Virus record (IMG/VR): IMGVR_UViG_3300020194_000883
Coordinates: 1 to 39,668 of that record
DNA from: a virus
Strand: one strand, 5' to 3'
DNA: 39,668 nucleotides
Position numbers and translations under genes: made by a program. Below, in pieces: positions 1 through 39,668 of the stretch (its first letter is position 1; each line of letters opens with the position of its first letter). The notes under the pieces are model-generated. The model was not told where the DNA came from. It saw only the letters and a program-made list of their open reading frames with translations, and ran no database searches.

Positions 1-224
1 AAATATCAGACGAAACATGTGGAGCCGAAGAAGGCGAACCAGTTGCATCTCGTTTTAAACAAATAATCGCAATGCTTGACAGTGATAGTACTGGTCCATA
101 TTCTAACACACCAAATGAAGTTGTTGCAGATGTTGATGCAGTAACAGTAGACGCAGGCGGTGGAGTTAATGGACCTAAGCACGTAGATGATATTAGAGTA
201 AAAGATCCAAGAGGATATGAATAA
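1..224 (+). CDS. C-terminal fragment of an unidentified phage protein
   Basis: An open frame runs from the left edge (codons starting at position 3) to TAA at 222-224, giving 73 visible residues. The tail is acidic and rich in D, V and G (ends KDPRGYE). Its stop overlaps the next ATG (TAATG), so the two genes are translationally coupled. The start lies outside the window. No family is recognised; position at the head of a fibre gene cluster suggests a virion or assembly protein, which is inference only. Confidence 0.7.
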   Translation, partial: ISDETCGAEEGEPVASRFKQIIAMLDSDSTGPYSNTPNEVVADVDAVTVDAGGGVNGPKHVDDIRVKDPRGYE

Positions 225-451
225 TGGCGGCTAACGGTATATCAACACTAGCAAACAAAAAGCTAAGACAAGAAGCAAAACTTGCTCAGGCTGAAGCAGA
301 CAGAGCGGCTCGCAATGTTGTAGAGCCAGGACGCTATGCTGACACAACAGCAGACATTACACAACTGCCTACCAAGTATGAAGCAGACAACAGTGTAACA
401 GATAATCCAAACACAGGCGGCCTCAAGCAAGGTAGGCCGTGGGCAACATAA
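224..451 (+). CDS. Small hypothetical protein in the tail gene cluster
   Basis: This is a 75-residue protein. The N-terminal half is an Ala/Lys/Arg-rich probable helix (about residues 10-32) and the C-terminal half is polar with Asn, Thr and Gly. The ATG overlaps the upstream stop, and the next gene starts 2 nt after this stop, so it sits in a tightly packed operon with virion genes. There is no signal peptide or membrane segment and no family is recognised. It may be a minor structural or assembly factor. Confidence 0.65.
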   Translation: MAANGISTLANKKLRQEAKLAQAEADRAARNVVEPGRYADTTADITQLPTKYEADNSVTDNPNTGGLKQGRPWAT

Positions 452-452
452 T

Positions 453-1760
453 ATGCCTAATCTAAATCCCAACAGCACCAACTACGTTCATACACATCAG
501 CCTAACACTAATGATTTAGTACAGGCAATGGACTATGATCCTTATGGTCGTCCAGTACTACGCATAGACGACACAACCAAACAGCACACATCAAAGAACC
601 GTGTTAAGGTTAGTGGGCACGACATCACAGACTTTTCAACCTACACATTCTCAAAGAACGAACTAAACTGGGATGAACAAGTTATCGGAACAGGCAGCGT
701 AACTCACGTTCCTGAATATGGTATGGTTGAGTTTGAAGTAGGCCCAAATGCCGGCGATGAAATCATACGTCAGACCAAACGTGTGCAGAGATATATTCCA
801 GGTAGAAGTGCTGAAGTAGCAATGAGTGTTATCTTTGGCGCACCAACAACTGGCATACGCAAACGCATTGGATTGTTTGACAACACAGACGGCGCATACT
901 TTGAAGATGGCGGCGATGGCACATACTATGTTGCCACTCGTAGAAAAGATGGCGCAAGTTTTATTGACACACGAGTTGCTCGCGACGACTGGAACTATGA
1001 CAAACTAGATGGTACAGGCCCAAGTGGCATTACAGCAGATACTACAGCAATACAGCACATCGTTATTGAGTATGAATGGTACGGTGCAGGACAAGTAGAG
1101 TTTAAGTTCATTATTGACAACAACTCATTCCCCGTACATAGATTTGATCACGCTAATAAGCAAGCATATCCTTGGGCTAGTACTGCTTCACTGCCTGTTA
1201 GATGTGAAATGACCAATGTAGCAGGCACACCAGGAACACACACTTTCTACCAAGGTTCGCACTCGTTTGCCACAGAAGGTAGCGCAGAACTACTGGGTAG
1301 ACAAAACAGCATCAACACAGCGATCACAGGCAAGACACTGACAGCTGCTAATACATTCTATCCTATGGTTGCAATCAGATTGAAAACTACAGCACTCAAC
1401 AGCGTGGTGTTACCTGATTCGTTCTCAGCTGCAACACTGGATAACTCCAACGTGTTTGCTAGGGCAATAGAAGGTGCAGCAGTTACAGGCGGTACTTGGG
1501 TAAGTTACAGTGACGATTCGCCTATTGAGTACAACATAACCGCAACTGGTTATACAGGAGGCATTGCTGTTGAAACAATCTATGTAAGTGCAAGCGGACA
1601 AGGCAACATCTTTACATTTAACGAACAAGCAATCACACAGATTGACAGAACTACTACAACCACGCTGGGTGATACCAGTGACACGTTTGTTATTGCTATG
1701 GCATCGACTATTGCAAACAAACAAGGCTTTGCAAGTTTAGGTTGGATTGAAGTTAGATAA
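453..1760 (+). CDS. Phage virion structural (fibre/baseplate-associated) protein
   Basis: This 435-residue protein has no signal peptide or membrane segment and is rich in Thr, Gly, Asn and aromatic residues, as expected for a beta-rich virion protein. Residues about 80-275 form a module (RQTKR..RYIPG, then RIGLFD, DGTGPS, EYEWYGAGQVEFKF, PVRCE) that recurs in the 2267-residue protein at 6611-13414. There the same module is interrupted by about 360 residues. The shared module suggests that both proteins belong to the same part of the tail, possibly a receptor-binding or sleeve domain. The exact role is not known. Confidence 0.8.
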   Translation: MPNLNPNSTNYVHTHQPNTNDLVQAMDYDPYGRPVLRIDDTTKQHTSKNRVKVSGHDITDFSTYTFSKNELNWDEQVIGTGSVTHVPEYGMVEFEVGPNAGDEIIRQTKRVQRYIPGRSAEVAMSVIFGAPTTGIRKRIGLFDNTDGAYFEDGGDGTYYVATRRKDGASFIDTRVARDDWNYDKLDGTGPSGITADTTAIQHIVIEYEWYGAGQVEFKFIIDNNSFPVHRFDHANKQAYPWASTASLPVRCEMTNVAGTPGTHTFYQGSHSFATEGSAELLGRQNSINTAITGKTLTAANTFYPMVAIRLKTTALNSVVLPDSFSAATLDNSNVFARAIEGAAVTGGTWVSYSDDSPIEYNITATGYTGGIAVETIYVSASGQGNIFTFNEQAITQIDRTTTTTLGDTSDTFVIAMASTIANKQGFASLGWIEVR

Positions 1761-1772
1761 GGTAAATATAAT

Positions 1773-2063
1773 ATGCGCATAGATGAAATCACAATAAACA
1801 TTCCAATCACAATAGACCTAGACGGCGACAAGCCCAAAGTCAACGTAGCAGGCCAAGATGCTTCGGACGATGACGATCTTGATCAAAACCCTGTGATGAT
1901 GAATCCTATGCAGCAGGAACTGGAACTCAAAAAAGCCGAGCAAGGCAAAAACTCTCCAGTGATAGACAAGATGCTAGACGACGACGACGAAGGCAACGAA
2001 GACGCTACTGATCAAGACGATAATGTAGACAACCTCAGGACATTAGCAGGCTTAAACAAATAA
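1773..2063 (+). CDS. Small acidic hypothetical protein
   Basis: This 96-residue protein is very acidic, with runs such as SDDDDLD and LDDDDEGNED. The N-terminus (MRIDEITINIPI) resembles the MKI-x-E/D-I starts of several other genes in this window. The central MNPMQQELELKKAEQG is a probable helix, of a kind seen in small structural proteins of marine T4-like phages. It lies between two virion genes and is probably a minor structural or scaffold-like protein. No enzymatic motif is visible. Confidence 0.7.
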   Translation: MRIDEITINIPITIDLDGDKPKVNVAGQDASDDDDLDQNPVMMNPMQQELELKKAEQGKNSPVIDKMLDDDDEGNEDATDQDDNVDNLRTLAGLNK

Positions 2064-2066
2064 ATA
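2059..2066 (+). promoter_or_regulatory. T4-like late promoter
   Basis: AATAAATA matches the T4 late -10-like element TATAAATA in 7 of 8 positions. It lies 22 nt before the ATG at 2089 and overlaps the stop codon of the upstream gene. Confidence 0.6.
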
Positions 2067-2088
2067 CACTTGTAACAGAGGGTATAGC

Positions 2089-2976
2089 ATGACACAACTT
2101 CCAGGGTTATTTAAAGTTCGAGCATCTTACAAGCCAACCGCTGAAGTAGATACATTTATTGGGCAACAAGGCGAGTTGTTTTATTCCGAAGGCGACACAA
2201 GACTTAGAATCAGTGATGGTGTTAGTCCCGGCGGCATAGTGATATCCAACAACAGCGTTGGAAACATTGAAGGTCTTACAACAGACGGATCCAGTCTCAT
2301 ACTCACTGTGGACGAAGGATGGGATCTTATACCCGAGACTGACAATCAGCAAAGTCTAGGCGCTCCTGACAAACGTTGGAAAGATATCTACGTCAGCGGC
2401 GGCACTATCTTCATTGGTGAAAATACTACTATCGGCGAAAATCCAGAAACAGGCGGCTTTGAAATGCCAGCTGGTGCTGTAATGAAAAATTCTGATGGCA
2501 CAAGATCACCAGTTGCTACTGTTGATGTAGACAGCATTGACTGGAACACTGTGTTGGCTGGACTGGATCTAGGACTTGATTATGCTACAACTGCCTATGT
2601 AGACGGAAAGATTAGAGCAGCCGCAATTGAAGGTATAGAAGTAGGAGGCGAAAGCACATTCCTAGCCGACCTTGACGACATTGACACAGAAGAATACAAT
2701 CCCAACGAAGGCGATGTGCTGGAGTATGACAACAACAAAAACAAATGGGTTACCAAAAACGGTGTAAGACATAGAGTCGAAACATTAGAAACCAACATAA
2801 CCAACGTAACCAATGTGATCAATGACTTGCCGTTGCAGGATTTATCCAATGTAGAAGCAGAAAATCCAGAAAGTGGAAGCCTGTTGCAATACAATGGCAA
2901 TGAAAACAAATGGCAAGCAAGCAACAATATTGAAACAACTTTCGGTACGCTACGTCTAAATGGTGGCGCCTTTTAA
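2089..2976 (+). CDS. Tail fibre protein
   Basis: This 295-residue fibre-like protein starts with the short domain QGELFYSEGD..LRISDG (residues about 26-45), a motif shared with three other fibre proteins of this window. It is common at the N-termini of phage fibre and tropism-determinant proteins. A SLGAPDKRWKDIYV segment (residues about 90) is typical of phage fibre shafts. Near the C-terminus, two copies of a DL..(V/I)..E....G..L.Y(D/N)...NKW motif occur. A late promoter precedes it, and it is probably virion-exposed and trimeric by family analogy. Confidence 0.82.
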   Translation: MTQLPGLFKVRASYKPTAEVDTFIGQQGELFYSEGDTRLRISDGVSPGGIVISNNSVGNIEGLTTDGSSLILTVDEGWDLIPETDNQQSLGAPDKRWKDIYVSGGTIFIGENTTIGENPETGGFEMPAGAVMKNSDGTRSPVATVDVDSIDWNTVLAGLDLGLDYATTAYVDGKIRAAAIEGIEVGGESTFLADLDDIDTEEYNPNEGDVLEYDNNKNKWVTKNGVRHRVETLETNITNVTNVINDLPLQDLSNVEAENPESGSLLQYNGNENKWQASNNIETTFGTLRLNGGAF

Positions 2977-2982
2977 TAAATA
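2975..2982 (+). promoter_or_regulatory. T4-like late promoter
   Basis: AATAAATA lies 28 nt before the ATG at 3011 and overlaps the TAA stop of the preceding fibre gene. Confidence 0.6.
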
Positions 2983-3010
2983 CAAATAGCATCAGCACAG
3001 AGGAATAATC

Positions 3011-4996
3011 ATGGCAACAGTATTACAGATCAAACGTACCAATACAGCCAACTTACCGTCAACACTTGACCAAGGTGAGTTAGTTTATCTATACGACACA
3101 AGTTCAACAGATGGCGCAGCCGGGGGCAACGGCGGCCGCTTAATGATTGGTGACCCAACTACTAACACCAACAGTCCAATCAAGATCGGCGGATCTTATT
3201 ACACAGGTCTAATGGATCACACCATAGGCGTTGTAACAGCCGGCGCCGCAGCACTACTGGATGCCAACAAAAAGATTGACGAATGGAATGTTGACAACAT
3301 CAAGTTGGACGGCAACACTATCAGTTCAACAGATACAAACGGTAATATCACACTGTCGCCAGCTGGAACAGGTAAGACTGTTATTAGCAATGCTTTCATT
3401 GGAGACGCAAACACTTCACTGCAAGAATACATTGAAGACATCACAGGCGGAAGCATCACCAACGGTACTGCTATTACTATTGCATATGACGATACAGCAG
3501 GAACCAGCACAGTTAGTGTCACCGCAGGCGGTATTGTCACAGCACTGATTGCTGACGATGCTGTCACCGCAGCAAAGATTGCTGCTGGTGCTGTGGAAAC
3601 TGCAAACATTGCAGATAGTAATGTCACAACTGCAAAACTAGCAGACGATGCTGTCACAACGGACAAAGTGCTTGATGCTAATATCACTGATGCCAAACTA
3701 GCCAGCAATGCTGTAACAACTGCTAAAATCACAGATGGCAATGTCACAACTGCAAAGATTGCAGACGATGCTGTCACCACAGCAAAGATTGCCGCAGCCA
3801 ATGTCACAGAAACAGAGTTGGCAACTGATGCTGTTACTACAACAAAGATTGCAGATGGTAATGTCACAACTGCTAAAATCGCATCACTCAATGTCACAAC
3901 TACCAAAATAGCAAACAGTGCTGTCACAAGTGCTAAAATAGCAGATAGTGCAATCACAGCAGCAAAAATTGCAGACGGAGTGATTAACAACGATAAGATT
4001 ACAGATGCCAGTATTACCAATGCCAAATTAGCAAATGACGGTATCACAATCGGTGACACTGATACATCACTGGGCGGCACAATCACTGATGTTACAGGGT
4101 TAACCAGTGTTGCTGTAGACAACATCACCGTAGACGGTAATGCAGTTTCAACAACTGATACAGACGGTGACTTGGCACTAGCACCAAACGGCGAAGGCAC
4201 TGTTACTGTTCCATCAGGATACGAAAGCAGAACAGGATTCACAGGTGACTCACTGGTAAACAAAACATATGTTGACAATGTTGCCAGCGGTCTTGATGTC
4301 AAAGAGTCAGTGGTTGTTGCAACAACAGCCAACTTGACAGCCACATACGACAATGCAGCAGGAACACTCACAGGCGCCGCAAACGGTGCACTTTCATTAG
4401 ATGGTTACTCATCACTGGCAACAGGTGATAGAGTTCTTGTCAAAGACCAAACAGATGCAACCGAAAACGGTATCTATCAAGTCACTGTAGTAGGTGTTGA
4501 CGGAGTTAGCGCATTTGTTCTTACTAGAACACCTGATGCTGATGAAGCAGATGAACTCACAGGCGGCACATTCTTCTTTGTTGAACGTGGTACCAACTAT
4601 GTGGACACAGGGTGGGTTGCAACACACAATGGTGTACCTACTTTTGGAACCACAGAAATCACATTTGATCAGTTCAGTGGCGCAGGTTCTATCAATGCTG
4701 GCGCAGCGATTAGTAAAAACGGCAGCACACTGAATGTAAACGTAGATGATACAACTGTTGAAGTCAACGGCAGTGACGAACTACAACTCAAAGATGGCGG
4801 CATCACAAATGCTAAAATAGGAGCATCGGCTTCTATCGCACAAAGTAAGTTGAATCTAAACTCGGCTAACACAAGAGCAAATGCCACAGGTATTTCACAA
4901 TCAGACCTAGGTCTTGCAAGTTTTGACAGCGCACAGTTTACAGTCACAAATGGCTTTGCAACAGTTAAAAGATTGGATGCAGGGGCATACAGCTAA
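3011..4996 (+). CDS. Long tail fibre protein with decapeptide-repeat shaft
   Basis: This 661-residue protein has three parts. Residues 1-70 hold the shared N-terminal motif (QGELVYLYDT...GRLMIGD). Residues 181-340 are 16 consecutive 10-residue repeats of the type A-D-x-A-V-T-T-A-K-I, with hydrophobic residues at fixed positions, suggesting a repetitive trimeric shaft. Residues about 415-570 contain a domain seen in phage fibres (DRVLVKDQ..ENGIYQV, then GTFFFVERG..Y.DTGWV). The C-terminus probably forms the tip. RBS AGAGGAATAATC precedes the ATG. It is a receptor-contacting candidate; the receptor is not predictable. Confidence 0.85.
   Translation: MATVLQIKRTNTANLPSTLDQGELVYLYDTSSTDGAAGGNGGRLMIGDPTTNTNSPIKIGGSYYTGLMDHTIGVVTAGAAALLDANKKIDEWNVDNIKLDGNTISSTDTNGNITLSPAGTGKTVISNAFIGDANTSLQEYIEDITGGSITNGTAITIAYDDTAGTSTVSVTAGGIVTALIADDAVTAAKIAAGAVETANIADSNVTTAKLADDAVTTDKVLDANITDAKLASNAVTTAKITDGNVTTAKIADDAVTTAKIAAANVTETELATDAVTTTKIADGNVTTAKIASLNVTTTKIANSAVTSAKIADSAITAAKIADGVINNDKITDASITNAKLANDGITIGDTDTSLGGTITDVTGLTSVAVDNITVDGNAVSTTDTDGDLALAPNGEGTVTVPSGYESRTGFTGDSLVNKTYVDNVASGLDVKESVVVATTANLTATYDNAAGTLTGAANGALSLDGYSSLATGDRVLVKDQTDATENGIYQVTVVGVDGVSAFVLTRTPDADEADELTGGTFFFVERGTNYVDTGWVATHNGVPTFGTTEITFDQFSGAGSINAGAAISKNGSTLNVNVDDTTVEVNGSDELQLKDGGITNAKIGASASIAQSKLNLNSANTRANATGISQSDLGLASFDSAQFTVTNGFATVKRLDAGAYS
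3551..4030 (+). repeat. 16 tandem 30-bp repeats encoding decapeptides
   Basis: Sixteen consecutive 30-bp in-frame units encode a degenerate decapeptide with consensus A-D-x-A/N-V-T-T-A-K-I. Individual units vary at the DNA level (gatgctgtcacc, aatgtcacaact and so on), so the array is old or under coding selection. It can change length by recombination without shifting frame. Confidence 0.92.
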
Positions 4997-4999
4997 TAA

Positions 5000-5773
5000 A
5001 TGAGTGTGGAACTACTTCATAAAAGGAACAACACTTCTGGTGTTGTTCCAAATACCGCATCCTTAGAACTAGGTGAACTTGCTATCAATACATTTGATGG
5101 CAAGATCTTTCTCAAAAAAGACAACGGCACCGAAGGCATTGTTGAATTCACAGCAGGTGCTGCTCCTCTCACAGTTTCAGAAATAGATGCAACCAACAGC
5201 ATAGTTGCTGGCACATCAGTTTTATCAGTGACCAACTTGGCCTTTGATCAAGACAGTGGGTTTGACATCACAGACTTGGGCAATGGTACAGTCAAAGTTG
5301 GAATGAACAGCACGTTCAAGTTTTGGGAAGTAGATGGCGAAGATACCTTGGTTGCTGAAGGCTTGGATCACATTGAGATAGCAGCAGGCAATGGCATTAC
5401 AATCACCACTGATGTTAATAATTTTCCTTATCAGAAATTAACTATTGCAACTCCACCTAAAACAGTTCAATTATTTCAAGAAGGATTTATTGAAAGCACT
5501 GCCGGTGCAGTAAGATGGTATGCTCCGGGAGATATCACCATTGATAAAGTTGTATTACGTTTGGGAACAACCGCAAACATAGATATAACTGCATCAATAC
5601 TTAAAACAGGATCTACAGCAGAAACAATAACTCTTACTGCAAGCACCGGCAAACAAACAAAAAACACGAGTTTTACAATGACCACGGACGATTATTTGAC
5701 TATTAACTTATCCGCAGTAGGCAATTCTTCAGGTAAAGATGCATCAGTTGAAATCTTTTACACGTTTGATTGA
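5000..5773 (+). CDS. Tail fibre protein
   Basis: This 257-residue protein begins with the shared N-terminal motif LELGELAINT.DGKIFLKKD (residues about 22-45), followed by beta-rich, Thr/Ile-rich sequence. Residues 160-257 look like a compact jelly-roll-type C-terminal domain (VRWYAPGDITIDKVVLRLG, ending VEIFYTFD), which is structural inference. The ATG starts 3 nt after the upstream fibre stop (TAATAAATG), so it is cotranscribed. It is probably a second fibre, or a tip partner of the 661-residue fibre. Confidence 0.8.
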   Translation: MSVELLHKRNNTSGVVPNTASLELGELAINTFDGKIFLKKDNGTEGIVEFTAGAAPLTVSEIDATNSIVAGTSVLSVTNLAFDQDSGFDITDLGNGTVKVGMNSTFKFWEVDGEDTLVAEGLDHIEIAAGNGITITTDVNNFPYQKLTIATPPKTVQLFQEGFIESTAGAVRWYAPGDITIDKVVLRLGTTANIDITASILKTGSTAETITLTASTGKQTKNTSFTMTTDDYLTINLSAVGNSSGKDASVEIFYTFD

Positions 5774-5777
5774 TATT

Positions 5778-5785
5778 GATAAATA
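5778..5785 (+). promoter_or_regulatory. T4-like late promoter
   Basis: GATAAATA lies 32 nt upstream of the ATG at 5818, with RBS AAAGGAAA between them. Confidence 0.65.
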
Positions 5786-5817
5786 AACTTAGTTAGACTT
5801 AGAAAAGGAAATCAAAT

Positions 5818-6222
5818 ATGGCAGTCGTATTTACAAACGAAGCGGAACTGACAGCCCTCAAGAACTTCTTGAACAACACGGCTCCAGAATCGCTCGTCTT
5901 AAAACTATATTCAAATGATGTTACACCGACCAACGCAGATATTGCTGGAGATTACACAGAAGTATCAGGCAACGGTTATAGTGCAGTAACACTCACACCA
6001 GCAAGTTTTACCTTCACAGCAGGTGATCCAGGTAGTGCAGCATATCCACAAGTGACGTTCTCGTTCACAGGTGCAGCAGGCAACATTTACGGTTATTTTG
6101 TTGTAGGTGCAACAAGTGGCAACTTGATGTTTGCAAACAGATTCAGCAACGCTCCAATCAATATTGCCAACAACGGCGACGAAATTCGTATTACACTTAC
6201 AATCACATTGAACAACCCATAA
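5818..6222 (+). CDS. Small virion structural protein
   Basis: This 134-residue protein has an N-terminal helix (NEAELTALKNFLNNTAP), then LVLKLYSNDVTPTNAD, GNGYSAVTL and a beta-rich remainder ending in ITLTITLNNP. This arrangement (LKLYxND..P followed by GY) recurs in small phage tail-associated proteins of unknown function. It has its own late promoter and a good RBS, so high late expression is likely. It is a candidate minor tail or fibre-attachment protein. Confidence 0.75.
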   Translation: MAVVFTNEAELTALKNFLNNTAPESLVLKLYSNDVTPTNADIAGDYTEVSGNGYSAVTLTPASFTFTAGDPGSAAYPQVTFSFTGAAGNIYGYFVVGATSGNLMFANRFSNAPINIANNGDEIRITLTITLNNP

Positions 6223-6233
6223 GGAGTTGAAAA

Positions 6234-6599
6234 ATGGCTAAAGTAAGATCAGATCGAGTAAAAGAAGTTAGCTTAACACAAGGCACAGGATCTCTAGCAC
6301 TAGTAGGTACAGGTACTGGATTTATAACATTTTCTACAGCGTGTAACAATGAAGACACGTTTGATTATGCTGTAACAAATCCAGGAACCAACGAATGGGA
6401 ATCTGGTGTTGGTACTTATGATGCAGACAATAATGCTGTACAAAGAACAACAGTCTATGCTAGTTCTAATGCAGGAAGTCTAGTAAACTTTAGCGCTGGC
6501 AACAAACAAGTGTTTATCACGGTTAATAGTGCTAGTTTTGAAGTATTTGATAAAGCACAAACAAACGCTACTGCACTAGCGATTGCACTAGGGGGTTAA
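6234..6599 (+). CDS. Small tail-associated structural protein
   Basis: This 121-residue protein begins with DRVKEVSLTQGTGSLALVGTGTGF, a motif widespread in phage proteins found near tail fibre genes (DRVKE-T-TTTGTG-I-L-x-G pattern). It continues with VTNPGTNEWESGVGTYDA and TTVYASSNAGSLVNFSAGNKQVFIT, also typical of that family. It starts 11 nt after the upstream stop with RBS AAGGAGTTG. It is probably a structural subunit near the fibre attachment site; the biochemical role is not established. Confidence 0.8.
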   Translation: MAKVRSDRVKEVSLTQGTGSLALVGTGTGFITFSTACNNEDTFDYAVTNPGTNEWESGVGTYDADNNAVQRTTVYASSNAGSLVNFSAGNKQVFITVNSASFEVFDKAQTNATALAIALGG

Positions 6600-6610
6600 A
6601 AGGAAAACAA

Positions 6611-9600
6611 ATGGCAAAGAAGCTAATACATAATTATACATTTACACCGGGTACAAGAACAATTGTCATAAAAGAAATGCACAATTTAGAACGCTTTCTG
6701 CTCATTTCAAACTTGACGACTAATGAAACAATTTTTACATTCAACGATAATGTAAACGGACTTGCAAGTCATGCCATTGATCATACAAACGAAACAACTA
6801 CAGTTGTGTTAGATTATGATACAACTTCAATGTCAGCAACAGATAGTCTACAGATTTTTGTAGAAATGGATAACACTAGTTTTAGACCTGAAGAAGCATT
6901 TGTTGATCCAGTTCACAAGTTTAGAGTCAGTAATCCAGAAAACCTAATTGATACTGACTTTGAATACGGTTTGCAAAGTTCAAAATGGGAAACACTTGAA
7001 CTATCAAACAACGTGCCAAGTTTCTATGGAAAAAACGGCGATTATACTTTGCTTGGTATTAATATTGTTAGAGCCACTGCCGGTTCCGATATTATACGTG
7101 TGACTTGTACTGACCCTCACAGAATTAGCAAAGGTACACCGATTGATGTACAAGGTTTAACTAGTCTAACTGCCGAAGGAAAATATCTTGTTGCCGATGT
7201 TGAAGATGATTTTGTGTTTACTTACAAAAGTAGAGGCATCCAAGCAACTACTCAAAATGTTAAAACTCCTTATACCACTATTGTACCTGGACAATTTTAT
7301 ACTGGAGCAGACGTTGCATTTATACCAGAGTCAGGTATTCAAACTGATACAACTAACCAAAGTGAGTTATCCGTATCAACAACTGAAGCGCATGGGTTTG
7401 AAACAGGTAGTAAGTTTTATTTTCTCAACACTGTTTCCCCAAAAACATTGGTGCTAGATAGCATATCAACTAACACAGCAGCAGACGGATTTCCAATTGT
7501 TGATATTGTAGATACAGAAACTGCAAATATCACAATCGACAACAGTTTAACAGACACAAGAGCAGTCAAAGGTGCCTATGAGTTGCGCTTTGATGCAAAC
7601 GCAGTTGACACTGGCAGCAGTACAATAACCTGGAATAATCACGGTTTTAGAGAAAATGATGTAATACTTTATTTAAAACCAGCAGGTACAGATACACCTA
7701 TTGGTGGATTGAACAGTTTGGATTTTTACTGGATAACTGAACAAACTGAAAATACATTCAAGTTAAAATCAACTCCAACCGGACCAGCAATAGGATTTTC
7801 AAGTGCAGGAACTTATGATCATGGGCAAGGTGTTATGATGCTGGCTTATGAAATATATAGTATGAGAAGTCAATACTATACCTACAACACCTATTGGACC
7901 ACTAGAGGACAGGCATTTGGTGGGTCAACAAACAACTCCGGTTGGGACCTTGCTCAAAGCTCATATGGTAAAATAGGCTCAAGACCAGACTTTACGATTC
8001 CAGTTCATGCTAGAAAAAGCAGCACAAGTACAAGCTGGAGAAACTACCCGTATTACGGATTTAATCAATACGGTGTTTACTGGGGTCAGTCTTATGACAA
8101 CGACATGCGTTTAGCAGACAATCACAGCACATATCCACATTCTTTTAACTTTGTAGAAGATTTTAATAGATTTAGCAGTGTTCCAAACTTTGATTCCCCA
8201 GCATCCAGCAGTTATTTACAGTGGCAATCGACAGGCTCAATGACCTGGTCCAACAATGGGTCATACTATTATAGCGGCACTTGGACTTTTGGCAGAGGTG
8301 ACTTTTTCTTTGTTCCGGTCAATGACAACAGCGAAAAAGATAGTTTCTACGAAGAAAATCACGGTTTTGTCGATGGGCAAAGCGTGAACTTTAGTTACAC
8401 AGGCAATCCTCTTTATTACTATACACATGGCGTTGGTAACTACAGCACCAACTATACACCTAGCACACTGAATGCTGGGACATATATTGTTGAGGTTGTT
8501 GACAAAAATAGATTTAGACTCAAAAATGGCAGCACATCAATACGTATTGCATCAGCAACAGGAACGTATACTGTAACTGGTATTAGACAACGTCCTACAA
8601 GAGATTCGTTTTACATTGAAAGTCACGGTCTTGCAGAAAACAACGTTGTCACAGCCGGATTAGAATTTGGTGCACGTTTCCCAACAGCTTCATCGGGAAA
8701 CATAAATTTCACTAGTTCTAACACAGACTTAGAAATATTTAGGAGTGTTTGTGACAGTGGAGTGGATGCATTCCTTAATAGTCTTTCAAGTAGATCAAAC
8801 ATGATCATGGACGGCACCAGTCGCAACTCGCCATTTAGATATGGTACTGGATCTTCGTCTAATAGTACAATGTCTCAAGGTTTTAATATGTACTTGTACC
8901 AGTATGACAATACCTGGAGTAGTTGGACAATACAAGGCGGCGATTGGAACACAGGTGCATACGATACCGGAGAAGTTGAAGATGTTGCTCAAGGTCGCCC
9001 TGTATCAGGACAAGGTCATGCAATGATTATGACACCATTTGTGCAAGACAGTGAGATTCCATTTTGGAGTGTGGCGAACAAACAACCACTGAACAGATAT
9101 GGATACAGCAACTTTGAAGCAAGATTCTCAATCACTAATTCTTATACTATCGATCAACGATTTGGTAACCAGACAAATCCAACTGTTTGGACAACTGTAG
9201 GAGTCAATGGAACCGCCACCGGTACCGTTACAGACTGGCGCTTTGCAAGAGTTGCACAATATGCTAATGCAACTGGTAGAGATTGTATTCTGCAATATCA
9301 AATCTCTATCAAGAAAGATGATTGGGATAGTTATAACTTTTATAGTATGGCTTATAGTAGAGACAACTCGCCTGCTTATGCATATTTCAACAGCAACGGA
9401 TACAATCATCTAGATTATACAGTGTTTATGCGTATACCTGATGCTATCACTATCGATGCTACAATGTTGCAAAACCTAGATGCTTATGTTATGGATACAT
9501 TGGTTGACGGCTTTAAATATCCTACATTGGAAGTCGGCGGAAACTACAAGACACAAGTGATTGATGAAAATAGATTTAGATTAAAAAGTACCGGAGGTGT

Positions 9601-12600
9601 TCCTGTTAACTTAACCGGTGCTGGAATCGCAGGCCAAGCAGGCGATACTGCGTTTACAGTAAACAATAATGCAACAACTGCATACACCATTGATGGCGAT
9701 CCAAATCCTACACTCTATGTGAAACCAGGTTTCACGTACACATTTACAATTGCAGCCGCAGGACATCCTTTCTGGATTCAGTCAACTGATCCGGCAACAG
9801 CAGGATATGACGCTTCAAACACGTTAGGAACTGATGAAGGAATCACAAACAACGGCACAGAAAATGGTACATTGATATGGACTGTACCAGAGGATTTCAG
9901 TGAAGACACGTATTATTATGTATGTCAAAACCATGCCGGACAAATGCTTGGAAATGTTGTTGTTACAAGCAATCCAGCAGCATTTACATTCCTTGACATT
10001 AGTAATCAAATCGGAACTCTTGACGGTGTTTATACAGTGTCCGATGTTCCAACAGAAACTTCGATGAATTTTCAAACCAACTTCAAAGCCGGTGCAAAAA
10101 CCATCACAGTTTCTCAAGCATCACAAACAGACAATGACCACATTTATGTTGCACTAGGACATAACTTTGCAGACGGTACTCCAATAACCTACAGTTCGAA
10201 TAACAATGCTGTTTGGGACGGATTTTTTGAAGGACAAACCTACTATGTGACTGTAATCGACGACAAATACTTACAGTTAAGCGACAGTGAAGACAATCGT
10301 CGAGACGGAGTTTATATGGCAATGGATTGGACTACAATCCCTTCTTCAGAACATATAATCACCAGTACTACTGTAAACGGTATGGTTCCTATTACTCCTA
10401 GTATCTCTGTTACAACTGGTAGCAAACTTGTAGACGGCGGTGAAGACAGTATTTTCTTAACTTACTACAAGGCCGGTGATGATTTTATATTAAAAGATCC
10501 AAGTACCACCCCAGGTAAGTTGACAACTTATACTATTGCAAGTGTAGTAGATGATAGCACTATCAATCTCACAGCCCCAGTAGGATTTACAAGTGCATCA
10601 GCTGTACACTTGGTTCCAACCAAGATCTATACTAGACCGGATGGTGCAAGCACACACAGACCGTTTGACGGTGGTGTTGAAATTATTGCTGGTAGTGCTC
10701 CAGGATCGCAGATTGTGCGTCAAACACGTAAGTACTTCCGTTATCAGTCAGGTAAAGGTATTCAAATTAGTTTGGCTATCAACTTTAATCCACCGTTGCT
10801 AGTAGAAAAAATCAGCGTTGTTGCTGACGAAAAATGTCAAAGAGACATCGGTTATATTGCACAGGGTGCTGCTCTTGAAACAGCATTAGGTGGAACTTAT
10901 CAAGCATATTTCCACGGATTAGCGGAGTTAAGAAGTTTATATCTAAATCCAGTAGTAAATAAACGTATAACTAAAGTAAAAAATGATATACTTGCATTGC
11001 CACAAGTTGACGATAGCACAACAGCAGAAGCAAGAGTTGAAACATATTTTACAGAAATTCTTGATATCATTGACAACAGCGCATTAGCAGCAAATGTTCC
11101 TGTTTATACAGATCCAAGTTCGGGCAGAACCAGTGGACAACTAGCAGCAAGAGATCAGTTGGTTGCAAACCAAGCATTTATACAGGCAGAATTAAAAGCC
11201 TTTATAGATGTTACGTATCCAAATACCACTTGGGATACAACAACACTGTTGGACGACATGGAGATGCTAACATATGCGATTGCATATGATATGAGTTACG
11301 GCGGTAACTTTGCAAGTTACCAAATGGCAACATTGATTATGTATGTAACCAACACAAAAGTATATGGAAAGAACACATCCGAGTCACTTGCTGTATTGAA
11401 TAGATTCAAAGCCATCATTGGTGATATTGTGCAAGAAAATGCTGTTACAGTAACAGCAGGTTGCACAGAAACACAAGATACTAGCGGTACGCCAGCAGGC
11501 GCAAGCGAAGGCACAGAAGTTGTAAACCTATTGCAGATTGTAATTGACGGTGTAACTTATGGTACATCTGCTGTTGAGTTTACTGGCACTCACACAAAGA
11601 CCAAACCAAGTATTACTTGGGCAAACGGTGAACTTCAAGATGCTGCCGGTGATATTGAATCCAATATGAGTACATTGATTGTGAGTTACGCAACTCGCAT
11701 ACAGACCAAATATCCAAACTATATTAAGGCAGGACAGATTGTCAACATAAGTGATTGTAACAGTTCTTACTTCAACGGAGACTTTACTGTTACAACTTAT
11801 ATTGATGACTTTACATTCCAATATAGTTTGCCAGGAACACCGCCTACATTCAATCCGAGTGGAGTTGTGCAGTTCCGTCCTACTAAATGGGAAAATAGTT
11901 CAGTGCGTTGTGGATTGTATGATTTCCAAAACGGATTCTTTTATGAATACGATGGCAATACAATCTATGCAGTGCGTAGAAACAGCACACTACAGTTAAG
12001 TGGTACAGCAAATGCTACATTCCAATCAAACATTATAACAGGCAAGAATACTGAATTTGAAGGACAGTTAGATGTTGGAGACATGATAGTTTTGAGAGGT
12101 CAAAGTTATAAAGTAACTGGTATTAACGCCAAAGACACTATCACTATTCAACCTCGATATAAAGGTTCGAATACTGACGGTATTATTATTACTAAAACTG
12201 TTGATCTTAAGATTCCGCAGGAAGAATGGAATATGGATGTTGCAGACGGCACAGGGCCTAGCAACTTTAATCTTGACATTACAAAAATACAAATGGCATA
12301 TATGGACTATAGTTGGTATGGTGCTGGTAAGATACGCTTTGGATTCAAAGACACTTACGGACATGTTATATACTGTCATGAAATGTTGCACAACAACAGA
12401 GAAACTGAAGCCTATATGAGATCAGGTAATATTCCTGCAAGATACGAAGTTGAAAACACAGGAATAACAACTTATCAACCGAGATTGTTCCACTGGGGTA
12501 CTTCGGTTATTATGGATGGTACGTTCGATGACGACAAAGCATATTTGTTCACAGCGTCAAGCAACACATTATCATTCACAAACGGTCAAAGTTTAAGTGC

Positions 12601-13414
12601 TACAACTAATAGTGCTTCAGGGTTAGTTGGAAGATACAGTTATACCTATAGAACAAGAGAATGGTTTGTAGAACTTTTCTTTAATTCTAACGATGCAAGT
12701 AAGTTTAGTATAGGAACTCCGTTGTATACAACAGACGGATCGCTTAATGGCGAAACAGTGAACAGCACATACTTTAGTGGAAGCTCACTGGTTGTGCGTA
12801 TCTTTATTGCAAGACAATGGAATACACCTAGTATCTACCCTAGTGTTAACACAAGCACAGTCGTAAGTATTGGTGCTCCTGCATCAGGTGGCAGTGATGA
12901 ACAAACATTGTTGGGTGATATTCCGTTGATCAGTATTAGACTTGCACCAAGTGTTGACAACGGCATTACTGGTAATATGGGCGAACGCGATATTATAAAC
13001 AGAATGCAACTACAACTTAAACAGATTGGTCTTGTTTTAACACATGATTGTAATGTAAGATTGATTCTAAACAGTAGTTTGAGTAATATTAACTTCCAGA
13101 AAGTTCAATCACCTAGTTTGAGTAATCTTGTTGTGCATGACAAATCAGACACTATCACTGGCGGTACTCCGATATTTGAATTTAGAGCTTCAGGCGGTAC
13201 TGAAACAAATGGAGCACGTTTGAGTAATGCTACTGATTTTGATCTAACAGATATCACCGACTTGGGTAATAGTATACTAGGCGGTGATGGTGTTTTTCCA
13301 AATGGTCCTGACTTGTTGACTATTTCAGTTAGAGTTATTGATACTTCGGATATCAATGCTGGAAGTCCGTTTGAAGCAAGTGGGCGTATTACATGGAGCG
13401 AATCGCAAGCATAA
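6611..13414 (+). CDS. Giant tail fibre/adhesin with cupredoxin-like domain
   Basis: This is a 2267-residue virion protein without signal peptide or membrane segment. Residues about 150-1000 contain repeated modules each carrying an H-G-F/L-x-x-G-x-x-V signature followed by D.NRFRLK-type strands. Residues about 1025-1120 look like a cupredoxin: His1052 (GHPFW) plus Cys1105, His1108 and Met1112 (YYYVCQNHAGQM), the four ligands of a type 1 copper site. Residues about 1355-1395 and 1760-1950 are two halves of the module shared with the gene at 453. They are separated by a 360-residue insertion with a helical part (KCQRDIGYI...YAIAYDMSYGGN), similar to modules of marine myophage giant proteins. 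It is a host-recognition candidate. Confidence 0.85.
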   Translation: MAKKLIHNYTFTPGTRTIVIKEMHNLERFLLISNLTTNETIFTFNDNVNGLASHAIDHTNETTTVVLDYDTTSMSATDSLQIFVEMDNTSFRPEEAFVDPVHKFRVSNPENLIDTDFEYGLQSSKWETLELSNNVPSFYGKNGDYTLLGINIVRATAGSDIIRVTCTDPHRISKGTPIDVQGLTSLTAEGKYLVADVEDDFVFTYKSRGIQATTQNVKTPYTTIVPGQFYTGADVAFIPESGIQTDTTNQSELSVSTTEAHGFETGSKFYFLNTVSPKTLVLDSISTNTAADGFPIVDIVDTETANITIDNSLTDTRAVKGAYELRFDANAVDTGSSTITWNNHGFRENDVILYLKPAGTDTPIGGLNSLDFYWITEQTENTFKLKSTPTGPAIGFSSAGTYDHGQGVMMLAYEIYSMRSQYYTYNTYWTTRGQAFGGSTNNSGWDLAQSSYGKIGSRPDFTIPVHARKSSTSTSWRNYPYYGFNQYGVYWGQSYDNDMRLADNHSTYPHSFNFVEDFNRFSSVPNFDSPASSSYLQWQSTGSMTWSNNGSYYYSGTWTFGRGDFFFVPVNDNSEKDSFYEENHGFVDGQSVNFSYTGNPLYYYTHGVGNYSTNYTPSTLNAGTYIVEVVDKNRFRLKNGSTSIRIASATGTYTVTGIRQRPTRDSFYIESHGLAENNVVTAGLEFGARFPTASSGNINFTSSNTDLEIFRSVCDSGVDAFLNSLSSRSNMIMDGTSRNSPFRYGTGSSSNSTMSQGFNMYLYQYDNTWSSWTIQGGDWNTGAYDTGEVEDVAQGRPVSGQGHAMIMTPFVQDSEIPFWSVANKQPLNRYGYSNFEARFSITNSYTIDQRFGNQTNPTVWTTVGVNGTATGTVTDWRFARVAQYANATGRDCILQYQISIKKDDWDSYNFYSMAYSRDNSPAYAYFNSNGYNHLDYTVFMRIPDAITIDATMLQNLDAYVMDTLVDGFKYPTLEVGGNYKTQVIDENRFRLKSTGGVPVNLTGAGIAGQAGDTAFTVNNNATTAYTIDGDPNPTLYVKPGFTYTFTIAAAGHPFWIQSTDPATAGYDASNTLGTDEGITNNGTENGTLIWTVPEDFSEDTYYYVCQNHAGQMLGNVVVTSNPAAFTFLDISNQIGTLDGVYTVSDVPTETSMNFQTNFKAGAKTITVSQASQTDNDHIYVALGHNFADGTPITYSSNNNAVWDGFFEGQTYYVTVIDDKYLQLSDSEDNRRDGVYMAMDWTTIPSSEHIITSTTVNGMVPITPSISVTTGSKLVDGGEDSIFLTYYKAGDDFILKDPSTTPGKLTTYTIASVVDDSTINLTAPVGFTSASAVHLVPTKIYTRPDGASTHRPFDGGVEIIAGSAPGSQIVRQTRKYFRYQSGKGIQISLAINFNPPLLVEKISVVADEKCQRDIGYIAQGAALETALGGTYQAYFHGLAELRSLYLNPVVNKRITKVKNDILALPQVDDSTTAEARVETYFTEILDIIDNSALAANVPVYTDPSSGRTSGQLAARDQLVANQAFIQAELKAFIDVTYPNTTWDTTTLLDDMEMLTYAIAYDMSYGGNFASYQMATLIMYVTNTKVYGKNTSESLAVLNRFKAIIGDIVQENAVTVTAGCTETQDTSGTPAGASEGTEVVNLLQIVIDGVTYGTSAVEFTGTHTKTKPSITWANGELQDAAGDIESNMSTLIVSYATRIQTKYPNYIKAGQIVNISDCNSSYFNGDFTVTTYIDDFTFQYSLPGTPPTFNPSGVVQFRPTKWENSSVRCGLYDFQNGFFYEYDGNTIYAVRRNSTLQLSGTANATFQSNIITGKNTEFEGQLDVGDMIVLRGQSYKVTGINAKDTITIQPRYKGSNTDGIIITKTVDLKIPQEEWNMDVADGTGPSNFNLDITKIQMAYMDYSWYGAGKIRFGFKDTYGHVIYCHEMLHNNRETEAYMRSGNIPARYEVENTGITTYQPRLFHWGTSVIMDGTFDDDKAYLFTASSNTLSFTNGQSLSATTNSASGLVGRYSYTYRTREWFVELFFNSNDASKFSIGTPLYTTDGSLNGETVNSTYFSGSSLVVRIFIARQWNTPSIYPSVNTSTVVSIGAPASGGSDEQTLLGDIPLISIRLAPSVDNGITGNMGERDIINRMQLQLKQIGLVLTHDCNVRLILNSSLSNINFQKVQSPSLSNLVVHDKSDTITGGTPIFEFRASGGTETNGARLSNATDFDLTDITDLGNSILGGDGVFPNGPDLLTISVRVIDTSDINAGSPFEASGRITWSESQA

Positions 13415-13435
13415 AAACAAAGGGGGAAGGCAACT

Positions 13436-16400
13436 GTGTCTACTATCAGTGAAAACACGGTTGCCGAATCCGCTATTGGCGACAACAGCGTTAACCAAGG
13501 TCAATATATATTTGATTTTGAAGTTGTTGGGCTAGAACTATCCGCTACTGACAATCAAAGCGAAGGAACCACAAGACAAACCGATGGTGCGCTTGTGTAT
13601 GATCATTTTCGACCTGCTGTTAGAGCAGTAGTTGAAGACACTGGTGTTGTGTTTGTATCAGCGTCTACCTCTGTTGTCAACATATCTTCTATCAATGATA
13701 CTGCAACATTTACATACGGTGATTTTGATTCTATCTACGAGTTTAATGGACTTATACTTGAGTTCCAAGATGATTATCCAGGGTTGCCGATTGGTCCAAT
13801 TAGTGTAAATGCAGTTGGCGAAATACAATATATTGGTCCGCAAAACTTTGTTCCAGGATTAGTAGAATTAAGTATTGGTGCTAATGACAACACTATTAAA
13901 TCTACAAGTCGTATCACACAAGGTGCATTGGAGATCAGTGCTACTGACAATCAAGGACCAGGTGTTGTTAGAATCAGCGATGGCAAACTGGAATATCCAC
14001 ACTTTAGACCAGTACTCGAAGTTGAACGTAGCTATGTTACTGAACTGACATTTGGTGCACTAGGAGGCGCAGCAGAAGCTGATCCAGAATACAATAACGG
14101 TGCAATCAGTAATGTTACTGGCAACGGCAGCGACTTCTTCAAGCGTGAAGTTACTGTAAATGGCGTAAGGATTGTTGCCGCAGGCACAGTAGGTGGACAA
14201 ACAGCAGTACCAGATGCGTGGTTAGAAAAAGTAGCACGTATGTTTGAACTGTTCTTAGACAAAGATGCCGCAGGCATTAATAAAACTGCACAACGAAATG
14301 TTATTAAAACACTTAGAGGTGACGCAGGAACATATCACGCAGCCCAAGGACCAACACTGCAACGAGTAGCAAGAGGCGCAGGCAGTGACTACACTCCAAA
14401 CTTCTTAACAGATGCAGGTATTGCTTCTTATAACTTGTCACCATTATTTGACACGCACGTTGCTAACGATATGGTTTGGTATTTGAATTCAACAGGCGAT
14501 GGCTACGGCGATGGCGAAATTGATGCACAAGAAGTAATCGAACACGTATTCCATACATTACATATGCACGGACTTGATGCAGTATCATTAAAAATGTATC
14601 CATTTATTAGTGCAGACTGGGCAACTGGTCCACTATATGCAGCAATGGTGGAAGCATATGACGGTGGGTTCTGGGATCCGTCAGGGTATGGTGGCGCCAA
14701 CTTTAAAACAGACAGTGATGCATTTGAAGTAGCTGCAAAAGAATATTTATACCTACTAAACTTCTCTATGTTTGAATATACAGGACTATGGGACGGTGAC
14801 AGTCTTGCTCCTGAGTGGACAGATACTGTTCGTACATCATCACAAATACAAACAAATCTTCCATTAGGATATGCACTCTTTAACTCATACATTGTACCAG
14901 TTATTAGTAAGCCTTCATTGGCAACTATTAACAGTATATTTGGCGATGGTAATACACCAGCACAAGATAATCCAGCACTAGCAGGAGTATCAGGATATGT
15001 TGTTGATGTATTAGTAGGAGGCAATGATACAGCATATTTCTTTGCCAGTGATGGTATTGATAGATTAGAACGATATGCCGGTTTGCCTATATCACCTATT
15101 GGTGTAAATGCCATAGGCACACTACAATACGAAGGTGTAATGGATTATCAACCAAGCATCGGCGAACTGATCGTAAGCGACAATGATGCATTTGCAAACA
15201 TTGCAGTTATTGTAGATACAACTACACTTGCAATCGGAGTTGATTGGAATGACGGTCCTGGTGTTGTTAGAGACAGCGATGGCAAACTTGAATATCCATA
15301 TTTCCGTCCATCTCTAGAAGTTGATGTAGAAAATATTCCGTTCAAAACACTTGCAGCAAGTTCGGTAGAATACAAGTTTGAAAACAGTATTGCTTATCAA
15401 ACACTCACTGGTGCAGGCTTACCAATCGGACCAATCAGCTACAGTGCTATATCTGAAGAACAACAGATTGCAGGTGCACTTGCTTCGTTCTTTGACTTTA
15501 CTGATATCATTCCTTTGACAATAAATGCAGTAGGCAGTCTTGACACCAATCGACAAGAGTTTGAGTTTGACACTACAGTTACAGTTGAAGTTGATGCAAA
15601 CGATATTGTGTTTGCAGTTTATCCAAGAACAGCAACAACCAACTTTGAAATCACTGCTGCTGACAGTGTTGGTAAAACGTTTGTCTATAACGATACAGGA
15701 TTGTTTGCTGTTACAACTGCTACAGATATAATAGGTATTAGTGCAACTATTGAAGTTACGCCGTTGATTGTCGGTGCAACCTCTGTTGAAAATAGAGTGG
15801 TTGTTGTACCAGATCAAACATTAGAAACTGTTATATCAGGAGACAACACTCGTACCAGCACTACCATCAATTTTGGCATAGATACGGTTAGTGTTGAGAT
15901 TGGAGTCGTAGAAGATATAGATGTGATTTATCAACCTGTGCAACCAGAGAATCCGTCTACAACATTTACAGTAACCGGTGCATATGCAAATATCGGATCT
16001 ACTATCAGTGATTATGTGATAGAGTTTGATACAACTGATAGCAATATCTACAACGAGATTGTATCTGTGTTGAATGATCGAATAGCATTTACTGGATATG
16101 ATTTGCCTAGTAACGAATCATATATTACATTTTGGAAGCAAGGTGTTGTTCAACACGCTGTAAGACATTCGTTTGTAAATCAAACCATACTAAACACAAG
16201 AAACTATTACAACTATGCAACTCTGCGTGTTCAAGCATCTGTTCTCAACGGCAATCAAGCAATAGTCATTGACACCAATCCTAGAGGATTAGCTATTGCT
16301 ACAGCTACATTTGACAATCAGTCTTACAATCTTACAAGTTTAGGGTTCGAGTTTGACGAAATAAGATATTACAACGGCGATCCTGCCAACAACAATGAAA

Positions 16401-18502
16401 TGCTGCTATGGTCAGCAAGCATAAGCAGAGATTTCCACATTGGTGCCGATGTTGATGTAAAACAAACTATACTGATTCCGGAACAAACTCTATCACTTGA
16501 CATCGAAGCACAACAACAGCATTTGACAAGTTACAATGTTCCAGATCAAAGTGCAGCACTAGAAATAGGCGAAACGCATATAAGTTCAGTGATTTACGAT
16601 TATGAGACAAGTGGCAACTTTATCAAAGGTAGCGCCACTGGTATAGTTGTAACATTGGGCAGCATTGACACAACACCGTTGGTTATCAGCGATGCAGATA
16701 GTTTCCAAATATTGTATAACTATTTGGATTACGAACATAATCTTGGCACACTTGAGATTGGCGATGCAAGCACAGTCAGCAATGTATTTGGATACAACGA
16801 CTTGGTTCACAATCTTGGTGAACTAGAAATCACTGCCGATGATGCAACTGTTAGATCTTATGATCCTGCTGTAGGTGATGTAGAACTTGAGATTGGCGAT
16901 GCAAGCACAGTCAGCAATGTATTTGGATACAACGACTTGGTTCACAATCTTGGTGAACTAGAAATCACTGTTGCTGATGTTCTAGCGCAGACACTGGTAT
17001 ACAATCATCCTGGTGCATTAGAAATCAGCGATGCTGACACTGTTTCATTCATTTATGATATAGTAGACAGCGGATCGTTTATCAAAGGCAGTGCAACTAG
17101 CATAGAAATCACTAGTGGTACTGTAGATACAACACCACTAATCATAACAGGTTCAGATAATATAGCAAATACATTTGCATATGCAGATAGTGCAGTGTTT
17201 GTAAAACTGTCTGTTGTTGATGAAGATATAGTTTACAACTTCCAAGACAGCATAACACTTGAACTTGCTGCACAAGACCAAACTGCATCAACGACAACGT
17301 TTGTAAACACTACTGCATTAGAAGTTGCTGCACAAGATAGTATTCAACAGGTATTTGAATTTGCAGATACAGGTGTGTTCCGTGCAATAACAGCATTTGA
17401 TGTCGACATTATTAGAAATATTGTAGATAATGTTGGACTAGAAATAACTTCAACCGATAAGTTCAGTCAAAGTGTAAGCAGAATCACACAAGGTGCGCTG
17501 GAAGTTGCAGTGGACAGCCCGCATACATTTGCTATCAATAGATCGTCAACTGCACCACTGGAGATAGCAGAAGACGGAACCATAAGTGTTGCATATGATT
17601 ATGCCGACACAGGTGTGTTTGCCAAACTAGCCGCAGACGAAACTGCATTTACAACCAACAGAGATGCAATAGGTGAACTAGAGATTGCCGCACAAGAAGC
17701 CATTGTGCAGATATTCAACACAGAAGATGTTGCTGCACTTGGTGCACTGGTTGTGAGTGATCAACAGATTGTGTTTGTGTTTGACACAGTTACAGCAAAC
17801 CTATTCTCTGTGCTGTCGGATCAAAGCAGCACACAAAACTTTGCAGCCGATCCTGCATTGAGCATAGACACTGATGCAACCAACAGCATTGCTTACACAC
17901 AACCACAAGATACTATCGAAACTGTGATAGACAGCATCAGTGTTGTCAACAAAACGTTTGCATACGACGACACTGCCGAGTTTGGATTGCTTGGTGCATC
18001 AGACAGCGAAAACATATTCAACTTTGAGTATGTAGAGTTCAACACATTTGGTGCTACAGATGATGTAGATGTCATATACAACTTTGACAGTGAAGCACCT
18101 GCATTGGAAGCAGGTGACACCGCAACACAGAGCAGCACAAGACAATACATAGATGAAGTCAACTTTGTAACATTTGTTGCTGCATCCAGTGAAATACTAG
18201 TCAACATCGACAACGAAGGCGTGCTAGGATTTGGCGTAAGCGACGATGTTGATATCGTCTACAACTTCCAGCCACAGGCGTTTATTGAAACCACGGCATT
18301 TGATGATATCACACAGAGTGTGAGTAGGCGCACCACAGCACCGTTGAAAGTAGGCGGCACCACCAATCAGTATTACTACACCAAGTTCAAGCAGATTTAT
18401 GCAAACGACACCATTGAGTTCAAACTCAAAGGCGACAGTAACGAAATAAAGATAACTGGTGCAGTAGAATCAACAGGTCCAAAACAAATCTGGATTGGTT
18501 AG
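13436..18502 (+). CDS. Giant repetitive virion protein with embedded metallopeptidase-like domain
   Basis: This 1688-residue protein starts at GTG, chosen because AGGGGGAAGG lies 6 nt upstream and the frame opens there. Most of it is degenerate repeats of about 30-45 residues built on L-E-I-x-x-x-D and a hydrophobic Y/F patch. A DGKLEYPHFRP-type element occurs three times (about residues 50, 190, 620). Residues about 197-500 are a different, globular domain with E369-H370-V-F-H373-T-L-H376-M-H378-G and a later E436. These resemble a conserved Glu/His signature of secreted marine bacterial proteins with suspected zinc peptidase activity; this is uncertain. It ends in a 4-bp overlap with a convergent gene. 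The likely role is a long fibre or cell-surface-digesting adhesin. Confidence 0.78.
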   Translation: MSTISENTVAESAIGDNSVNQGQYIFDFEVVGLELSATDNQSEGTTRQTDGALVYDHFRPAVRAVVEDTGVVFVSASTSVVNISSINDTATFTYGDFDSIYEFNGLILEFQDDYPGLPIGPISVNAVGEIQYIGPQNFVPGLVELSIGANDNTIKSTSRITQGALEISATDNQGPGVVRISDGKLEYPHFRPVLEVERSYVTELTFGALGGAAEADPEYNNGAISNVTGNGSDFFKREVTVNGVRIVAAGTVGGQTAVPDAWLEKVARMFELFLDKDAAGINKTAQRNVIKTLRGDAGTYHAAQGPTLQRVARGAGSDYTPNFLTDAGIASYNLSPLFDTHVANDMVWYLNSTGDGYGDGEIDAQEVIEHVFHTLHMHGLDAVSLKMYPFISADWATGPLYAAMVEAYDGGFWDPSGYGGANFKTDSDAFEVAAKEYLYLLNFSMFEYTGLWDGDSLAPEWTDTVRTSSQIQTNLPLGYALFNSYIVPVISKPSLATINSIFGDGNTPAQDNPALAGVSGYVVDVLVGGNDTAYFFASDGIDRLERYAGLPISPIGVNAIGTLQYEGVMDYQPSIGELIVSDNDAFANIAVIVDTTTLAIGVDWNDGPGVVRDSDGKLEYPYFRPSLEVDVENIPFKTLAASSVEYKFENSIAYQTLTGAGLPIGPISYSAISEEQQIAGALASFFDFTDIIPLTINAVGSLDTNRQEFEFDTTVTVEVDANDIVFAVYPRTATTNFEITAADSVGKTFVYNDTGLFAVTTATDIIGISATIEVTPLIVGATSVENRVVVVPDQTLETVISGDNTRTSTTINFGIDTVSVEIGVVEDIDVIYQPVQPENPSTTFTVTGAYANIGSTISDYVIEFDTTDSNIYNEIVSVLNDRIAFTGYDLPSNESYITFWKQGVVQHAVRHSFVNQTILNTRNYYNYATLRVQASVLNGNQAIVIDTNPRGLAIATATFDNQSYNLTSLGFEFDEIRYYNGDPANNNEMLLWSASISRDFHIGADVDVKQTILIPEQTLSLDIEAQQQHLTSYNVPDQSAALEIGETHISSVIYDYETSGNFIKGSATGIVVTLGSIDTTPLVISDADSFQILYNYLDYEHNLGTLEIGDASTVSNVFGYNDLVHNLGELEITADDATVRSYDPAVGDVELEIGDASTVSNVFGYNDLVHNLGELEITVADVLAQTLVYNHPGALEISDADTVSFIYDIVDSGSFIKGSATSIEITSGTVDTTPLIITGSDNIANTFAYADSAVFVKLSVVDEDIVYNFQDSITLELAAQDQTASTTTFVNTTALEVAAQDSIQQVFEFADTGVFRAITAFDVDIIRNIVDNVGLEITSTDKFSQSVSRITQGALEVAVDSPHTFAINRSSTAPLEIAEDGTISVAYDYADTGVFAKLAADETAFTTNRDAIGELEIAAQEAIVQIFNTEDVAALGALVVSDQQIVFVFDTVTANLFSVLSDQSSTQNFAADPALSIDTDATNSIAYTQPQDTIETVIDSISVVNKTFAYDDTAEFGLLGASDSENIFNFEYVEFNTFGATDDVDVIYNFDSEAPALEAGDTATQSSTRQYIDEVNFVTFVAASSEILVNIDNEGVLGFGVSDDVDIVYNFQPQAFIETTAFDDITQSVSRRTTAPLKVGGTTNQYYYTKFKQIYANDTIEFKLKGDSNEIKITGAVESTGPKQIWIG
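16750..16835 (+). repeat. 86-bp direct repeat, copy 1
   Basis: This is identical over 86 bp to 16885-16970, with a 135-bp period. It encodes part of a 45-residue repeat unit in the 1688-residue virion protein. Confidence 0.93.
16885..16970 (+). repeat. 86-bp direct repeat, copy 2
   Basis: This is the second exact copy of 16750-16835. Perfect identity including third codon positions implies a recent in-frame duplication or gene conversion. Confidence 0.93.
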
Positions 18503-18699
18503 ATTTTTTTTACAACTTCTTCGACACACTCGTCAATTCTAAAGTTAATGTCTTCGTAGTCAGGATTTTCATCAATAAGTTTTACAATCCATTGCTCGGC
18601 ATCTGTTTCATCAAGATGACTTGAACACAGTTCCCACTGGTCTGTTTTCTCATCTATCTGTTTGTAAACTTCATAAAATATATTTTTAACAGTATCCAT
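18499..18699 (-). CDS. Small acidic hypothetical protein
   Basis: This 66-residue protein starts at MDTVKNIFYEVYK. That start was chosen because AAGGAAG lies just upstream on the minus strand; a longer frame to 18819 would begin upstream of the promoter. The protein is acidic and probably helical, with two Cys and no recognisable domain. It converges with the giant tail gene, and the stop codons overlap. A consensus sigma-70 promoter lies 25 nt upstream, so it is likely an early, host-directed gene rather than a virion gene. Confidence 0.75.
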   Translation of the reverse strand: MDTVKNIFYEVYKQIDEKTDQWELCSSHLDETDAEQWIVKLIDENPDYEDINFRIDECVEEVVKKI

Positions 18700-18723
18700 A
18701 CATCTTCCTTTTGATTTAGTATT

Positions 18724-18752
18724 AGAATAACATATTATATATTTTGTGTCAA
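18724..18752 (-). promoter_or_regulatory. Sigma-70 promoter
   Basis: On the minus strand, TTGACA (18752-18747), a 17-bp spacer and TATTCT (18729-18724) precede the 66-residue gene. Confidence 0.75.
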
Positions 18753-18880
18753 ACAAAATATTAGTGTTAAATCTTACACCGCTTCGTACGGCATCAAACG
18801 ACACGTCATACGGCCCCATATGACATGGTTAAAATAAAATATTTGATAACTGTTTTTCAGCATATGTGCTAAAGATTACC

Positions 18881-18907
18881 CCCCGCCTAGTGAAACTAAA
18901 CGAGGGG
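18881..18907. terminator. GC-rich imperfect hairpin, possible terminator
   Basis: CCCC...TAGT-gaa-ACTA...GGGG is followed on the plus strand by CTTTGTT. It lies in the 268-bp gap between two minus-strand genes (18700-18967). It may stop plus-strand read-through from the tail operon. Confidence 0.45.
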
Positions 18908-18930
18908 CTTTGTTAAAGGTTCTTATTAAA

Positions 18931-18943
18931 AGGGCTATGCCCT
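18931..18943 (-). terminator. Probable terminator of the 97-residue gene
   Basis: The perfect stem AGGGC-ATA-GCCCT is followed on the minus strand by TTTTAAT, 25 nt past the stop of the upstream minus gene. Confidence 0.5.
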
Positions 18944-18967
18944 ACTAGCTAAAATACTCTTGTATTA

Positions 18968-19261
18968 TTATTTATTTTTATTGCCACTTACAAACTCATA
19001 GAACTTGTTAGCAGTTTCAAGCACTTGTTCAGCACCTGGCACATTTGGCATTTCTATTGTGGTCACAATCTCGTCACCGTCTTTGGTAACAGTAGTTTCG
19101 AACTGACCAAGTTTGGCGTGATAATCTTGCCATACGTTGTTTTGTGCAAACTCCAGCACCTTTGTGCGTAGTTCATAACCGTTTTTGTTTGCTTTTACTT
19201 GTGGCATTGCTGCCTTCATCATTTCAGCAAACTGTTCAAAGTTTTTTGTCATATCATTCAT
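18968..19261 (-). CDS. Hypothetical protein, 97 aa, strongly promoted
   Basis: This soluble, mostly helical 97-residue protein has N-terminal NFEQFAEMMKAAMPQ, a beta segment LGQFETTVTKDGDEIVTTIEMPNVPG and a C-terminal helix. The N-terminal pattern recalls phasin-like or amphipathic surface-binding helices, but the similarity is too weak for a call. RBS AGGAG lies 8 nt before the ATG. A near-perfect sigma-70 promoter lies upstream and a hairpin terminator downstream, so it is a single-gene transcription unit, probably expressed early and strongly. Confidence 0.78.
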   Translation of the reverse strand: MNDMTKNFEQFAEMMKAAMPQVKANKNGYELRTKVLEFAQNNVWQDYHAKLGQFETTVTKDGDEIVTTIEMPNVPGAEQVLETANKFYEFVSGNKNK

Positions 19262-19293
19262 AGTTTTTCTCCTGTGTATCTATGTGTATTACT

Positions 19294-19322
19294 ACTATAA
19301 CGTAGTAATCTATTTATGTCAA
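19294..19322 (-). promoter_or_regulatory. Near-consensus sigma-70 promoter
   Basis: On the minus strand, TTGACA (19322-19317), a 17-bp spacer and TATAGT (19299-19294) lie directly after a rho-independent terminator. They drive the 97-residue gene. Confidence 0.85.
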
Positions 19323-19350
19323 GAAAAAAGCGCCTAAATGTTTTAGACGC
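19322..19350 (-). terminator. Rho-independent terminator of the DUF1127-like operon
   Basis: The minus-strand stem GCGTCTAAA / TTTAGGCGC (one G-U pair, 3-nt loop) is followed by TTTTTTC. It lies 14 nt beyond the stop of the 44-residue gene. Confidence 0.85.
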
Positions 19351-19363
19351 TTGCTTCTTATTA

Positions 19364-19498
19364 TTAGTGTGTTGGATACAAATTGTGTTTGTATTCACTA
19401 ATGCGTTGTGCTTCTGTAAACAAGCCTTTATTGCGTAGTTCACGAATCGCCATGCAGTACGAACGGTATTCCATTGCACGAATAAATCTATTCCACAT
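19364..19498 (-). CDS. DUF1127-like microprotein (44 aa)
   Basis: This 44-residue basic protein starts MWNRFIRAMEYRSY and has a core AIRELRNKGLFTEAQRIS. It is the last gene of a three-gene minus operon. The stop of the upstream 56-residue gene (TAA) is 1 nt from this ATG, and AGGAAATTAAT supplies the RBS. The arrangement R..Y..AI.EL...G...EA..I resembles the short DUF1127-type helical proteins of alphaproteobacteria, although alone it is a weak match. The overlapping 73-residue frame at 19258-19479 crosses the terminator and promoter and is rejected. Confidence 0.75.
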   Translation of the reverse strand: MWNRFIRAMEYRSYCMAIRELRNKGLFTEAQRISEYKHNLYPTH

Positions 19499-19499
19499 A

Positions 19500-19670
19500 T
19501 TAATTTCCTAACATTACATTTTTTGCAGCTTTGTGATAGCCCTGACGACTAAGTTCAGCAGCAGCTCTTGCACGGCCCACTGACTCTAAGAAGTTATATG
19601 TTCCACGCCCAAATGTTTTGAGTGCAGTCCAAAAAGGATTGACAGTGTAGTTCATTACTAGAGTAGTCAT
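19500..19670 (-). CDS. DUF1127-like microprotein (56 aa)
   Basis: This 56-residue protein begins MTTLV, exactly like its upstream neighbour, and continues with an amphipathic helical region (FLESVGRARAAAELSRQGYHKAAKNVM). The R-A-x-A-A-E-L-x-R-x-G...A pattern is common in short alphaproteobacterial proteins related to DUF1127. Its ATG overlaps the stop of the 84-residue DUF1127 gene (TAATG), so translation is coupled. The shared start suggests duplication within the operon. It is probably a small nucleic-acid- or RNA-associated regulator by family analogy. Confidence 0.78.
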   Translation of the reverse strand: MTTLVMNYTVNPFWTALKTFGRGTYNFLESVGRARAAAELSRQGYHKAAKNVMLGN

Positions 19671-19924
19671 TACACCCATCCTTTTAAGTTGCGGTTAACA
19701 TCAGCAACAGTTTTGCCTTTTGGGAATGATGTGTGTGCAATATGCCAAATATCGCCACGAGCAATACCAATGTCGTTAAGTTCATGGTTTGTTAGTGCTG
19801 ATAGTTGTTTGATTGTGTCTTTGATATTTCTGCGTCTTTGTAGTTCGACACCTAAGTTTTTAAACCAGTTGGCAATAGCTGAAAAGCCAAACCAGTCAAA
19901 TGTTGTTGCTACCAATGTAGTCAT
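19670..19924 (-). CDS. DUF1127 (YjiS-like) small protein
   Basis: This 84-residue protein has the DUF1127 signature in residues about 32-56: RRRNIKDTIKQLSAL, then L-T-N-H-E-L-N-D-I-G-I-A-R-G-D-I. The start MTTLVATTFDW was chosen because AAAGGAAACTAAA directly precedes it; the longer 100-residue frame lacks such a site. DUF1127 proteins are abundant in alphaproteobacteria, and one member (CcaF1 of Rhodobacter sphaeroides) is reported as an RNA-binding protein affecting sRNA maturation. In this phage it heads a three-gene operon, which makes manipulation of host RNA metabolism a plausible role. Confidence 0.85.
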   Translation of the reverse strand: MTTLVATTFDWFGFSAIANWFKNLGVELQRRRNIKDTIKQLSALTNHELNDIGIARGDIWHIAHTSFPKGKTVADVNRNLKGWV

Positions 19925-20125
19925 TTTAGTTTCCTTTTGTATATATGTATATGTGTGATCCGAGTCTAGCACCTGCTAGTTTTACTCCTTCTACAACTAT
20001 ATTTAACACATAGTTGACCGTTTTACTAGTGCTTTGTGTGCAAAGACGCTATGCGTGTAGTGCAACTGTGCGTATCTGCGCACCCAGAACAATAGGGCAA
20101 CCTGAGCCACCCTATTGCTGTCTTA
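19925..20125. other. Hairpin-rich intergenic region, candidate structured RNA or leader
   Basis: This 200-bp gap between two minus-strand DUF1127-like genes holds at least four perfect stems: CAACTAT/ATAGTTG (19994-20016), CTTTG/CAAAG (20032-20045), GTGCG/CGCAC (20068-20083) and CAATAGGG/CCCTATTG (20090-20117). No ORF is credible. On the minus strand the region would be the long 5' leader of the DUF1127 operon or a processed small RNA. The 8-bp stem could instead end the upstream 59-residue gene. Confidence 0.5.
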
Positions 20126-20305
20126 TTATACTATGTTACGAAAATCTACAGGACGTCCGTAGCGCATACAGTCAAGCACGTATGCTTGGTCTCCTCTGGA
20201 AAACTCGGTCTTAACATATGTTTCCATTGCGTGTTGTTTGTCTGATCGTGTAGGTGAGACCGCAGTCATCATTACACGACCAATAGCTTTTGCTAAATTG
20301 ATCAT
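20126..20305 (-). CDS. Small DUF1127-like hypothetical protein (59 aa)
   Basis: This 59-residue protein starts at MINLAKAIGRVMMTAV. That start was chosen because AAAGGAACACACA precedes it; an upstream in-frame ATG lacks an RBS. The rest (SPTRSDKQHAMETYV, then SRGDQAYVLDCMRYG) is helical and polar. Short proteins with this layout, an N-terminal hydrophobic helix and a D-rich second helix, occur with DUF1127 genes in marine alphaproteobacteria. Assignment to that group is tentative. It precedes the DUF1127 operon by 200 bp on the same strand. Confidence 0.68.
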   Translation of the reverse strand: MINLAKAIGRVMMTAVSPTRSDKQHAMETYVKTEFSRGDQAYVLDCMRYGRPVDFRNIV

Positions 20306-20390
20306 TGTGTGTTCCTTTGTAATGATGCTTTGTGACGCGAGCGCGAGTTGTGCTACCAACTACTCAGGTCGAGAACTTATCTTGCCGTAC

Positions 20391-20398
20391 TATTTATA
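20391..20398 (-). promoter_or_regulatory. Possible T4-like late promoter, minus strand
   Basis: TATAAATA on the minus strand is a perfect T4 late element 86 nt upstream of the 59-residue gene. It sits in a 163-bp divergent regulatory region (20306-20468). Confidence 0.45.
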
Positions 20399-20418
20399 TT
20401 TTTTATAGTCAATAACAC

Positions 20419-20447
20419 TTGACAACATTAACGCTCTGTGCTACATT
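20419..20447 (+). promoter_or_regulatory. Sigma-70 promoter
   Basis: TTGACA, a 17-bp spacer and TACATT lie 21 nt before the ATG at 20469. Confidence 0.7.
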
Positions 20448-20468
20448 AAGTTTTTACGGAGTCACACA

Positions 20469-20702
20469 ATGAGTAAAAATGAAGAACAGATAAACACAGC
20501 ATTCTACGGTGTGTTCAAACAAAAACTTGACAGGCAAAAGCAGGATCTAAAAAAAGAACTTGAACGTGCTAAATCAGATAGACGCAAAGACTGGCTAAAG
20601 AGACAAATCAAAGAAGCAAAGTCAATGCGTGACCTTCTAAAGAAAATGGAAAAGCAAATGGGCACCTTAACAAACTGCCCACATTGCGGCGAAAAACTTT
20701 AA
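20469..20702 (+). CDS. Coiled-coil protein with C-terminal zinc-knuckle half-site
   Basis: This 77-residue protein has a long charged helix or coiled coil in residues 15-62 (K, E, R and Q rich) and ends in NCPHCGEKL. A CPxCG motif usually forms half of a zinc ribbon; the other ligands are missing, so zinc would need dimerisation or His ligands. RBS ACGGAGTCACACA and a sigma-70 promoter immediately upstream indicate a single early-type gene. It could be a nucleic-acid or RNA-polymerase-binding factor, which is speculative. Confidence 0.78.
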   Translation: MSKNEEQINTAFYGVFKQKLDRQKQDLKKELERAKSDRRKDWLKRQIKEAKSMRDLLKKMEKQMGTLTNCPHCGEKL

Positions 20703-20710
20703 AAGTATGG

Positions 20711-20738
20711 TTGACTAACAGGATAAAGCTGCTATACT
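20711..20738 (+). promoter_or_regulatory. Sigma-70 promoter for a candidate small RNA
   Basis: TTGACT, a 16-bp spacer and TATACT lie between the zinc-knuckle gene and a terminator 42 nt further on. There is no ORF downstream on this strand. Confidence 0.68.
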
Positions 20739-20744
20739 AAAATA

Positions 20745-20809
20745 GTTGATACAATCGGGTTGCTACGTAATAAGCACGAGCAGGGCCAATGGTTAGCCCT
20801 GCATTTTTT
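20745..20809 (+). ncRNA. Candidate 65-nt small RNA
   Basis: From the predicted start near 20745 to the terminator U-run at 20804-20809 there is a roughly 65-nt transcript without a start codon or RBS. It contains a weak stem (TTGCT/AAGCA) and the strong terminator stem. Its 3' end is antisense to the last codons of the lipase gene. It may regulate the lipase mRNA or a host target. The evidence is promoter-plus-terminator geometry only. Confidence 0.45.
20780..20809 (+). terminator. Rho-independent terminator
   Basis: GCAGGGC, a 9-nt loop, GCCCTGC and then ATTTTTT form the terminator. The lipase stop codon on the other strand lies in the loop. Confidence 0.88.
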
Positions 20810-21554
20810 CCAAGTTAGCAATATAGTTTGTCATTGAATGATCACTAAAACTATCAACGCCGCCTTGCCTAATACCCATCCACATACCACGCCAGCGATC
20901 TTTGGTACGCTGCCATGTTGTAAGTTTACGCTCAACTCCATATGCATTCATATAATGTTCTATACCGTCATGTGTGTATCCCATTACACGTAATGGTACT
21001 CTAGTAACTATATCGTTGTTGTTTACCCAGCGATGATGTACAACACCCAAGCTCTTACAGTATTTCTTCCAGCCCACTCTAGGCGAACCATAGGTGTATA
21101 GTTCTTCTACTGGGTTTATATCTGGATATAAATGACAACGACTAGCCATAATAGTTGCCATACCAGCACCTAAACTGTGTCCACAAAACCAAAGTTTCTT
21201 TTTGCCATTTGCTTTGCGATTAATATCTTCTAATATCATAGGCCAAAGTTCATCTACTTCTGCCTTAAAACCCTGATGCACTCTACTAACTGTTTCTGCT
21301 ACCACAGGCAATGCTTTTAGGTCTGCACTGATGTCATTAAACTCTGTTGGTTGTGTTCCACGACATGCTATGACCAAATCATCCTTGTTCATGAAGCGAT
21401 ATGCCTGAGCACCTTCTCTATTATAAAACTCTACAGTTGTAAAGCCTAGTTTTCTTACTTTTTTGCTAACCCAGTCTATGTCATCGTTGTATGCTATACT
21501 CGATAGTTTAGCAAATAATAGACTGCGTTGCATTAATGTCATTTCTGTTATCAT
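20793..21554 (-). CDS. Class 3 lipase (alpha/beta hydrolase)
   Basis: This 253-residue protein resembles the fungal-type class 3 lipase family, which hydrolyses ester bonds of acylglycerols or phospholipids. The nucleophile elbow is GHSLG with Ser127. The probable acid is Asp181 (NNNDIVTRVP) and the probable base His239 (SDHSMTNY). VIACRGT at 61-67 matches the oxyanion-region strand, and TYGSPRVG at 154-161 is also typical. There is no signal peptide, so it acts in the cytoplasm or is released at lysis. A GAGGG RBS and a minus-strand late promoter (21577-21584) precede it. It may help membrane breakdown or remodel host lipids. Confidence 0.88.
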   Translation of the reverse strand: MITEMTLMQRSLLFAKLSSIAYNDDIDWVSKKVRKLGFTTVEFYNREGAQAYRFMNKDDLVIACRGTQPTEFNDISADLKALPVVAETVSRVHQGFKAEVDELWPMILEDINRKANGKKKLWFCGHSLGAGMATIMASRCHLYPDINPVEELYTYGSPRVGWKKYCKSLGVVHHRWVNNNDIVTRVPLRVMGYTHDGIEHYMNAYGVERKLTTWQRTKDRWRGMWMGIRQGGVDSFSDHSMTNYIANLEKMQG

Positions 21555-21576
21555 ATTAAGCCCTCACTTATAAACA

Positions 21577-21584
21577 TATTTAGT
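21577..21584 (-). promoter_or_regulatory. T4-like late promoter for the lipase gene
   Basis: On the minus strand, ACTAAATA lies 22 nt before the lipase start codon. It is divergent from the plus-strand late promoter at 21595. Confidence 0.55.
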
Positions 21585-21594
21585 ATTAGGTTAT

Positions 21595-21602
21595 GCTAAA
21601 TA
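21595..21602 (+). promoter_or_regulatory. T4-like late promoter
   Basis: GCTAAATA lies 18 nt before the ATG at 21621, with RBS AAGAGGT between. Confidence 0.62.
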
Positions 21603-21620
21603 CATTAAGAGGTAGAACTA

Positions 21621-21872
21621 ATGAGAAAACGTACACGTAGTATCTTAGAAGAATTAAATAATATACACACATCATCTCGCGGCGACGAGTTTATTCAGAG
21701 TACTGGAACTAATATCATTGAAAGTTCTATAAATCTTATGCAAAAAATATATGAAACTTATGATGAAAAAACTGCCAGTGAATTAGAAAGACGTTTTCTT
21801 AACAGCATTAGAGCAGGCAGCAGCAAAAAGTTTGTTACCGGAGTAACCAAAGTCATTGAAAGTAAAAAATAA
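21621..21872 (+). CDS. Hypothetical protein, possibly head-associated
   Basis: This 83-residue basic, helical protein starts MRKRTRSILEELNNI and carries a later segment YDEKTASELERRFLNSIR. Its stop overlaps the next ATG (TAATG). The N-terminus (basic residues, then ILEEL) is of the sort seen on small proteins of marine T4-like phages and could be a capsid-targeting or assembly tag. No enzymatic motif is present. It is in a late operon with the 292-residue protein. Confidence 0.72.
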   Translation: MRKRTRSILEELNNIHTSSRGDEFIQSTGTNIIESSINLMQKIYETYDEKTASELERRFLNSIRAGSSKKFVTGVTKVIESKK

Positions 21873-22750
21873 TGGCATTTGAATTTTTACACGACATACA
21901 AGAATCGCGTATGACACGAAGTAGCAGAAATCAGCGTATGTTAACATATACTGATTGCAGAGAACGTGCGTTTTTAATATTATTAATGATGCAAGTAATG
22001 CGACATTATAGATCGCATAGAGATACGTCAGCCAAATATGCTTATAAGACTGTGATGTATAGAGATTATAGCCGTCACAGAGTTGACAGTAGTGATCTTT
22101 ACAACCTGATTTATTTTATCACTGGTGATGAAACTGCCTTAGGAAAGTTAAAAAATTCAGACGCCGCAGCAATCGAACGTAGAGGTGTTTTACTTAGTAT
22201 TGGCAACTTAAATGGTTATCTAAGAAGCATGGCAAAGAATACACCTCCAACTACATCAGATATAGAAACCCTATTTCAAATTGAACGAGAACTAAAAATA
22301 CAAACATCTGATTATAAAACACTACGTAGACGCATTGCAGCATTTGGCACAGACACACAAAAAGAACGTCAGTTGACTGTTACACGTTTGTTGTTTGCAG
22401 GTAGAGCAAAACTCAGTGATAGTGATTTCCTACAACAGTTTAGCAAACTTGCATTAGATAAGAATCTTGAAGATCTTAGTAAAACAGATCCGGAGTATAG
22501 TGTAAGCACACCAGACGATGTAAAACAGTCAGATGTAATCAACTACAGATTCTTAGTTCCAGTTAGCAAACTACCTTTTATTGCAAAGTTTATTGAAAAT
22601 GCTGTAGCAGGAAAAACTACTATAGCACAGTTTGTGCAAGCATATGCTCCGTTGGTAGTAATGCTAGATGATATTGTTAGAGCCGGCCCTGCATACATAG
22701 AACAGTTCAAAATACTGCATAAAAGAGCAAAAAAGAATACAAAGAGATAA
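21872..22750 (+). CDS. Hypothetical phage protein, probable virion or assembly role
   Basis: This 292-residue protein is strongly helical and basic, with no signal peptide or membrane segment. Residues 1-60 are Arg-rich (MTRSSRNQRMLTYTDCRERAF), the middle is helical, and the C-terminus is Lys-rich (KILHKRAKKNTKR). It is translationally coupled to the 83-residue gene and under the same late promoter. The composition would suit a nucleic-acid-contacting structural or assembly protein, but no family is recognised. Confidence 0.75.
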   Translation: MAFEFLHDIQESRMTRSSRNQRMLTYTDCRERAFLILLMMQVMRHYRSHRDTSAKYAYKTVMYRDYSRHRVDSSDLYNLIYFITGDETALGKLKNSDAAAIERRGVLLSIGNLNGYLRSMAKNTPPTTSDIETLFQIERELKIQTSDYKTLRRRIAAFGTDTQKERQLTVTRLLFAGRAKLSDSDFLQQFSKLALDKNLEDLSKTDPEYSVSTPDDVKQSDVINYRFLVPVSKLPFIAKFIENAVAGKTTIAQFVQAYAPLVVMLDDIVRAGPAYIEQFKILHKRAKKNTKR

Positions 22751-22753
22751 ATA
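22746..22753 (+). promoter_or_regulatory. T4-like late promoter
   Basis: GATAAATA overlaps the stop codon of the 292-residue gene and lies 59 nt before the ATG at 22813. Confidence 0.6.
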
Positions 22754-22812
22754 ATATTATAAACAAGTACACAGAGTAGTGTATTTGCCATAGAGATATT
22801 AGGAGAATAAAA

Positions 22813-23169
22813 ATGGCAACATATGATTTTACACCAGTACACGGTGGAGACAACACAGTAGGTACATTAGAAACTACAGCAGCAGTAGCAATGTACAAAA
22901 TTACAGTAAAAGACGACAGCAACACAGCAGTTGATCTACAAACTGTAGACGGAGCACACGGTTCAAAGTATGACCTAATCCTTCGTGAACTAGCACCATT
23001 AATGGCATGGGCACCAGCAGCAGCAGACGGCATTATCAACGTTGTAGTTGATTCACATGCAAACACAGCAGCTTCGCTACAATCTCGTGTACGTGCTATC
23101 ATGGAAGTAGCAGCAGATGCAAACGACTCAACTGTCGAAGCAGCAGCAAGCTTCACTGTAGCAGTATAA
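22813..23169 (+). CDS. Small abundant-type virion protein
   Basis: This 118-residue Ala/Val/Thr-rich, beta-rich protein has no Cys and ends ASFTVAV. It has its own late promoter, RBS TAGGAGAATAAAA and a strong 12-bp-stem terminator, so it forms a monocistronic, probably highly expressed late unit. Uniform use of gca, gta and aca codons also suggests high expression. It could be a capsid decoration or tail-decorating protein, but no sequence signature proves this. Confidence 0.75.
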   Translation: MATYDFTPVHGGDNTVGTLETTAAVAMYKITVKDDSNTAVDLQTVDGAHGSKYDLILRELAPLMAWAPAAADGIINVVVDSHANTAASLQSRVRAIMEVAADANDSTVEAAASFTVAV

Positions 23170-23214
23170 GATTCCTTACCTTAGGAACCGTGATGTTATA
23201 ACAGGCGTCACACT

Positions 23215-23245
23215 AAAGAGTCACTTTTTAAGTGACTCTTTTTTT
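23215..23245 (+). terminator. Strong rho-independent terminator
   Basis: A perfect 12-bp stem AAAGAGTCACTT/AAGTGACTCTTT with a 3-nt loop is followed by TTTT. It lies 45 nt after the 118-residue gene. Confidence 0.93.
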
Positions 23246-23263
23246 ATGGCTACTAAGTACTAG

Positions 23264-23830
23264 ATGCGTTACCTTCCTGATCATAAAATAACATTTATAC
23301 ACAATCCTAAGACAGCAGGTACTAGTATCAGCACATGGCTTGATGATAACTTCACTACAGTGGAAGGACGCAAGCATGGTAGTTTCAAAGAGGTAGACGA
23401 GTTCTTTCCAGATACAGTATTTAGATTTGGCGTTGTACGCAATCCGTGGGCCCGCATGGTTAGTTGGTACAAGTTTGCAGGTAATGGAAACTTCGAAGAT
23501 TGGCTGACACAACGACTGATCTATGGACACAATGATATACCATCACTGGGCATGACATTCAAACCGCAAGTGAGTTGGAGTAGACAATGGTATAACTTGG
23601 GTACTCCGCAAGCAGACTGGCTAGGTGATGCAATCAATCTTACATTACGTTTTGAAACACTAGAACAAGACTTCAAAGAAGTACAACGCATACTAGGATG
23701 TGATAAACCGTTGCCGTTTTTAAACACAACAGACTTGACAGACTACAAAGATTATTATACAATAGAGTTAGCTGAAGAGGTTAAAAACATTTTTATCAAA
23801 GATGTTATAAGATATGGATATAAATTTTGA
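23264..23830 (+). CDS. Sulfotransferase family protein
   Basis: This 188-residue protein has the two PAPS-binding signatures of the P-loop sulfotransferases. The 5'-phosphosulfate loop is FIHNPKTAGTSI (residues about 11-22) and the 3'-phosphate segment is VVRNPWARMVSWYK (about 57-70). The family transfers sulfate from PAPS to hydroxyls or amines of glycans or small molecules. The length is short for the family but complete. It overlaps the next gene by TGATG. The acceptor is unknown; a surface glycan of the host or a virion glycan is plausible. The RBS is weak. Confidence 0.85.
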   Translation: MRYLPDHKITFIHNPKTAGTSISTWLDDNFTTVEGRKHGSFKEVDEFFPDTVFRFGVVRNPWARMVSWYKFAGNGNFEDWLTQRLIYGHNDIPSLGMTFKPQVSWSRQWYNLGTPQADWLGDAINLTLRFETLEQDFKEVQRILGCDKPLPFLNTTDLTDYKDYYTIELAEEVKNIFIKDVIRYGYKF

Positions 23831-24204
23831 TGTTTGAATTATTTACTGTAGTTGATATTACTGAAACAGGCGCTCGCAGAGGTGATCCAAAGTTGTTGGA
23901 ACATCAGCAACAGAACTACTTAACAGTAATGAATACTATCGGCCTTAGAGCCAACCCTACTATTATTAAATCGCCTTACCTTGTTGATAATAAAATCAAG
24001 TTTGGAAAAGGCATTTCTGCTAAAAAGATTTGGAGGATGGTATTTGATATCGAATACGGAATACACAGTGTTGATATGCTAAAACTAGATTTTGAACTAG
24101 TACCTTTTATCAAAGAACTCACAGAAGATGCAGTTATAGATGATCCAGTATTCCGCACAGATATTAATAGTTCTAACATTGTATTTAGAGAAATAGATAA
24201 ATAA
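23830..24204 (+). CDS. Conserved phage hypothetical protein
   Basis: This 124-residue protein starts at the ATG within TGATG; a TTG one codon earlier is less likely. The N-terminus MFELFTVVDITETGARRGDPKLLEHQQQNY matches my recollection of a small conserved protein of T4-like cyanophages with a VVDIT.T...R..DP....QQQN core. Given in parts: VVDITETGARRGDP, then EHQQQNYLTVMNTIGLR. The function is unknown. It is coupled to the sulfotransferase gene. The stop codon lies inside the late-promoter sequence GATAAATAA. Confidence 0.75.
   Translation: MFELFTVVDITETGARRGDPKLLEHQQQNYLTVMNTIGLRANPTIIKSPYLVDNKIKFGKGISAKKIWRMVFDIEYGIHSVDMLKLDFELVPFIKELTEDAVIDDPVFRTDINSSNIVFREIDK
24196..24203 (+). promoter_or_regulatory. 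T4-like late promoter
   Basis: GATAAATA is embedded in the last codons of the 124-residue gene. A second weaker TAAATA lies at 24265-24270, 14 nt before the next ATG. Confidence 0.5.
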
Positions 24205-24284
24205 CATTAGTATTTTATATACTTAGGCATTTATTTTAGGTAACGAAAAGGCTATTTCCTGTCGTAAATATATTGGAGAAATGA

Positions 24285-24518
24285 ATGTCGACCACAAAAC
24301 TTGAAAGAGAATCACTAGAAGCACACGTTGATTTGTGTGCTATCCGTTACGAGGCTCTTGACGGTCGATTAACCAATGTAGAAAAAAAGTTAGACAGTAT
24401 TGCAGAACAAATGGCCGCAGGACAGAATAGTTTATCAAAAGTTATTATAGGTGCAACAGGAACTATAGTTGCTGGATTGTTATCTACTATTGTAGTAATA
24501 CTATTACAGTTAGGTTAA
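24285..24518 (+). CDS. Small membrane protein, XhlA/holin-accessory-like
   Basis: This 77-residue protein has an N-terminal coiled coil (LESHV-like: RESLEAHVDLCAIRYEALDGR, here in short LEAHVDLCAIRYEAL) and one C-terminal transmembrane helix (residues about 52-75, VIIGATGTIVAGLLSTIVVI). This layout matches XhlA-like and other lysis-accessory membrane proteins of phages. RBS TTGGAGAA precedes the ATG. It could belong to a lysis cassette or anchor a phage complex in the inner membrane. No endolysin is adjacent, so the role is open. Confidence 0.72.
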   Translation: MSTTKLERESLEAHVDLCAIRYEALDGRLTNVEKKLDSIAEQMAAGQNSLSKVIIGATGTIVAGLLSTIVVILLQLG

Positions 24519-24521
24519 AAC

Positions 24522-24791
24522 GTGGTAAAGATTAACGAAGTTACACTTGATGAAAAAATGGCCTGGGCAAAGCGCGGCAACAAAGTTGTACGTAAGTTTA
24601 GATGCAGTTCTGGTTCCCGTGCTGGACGTATAGTTTCAAACATAGGACAATGTTTTGCAGCACCTGATATAAAAAAACGTGCAAGATTAAAGTTGACAAA
24701 AGCAAGATTAGGTGCTAAAATGACACGTAAAGCAAAAAAGACCAAACGTATTAATCCGGCAAGTAAAAGAGTAAAGGCAATGAACAAATGA
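24522..24791 (+). CDS. Highly basic small protein, probable DNA-contacting virion protein
   Basis: This 89-residue protein contains over 25 Lys/Arg residues. The GTG start was chosen because no ATG fits upstream and the spacing to the preceding stop is 3 nt. The N-terminus KINEVTLDEKMAW is followed by RKFRCSSGSRAGRIVS, QCFAAPDIKKRARLK and KAKKTKRINPASKR. The Arg/Lys-rich pattern with SG-R-x-GR and C-F-x-x-P-D resembles a small protein conserved in marine T4-like phages. The charge suggests a head-internal DNA-binding role. Its stop overlaps the next ATG. Confidence 0.78.
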   Translation: MVKINEVTLDEKMAWAKRGNKVVRKFRCSSGSRAGRIVSNIGQCFAAPDIKKRARLKLTKARLGAKMTRKAKKTKRINPASKRVKAMNK

Positions 24792-25105
24792 GCAACACTA
24801 ATACACCTGACATGAGAGCATATATCGATATACTAAATGAACAACCAGTTGTTGGTGATGCAATGGGCGTTGATCCTGTTGAAACATTAAAAGCCGAACT
24901 TAAAAATAAAGAAGAACAAAAACGAGCATTGGATAAAGAGATTGCTGATATGCGCAGCAACCTGCCAAAGTTGATGCAACAGCAACAGCAAGCAAAAACA
25001 GCACAGCAACAACAACAGCAACAGTCGCAGCAGTCACAGCAAACCGCCAACACGTTAAATCAGCAACAACCGGCATCACCAACGATGCCAACCATGCCAC
25101 AGTAG
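24788..25105 (+). CDS. Gln-rich scaffold-like protein
   Basis: This 105-residue protein has a helical charged N-terminal half (VETLKAELKNKEEQKRALDK) and a Gln-rich C-terminal tail with a QQQQQ run and a seven-Gln run built from CAA and CAG codons. It ends in PASPTMPTMPQ. The start overlaps the upstream stop. Low-complexity Gln tails are uncommon in phage proteins. It is possibly a scaffold or internal head component by position among late genes, but this is inference. Confidence 0.72.
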   Translation: MSNTNTPDMRAYIDILNEQPVVGDAMGVDPVETLKAELKNKEEQKRALDKEIADMRSNLPKLMQQQQQAKTAQQQQQQQSQQSQQTANTLNQQQPASPTMPTMPQ

Positions 25106-25106
25106 C

Positions 25107-25316
25107 ATGAAAATCAATGAATTAATATCGAGCTTTGAAATCTATACAACTATCGAAGAGGGTAAGTTGTTAGATAAAATCAAAGGCACGGTAACACCAA
25201 ATCAGTTTACAGAACGAGAAGTAAGGGTTATTGAAGCCCTTATTAAAAAGAGTTTAATATCTAAAAAAATCGAAGATGGAAAAGTGTACTTGGTGAAAAA
25301 TGGAAAACCTTACTAA
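25107..25316 (+). CDS. Small hypothetical protein, possible winged-helix
   Basis: This 69-residue protein begins MKINELISSFE and has a C-terminal part FTEREVRVIEALIKKSLISKK followed by KVYLVKNGK. That is a helix-helix-wing arrangement compatible with a winged-helix fold. The MKI-x-E-L start is shared by several genes here. The gene overlaps the next one by 17 bp. No specific family is assigned. Confidence 0.65.
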   Translation: MKINELISSFEIYTTIEEGKLLDKIKGTVTPNQFTEREVRVIEALIKKSLISKKIEDGKVYLVKNGKPY

Positions 25317-25713
25317 ACAACTATCCCACATCATTGATGTAGGAACAAAAAAGAATCCTTTACCTATGAAGCGAGGAAACAGTATCCGTATAGGTATTGT
25401 TGCTATAAGGTATAGTGCAAACAAAGGATACTTGTTATTTGATTGCGAACAAAGCAAACAGGTGTGTTTAGCATTATCAAAGCCTGGCGCATTAGCAATA
25501 GCAAAACTTTATAATGCAAAACAAGACTACAGAAATGCTGTAGTACATGATAAAGAATATGATAAACACGATACTGATTGCACATTCTATGAACATTTAA
25601 TCGCCAGTACAACAGATAACTTTAGATTTGACCTTGCTCATATAAGATTAGAAGTAAGTGAAGCTCGCAGAAACAATTCTTATCGTATTTTAGAAGCTAT
25701 CATCTTTGATTAG
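25300..25713 (+). CDS. Conserved phage hypothetical protein
   Basis: This 137-residue mixed alpha/beta protein contains IRIGIVAIRYSANKGYLLFDCE, QVCLALSKPGALAIAKLY and RLEVSEARRNNSYRILEA. It overlaps the previous gene by 17 bp; the ATG at 25300 is preceded by GGTGAAAA. The function is unknown. It sits between probable head-associated genes, and a late promoter follows directly after its stop. Confidence 0.72.
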   Translation: MENLTKQLSHIIDVGTKKNPLPMKRGNSIRIGIVAIRYSANKGYLLFDCEQSKQVCLALSKPGALAIAKLYNAKQDYRNAVVHDKEYDKHDTDCTFYEHLIASTTDNFRFDLAHIRLEVSEARRNNSYRILEAIIFD

Positions 25714-25715
25714 AT

Positions 25716-25723
25716 GATAAATA
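25716..25723 (+). promoter_or_regulatory. T4-like late promoter
   Basis: GATAAATA lies 28 nt before the ATG at 25752, with RBS AGGAAAG. Confidence 0.65.
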
Positions 25724-25751
25724 AAAGTAATAGCAATCAGGAAAGATTACA

Positions 25752-26459
25752 ATGAACATTAGTGAATTCGCAAAACCAGTAACCTCAAAGGCACTAAATG
25801 AAAGCCTAGCCAAGCGTTTTGGTAAAAAAATCAAACTAGAAAACTTCAGTTTGACACAGTTACAAGACGCAAGAAACAAACTACGCACACAGCTTAGTCA
25901 GATTGAAATGAATGAAAACTTTAATTCAGTTGTAAGCAGTGAAAACTATCAAAAGAACAAACTATTCTTAGATGTTCTTAATGCAGAGATTAGTGAGCGC
26001 GGCGACATTGAAGAAACTTCACTTGAAGAAACACAAGTTAACGAAGGTGCTGAAGATCAAGCAGAGATTGTTATGGCTGCTAAGGATATGGTCGATCGTG
26101 TTACCAACTGGATGGAAGACACAGCAGAAATGCAAACTGAATCAATGCTAGAACTTGCTGATGCTATCAGAGACGAAATGGGCGTTGATCAAAGTCAAGC
26201 ATTTGTTGGAGGCATCAAGCCTGCACTAGAAGCATTGTACCAAACAATGGAACAGGCTCGTGAAAGTCTAAGCCAAGGTGTTGCACTATTAACTGGTGAA
26301 GGACAAGCACCATCAGCAATGGGCGCAGAAGAACCAGCAATGGATGCTGAACCAGCAATGGAACCAACAGTTGACATGGAAGCGCCAGCAGCAGGCGAAG
26401 GTGATGTAGCATTGCCAGCAGCAGGCGGCGAAGAGCCAGCAGGCCGCCCGGCTAGATAA
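25752..26459 (+). CDS. Probable prohead core or internal virion protein
   Basis: This 235-residue protein starts MNISEFAKPVTSKALNE. The middle is helical and acidic (residues 35-180, with Gln- and Glu-rich stretches), and the C-terminal 50 residues are Ala, Pro, Glu and Met rich (low complexity), ending RPAR. The N-terminal segment ends in L-N-E before Ser, which fits the (L/I)-x-E cleavage preference of T4 prohead protease gp21. By composition it resembles internal scaffold-like proteins of T4-like phages. The stop overlaps the next ATG (TAATG). Confidence 0.72.
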   Translation: MNISEFAKPVTSKALNESLAKRFGKKIKLENFSLTQLQDARNKLRTQLSQIEMNENFNSVVSSENYQKNKLFLDVLNAEISERGDIEETSLEETQVNEGAEDQAEIVMAAKDMVDRVTNWMEDTAEMQTESMLELADAIRDEMGVDQSQAFVGGIKPALEALYQTMEQARESLSQGVALLTGEGQAPSAMGAEEPAMDAEPAMEPTVDMEAPAAGEGDVALPAAGGEEPAGRPAR

Positions 26460-26782
26460 TGAAAATATCAGACATCATTAACGAAGGCATTAGCCCAAAA
26501 CTGTACATGGTATTAAAGCAACTTCAAGCTAATGGAGTTGCTTCTATTAAGATGGATGATCTTAATAAAAAACTTGCAGGTATGGGTCTCGAAGCTTTTA
26601 GCTACGAAACATTTGCAATGCAGCATAATGATCCTCGCATCAAAAAGTTGATTAAAAACTTTAACAAAGATGAAATAATATTTGCACAGGGATCTGCAGA
26701 TATATTACCACAAGCTGGTGCAGGTGGTAAAGAAGTTAGTCAAATGGCAAAACGTGCAACCAATGTAGGTAATGCATTATAA
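26459..26782 (+). CDS. Small head-associated hypothetical protein
   Basis: This 107-residue protein begins MKISDIINEGISPK, again an MKI-type start with a possible gp21-like site after I-N-E. The rest (VLKQLQANGVASIKMDDLNKK, then IKKLIKNFNKDEIIF) looks like a small helical domain that pairs with DNA or protein, with an Ala/Gly-rich end. It is translationally coupled to the 235-residue gene. The function is unknown. Confidence 0.7.
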   Translation: MKISDIINEGISPKLYMVLKQLQANGVASIKMDDLNKKLAGMGLEAFSYETFAMQHNDPRIKKLIKNFNKDEIIFAQGSADILPQAGAGGKEVSQMAKRATNVGNAL

Positions 26783-26784
26783 GG

Positions 26785-26813
26785 TTGACAAATGCCTGAT
26801 CCTATTATAATAT
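26785..26813 (+). promoter_or_regulatory. Sigma-70 promoter, transcript apparently leaderless
   Basis: TTGACA, a 17-bp spacer and TAATAT end 5 nt before the ATG at 26819, so the predicted transcription start falls at or next to the start codon. Confidence 0.7.
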
Positions 26814-26818
26814 AAAGT

Positions 26819-27502
26819 ATGACATTAATAAAACCTAAGTATGTTTACGAAAAACTCAAACGGGTAGAAGTAAACGGCAAGCGCCGCTATGAGGCACCAG
26901 GTGGTAATCCTGTAGCAAGTGTGACAACAATCCTCAGCGGTACAAAAGACATGACTCACTTGCATGAATGGCGCAGGCGTGTAGGACATGCTAAAGCACA
27001 AGAGATTGTAACTGAAGCAGCAGGTGTAGGCACTCGTATGCACAAATACTTAGAAGACTATGTAGACAATGGTGTGTGGACAGAGTCAGCAGGTAGCAAT
27101 CCATACGCACAACAAGCATACAAAATGGCTTGCGTTGTACGTGACGAAGCAATGGTACATGTAGACGAAATTTGGGGTAGTGAAGTTCCGCTTTATGTTC
27201 CAGGTATCTATGCTGGTACTACTGACCTAGTTGGACAATACAAAGGCAATCCTTGTATCATGGATTTTAAACAAACCAACAAGCCTAAGAAGCCTGAATG
27301 GGTAGAAGACTACTATCTACAACTTACAGCATATGCACTAGGACACAACGAAGTACACGGCACTGACATACGTGAAGGACACATCTTTATGTGCAGTCGA
27401 GGCTTAGAGTATCAACAGTTTGATTTATGGCCAGATGAGTTTGCAGAGTGGGAACAAGAATGGTGGAACAGGTGTCGCCAGTATTACGAAAAGAATGGCT
27501 AA
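26819..27502 (+). CDS. PD-(D/E)XK superfamily nuclease (RecB/Cas4-like exonuclease)
   Basis: This 227-residue protein has the layout of RecB-like nucleases. It shows TRMHKYLEDYV (residues about 74-84), an acidic residue before the core, Y-A-G-T-T-D-L-V-G (about 139-147), the D-F-K catalytic motif in CIMDFKQTNK, and Q-L-T-A-Y-A as the trailing motif. Members cleave DNA ends in recombination, repair or host DNA degradation. Similar genes are common in marine T4-like phages. No RBS is visible and the promoter is placed for leaderless expression. It is a likely early or middle gene inside a late region. Confidence 0.85.
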   Translation: MTLIKPKYVYEKLKRVEVNGKRRYEAPGGNPVASVTTILSGTKDMTHLHEWRRRVGHAKAQEIVTEAAGVGTRMHKYLEDYVDNGVWTESAGSNPYAQQAYKMACVVRDEAMVHVDEIWGSEVPLYVPGIYAGTTDLVGQYKGNPCIMDFKQTNKPKKPEWVEDYYLQLTAYALGHNEVHGTDIREGHIFMCSRGLEYQQFDLWPDEFAEWEQEWWNRCRQYYEKNG

Positions 27503-27505
27503 ATA
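27498..27505 (+). promoter_or_regulatory. T4-like late promoter
   Basis: GCTAAATA overlaps the stop codon of the nuclease gene and lies 27 nt before the tailspike ATG, with RBS TTAGGAGT. Confidence 0.65.
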
Positions 27506-27532
27506 CTACTAATAACGCATTAGGAGTATAGC

Positions 27533-29236
27533 ATGGCTATTGTACAGATTTCAAGAATCCAACACCGCCGAGGTAGAAAGAATCAAGGGAGTGGAATACC
27601 ACAACTTGCTTCCGGCGAAATAGGTTGGGCAATTGATACACAAGAAGTTTACATTGGTAATGGCGCAGTAAGTGAAGGCGCACCAGCAGTTGGTAACACT
27701 AAACTACTAACAGAAGCTGATAACCTATTGAGTCTAGCAGGCCAATATGCATACAAAAGAGACGAAATACAAACAGGTGTTGCGTTAGCATCTCCAGTAG
27801 AACGTACTCTACAAGCAAAGTTAGATGACCGTGTAAGTGTTAGAGACTTTGGAGCAATGGGCGATGGAACAGACCAAACAGAAAAACTACAACGTGCTAT
27901 TGACCAGTTGTTTATCAACAGTGCAACTAAGGGCTTGTACAGGAGTCGTGTAACACTTTATATTCCAGCAGGCGAATATCTCATCAGTTCGCCAGGGTTG
28001 AAAATACCACCTTACGCAAACATTGTAGGCGACGGCATCGACAAAACATTTTTCAATAGTTCTGGTGCAAACCCACCCGAAAACATTTTCCGTACAGTAA
28101 ACGAAACAAGTATTCCTGGTACCTATGCTGATGCAAGTACAACAACATCAGACAACATGGCTCGTTTTGTAAACATAAAAGGCATGACAATATTCCACAA
28201 CAGTAATGGCGGTGCATTGTATCTTGAAAACTGTCAAAACAGTAAGTTCTCAGACATTAAACTTTCAGCAGGTTGGACCACAGGCGATGGCATAACCAGC
28301 GAAGGTATACCTACATCAAACCTAGTTGGAGTTGTAGTTTCTAATGGTAGTGTAGCAACAGCAACTTCGGATTATAATATATTTGAAAATATATTTATTA
28401 GTGGGTTTGCCTGCGCAGTATACAGTGAATATGATATCAACAACAACAAGTTTAAAACAGGAAATATTAATACTTGTGGACTAGGATTTGTATTAGGAGC
28501 AGATCCTACTTCAATACCTCCAGTTGGCAAAACTTTAGGTAGTCAATACACTGTTATCCAAGATTATGTTTTTGATCTTGTTGACAAGCAAGGTTTGTAT
28601 GTACGCACAGGTAACTTTAACATTAGTCAAAATAATACATATCTAAATGTAGGACGTGATGGCGGCAGTAGTGTAGTTGTAGAACCAGTGATTGAGTTTT
28701 ATCGTACTGCAACTTCAACCGGCATAGGCGATGCGGGCCACATTGATATGGATAATAATAAAAGTATAAACGATTACTTTCAACGTACTGCCGAACTAAC
28801 AGTTGATCCGCTTTATTTTAGTCAAGATTATTTTCCAGAAATACATGGCTCAAAACGTGTTGAAATATCACAACCAGTAAGAACTAGTATTGGTGTAAAA
28901 CTAATAGCTGAGACTTTGATTAGACTACCATCTGATCAACAAAGAGGTGTTATTGCATTAGAATACACATATCGTGCTGAAGATAACGTCGGCCCAATAA
29001 TGCAAAATGGAACAATAACCGTAATCTACAACAGAGATAACGCAGAGATTTCAATAACAGATGATCATATTTTTACTGGTAATCCAAGTAAAGTAGGAAA
29101 GTTAGTCTTTAGTGTAAAAGGTAATGCATTTCAAAATGGCGCAACAGAAATACACTTAGATGTTGTAAACGAAATGTTGGATAACCTAAGTCCAGAAACA
29201 GACGAACTAGAGTTCACAATCAAATATATAAATTGA
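27533..29236 (+). CDS. Tailspike with pectate-lyase-type beta-helix
   Basis: This 567-residue protein has an N-terminal virion-attachment segment, IQHRRGRKNQ..., with LASGEIGWAIDTQEVYIG, the motif shared with the other fibres here. From residue about 103, RDFGAMGDGTDQTEKLQRAID marks the start of a Pectate_lyase_3 beta-helix; in shorter parts, FGAMGDGTDQT then LQRAID. Parallel beta-helix sequence continues to about residue 430, followed by a C-terminal trimerisation-like region. Such spikes bind or degrade host surface polysaccharide. The stop overlaps the next gene by TGATG. Confidence 0.87.
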   Translation: MAIVQISRIQHRRGRKNQGSGIPQLASGEIGWAIDTQEVYIGNGAVSEGAPAVGNTKLLTEADNLLSLAGQYAYKRDEIQTGVALASPVERTLQAKLDDRVSVRDFGAMGDGTDQTEKLQRAIDQLFINSATKGLYRSRVTLYIPAGEYLISSPGLKIPPYANIVGDGIDKTFFNSSGANPPENIFRTVNETSIPGTYADASTTTSDNMARFVNIKGMTIFHNSNGGALYLENCQNSKFSDIKLSAGWTTGDGITSEGIPTSNLVGVVVSNGSVATATSDYNIFENIFISGFACAVYSEYDINNNKFKTGNINTCGLGFVLGADPTSIPPVGKTLGSQYTVIQDYVFDLVDKQGLYVRTGNFNISQNNTYLNVGRDGGSSVVVEPVIEFYRTATSTGIGDAGHIDMDNNKSINDYFQRTAELTVDPLYFSQDYFPEIHGSKRVEISQPVRTSIGVKLIAETLIRLPSDQQRGVIALEYTYRAEDNVGPIMQNGTITVIYNRDNAEISITDDHIFTGNPSKVGKLVFSVKGNAFQNGATEIHLDVVNEMLDNLSPETDELEFTIKYIN

Positions 29237-29661
29237 TGTTTGATAAAACTTATGTAGACCGTTTAAAGATGTGGCGAGACTTTCGTTTAACTCTGGAAGA
29301 AAGTAATTCTCCATTTGAAGATACGATTGAGTTTTGGAACAATGCACCGTTGAGTAGCATCGCCTCAGATCCGTATAACAAAGAAACTTGGCCCACTCCT
29401 TGGGAAATGATTGAAGAAAATCGTTATTGCGATTTTACAAAAATATTAGCAATATACTACACTTTACAGTTAACTGATCGTTTTTCTAACAGTTGTTTTG
29501 AGATACATATTACACTAGACGAAAAAGAAAGTGTGTTAAGATACCTTCTTTTCGTTGACAACCTAACAATAGGGTATTATTATAATAAGAGTATTGCCGC
29601 AATGGATTTGCCAACATTAAAATGTCAAATGCAGCACGCCACACTACCATCGTATTACTAA
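29236..29661 (+). CDS. Conserved phage hypothetical protein
   Basis: This 141-residue protein starts at the ATG in TGATG. Recognisable segments are MWRDFRLTLEESNSPFEDTI, then YNKETWPTPWEMI, YCDFTKILAIYYTLQLTDRF and FEIHITLDEKES. I recall a very similar arrangement (DP.....TWP.PWE..., then CDF.KILAI.YTLQLT) in T4-like cyanophages, where the function is unknown. It is coupled to the tailspike gene, so it may be a chaperone or accessory factor for it. Confidence 0.78.
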   Translation: MFDKTYVDRLKMWRDFRLTLEESNSPFEDTIEFWNNAPLSSIASDPYNKETWPTPWEMIEENRYCDFTKILAIYYTLQLTDRFSNSCFEIHITLDEKESVLRYLLFVDNLTIGYYYNKSIAAMDLPTLKCQMQHATLPSYY

Positions 29662-29664
29662 ATA
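29657..29664 (+). promoter_or_regulatory. T4-like late promoter before nrdA
   Basis: ACTAAATA lies 26 nt before the nrdA ATG. A late-type site before a nucleotide-metabolism gene is unusual; RBS AAAAGGAAAAAG follows. Confidence 0.5.
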
Positions 29665-29690
29665 CCAAATAGACAAAAAGGAAAAAGATA

Positions 29691-32000
29691 ATGATTCAAG
29701 TTACTAAACGTGACGGGCGCAAAGAGACTCTCGATATTGAAAAGCTACACAAGGTTGTGTTTTATGCATGTGAAAATATTACAGGAGTCAGTCCAAGCGA
29801 AGTAGAACTTAAGAGTCAGATTCAGTTTTATAATGGTATAACCAGTAAAGAAATCCAAGAAACACTTATCAAGGCAGCAGCAGATCTTATCAGTGAAGAA
29901 ACTCCTAACTATCAATATGTTGGTGGCAGACTTGTTAACTATGCATTACGCAAAGAAGTATATAATGGATTTGAGCCATGTCATGTTAAAGAGTTAGTTG
30001 ATCGTAATACCAAAAACGGGTTTTATGACCCAGAGCTTGTTACAAAATACAGTGAAGAAGAATGGAATAAGATTAACACGTTTATCAAACATGAGCGTGA
30101 TGAAAATCTAACCTATGTTGCTATGGAACAACTACGTGGTAAATATCTAGTACAAAATAGAGTAAGTGGTGAAATATTTGAAACGCCGCAGATGTGCTAC
30201 ATTCTTATTGCAGCAAGTTTGTTTCAAGATTATCCTGAAGCCACAAGATTACAATGGGTAAAGGAATATTACGATGCCATTAGCTTACACGATATTAGTT
30301 TGCCTACTCCTGTTATGGCTGGGGTACGAACTCCACAACGCCAATTCAGTAGTTGCGTTCTTATTGAAACTGACGACAGTTTGGATAGTATTAATGCTAC
30401 TGCCGCTAGTGTGGTCAAGTATGTAAGTCAAAAAGCAGGTATTGGTATTGGTGGAGGCAGCATTCGTGCTATTGGATCACCTATACGTAAAGGCGATGCG
30501 TATCACACAGGAATCATTCCTTTCTATAAGCATTTTCAATCAGCAGTAAAGTCATGTAGCCAAGGCGGTGTACGTGGCGGAGCAGCAACTATCTACTATC
30601 CAGTATGGCATTATGAAGTAGAAGACATGTTGGTGTTAAAGAATAACAAAGGCACAGAAGAGAACCGTGTGCGCCACATGGACTACGGTGTGCAGTTTAA
30701 TAAGTTAATGTATGAAAGACTTATCACAGGCGGCGATATAACTCTTTTCTCGCCTGCAGATGTGCCAGGGCTGTACGAAGCGTTCTTTGCAGACCAAGAC
30801 AAGTTCCGCGAACTGTATGAAACAGCAGAACGTAACACAAGACTACGCAAGAAAACAGTTAAAGCTAGTGACTTGTTTAGTGCGTTCATGGAAGAGCGCA
30901 AGAACACTGGTCGTATCTATTTGCAGAACGTAGACAATGCAAACGATCACGGCAGCTTCCTTCCAGAGCTTGCACCCATTAGACAATCAAACTTGTGCGC
31001 AGAGATTGACTTACCAACAAAACCACTAAAGGATCTAAATGACCCTGAAGGCGAGATTAGTCTATGCACACTCAGCGCAATCAACTGGGGCAATATCAAA
31101 ACTCCAGCAGACTTTGAGCGTGTGTGTCGTTTAGCAGTACGTGGACTAGATGCACTACTAAGCTATCAGAACTATCCTATCCTAGCAGCACAGCTATCTA
31201 CAGAGAAACGCCGTCCTTTAGGTGTTGGCATTATTAACTTTGCATACTGGTTGGCCAAGCACGACTTAACATATCAAAACATCGATGCAGATGGACTTGC
31301 ACTTGTAGACGAATGGGCAGAAGCATGGAGTTACTACTTAATCAAAGCAAGTGCAGATCTTGCAACAGAGCTAGGTGCACCAAGTGGTAACATGGAAACA
31401 AAGTATGGACACGGTATTACACCTAACCAAACATACAAAAAAGACTTAGACGAATTGATTCCACATGTTGAGCGTATGGATTGGGATACACTTAGAGCAC
31501 AGTTAAAAGACACAGGCATTCGTAACAGCACATTGATGGCACTTATGCCAAGTGAAACAAGTGCGCAGATTGCCAATGCTACAAACGGTATTGAACCGCC
31601 GCGCAGTTTGATTAGTGTTAAGCAATCAAAGCACGGTGTTCTAAAACAAGTTGTACCTGAGTATAAGCGTTTGAAAAACAAGTACGACTTGTTATGGGAT
31701 CAACAGTCGCCAGAAGGTTACTTAAAGATCATGGCTGTACTACAGAAGTATATTGATCAAGGCATTAGTATTAACACAAGTTACAATCCAATCTTCTTTG
31801 ATGACGAAAAGATTCCAATGAGTACAATGCTACAACACATGTTGATGTTCTACAAGTATGGTGGCAAACAGTTGTATTATTTTAATACCAATGACGGCCA
31901 AGGAGAACTTGATATTACCAAACTAATGGGCGCCCAGGCTTTGCCAGAACTAGAGCAAGCAACAATCGACGAAGATGATTGCGAAAGTTGCACAATATAA
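29691..32000 (+). CDS. nrdA: Ribonucleoside-diphosphate reductase, class Ia alpha subunit
   Basis: This 769-residue large subunit reduces ribonucleoside diphosphates to deoxyribonucleotides for phage DNA synthesis. An ATP cone is present at residues 1-90 (VTKRDGRKETLDIEKLHK). Catalytic residues line up with E. coli: Cys222 (FSSCVL), Cys436 and Glu438 (NLCAEID), Cys459 (LCTLSAINW), and the radical-path tyrosines 729 and 730 (KQLYYFN). The C-terminal CESC (Cys764, Cys767) passes electrons to the active site. All key residues are present, so it should be active. It is followed by nrdB and a glutaredoxin gene, forming a complete module. Confidence 0.97.
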   Translation: MIQVTKRDGRKETLDIEKLHKVVFYACENITGVSPSEVELKSQIQFYNGITSKEIQETLIKAAADLISEETPNYQYVGGRLVNYALRKEVYNGFEPCHVKELVDRNTKNGFYDPELVTKYSEEEWNKINTFIKHERDENLTYVAMEQLRGKYLVQNRVSGEIFETPQMCYILIAASLFQDYPEATRLQWVKEYYDAISLHDISLPTPVMAGVRTPQRQFSSCVLIETDDSLDSINATAASVVKYVSQKAGIGIGGGSIRAIGSPIRKGDAYHTGIIPFYKHFQSAVKSCSQGGVRGGAATIYYPVWHYEVEDMLVLKNNKGTEENRVRHMDYGVQFNKLMYERLITGGDITLFSPADVPGLYEAFFADQDKFRELYETAERNTRLRKKTVKASDLFSAFMEERKNTGRIYLQNVDNANDHGSFLPELAPIRQSNLCAEIDLPTKPLKDLNDPEGEISLCTLSAINWGNIKTPADFERVCRLAVRGLDALLSYQNYPILAAQLSTEKRRPLGVGIINFAYWLAKHDLTYQNIDADGLALVDEWAEAWSYYLIKASADLATELGAPSGNMETKYGHGITPNQTYKKDLDELIPHVERMDWDTLRAQLKDTGIRNSTLMALMPSETSAQIANATNGIEPPRSLISVKQSKHGVLKQVVPEYKRLKNKYDLLWDQQSPEGYLKIMAVLQKYIDQGISINTSYNPIFFDDEKIPMSTMLQHMLMFYKYGGKQLYYFNTNDGQGELDITKLMGAQALPELEQATIDEDDCESCTI

Positions 32001-32003
32001 AAC

Positions 32004-32032
32004 TTGACATGCTTGTAATAGTATGCTACAAA
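32004..32032 (+). promoter_or_regulatory. Sigma-70 promoter before nrdB
   Basis: TTGACA, a 17-bp spacer and TACAAA lie in the 63-bp gap between nrdA and nrdB. The -10 element is weak. Confidence 0.6.
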
Positions 32033-32063
32033 CACAGAGAAACAACCATTAAGGAACACACAC

Positions 32064-33191
32064 ATGAGCGTTTTTAATACAGCAAACAAAGCAGACCACA
32101 CTAAGGTCACTGCATTTTTAGATCCAACAGGTGGTCCAACTATTCAGCGTTATGATACGCTGAAGTATAAAAGTTTTGACAGTCTAACTGATAAACAGCT
32201 TGGATTCTTTTGGCGTCCTGAAGAAGTTGATATCTATCAAGATGCTAAAGACTTTAAAGCGCTCAGTGATCACGAACGTCATATCTTTACTAGTAACCTC
32301 AAGCGTCAGATCCTACTAGACAGTGTACAAGGTCGTGCTCCAGTAGAAGCATTTGCTCCTATTGTAAGTTTGCCAGAGATTGAAAACTGGATCCAAACAT
32401 GGACATTCTCAGAGACTATTCACTCACGTAGCTACACACATATTATTCGCAACGTATACAGCAACCCAAGTAAAATCTTTGACGAGATGATGGACATTGA
32501 TGAGATTGTAGATTGTGCTGGAGATATTTCAAAGTATTACGACGACTTGATTGAGATGAGCAGTTGGTACAACTTGTTAGGCGAAGGCAAGCATAAAGTT
32601 AACGGTAAGACTATTAACGTTGATCTTTATGAACTAAAGAAACTACTATGGCTTACACTAATGAGTGTTAACATTCTCGAAGGTGTTCGTTTCTATGTGA
32701 GTTTTGCATGTAGTTGGGCGTTTGCTGAAATGAAACAAATGGAAGGCAATGCCAAGATCATTAAGTTGATTGCACGTGACGAGAACTTGCACCTAGCAAG
32801 TACACAAATGTTGTTGAAGATTCTTAAAACAGATGATCCTGTGTTTGAACAGATTGCAAAAGAAACAGAACAAGAATGTATTGATATGTTTGTTGATGCA
32901 GTTGATCAAGAAAAAGCCTGGGCAGAGTATTTGTTCAAAGACGGATCAATGATTGGACTTAACACAGCACTACTGAGTGATTACATTGAATGGATTTGCA
33001 CACGCAGAATGACCAATGTTAATCTAAAGTCACCATACAGTGTAAAAAGCAATCCTCTACCATGGACACAGAAATGGATCTCAGGTGCTGATGTGCAAGT
33101 GGCTCCACAAGAAACAGAGATTACAAGTTATGTATCAGGTGGCACAAAACAAGATGTAAGCACAGATACCTTCAAAGGATTTAGTTTATGA
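32064..33191 (+). CDS. nrdB: Ribonucleoside-diphosphate reductase, class Ia beta subunit
   Basis: This 375-residue radical-generating subunit carries all diiron ligands and the radical tyrosine: Asp86 (LLDSVQG), Glu117, His120 and Tyr124 (SETIHSRSYTH), Glu206 (ILEGVRF), and Glu240 and His243 (DENLH). The presence of Tyr124 indicates a class Ia tyrosyl-radical enzyme rather than a class Ic type. RBS AAGGAACACACAC is good. It overlaps the glutaredoxin start by ATGA-type coupling. Confidence 0.97.
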   Translation: MSVFNTANKADHTKVTAFLDPTGGPTIQRYDTLKYKSFDSLTDKQLGFFWRPEEVDIYQDAKDFKALSDHERHIFTSNLKRQILLDSVQGRAPVEAFAPIVSLPEIENWIQTWTFSETIHSRSYTHIIRNVYSNPSKIFDEMMDIDEIVDCAGDISKYYDDLIEMSSWYNLLGEGKHKVNGKTINVDLYELKKLLWLTLMSVNILEGVRFYVSFACSWAFAEMKQMEGNAKIIKLIARDENLHLASTQMLLKILKTDDPVFEQIAKETEQECIDMFVDAVDQEKAWAEYLFKDGSMIGLNTALLSDYIEWICTRRMTNVNLKSPYSVKSNPLPWTQKWISGADVQVAPQETEITSYVSGGTKQDVSTDTFKGFSL

Positions 33192-33439
33192 TTGAGATTT
33201 ACGGTAAAGCACAATGCCCGTTTTGCGATAAGGCAAAGGCATTGTGCGAACAACGACAATACAACTTTAAATACTATCAACTCGGTGTAGATTTTACACG
33301 TGAAGAAGTGCTGGAAATGTTTCCTGGCGCCCGCACCTTTCCGCAAATCAAAATAGGCGGCAATAACATTGGCGGTTGGGATAAGTTTCCACAGTATTTA
33401 GAAGAAACAGGTTATAACGGAACAGGACACACATTATGA
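33188..33439 (+). CDS. grx: Glutaredoxin
   Basis: This 83-residue thioredoxin-fold protein has active site C10-P-F-C13 (KAQCPFCDKAK). It has a G-A-R-T-F-P-Q-I motif with the cis-proline (residues about 52-58) and GGNNIGGW for glutathione binding. It overlaps nrdB by 4 bp, so its likely partner is the phage ribonucleotide reductase, whose C-terminal cysteines it would re-reduce with host glutathione. The length is normal for phage glutaredoxins (T4 nrdC type). Confidence 0.93.
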   Translation: MIEIYGKAQCPFCDKAKALCEQRQYNFKYYQLGVDFTREEVLEMFPGARTFPQIKIGGNNIGGWDKFPQYLEETGYNGTGHTL

Positions 33440-33726
33440 TTATCGAAGCACCATATAAAGCAACAGATACAGTAACTATTAGAACTACAGCAGGCGAAGA
33501 GATTGTAGGTAGATTTGTAGAAGAAGATGGTAACCATATTAAAATAACCAAGCCGTTGGCACTACAAGCAACTCAGCAAGGTATTGGACTAGGTCCTTGG
33601 GTGTTTACAGTAGATCCTGCCAGCACCATTAAACTAAATAAAAGTGCAATAGTATTTGTACACAAGACAGAAAAAGATATGGCCAGTCAGTATGTACAAG
33701 CAACAACAGGATTAGCAGTAGCTTAG
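33436..33726 (+). CDS. Small beta-barrel-like conserved phage protein
   Basis: This 96-residue protein has TVTIRTTAGEEIVGRFVEEDGNHIKITKP, here split as TIRTTAGEEIVGRFV and NHIKITKPLAL. That alternates beta strands as in Sm/LSm-type folds, followed by PWVFTVD and IKLNKSAIVFV. Similar small proteins occur near structural genes in marine T4-like phages. It overlaps grx by 4 bp and precedes the PAAR gene. An RNA- or protein-binding barrel is possible but unproven. Confidence 0.75.
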   Translation: MIIEAPYKATDTVTIRTTAGEEIVGRFVEEDGNHIKITKPLALQATQQGIGLGPWVFTVDPASTIKLNKSAIVFVHKTEKDMASQYVQATTGLAVA

Positions 33727-33734
33727 GAGTATAG

Positions 33735-34136
33735 ATGCCAGGAGTAGCTTGGAAAGATGGTAGTAGTTCGGTAGCATGTACCGATGGTGTTAGAGGATCG
33801 GTTTGTCGAACAGTAACTAGAGGAGATCCTCCGGTAACTGTACCTGTTGCGTGGAACTGGAATGTAGATACTACACAATCTAGTAATGCCGGCAGCGAGA
33901 ATGTATTTGCTAATGGCATAGGTGTTGTTAGAAAAGACGATGTTATGAAAAGTCATCCGCACGGAGATCCTTGTACAGCAAGTCCTGTAAATCATTCGCC
34001 GCCACTGGATACTTATTCTCCAAATGTTTATGCCAATGGCAAACCAATAGGTCGAATAGGTGATCATTATGATGGTGACGGCACCTCTCAAACACACCAA
34101 ATAACCTCCGGTAGTTCTAACGTTTTTGCCAACTAA
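33735..34136 (+). CDS. PAAR-repeat spike tip protein
   Basis: This 133-residue protein contains the PAAR pattern: SENVFANGIGVVRKDDVMKSHPHGDPC, with SPNVYANGKPIGRIGDHYD and a final SGSSNVFAN. In short units these are VFANG-GVVRKDD, HPHGDPC and VYANGKPIGRIGD. The conserved His and Cys residues fit the zinc site of PAAR tips. Such proteins (T4 gp5.4 type) sharpen the central spike that pierces the host membrane. RBS TAGGAGTATAG precedes the ATG. Confidence 0.88.
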   Translation: MPGVAWKDGSSSVACTDGVRGSVCRTVTRGDPPVTVPVAWNWNVDTTQSSNAGSENVFANGIGVVRKDDVMKSHPHGDPCTASPVNHSPPLDTYSPNVYANGKPIGRIGDHYDGDGTSQTHQITSGSSNVFAN

Positions 34137-34148
34137 TATGATTAGGAC

Positions 34149-34177
34149 TTGACAGTCTGTTTACCTTGTGTTAATAT
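34149..34177 (+). promoter_or_regulatory. Sigma-70 promoter
   Basis: TTGACA, a 17-bp spacer and TAATAT lie 34 nt before the HAD gene. It is the only element in the 75-bp gap. Confidence 0.8.
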
Positions 34178-34211
34178 AAAACATAACAAAGGCAAATAGA
34201 AAGAGGCACTT

Positions 34212-34799
34212 ATGGAAAAGATTATTGTAACAGACTGCGATGGCGTACTACTCAACTGGGAGTATGCTTTCTGCGCTTGGATGACACAACATGGTTATAC
34301 TGAAATCGAAGATGGCAACAAAGAATACAATATTGGTAAACGATTTGGTATTACATTAGAAGAGGCTATCAAGCAAGTTGTAATCTTTAACGAAAGTGCA
34401 GCAATGGCATTCCTGCCAGCACTACGTGATGCACGTTATTATGTCAAACGACTACACGAAGAGCATGGTTATGTGTTTCATTGTATTACAAGTATGAGCC
34501 TTGATCCTAATGCTAAAAAGCTACGTCAAATGAACTTGGACAAGTTGTTTGGGTCAACCGCGTTTCCAGTACTAGAGTGTTTGGATACAGGTGCAGACAA
34601 AGAGGAAGCACTTGAAAAATATCGTGACACTGGTTATTATTGGATTGAAGACAAGTTTTCAAATGCAGTTGCAGGCCAAGCAGTAGGTATGCGTCCTATC
34701 TTGATCGAACACGGTTGGAACATGCACGAAGTTGTACCAGATGGTATGAAGAAAGTTGTTGACTGGAAAGAGCTTTATGGACACATTGTAGGTGACTGA
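34212..34799 (+). CDS. HAD-superfamily hydrolase (phosphatase/nucleotidase-like)
   Basis: This 195-residue protein has HAD motif I at the N-terminus: IIVTDCDGVLLNW with Asp8 as nucleophile and Asp10 as general acid/base. A Thr/Ser motif II lies in FHCITSMS (about residue 95), and an acidic motif lies near YYWIEDKFSNAV (about 140). The substrate is not evident; related phage proteins are annotated as nucleotidases or phosphatases. It is driven by a strong sigma-70 promoter and overlaps the next gene, so it is an early or middle gene, likely in nucleotide salvage. Confidence 0.85.
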   Translation: MEKIIVTDCDGVLLNWEYAFCAWMTQHGYTEIEDGNKEYNIGKRFGITLEEAIKQVVIFNESAAMAFLPALRDARYYVKRLHEEHGYVFHCITSMSLDPNAKKLRQMNLDKLFGSTAFPVLECLDTGADKEEALEKYRDTGYYWIEDKFSNAVAGQAVGMRPILIEHGWNMHEVVPDGMKKVVDWKELYGHIVGD

Positions 34800-34980
34800 G
34801 TTGAGTGAAATACATGACGCAATGAAAGTTGCCTTTGCAACTTATGTTAAGGAATCAGAGAAGTTTGAACAAGAAGGTGTGAAAGTAAGTGCTGTTCGTG
34901 CTCGACAAGCTCTCAATGATTTAAAAACATTAATAACAGAGCGTCGAAAAGAAATACAAGATCAAAAGTTAAAAACATGA
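34792..34980 (+). CDS. Histone H1-like small helical protein
   Basis: This 62-residue protein starts at GTG, with TTG at 34801 as the alternative. The helical core A-F-A-T-Y-V-K-E-S-E-K-F-E is followed by KVSAVRARQALNDLKTL and ERRKEIQDQK. The A-x-R-A-R-x-A-L-x-x-L-K...RRKEI pattern is that of bacterial and phage Hc1-like (histone H1-like) short proteins. It probably binds DNA weakly or organises phage DNA. It overlaps both neighbours (8 bp upstream, 4 bp downstream). Confidence 0.7.
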   Translation: MTELSEIHDAMKVAFATYVKESEKFEQEGVKVSAVRARQALNDLKTLITERRKEIQDQKLKT

Positions 34981-35300
34981 GCGAAAAACAATACCTACAT
35001 AATATTGCTGACAAAGTTTCCTTGTATGTGCAAGCAAAGCAAAATGCCATTGAATTCCTAGTAAAGAACGAAATAAAAGATCGCAACAGCATTCAGAACT
35101 GTTTGATTATGAGTCAAATATGGACGGCTGCACAGATAGATGATACTATCACAATAAATGATATTATGATATATCTTGGCAACAACGAGCCGTCTGACGA
35201 CGATCTTGACATGAAAGAAGTTGTGCTAGATGATGAAATGAAACATCTTACCCTTAATGAAATATTAGAAGTGGCTCTAGATTCAGATGATGGTATTTAA
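34977..35300 (+). CDS. Hypothetical protein
   Basis: This 107-residue acidic, helical protein carries ADKVSLYVQAKQNAIEFLV and a central DTITINDIMIYLGNNEPS, ending in a run of Asp and Leu. The start overlaps the H1-like gene (ATGA). No domain is recognised. It belongs to the sigma-70-driven operon that begins at 34212. Confidence 0.7.
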   Translation: MSEKQYLHNIADKVSLYVQAKQNAIEFLVKNEIKDRNSIQNCLIMSQIWTAAQIDDTITINDIMIYLGNNEPSDDDLDMKEVVLDDEMKHLTLNEILEVALDSDDGI

Positions 35301-35523
35301 TATTGGTTGTGCAACCATTAGTGTATGTGAAGATACTGCAAAATGTGCAGTAGATAATATACAACACAATGATGTAATAAAGGTTGCTGAGTTCTGTGAC
35401 AAAAATAACTATGTAGTAGATGTAGTGTATGGAGATGCAGCAGAAGAGTTGATTTACTACACATTAGGTACTGAGTTAAATCAACAAGAGCTTGAAAAAT
35501 ATATACAAAAAGAGTTATGTTAA
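35287..35523 (+). CDS. Hypothetical small Cys-containing protein
   Basis: This 78-residue protein overlaps the preceding gene by 14 bp. It contains NIGCATISVCEDTAKCAV and then VVDVVYGDAAEELIYYTL, a mixed alpha/beta pattern with five cysteines. Two adjacent ATG codons are possible starts and no strong RBS is seen. No family is recognised. Its place in the early-type operon suggests a host-directed role. Confidence 0.6.
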   Translation: MMVFNIGCATISVCEDTAKCAVDNIQHNDVIKVAEFCDKNNYVVDVVYGDAAEELIYYTLGTELNQQELEKYIQKELC

Positions 35524-35554
35524 CGTCAACATTTTGTAAACAAGTAAATACAAT

Positions 35555-35773
35555 ATGACAGCAAAAGAGTTTAAATGGGCCAACGAGTTACACTGGATGG
35601 TCAAAGGACATCTTATCCCGCAAGAGTGGGCCAGAGATGAACAACAAGTAAAATCAATGGAAAACAGTTATTTCAAGCGCCTATGGGGAAACCACGAGTC
35701 GCAATATCGTAAAGACGGATTCGAAACCGCATGGGAGCAAAGATATGGTAACCTCGAAGATAGCGCAACTTAG
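35555..35773 (+). CDS. Hypothetical Trp-rich protein
   Basis: This 72-residue protein has six Trp, including LHWMVKGHLIPQEWARDE and FKRLWGNHESQYRKDG. It is basic and probably compact and helical. No domain is recognised. The end overlaps the next gene by 29 bp. The RBS is poor. Confidence 0.6.
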   Translation: MTAKEFKWANELHWMVKGHLIPQEWARDEQQVKSMENSYFKRLWGNHESQYRKDGFETAWEQRYGNLEDSAT

Positions 35774-35957
35774 CGAAACAGATTTAGATTATTTAGACCA
35801 ACTACTACACAAAGAATTCTCAAAGCAGTGCAACAACAGCACACAATGGAAAACAAAGAACGGTAGCAACTATCCATATGACACCTCCAAGCAACTGGTA
35901 AGACTTATGGATGCTGTTCGCAGTCAAAAAAAGATCTTGACAATGCCCAAATGGTAA
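35745..35957 (+). CDS. Hypothetical small protein
   Basis: This 70-residue helical protein contains LSETDLDYLDQLLHKEFSKQ and TSKQLVRLMDAVRSQKK. The overlap with the upstream gene is unusually long for this region, but the frame is continuous and codon use matches its neighbours. The sigma-70 promoter for the next gene overlaps its 3' end. The function is unknown. Confidence 0.58.
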   Translation: MVTSKIAQLSETDLDYLDQLLHKEFSKQCNNSTQWKTKNGSNYPYDTSKQLVRLMDAVRSQKKILTMPKW

Positions 35958-35965
35958 GTTATATT
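35937..35965 (+). promoter_or_regulatory. Sigma-70 promoter
   Basis: TTGACA, a 17-bp spacer and TATATT are followed by AGTGTTGTAACAATGTAAAG, nearly the same leader as after the promoter at 36380. It drives the gene at 35998. Confidence 0.8.
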
Positions 35966-35997
35966 AGTGTTGTAACAATGTAAAGGCACACGTTCTA

Positions 35998-36351
35998 ATG
36001 GGTATTAATGTTCACGTATATTCGTACTGGGGTGTTCGCACTGAGTGGAATGAAGCTGTTAGTGACAGAATGGAAGACTTCTGGGATATAGATATTGATC
36101 CTGCTGATGATGCTAATATTCTCTGTGACGGCATGAGCGGCGAGTATATGATTTTTGGCGAACGTCTGTATGACTCAGGTGATTCACGCTGGGATGAAAT
36201 GTATAACTCAAACGAAGTAGAGATTGATCAAACTATTCTTGACGGTATGCGAGAGGATTACATGGCAAAGTTTAAAACACTGTATCCAGATCAATATGAA
36301 TGGCTTGCTGCTAAACCATGGCGACTGGTTAACTTGGTACATTACTCATAA
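35998..36351 (+). CDS. Hypothetical acidic protein
   Basis: This 117-residue protein is Asp/Glu and Trp/Tyr rich: NVHVYSYWGVRTEWNE, DFWDIDIDPADDANILCDG, YMIFGERLYDSGDSRWDE. It is probably a compact alpha/beta protein, and acidic DNA-mimic behaviour is conceivable given the net charge. It has a monocistronic layout with its own sigma-70 promoter. No family is recognised. Confidence 0.72.
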   Translation: MGINVHVYSYWGVRTEWNEAVSDRMEDFWDIDIDPADDANILCDGMSGEYMIFGERLYDSGDSRWDEMYNSNEVEIDQTILDGMREDYMAKFKTLYPDQYEWLAAKPWRLVNLVHYS

Positions 36352-36379
36352 TGAAACCAGTAGTAAACAGAAAAAGAAC

Positions 36380-36407
36380 TTGACATCCATATGTAATGTG
36401 TTATATT
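36380..36407 (+). promoter_or_regulatory. Sigma-70 promoter
   Basis: TTGACA, a 16-bp spacer and TATATT lie 24 nt before the ATG at 36432. The leader GGTGTTGTAAAAATGTAAAG matches that at 35966. Confidence 0.8.
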
Positions 36408-36431
36408 GGTGTTGTAAAAATGTAAAGGCTT

Positions 36432-36638
36432 ATGACAATGGCAAAAACTGAAATCAGATACTGCAAGCGATGCTGGAAAGATACACGCCATGACATCTTC
36501 AAGGATGGTCCAGTGAGAGGTCAAAAGGTAGATAGCGTTGAAAGAACTTTCTTTGCTATAATCACTCTTGGATTTACCGAATTAATAACAGACAAATGGC
36601 GGCAGTGTCAGGTCTGTGACAGGAAGGAACGGGTTTGA
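36432..36638 (+). CDS. Small zinc-ribbon protein
   Basis: This 68-residue protein has two Cys pairs: YCKRCWKDTRHD (Cys at about 10 and 13) and QCQVCDRKE (about 60 and 63). They are separated by an internal hydrophobic stretch (TFFAIITLGFTELI). The CxxC...CxxC spacing fits a zinc ribbon with a long loop. ATG at 36438 is an alternative start. It lies just upstream of the tmRNA promoter, and a related CxxC microprotein is nested in the tmRNA locus. Confidence 0.75.
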   Translation: MTMAKTEIRYCKRCWKDTRHDIFKDGPVRGQKVDSVERTFFAIITLGFTELITDKWRQCQVCDRKERV

Positions 36639-36659
36639 TGGAGTTGTTAAAAAAAACTC

Positions 36660-36688
36660 TTGACAAACACTTAATACCAGTGTATAAA
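36660..36688 (+). promoter_or_regulatory. tmRNA promoter, sigma-70 type overlapping a late element
   Basis: TTGACA (36660-36665), a 17-bp spacer and TATAAA (36683-36688) form the sigma-70 site. The same bases 36683-36690 read TATAAATA, the perfect T4 late element. Transcription would start near 36695, just before the acceptor RNA. Confidence 0.8.
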
Positions 36689-36696
36689 TAGTATTG

Positions 36697-36757
36697 TAAC
36701 GTTGAAGCGATTTGACGACTGAACTGGACCCGGGGGCGGTACCCGGCGACTCCACCA
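36697..36757 (+). ncRNA. ssrA: Permuted tmRNA, acceptor piece
   Basis: This is the 3' (tRNA-like) half of a two-piece tmRNA. The 3' strand of the acceptor stem CGACTCC (36747-36753) is followed by encoded ACCA. The T stem is CCGGG (36730-36734) / CCCGG (36742-36746) with the loop GGCGGTA. The stem pairs perfectly with GGGGTCG at 36883-36889 and contains G36885-U36751 as the third pair, the alanyl-tRNA synthetase identity element. Location of the acceptor piece upstream of the coding piece is the alphaproteobacterial permutation. The 5' end is approximate. Confidence 0.9.
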
Positions 36758-36770
36758 AAAGGATTTTATT

Positions 36771-36881
36771 ATGTTTTGGCATAAACACACTTGGGAATGG
36801 TTTAAAACCGTAAACGCATATACGAAAACAAACCGTATTAGACGCAAATGCCAAAAATGTGGTAAAGTAGAATCCTTTTGA
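36771..36881 (+). CDS. 36-residue zinc-knuckle microprotein nested in the tmRNA intervening segment
   Basis: This 36-codon ORF (MFWHKHTWEWFK at the start, CQKCGK near the end) lies wholly between the two tmRNA pieces. It begins 13 nt after the acceptor CCA and stops 1 nt before the first base of the coding piece. AAAAGGATTTTATT gives an RBS at the right distance. An H-x-W near the N-terminus and C-Q-K-C-G near the C-terminus suggest a small zinc-binding fold. It is too short to prove by composition, but the fit to the gap is striking. Confidence 0.7.
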   Translation: MFWHKHTWEWFKTVNAYTKTNRIRRKCQKCGKVESF

Positions 36882-36882
36882 T

Positions 36883-37200
36883 GGGGTCGAAATAGGATCG
36901 ACAGGCAGGATAGAAGAGTGGAGTTACCGGGATGTAAGCGCCGTTACCGCGAACGAAAATGATAATTGCAAACGCAAATTTCAAACCTGAACTTTTCTTT
37001 GACTTTGAAGTCCTAGAAGCAGCCTAAGGGCAAGTTCGCGGTTAGGGGAGCCCCGGGCAACAGAATGCTCCCCACTTACAGACGGTAAAAAGGTTTAACA
37101 TAGTTAGACTGGCTGGGTAAGAGGTTGTGCCTATAAAACTAGGGTTAGAACATCGGGTTACAAATAGTGAGATACAAAACGCACCACTCTGAAACTGTAA
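36883..37200 (+). ncRNA. ssrA: Permuted tmRNA, coding (tag) piece
   Basis: The 5' strand GGGGTCG (36883-36889) is followed by the tmRNA-typical D-loop-like AAATAGGATCGACAGG. Helix 5 strands ACCGCGAAC (36946-36954) and GTTCGCGGT (37034-37042) flank the tag frame. The resume codon is GCA at 36968. The tag ANANFKPELFFDFEVLEAA ends at TAA 37025-37027; AA at the end is the usual protease-recognition feature. A pseudoknot-like stem GGGGAGC/GCTCCCC lies at 37045-37073. Helix 2 strands AGAGTGG (36915-36921) and CCACTCT (37184-37190) pair. The 3' end is approximate. Confidence 0.9.
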
Positions 37201-37213
37201 GGAACACACAAAA

Positions 37214-37312
37214 ATGATAAGTAACAAAAAATATCTTAGACTTCAGCGCATTACATTACCACTAGTGGGTATTTTAATGTTTGTTGGAACTATCTTTATG
37301 TTGATATCTTAA
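37214..37312 (+). CDS. 32-residue single-pass membrane microprotein
   Basis: This 32-codon ORF has a basic N-terminus (ISNKKYLRLQR) and one hydrophobic helix (ITLPLVGILMFVGTIFMLIS). RBS AAGGAACACACAAAA lies directly after the tmRNA coding piece. The layout, with a positive N-terminus inside, suits an inner membrane peptide (antiholin, holin-like or regulator), but this is inference. It is transcribed with the tmRNA precursor. Confidence 0.7.
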   Translation: MISNKKYLRLQRITLPLVGILMFVGTIFMLIS

Positions 37313-37327
37313 CACAAAGGACACACT

Positions 37328-37573
37328 ATGAAACCAAACAATAACTTCCATATGACTGTTAGAGACATTGAACTTATTGAACATGCACTACAAGGAAAGT
37401 TGTCAAGACGAGCAAGAACTGTAATGCTTGATCCAGAAGGACCTTACACAGACGAACTTAATGACGAAATCAAAGAAATAAGAGAGCTACTAGGCCGCAT
37501 ACACAATCAAAAGGTCTGGTATCGTCCTAAAGATGGTAGATTTTCTCCTGGTGGATCTACTGCAAGTTCATGA
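37328..37573 (+). CDS. Conserved phage hypothetical protein
   Basis: This 81-residue helical protein contains MTVRDIELIEHALQGKLSRR and LNDEIKEIRELLGRIHNQK, a pattern (MTVRDxELIExAL) recalled from small proteins in marine T4-like phages. RBS AAAGGACACAC is present. The stop overlaps the next ATG. The function is unknown; it is probably a helix-turn-helix or coiled-coil adaptor. Confidence 0.72.
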   Translation: MKPNNNFHMTVRDIELIEHALQGKLSRRARTVMLDPEGPYTDELNDEIKEIRELLGRIHNQKVWYRPKDGRFSPGGSTASS

Positions 37574-37782
37574 ATTGGTTAGAGATAGATAAAATGCTCT
37601 ACGGCATTATAGCACGACATGATGCCGTAGAGGATATGCTTAAAGAAGCCAAGACACAATTCAAGTGGAATGACAGACAAGCAGAAACAGCACTACTACC
37701 GTTGCTCAAACGCAACAATATTGATAAGATTATAGTAGAAACACCCAAAAAGCGTTCGAAACGATCGACAAAACGCAAGTAG
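37570..37782 (+). CDS. Hypothetical basic protein
   Basis: This 70-residue protein has a helical N-terminal part (KMLYGIIARHDAVEDMLKEA) and a very basic tail (KKRSKRSTKRK), suggesting nucleic-acid contact. It is translationally coupled to the 81-residue gene. A 10-bp stem-loop follows. No family is assigned. Confidence 0.7.
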   Translation: MNWLEIDKMLYGIIARHDAVEDMLKEAKTQFKWNDRQAETALLPLLKRNNIDKIIVETPKKRSKRSTKRK

Positions 37783-37802
37783 ATGTTATAACTAATATAG
37801 TG

Positions 37803-37829
37803 AAGGGGCAAGCATCGAACTTGCCCCTT
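37803..37829. terminator. Perfect 10-bp hairpin
   Basis: AAGGGGCAAG, loop CATCGAA, CTTGCCCCTT. No U-run follows, so it is either a factor-dependent terminator, a mRNA-stabilising hairpin for the operon end, or an element in the leader of the outer-membrane protein mRNA (33 nt before its ATG). Confidence 0.6.
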
Positions 37830-37862
37830 ACTATGTATACATATTAAAAAAGGAACTAAAAT

Positions 37863-38651
37863 ATGCGTAATGTATTTATTACAACAGTAGCCGCTATGGC
37901 TATTTCAACAGCAGCATTTGCTGAAGAAACAACAGTAGCAACCCCAGTACTATCAGGTGAAGTATCACTTGACTTTGCTGAAACAGCAAACGACAAGTTT
38001 GGTGGAACAATGGGTCTGGACCTAGGTGTAGATATGGGTGGATTGGCAACAATCGATCTAGACTTTGTTGCAACAGACGGCAATGCAGTAACACTAGACA
38101 CATGGGCAGTTGGCACAACTGTAGCAGGCGTAGGTGTTGCAATTGGTGATGACCTAGGCGTAATGCCAGGCGCAGAAGGTGAGCAAACACTAGCAGCACC
38201 AGCAATGGCAGAAGCAGTACAAGTAACTGTAGGCGATGCAGTAGTTGCAGTAGGTCTTACAGACTGGACAACAGATGTAACAGACGTAAGCAACATTCAA
38301 GGCGCTTACACATTGAACGTAGCAAACTTAGATGTAACAGCAGCAGCTGACTACAACTTGGACAGTGAAAACACAGTACTAGGTGCAGGTGTAAGTGGTC
38401 TTGACTTAGGCGTAGCATCACTAGGTGGCGCAATGACTTACGATGTAGATGGTGAAACATTTGGTTTTGAAACTGTAGCAACACGTGGTGGCTTAACAGC
38501 ATACCTAAACGGTGACGACACAGACGCACTACAAAACATCGGTGGTGAGTACACAATGGATGTAGCTGGTGCAACATTTGCAGCAGGTGCTAACTACAAT
38601 GTTGACACAGAAGACTTTACTCCAACAGCAGGACTATCGTTCAACTTCTAA
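37863..38651 (+). CDS. Outer-membrane beta-barrel (porin-like) protein
   Basis: This 262-residue precursor has a clear Sec signal peptide, MRNVFITTVAAMAISTAAFA with cleavage after residue 20. The mature part has alternating beta strands rich in Val, Ala, Gly, Asp and Thr, and ends GLSFNF, the C-terminal aromatic signal for BAM assembly. The codon pattern (gca, gta, aca) and a strong terminator suggest high expression. It resembles small bacterial porins and is not a phage tail gene. It could alter host permeability, mask a receptor or block superinfection, as with Lc-type phage porins. Confidence 0.87.
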   Translation: MRNVFITTVAAMAISTAAFAEETTVATPVLSGEVSLDFAETANDKFGGTMGLDLGVDMGGLATIDLDFVATDGNAVTLDTWAVGTTVAGVGVAIGDDLGVMPGAEGEQTLAAPAMAEAVQVTVGDAVVAVGLTDWTTDVTDVSNIQGAYTLNVANLDVTAAADYNLDSENTVLGAGVSGLDLGVASLGGAMTYDVDGETFGFETVATRGGLTAYLNGDDTDALQNIGGEYTMDVAGATFAAGANYNVDTEDFTPTAGLSFNF

Positions 38652-38672
38652 GTTAAACACATAAATTAAATT

Positions 38673-38695
38673 AAGAGCCTTAGGGCTCTTTTTTT
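38673..38695 (+). terminator. Rho-independent terminator
   Basis: AAGAGCC, a 4-nt loop and GGCTCTT, followed by TTTTT, 21 nt after the porin-like gene. Confidence 0.92.
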
Positions 38696-38698
38696 ACG

Positions 38699-38725
38699 GC
38701 TAAATAATGTGGGTACGTTATTTAG
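38699..38725 (+). promoter_or_regulatory. Late promoter within an inverted repeat, copy 1
   Basis: GCTAAATA (38699-38706) starts the palindrome CTAAATAA...TTATTTAG (arms 38700-38707 and 38718-38725). RBS GGAGAA and the ATG at 38742 follow. The same palindrome with equal spacing recurs at 39382. Confidence 0.68.
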
Positions 38726-38741
38726 ACCGGAGAATTATAAA

Positions 38742-39335
38742 ATGTGGAAATGGATAGGATATATCACAGCAGTCTTGCCTTTGATTGGTGTGTTGTACGG
38801 AGGTCTTAGAATCGCCAGTGATCTACAAACTTCGCTTGAACAGTCTATACAGACATCAGCAGATGCTCACGCAAGGATAGATTCTATTGCACAATCCCAA
38901 AAAGACATCAACAATCAACTATTAGATTTACAGTCAATCAGTGCTGAAGTAAACGGAATTGTAGGATCATTAGAGCGTCAGAAAAATGACTCAGTCACAC
39001 GTGGTCAATTAGACACATTAAGAGATCAACTCTCAGCACTGAAAGAATCAATCAGTGCTGAAGTGAACGGAATCGTAGAATCATTAGAGCGTCAGAAAAA
39101 TGACTCAGTTACACGTGGACAGTTGGACACATTAAGAGATCAAATCTACGCACTGAGAGACACACTTGAACAGATGCGTAACCTGTCAAACAAAGTTTCA
39201 GATATCTACAGCAGACTTGACAAGATAGAACGTGAAGTTAACAACACACAGATAGATGATGATAAACGCATCCACAATGTCTTGAAGGACATTGAAGAAA
39301 TATTTAGACGGTTAGATAGAGCTAATATTGATTAG
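38742..39335 (+). CDS. Membrane-anchored coiled-coil protein with internal duplication
   Basis: This 197-residue protein starts at MWKWIGYITAV, chosen because GGAGAATTATAAA precedes it; an upstream GTG in frame overlaps the promoter palindrome. Residues about 4-24 form one transmembrane helix and the rest is coiled coil. A 38-residue unit (SAEVNGIV-SLERQKNDSVTR) is repeated twice. The layout resembles the 77-residue membrane protein at 24285 and could be a lysis-accessory, envelope-spanning or superinfection-exclusion factor. The role is unknown. Confidence 0.78.
   Translation: MWKWIGYITAVLPLIGVLYGGLRIASDLQTSLEQSIQTSADAHARIDSIAQSQKDINNQLLDLQSISAEVNGIVGSLERQKNDSVTRGQLDTLRDQLSALKESISAEVNGIVESLERQKNDSVTRGQLDTLRDQIYALRDTLEQMRNLSNKVSDIYSRLDKIEREVNNTQIDDDKRIHNVLKDIEEIFRRLDRANID
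38934..39161 (+). repeat. Two tandem 114-bp units
   Basis: Units 38934-39047 and 39048-39161 are nearly identical, with scattered changes mostly at third positions. They encode a 38-residue coiled-coil repeat. Confidence 0.92.
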
Positions 39336-39350
39336 GCAAACACAACACTA

Positions 39351-39379
39351 AAAGGTCGATTTGTGCGGCCTTTATTCTT
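39351..39379 (+). terminator. Probable terminator
   Basis: AAAGGTC, a 9-nt loop and GGCCTTT (one G-U pair), then ATTCTT, lie after the coiled-coil gene. Confidence 0.65.
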
Positions 39380-39380
39380 G

Positions 39381-39407
39381 ACTAAATAATACGGGCACAT
39401 TATTTAG
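39381..39407 (+). promoter_or_regulatory. Late promoter within an inverted repeat, copy 2
   Basis: ACTAAATA (39381-39388) is in the palindrome CTAAATAA...TTATTTAG (39382-39389 and 39400-39407), with the same 18-nt offset as copy 1. RBS GAGGGAA and the ATG at 39420 follow. Confidence 0.68.
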
Positions 39408-39419
39408 AGGGAATCAAAA

Positions 39420-39668
39420 ATGCAAACACAAAATGAATATGACGTAGTACTACTTAAATGCGTAGATGGCGACACAGTAGATGTAGATATTGATCTAGGA
39501 TTTGGCGTATGGCTTAAAGACGAGCGTGTACGCATTATGGGCATTGACACTCCAGAGTCAAGAACATCAGACAAAGTAGAAAAAGTATTTGGCACAGCAG
39601 CTAAGAATAGACTAAAAGAACTATTAGAAAATGGCGGCAAGTTAATCACAACAGAAAACAAAAGCGGC
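39420..39668 (+). CDS. Staphylococcal-nuclease-like (thermonuclease) protein, 5' part
   Basis: The first 83 residues are visible and the gene runs off the right edge. VVLLKCVDGDTVDVDIDLGFG and RVRIMGIDTPESRT match the SNase family core: VDGDT (catalytic Asp region), R-V-R-I-x-G-I-D-T-P-E with the Arg, Asp and Glu catalytic residues. Further on, FGTAAKNRLKELL is also typical. Similar nucleases occur in marine T4-like phages. It may degrade host or competing DNA or RNA. There is no signal peptide in the visible part. Confidence 0.9.
   Translation, partial: MQTQNEYDVVLLKCVDGDTVDVDIDLGFGVWLKDERVRIMGIDTPESRTSDKVEKVFGTAAKNRLKELLENGGKLITTENKSG

Follow-up and report, generated by a model that had tools for sequence, protein, structure and literature searches.

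The spacer of alpha-type two-piece tmRNA genes in phages is a likely slot for small protein genes

The stretch of DNA analysed here (the window, 39,668 bases) is an entire linear virus record, and it carries a real phage gene for a permuted two-piece tmRNA of the alpha type. The original prediction had read the locus as a circularly permuted tmRNA gene in two pieces, carried by the phage and of alphaproteobacterial type, and this is confirmed. The covariance search that it had proposed, with the Rfam model RF01849 (alpha_tmRNA), matches 36656-37074 on the plus strand at 129.6 bits (E 2.9e-35), well over the cut-off of 50; RF04321 (tmRNA_permuted) matches 36696-37027 at 102 bits against a cut-off of 47; and ARAGORN reads a permuted tmRNA at 36665-37118 with the tag ANANFKPELFFDFEVLEAA. 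Several finer points read earlier from the letters were borne out as well: the acceptor piece, with an encoded CCA whose last base is 36757, lies upstream of the coding piece, whose G1 is at 36883, with intervening sequence between them; the acceptor stem GGGGUCG/CGACUCC pairs across this gap at 7/7 positions, with G-U as the third pair; and the tag of 19 residues ends in AA and is followed by a stop (ANANFKPELFFDFEVLEAA*). Several non-standard pairs are present in both Rfam alignments of the window tmRNA, outside the acceptor and T stems. The coding piece had been drawn from 36883 to 37200; its start stood, while its end had to be moved, as the covariance match stops at 37074 and similarity to the sister tmRNA L027 at about 37082. 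When the two pieces were folded together, the interaction was -12.3 kcal/mol, compared with a mean of -6.1 and a lowest value of -13.6 for 100 shuffled coding pieces, which taken alone lends modest support.

The intervening sequence, referred to here as the spacer, holds a feature that was absent from the original description of the locus, namely a small open reading frame (ORF) led by a Shine-Dalgarno-like (SD) motif and covering 86% of the spacer (Table 1). The probable promoter just 5' of the acceptor piece has counterparts, with both TTGACA and TATAAA at the matching place, in L027, in the cultured phage Melnitz and in several relatives with spacer ORFs. It should be noted that a strict promoter scan of the window did not list this site, and that a loose promoter pattern, found upstream in 27 of 31 ORF-bearing representatives, has a rate of 0.38 in shuffled sequence.

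Table 1. Features at and around the tmRNA locus of the window
Feature	Position	Strand	Evidence and remarks
Free-standing ORF upstream of the tmRNA, with a homolog inside the L304/L309 spacer	35555..35773	+	45% identical across 53 aligned residues; E 4e-16 (single comparison)
Probable promoter, just 5' of the acceptor piece	36660..36688	+	Read from the sequence: TTGACA (36660-36665), 17 nt, TATAAA (36683-36688)
tmRNA acceptor piece (tRNA-like 3' part, encoded CCA)	36696..36757 (5' end approximate)	+	RF01849, RF04321, ARAGORN; identity to L027 57/60 nt
Spacer (intervening sequence), 125 nt, expected to be absent from the mature two-piece tmRNA	36758..36882	+	Between CCA and acceptor-stem G1; unlike the 86-nt spacer of L027
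SD-like AAAGGA, right after CCA, 7 nt 5' of ATG	36758..36763	+	Sequence
Extended acceptor stem, 5' strand, includes the ribosome-binding site	36758..36769	+	AAAGGAUUUUAU pairs with GUAGAAUCCUUU in the predicted fold; 10/10 counted pairs
Nested ORF, 36 codons, MFWHKHTWEWFKTVNAYTKTNRIRRKCQKCGKVESF, with a C-x2-C pair	36771..36881	+	ATG at 36771; TGA at 36879-36881, 1 base short of the coding piece
Extended acceptor stem, 3' strand	36867..36878	+	Predicted fold, GUAGAAUCCUUU with AAAGGAUUUUAU
TGAT motif adjoining the coding piece and containing the TGA stop of the nested ORF	36879..36882	+	TGAT end common among phage spacers
tmRNA coding piece (5' part of the tRNA-like domain, tag, downstream structured part)	36883..37082 (3' end approximate)	+	RF01849 match to 37074; L027 similarity to about 37082
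Tag reading frame, ANANFKPELFFDFEVLEAA and stop	36968..37027	+	ARAGORN, sequence
Free-standing ORF downstream of the tmRNA, with a homolog inside the L144 spacer	37214..37312	+	tblastn E 3.8e-7 among viral loci; 62% over 26 aa

Elsewhere, the window encodes ribonucleotide reductase subunits, a thioredoxin-domain protein, a PAAR protein and virion structural proteins. Just 5' of the tmRNA, a 68-codon ORF with two C-x2-C pairs (36432-36638), preceded by a promoter-like site at 36380-36407 (11/12 matches), has no Pfam or PHROG match, and the same is true of a 262-aa ORF with a signal-peptide-like start on the 3' side (37863-38651); in L117, from a marine phage, a similar secreted-looking ORF start was seen by eye after the tmRNA. 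A 661-aa ORF at 3011-4996 contains a long repeat of the DDAVTTAKIA type, presumably akin to those of tail fibre proteins.

The original prediction also pointed to an alphaproteobacterial host, which we consider unsafe because the window tmRNA groups only with phage tmRNAs and because Melnitz, which carries an alpha-type tmRNA, infects a Methylophilales host. In a tree with about one third of the bacterial loci, the row standing for the window (L079, identical in the parts used) clusters with phage tmRNAs and with no bacterial row, and naming a host from the tmRNA tree was rejected for that reason.

Phage two-piece tmRNAs are of a known kind. The alpha-type two-piece tmRNA of Melnitz was published in 2022, and the consulted part of that report counts 53 two-piece forms among 133 unique phage tmRNA structures found with ARAGORN (PMC9004378). 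The consulted text of PMC11915505 covers 79 unique bacteriophage tmRNAs and, as contents of intervening sequences, mentions a single tRNA gene and a single repetitive element; the phrase 'open reading frame' is absent from the paper. The protein-coding spacer is the part for which the literature searched by title holds no earlier report. Melnitz resembles the window in its permuted gene order, encoded CCA, alpha covariance match, TTGACA and TATAAA upstream and SD-led spacer ORF; this ORF of 54 codons is unannotated, lies within the annotated SsrA feature and has its last 42 nt in the coding piece. The ORF of the window, in contrast, ends within the spacer. The account of Melnitz in the consulted part of PMC9004378 describes the tmRNA and a glutamine riboswitch and does not mention a spacer ORF. 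Two other arrangements in the consulted portion of PMC11915505 are comparable. Group I intron tmRNAs, some with homing endonuclease genes, likewise hold a protein gene in a removed segment, but there it is a self-splicing intron in the T loop. In the window the segment is the spacer of a permuted gene; it holds a small ORF and would be excised by tRNA processing. A permuted tmRNA with a tRNA-Ala gene has a gene inside the intervening sequence, as the window has, but there the gene encodes an RNA and belongs to one genome, nominally archaeal, whereas here protein genes occur in many phages. A group I intron in the window tmRNA was itself considered and rejected, the T loop being uninterrupted and no intron family being among the Rfam matches.

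How widely phage spacers hold ORFs was assessed from scans of IMG/VR. The first scan used an acceptor pattern and was not selected for ORFs; it returned at least 120 stretches, and phage alpha-type tmRNAs are therefore common. Two further scans (52 and 22 stretches) were selected for an SD motif after CCA, and ORF frequencies were thus taken from the first scan only. Both tmRNA pieces were present in 152 of 164 viral loci, the window included, the other 12 ending at most 91 nt from CCA. Among the matches listed from the first scan, 110 of 120 had both pieces, the median spacer was 67 nt and 27 spacers were of at least 100 nt; in bacteria, both pieces were found at 115 of 117 loci, with a median spacer of 27 nt and a maximum of 82 nt. 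Unique spacers of at least 90 nt numbered 30 of 92 in the first scan, again among the matches listed, and an ORF spans 18 of these 30, where shuffling of the spacer interiors gives an expectation of 2.89 (sd 1.49); the 18 are not independent, because they include two members of family F2, three of F3 and two of F4. An SD-like motif precedes the start in 15 of the 18 listed and is absent in L013, L041 and L054, of which L041 and L054 were afterwards excluded from the ORF label. The loose spanning rule is also passed by 2 of 5 bacterial spacers of at least 60 nt. A TGAT at the spacer end is seen in 92 of 115 unique phage spacers versus 24 of 115 bacterial ones. Among 289 genomes of the class of Ruegeria, 266 gave tmRNA-pattern matches, and the four longest spans among the matches listed, with spacers of 57-104 nt, had no comparable ORF by eye.

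The acceptor pattern also matches phage isolates of Rhodobacter, Ruegeria, Phaeobacter and Mesorhizobium, one of them with an annotated ssrA. Nine isolate loci besides Melnitz were compared: eight have a readable spacer, of 93-111 nt, and in L288 the pattern found no coding piece. None of the nine has an SD-led spanning ORF, and in L284 a GTG-started spanning ORF lacking an SD motif passes the loose rule. A query of the phage collection with the L117 tmRNA gave zero matches, and one with the Melnitz tmRNA returned four Melnitz records only; isolates with divergent tmRNAs may be missed, as these queries found so little.

By the position of their stops, the spacer ORFs form three groups: those ending 1 base short of the coding piece, those ending 11-15 bases short of it, and those that stop within it (+13 to +55). 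The first ORF of L302 (-94) is an exception. The 332-nt spacer of L302 contains, after CCA, a 72-codon ORF and a GTG-started ORF that overlaps its end and continues into the coding piece. In L005, L044, L122, L125, L304, L016, L024 and L291 the spacer ORF has no stop before the coding piece, and the cleaved spacers would be nonstop mRNA, a possible substrate of tmRNA. A further variant is seen at L295:587-623, where an acceptor-like end, CTCCACCA, is followed by an SD motif and a 205-codon ORF, with no coding piece within 800 nt.

Eight families of spacer ORFs could be tested for selection (F1, F2, F3, F4, F5, F7, F8 and the pair L296/L299), and purifying selection was found in seven of them, with dN/dS of 0.00-0.40 wherever a pair has a synonymous difference. 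Third codon positions are the most changed in F1, F2, F3, F4, F5, F7 and F8. In F1 (62 aa, nine distinct spacers) dN/dS is 0.10-0.31 in 34 of 36 pairs, the remaining two pairs having one change; the values are 0.07 for F2, 0.00-0.09 for F3, 0.06-0.40 for F4, 0.16 for F5, 0.10 for F7 and 0.06 for F8. When one pair from each of the seven families was pooled, pN/pS was 0.19 in frame as opposed to 0.96 and 1.20 in the shifted frames. In the pair L296/L299 no sign of purifying selection was seen (synonymous 7 of 24.3, nonsynonymous 23 of 80.7), and changes were too few in F6 (two) and in L044/L307, L303/L305, L066/L303 and L304/L309 (one each). We hold it very probable that phage spacers, as a group, code for proteins. 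The 23 representative products are mutually dissimilar at E 0.05, save for tails encoded by the coding piece (L016, L024 and Melnitz). Ten products were compared with PHROGs, with weak matches for seven (best E 0.006) and none for three, and F3 had no match in the phage collection. Among the 24 products listed, seven, including one fragment, reach the hydrophobicity of a membrane segment.

The contents of the spacer also change while the surrounding tmRNA is retained. Five spacer families (F1, F3, L144, L304 and L125) have homologs outside a spacer. A homolog of F1 lies in L021, where the tmRNA 1.7 kb away has a spacer of 29 nt; another is Melnitz gene 85, directly upstream of the Melnitz tmRNA (L291:4193-4645, MZ577097.1); F3 has homologs outside the spacer in L032, L035, L058 and L110, the L125 product has one in Pelagibacter phage HTVC010P, and the window itself carries two such free-standing relatives (Table 1). 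L003, with an F3 ORF in a 223-nt spacer, is 98-100% identical in the acceptor piece and 97-99% in the coding piece to L029 and L036, which have 5-nt spacers, and the large difference lies in the stretch between CCA and the coding piece. Similarly, identity between the window and L027 is 95% and 93% for the two pieces, and their spacers differ (125 versus 86 nt). Across 130 distinct tmRNA-plus-spacer sequences, 46 of which carry the ORF label, tmRNA identity reaches 90% or more in 71 pairs; for 45 of the 71, spacer identity, taken over the longer spacer, is below 60%. On the tmRNA tree the ORF label changes 28 times, at least 16 of which are forced by well-supported branches. This tree is a quick one, rooted at the midpoint; it has 170 rows, includes about one third of the bacterial loci and contains many weak branches.

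The ends of the window spacer are predicted to carry the acceptor stem on past CCA and thereby to cover the SD motif. Over 110 phage spacers, end-pairing amounts to 7.29 of 8 positions versus 5.64 with swapped partners, and over 96 bacterial spacers to 4.97 versus 3.50. In 31 representatives the predicted openness of the SD motif falls from a mean of 0.58 in the nascent RNA to 0.14 in the precursor; L141 behaves oppositely (0.44 in the precursor versus 0.36 nascent), and in L005 the SD region is still open in the predicted precursor (0.57). The contrast between nascent RNA and precursor is for the most part a consequence of the stem itself. Spacers that hold no ORF keep the end-pairing too, and the hiding of the SD motif may for this reason be a by-product of a processing stem. 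In hok-type mRNAs, pairing between the 5' and 3' ends hides the ribosome-binding site. The window would resemble them in that a long-range pairing of ends, here predicted, shuts off a small ORF, and it differs in that the pairing extends the acceptor stem of a tmRNA.

The end-pairing, the placement of AAGG within the stem, the drop in SD openness and the grouping of the stops led us to propose a model that joins them to the tmRNA, the ORF-filled spacers, the selection on seven families other than that of the window, the spacer turnover and the outside homologs found by sequence comparison. From one promoter, a precursor would be made that contains the acceptor piece, the spacer with its ribosome-binding site and ORF, and the coding piece. 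Before the coding piece is made, the tRNA-like domain would be unable to form, and in the nascent RNA the ribosome-binding site of the spacer would be exposed and the ORF translatable. As the coding piece emerges, the acceptor stem would form and run on beyond CCA through the stem of the spacer ends, which would hide the binding site and shut translation off. The folded precursor would then be presented to RNase P and the 3' tRNA maturation enzymes, by which the spacer would be removed and the two-piece tmRNA left. From sequence and predicted folding, we infer that the ORF of the window itself would be translated, that the small proteins would have a function, and that translation would come before folding, and folding before processing. 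That an alpha-type phage two-piece tmRNA has here a removed spacer serving as a slot for a small protein gene, we consider likely. A further proposal is put forward tentatively and is held to be less likely than not: that in marine phages the exchangeable slot is combined with a stem switch, by which one RNA may act first as a messenger and then, once the stem closes, as a tmRNA.

The strongest competing account, which we regard as quite possible although short of an even chance, is that the spacer is a permissive and neutral landing site, with no regulatory link between translation of the ORF and maturation of the tmRNA. The mutual dissimilarity of the representative products (coding-piece tails apart), the very different spacers of close relatives, the homologs outside spacers and the retention of the stem with or without ORFs agree with such a site. 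What speaks for a link is that AAGG at spacer positions 2-5, that is, within the stem, tracks the ORFs (present in 8 of the 18 unique spacers with a spanning ORF and in 1 of the 74 others, among the matches listed from the first scan; Fisher 3.8e-6), which places the SD motif in the strand hidden by the mature fold, together with the predicted loss of SD openness; both the AAGG placement and the openness could, however, still reflect compactness.

For the window itself, it must be asked whether the nested ORF is open by chance, in a spacer that is noncoding. Its length has a p of 0.007 against dinucleotide shuffles, and the chance that an ORF spans a spacer of such length and composition is 0.065. 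Homologs were sought in several ways: tblastn in phages gave one match at E 0.7; a degenerate pattern of the C-terminus of the product matches only L079 and L129; and a pattern of the N-terminus matches 11 stretches, the nine new ones being other reading frames that lack the remainder of the protein. The spacers of the contigs L079 and L129 are identical to that of the window, with flanks 98-100% identical, and the check for purifying selection thus had identical copies only. A search with a neighbouring protein found these two contigs again and a 330-kb contig, with no tmRNA in the 8.4 kb of it that were examined. Neither the nested ORF nor three of its neighbours had a Pfam match. As no diverged homolog was found, the coding status of this ORF is inferred, and a chance frame would also agree with the predicted folding of the spacer as a long hairpin (z -2.95) and with the sister tmRNA L027, whose spacer has no such ORF. 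On the other side stand the SD motif at a spacing of 7 nt from the ATG, the large share of the spacer that is covered, a weak match to a phage family (phrog_4188, E 0.006; the PHROG families matched are of unknown function), and the evidence for coding in seven other families that share this architecture. We consider that the spacer ORF of the window probably codes for a protein, and that a chance frame is unlikely.

It is also conceivable, but in our judgement distinctly improbable, that the ORF is translated mainly after processing, the released spacer being a mini-mRNA with an SD motif, start and stop of its own. These elements do all lie within the spacer in the window and in the other loci whose ORF stops 1 base before the coding piece. 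However, the released window spacer is predicted to keep the SD motif paired (0.06 open) and would end almost at the stop codon, and in the class with stops at +13 and later, inside the coding piece, the released spacer would be a nonstop mRNA.

Finally, the notion that the tmRNA is decaying in ORF-bearing phages, its transcript now serving as the mRNA leader of a small gene, is highly implausible: RF01849 scores are indeed lower there (66.9-129.6 bits) than in bacteria (214-313 bits, among the matches listed) and ARAGORN misses 15 of the 32 ORF-bearing copies scanned, reporting a tmRNA and tag in 17 (5/9 and 12/23), but all 31 ORF-bearing representatives exceed the Rfam cut-off, the tags that ARAGORN reads end in AA, the tmRNA is 93-99% conserved amid changing spacer contents, and the acceptor stem is paired 7/7 around all 44 spanned spacers, the free positions showing five pair sets, with covariation being visible at pairs 5 and 6 only because the search patterns fix most letters of this stem. 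For L148, L152, L144 and L074, ARAGORN reads very short tags (ANENFALAA, ANANYSLAA) compared with the 19 residues of the window.

A stretch regarded as the discarded spacer of an RNA gene looks coding in many phages, and such spacers would be an unnoticed place for small phage proteins, one that was missed in the annotation of Melnitz, a cultured and published phage. The locus may be a natural system in which a single transcript serves both as an mRNA and as the precursor of a ribosome-rescue RNA. If the switch proposed above is true, translation of the ORF and maturation of the tmRNA would be mutually exclusive, and ribosome traffic could therefore set the amount of tmRNA during infection. 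More broadly, it becomes testable whether phages keep a split tmRNA partly for the usable gene slot that it may provide.
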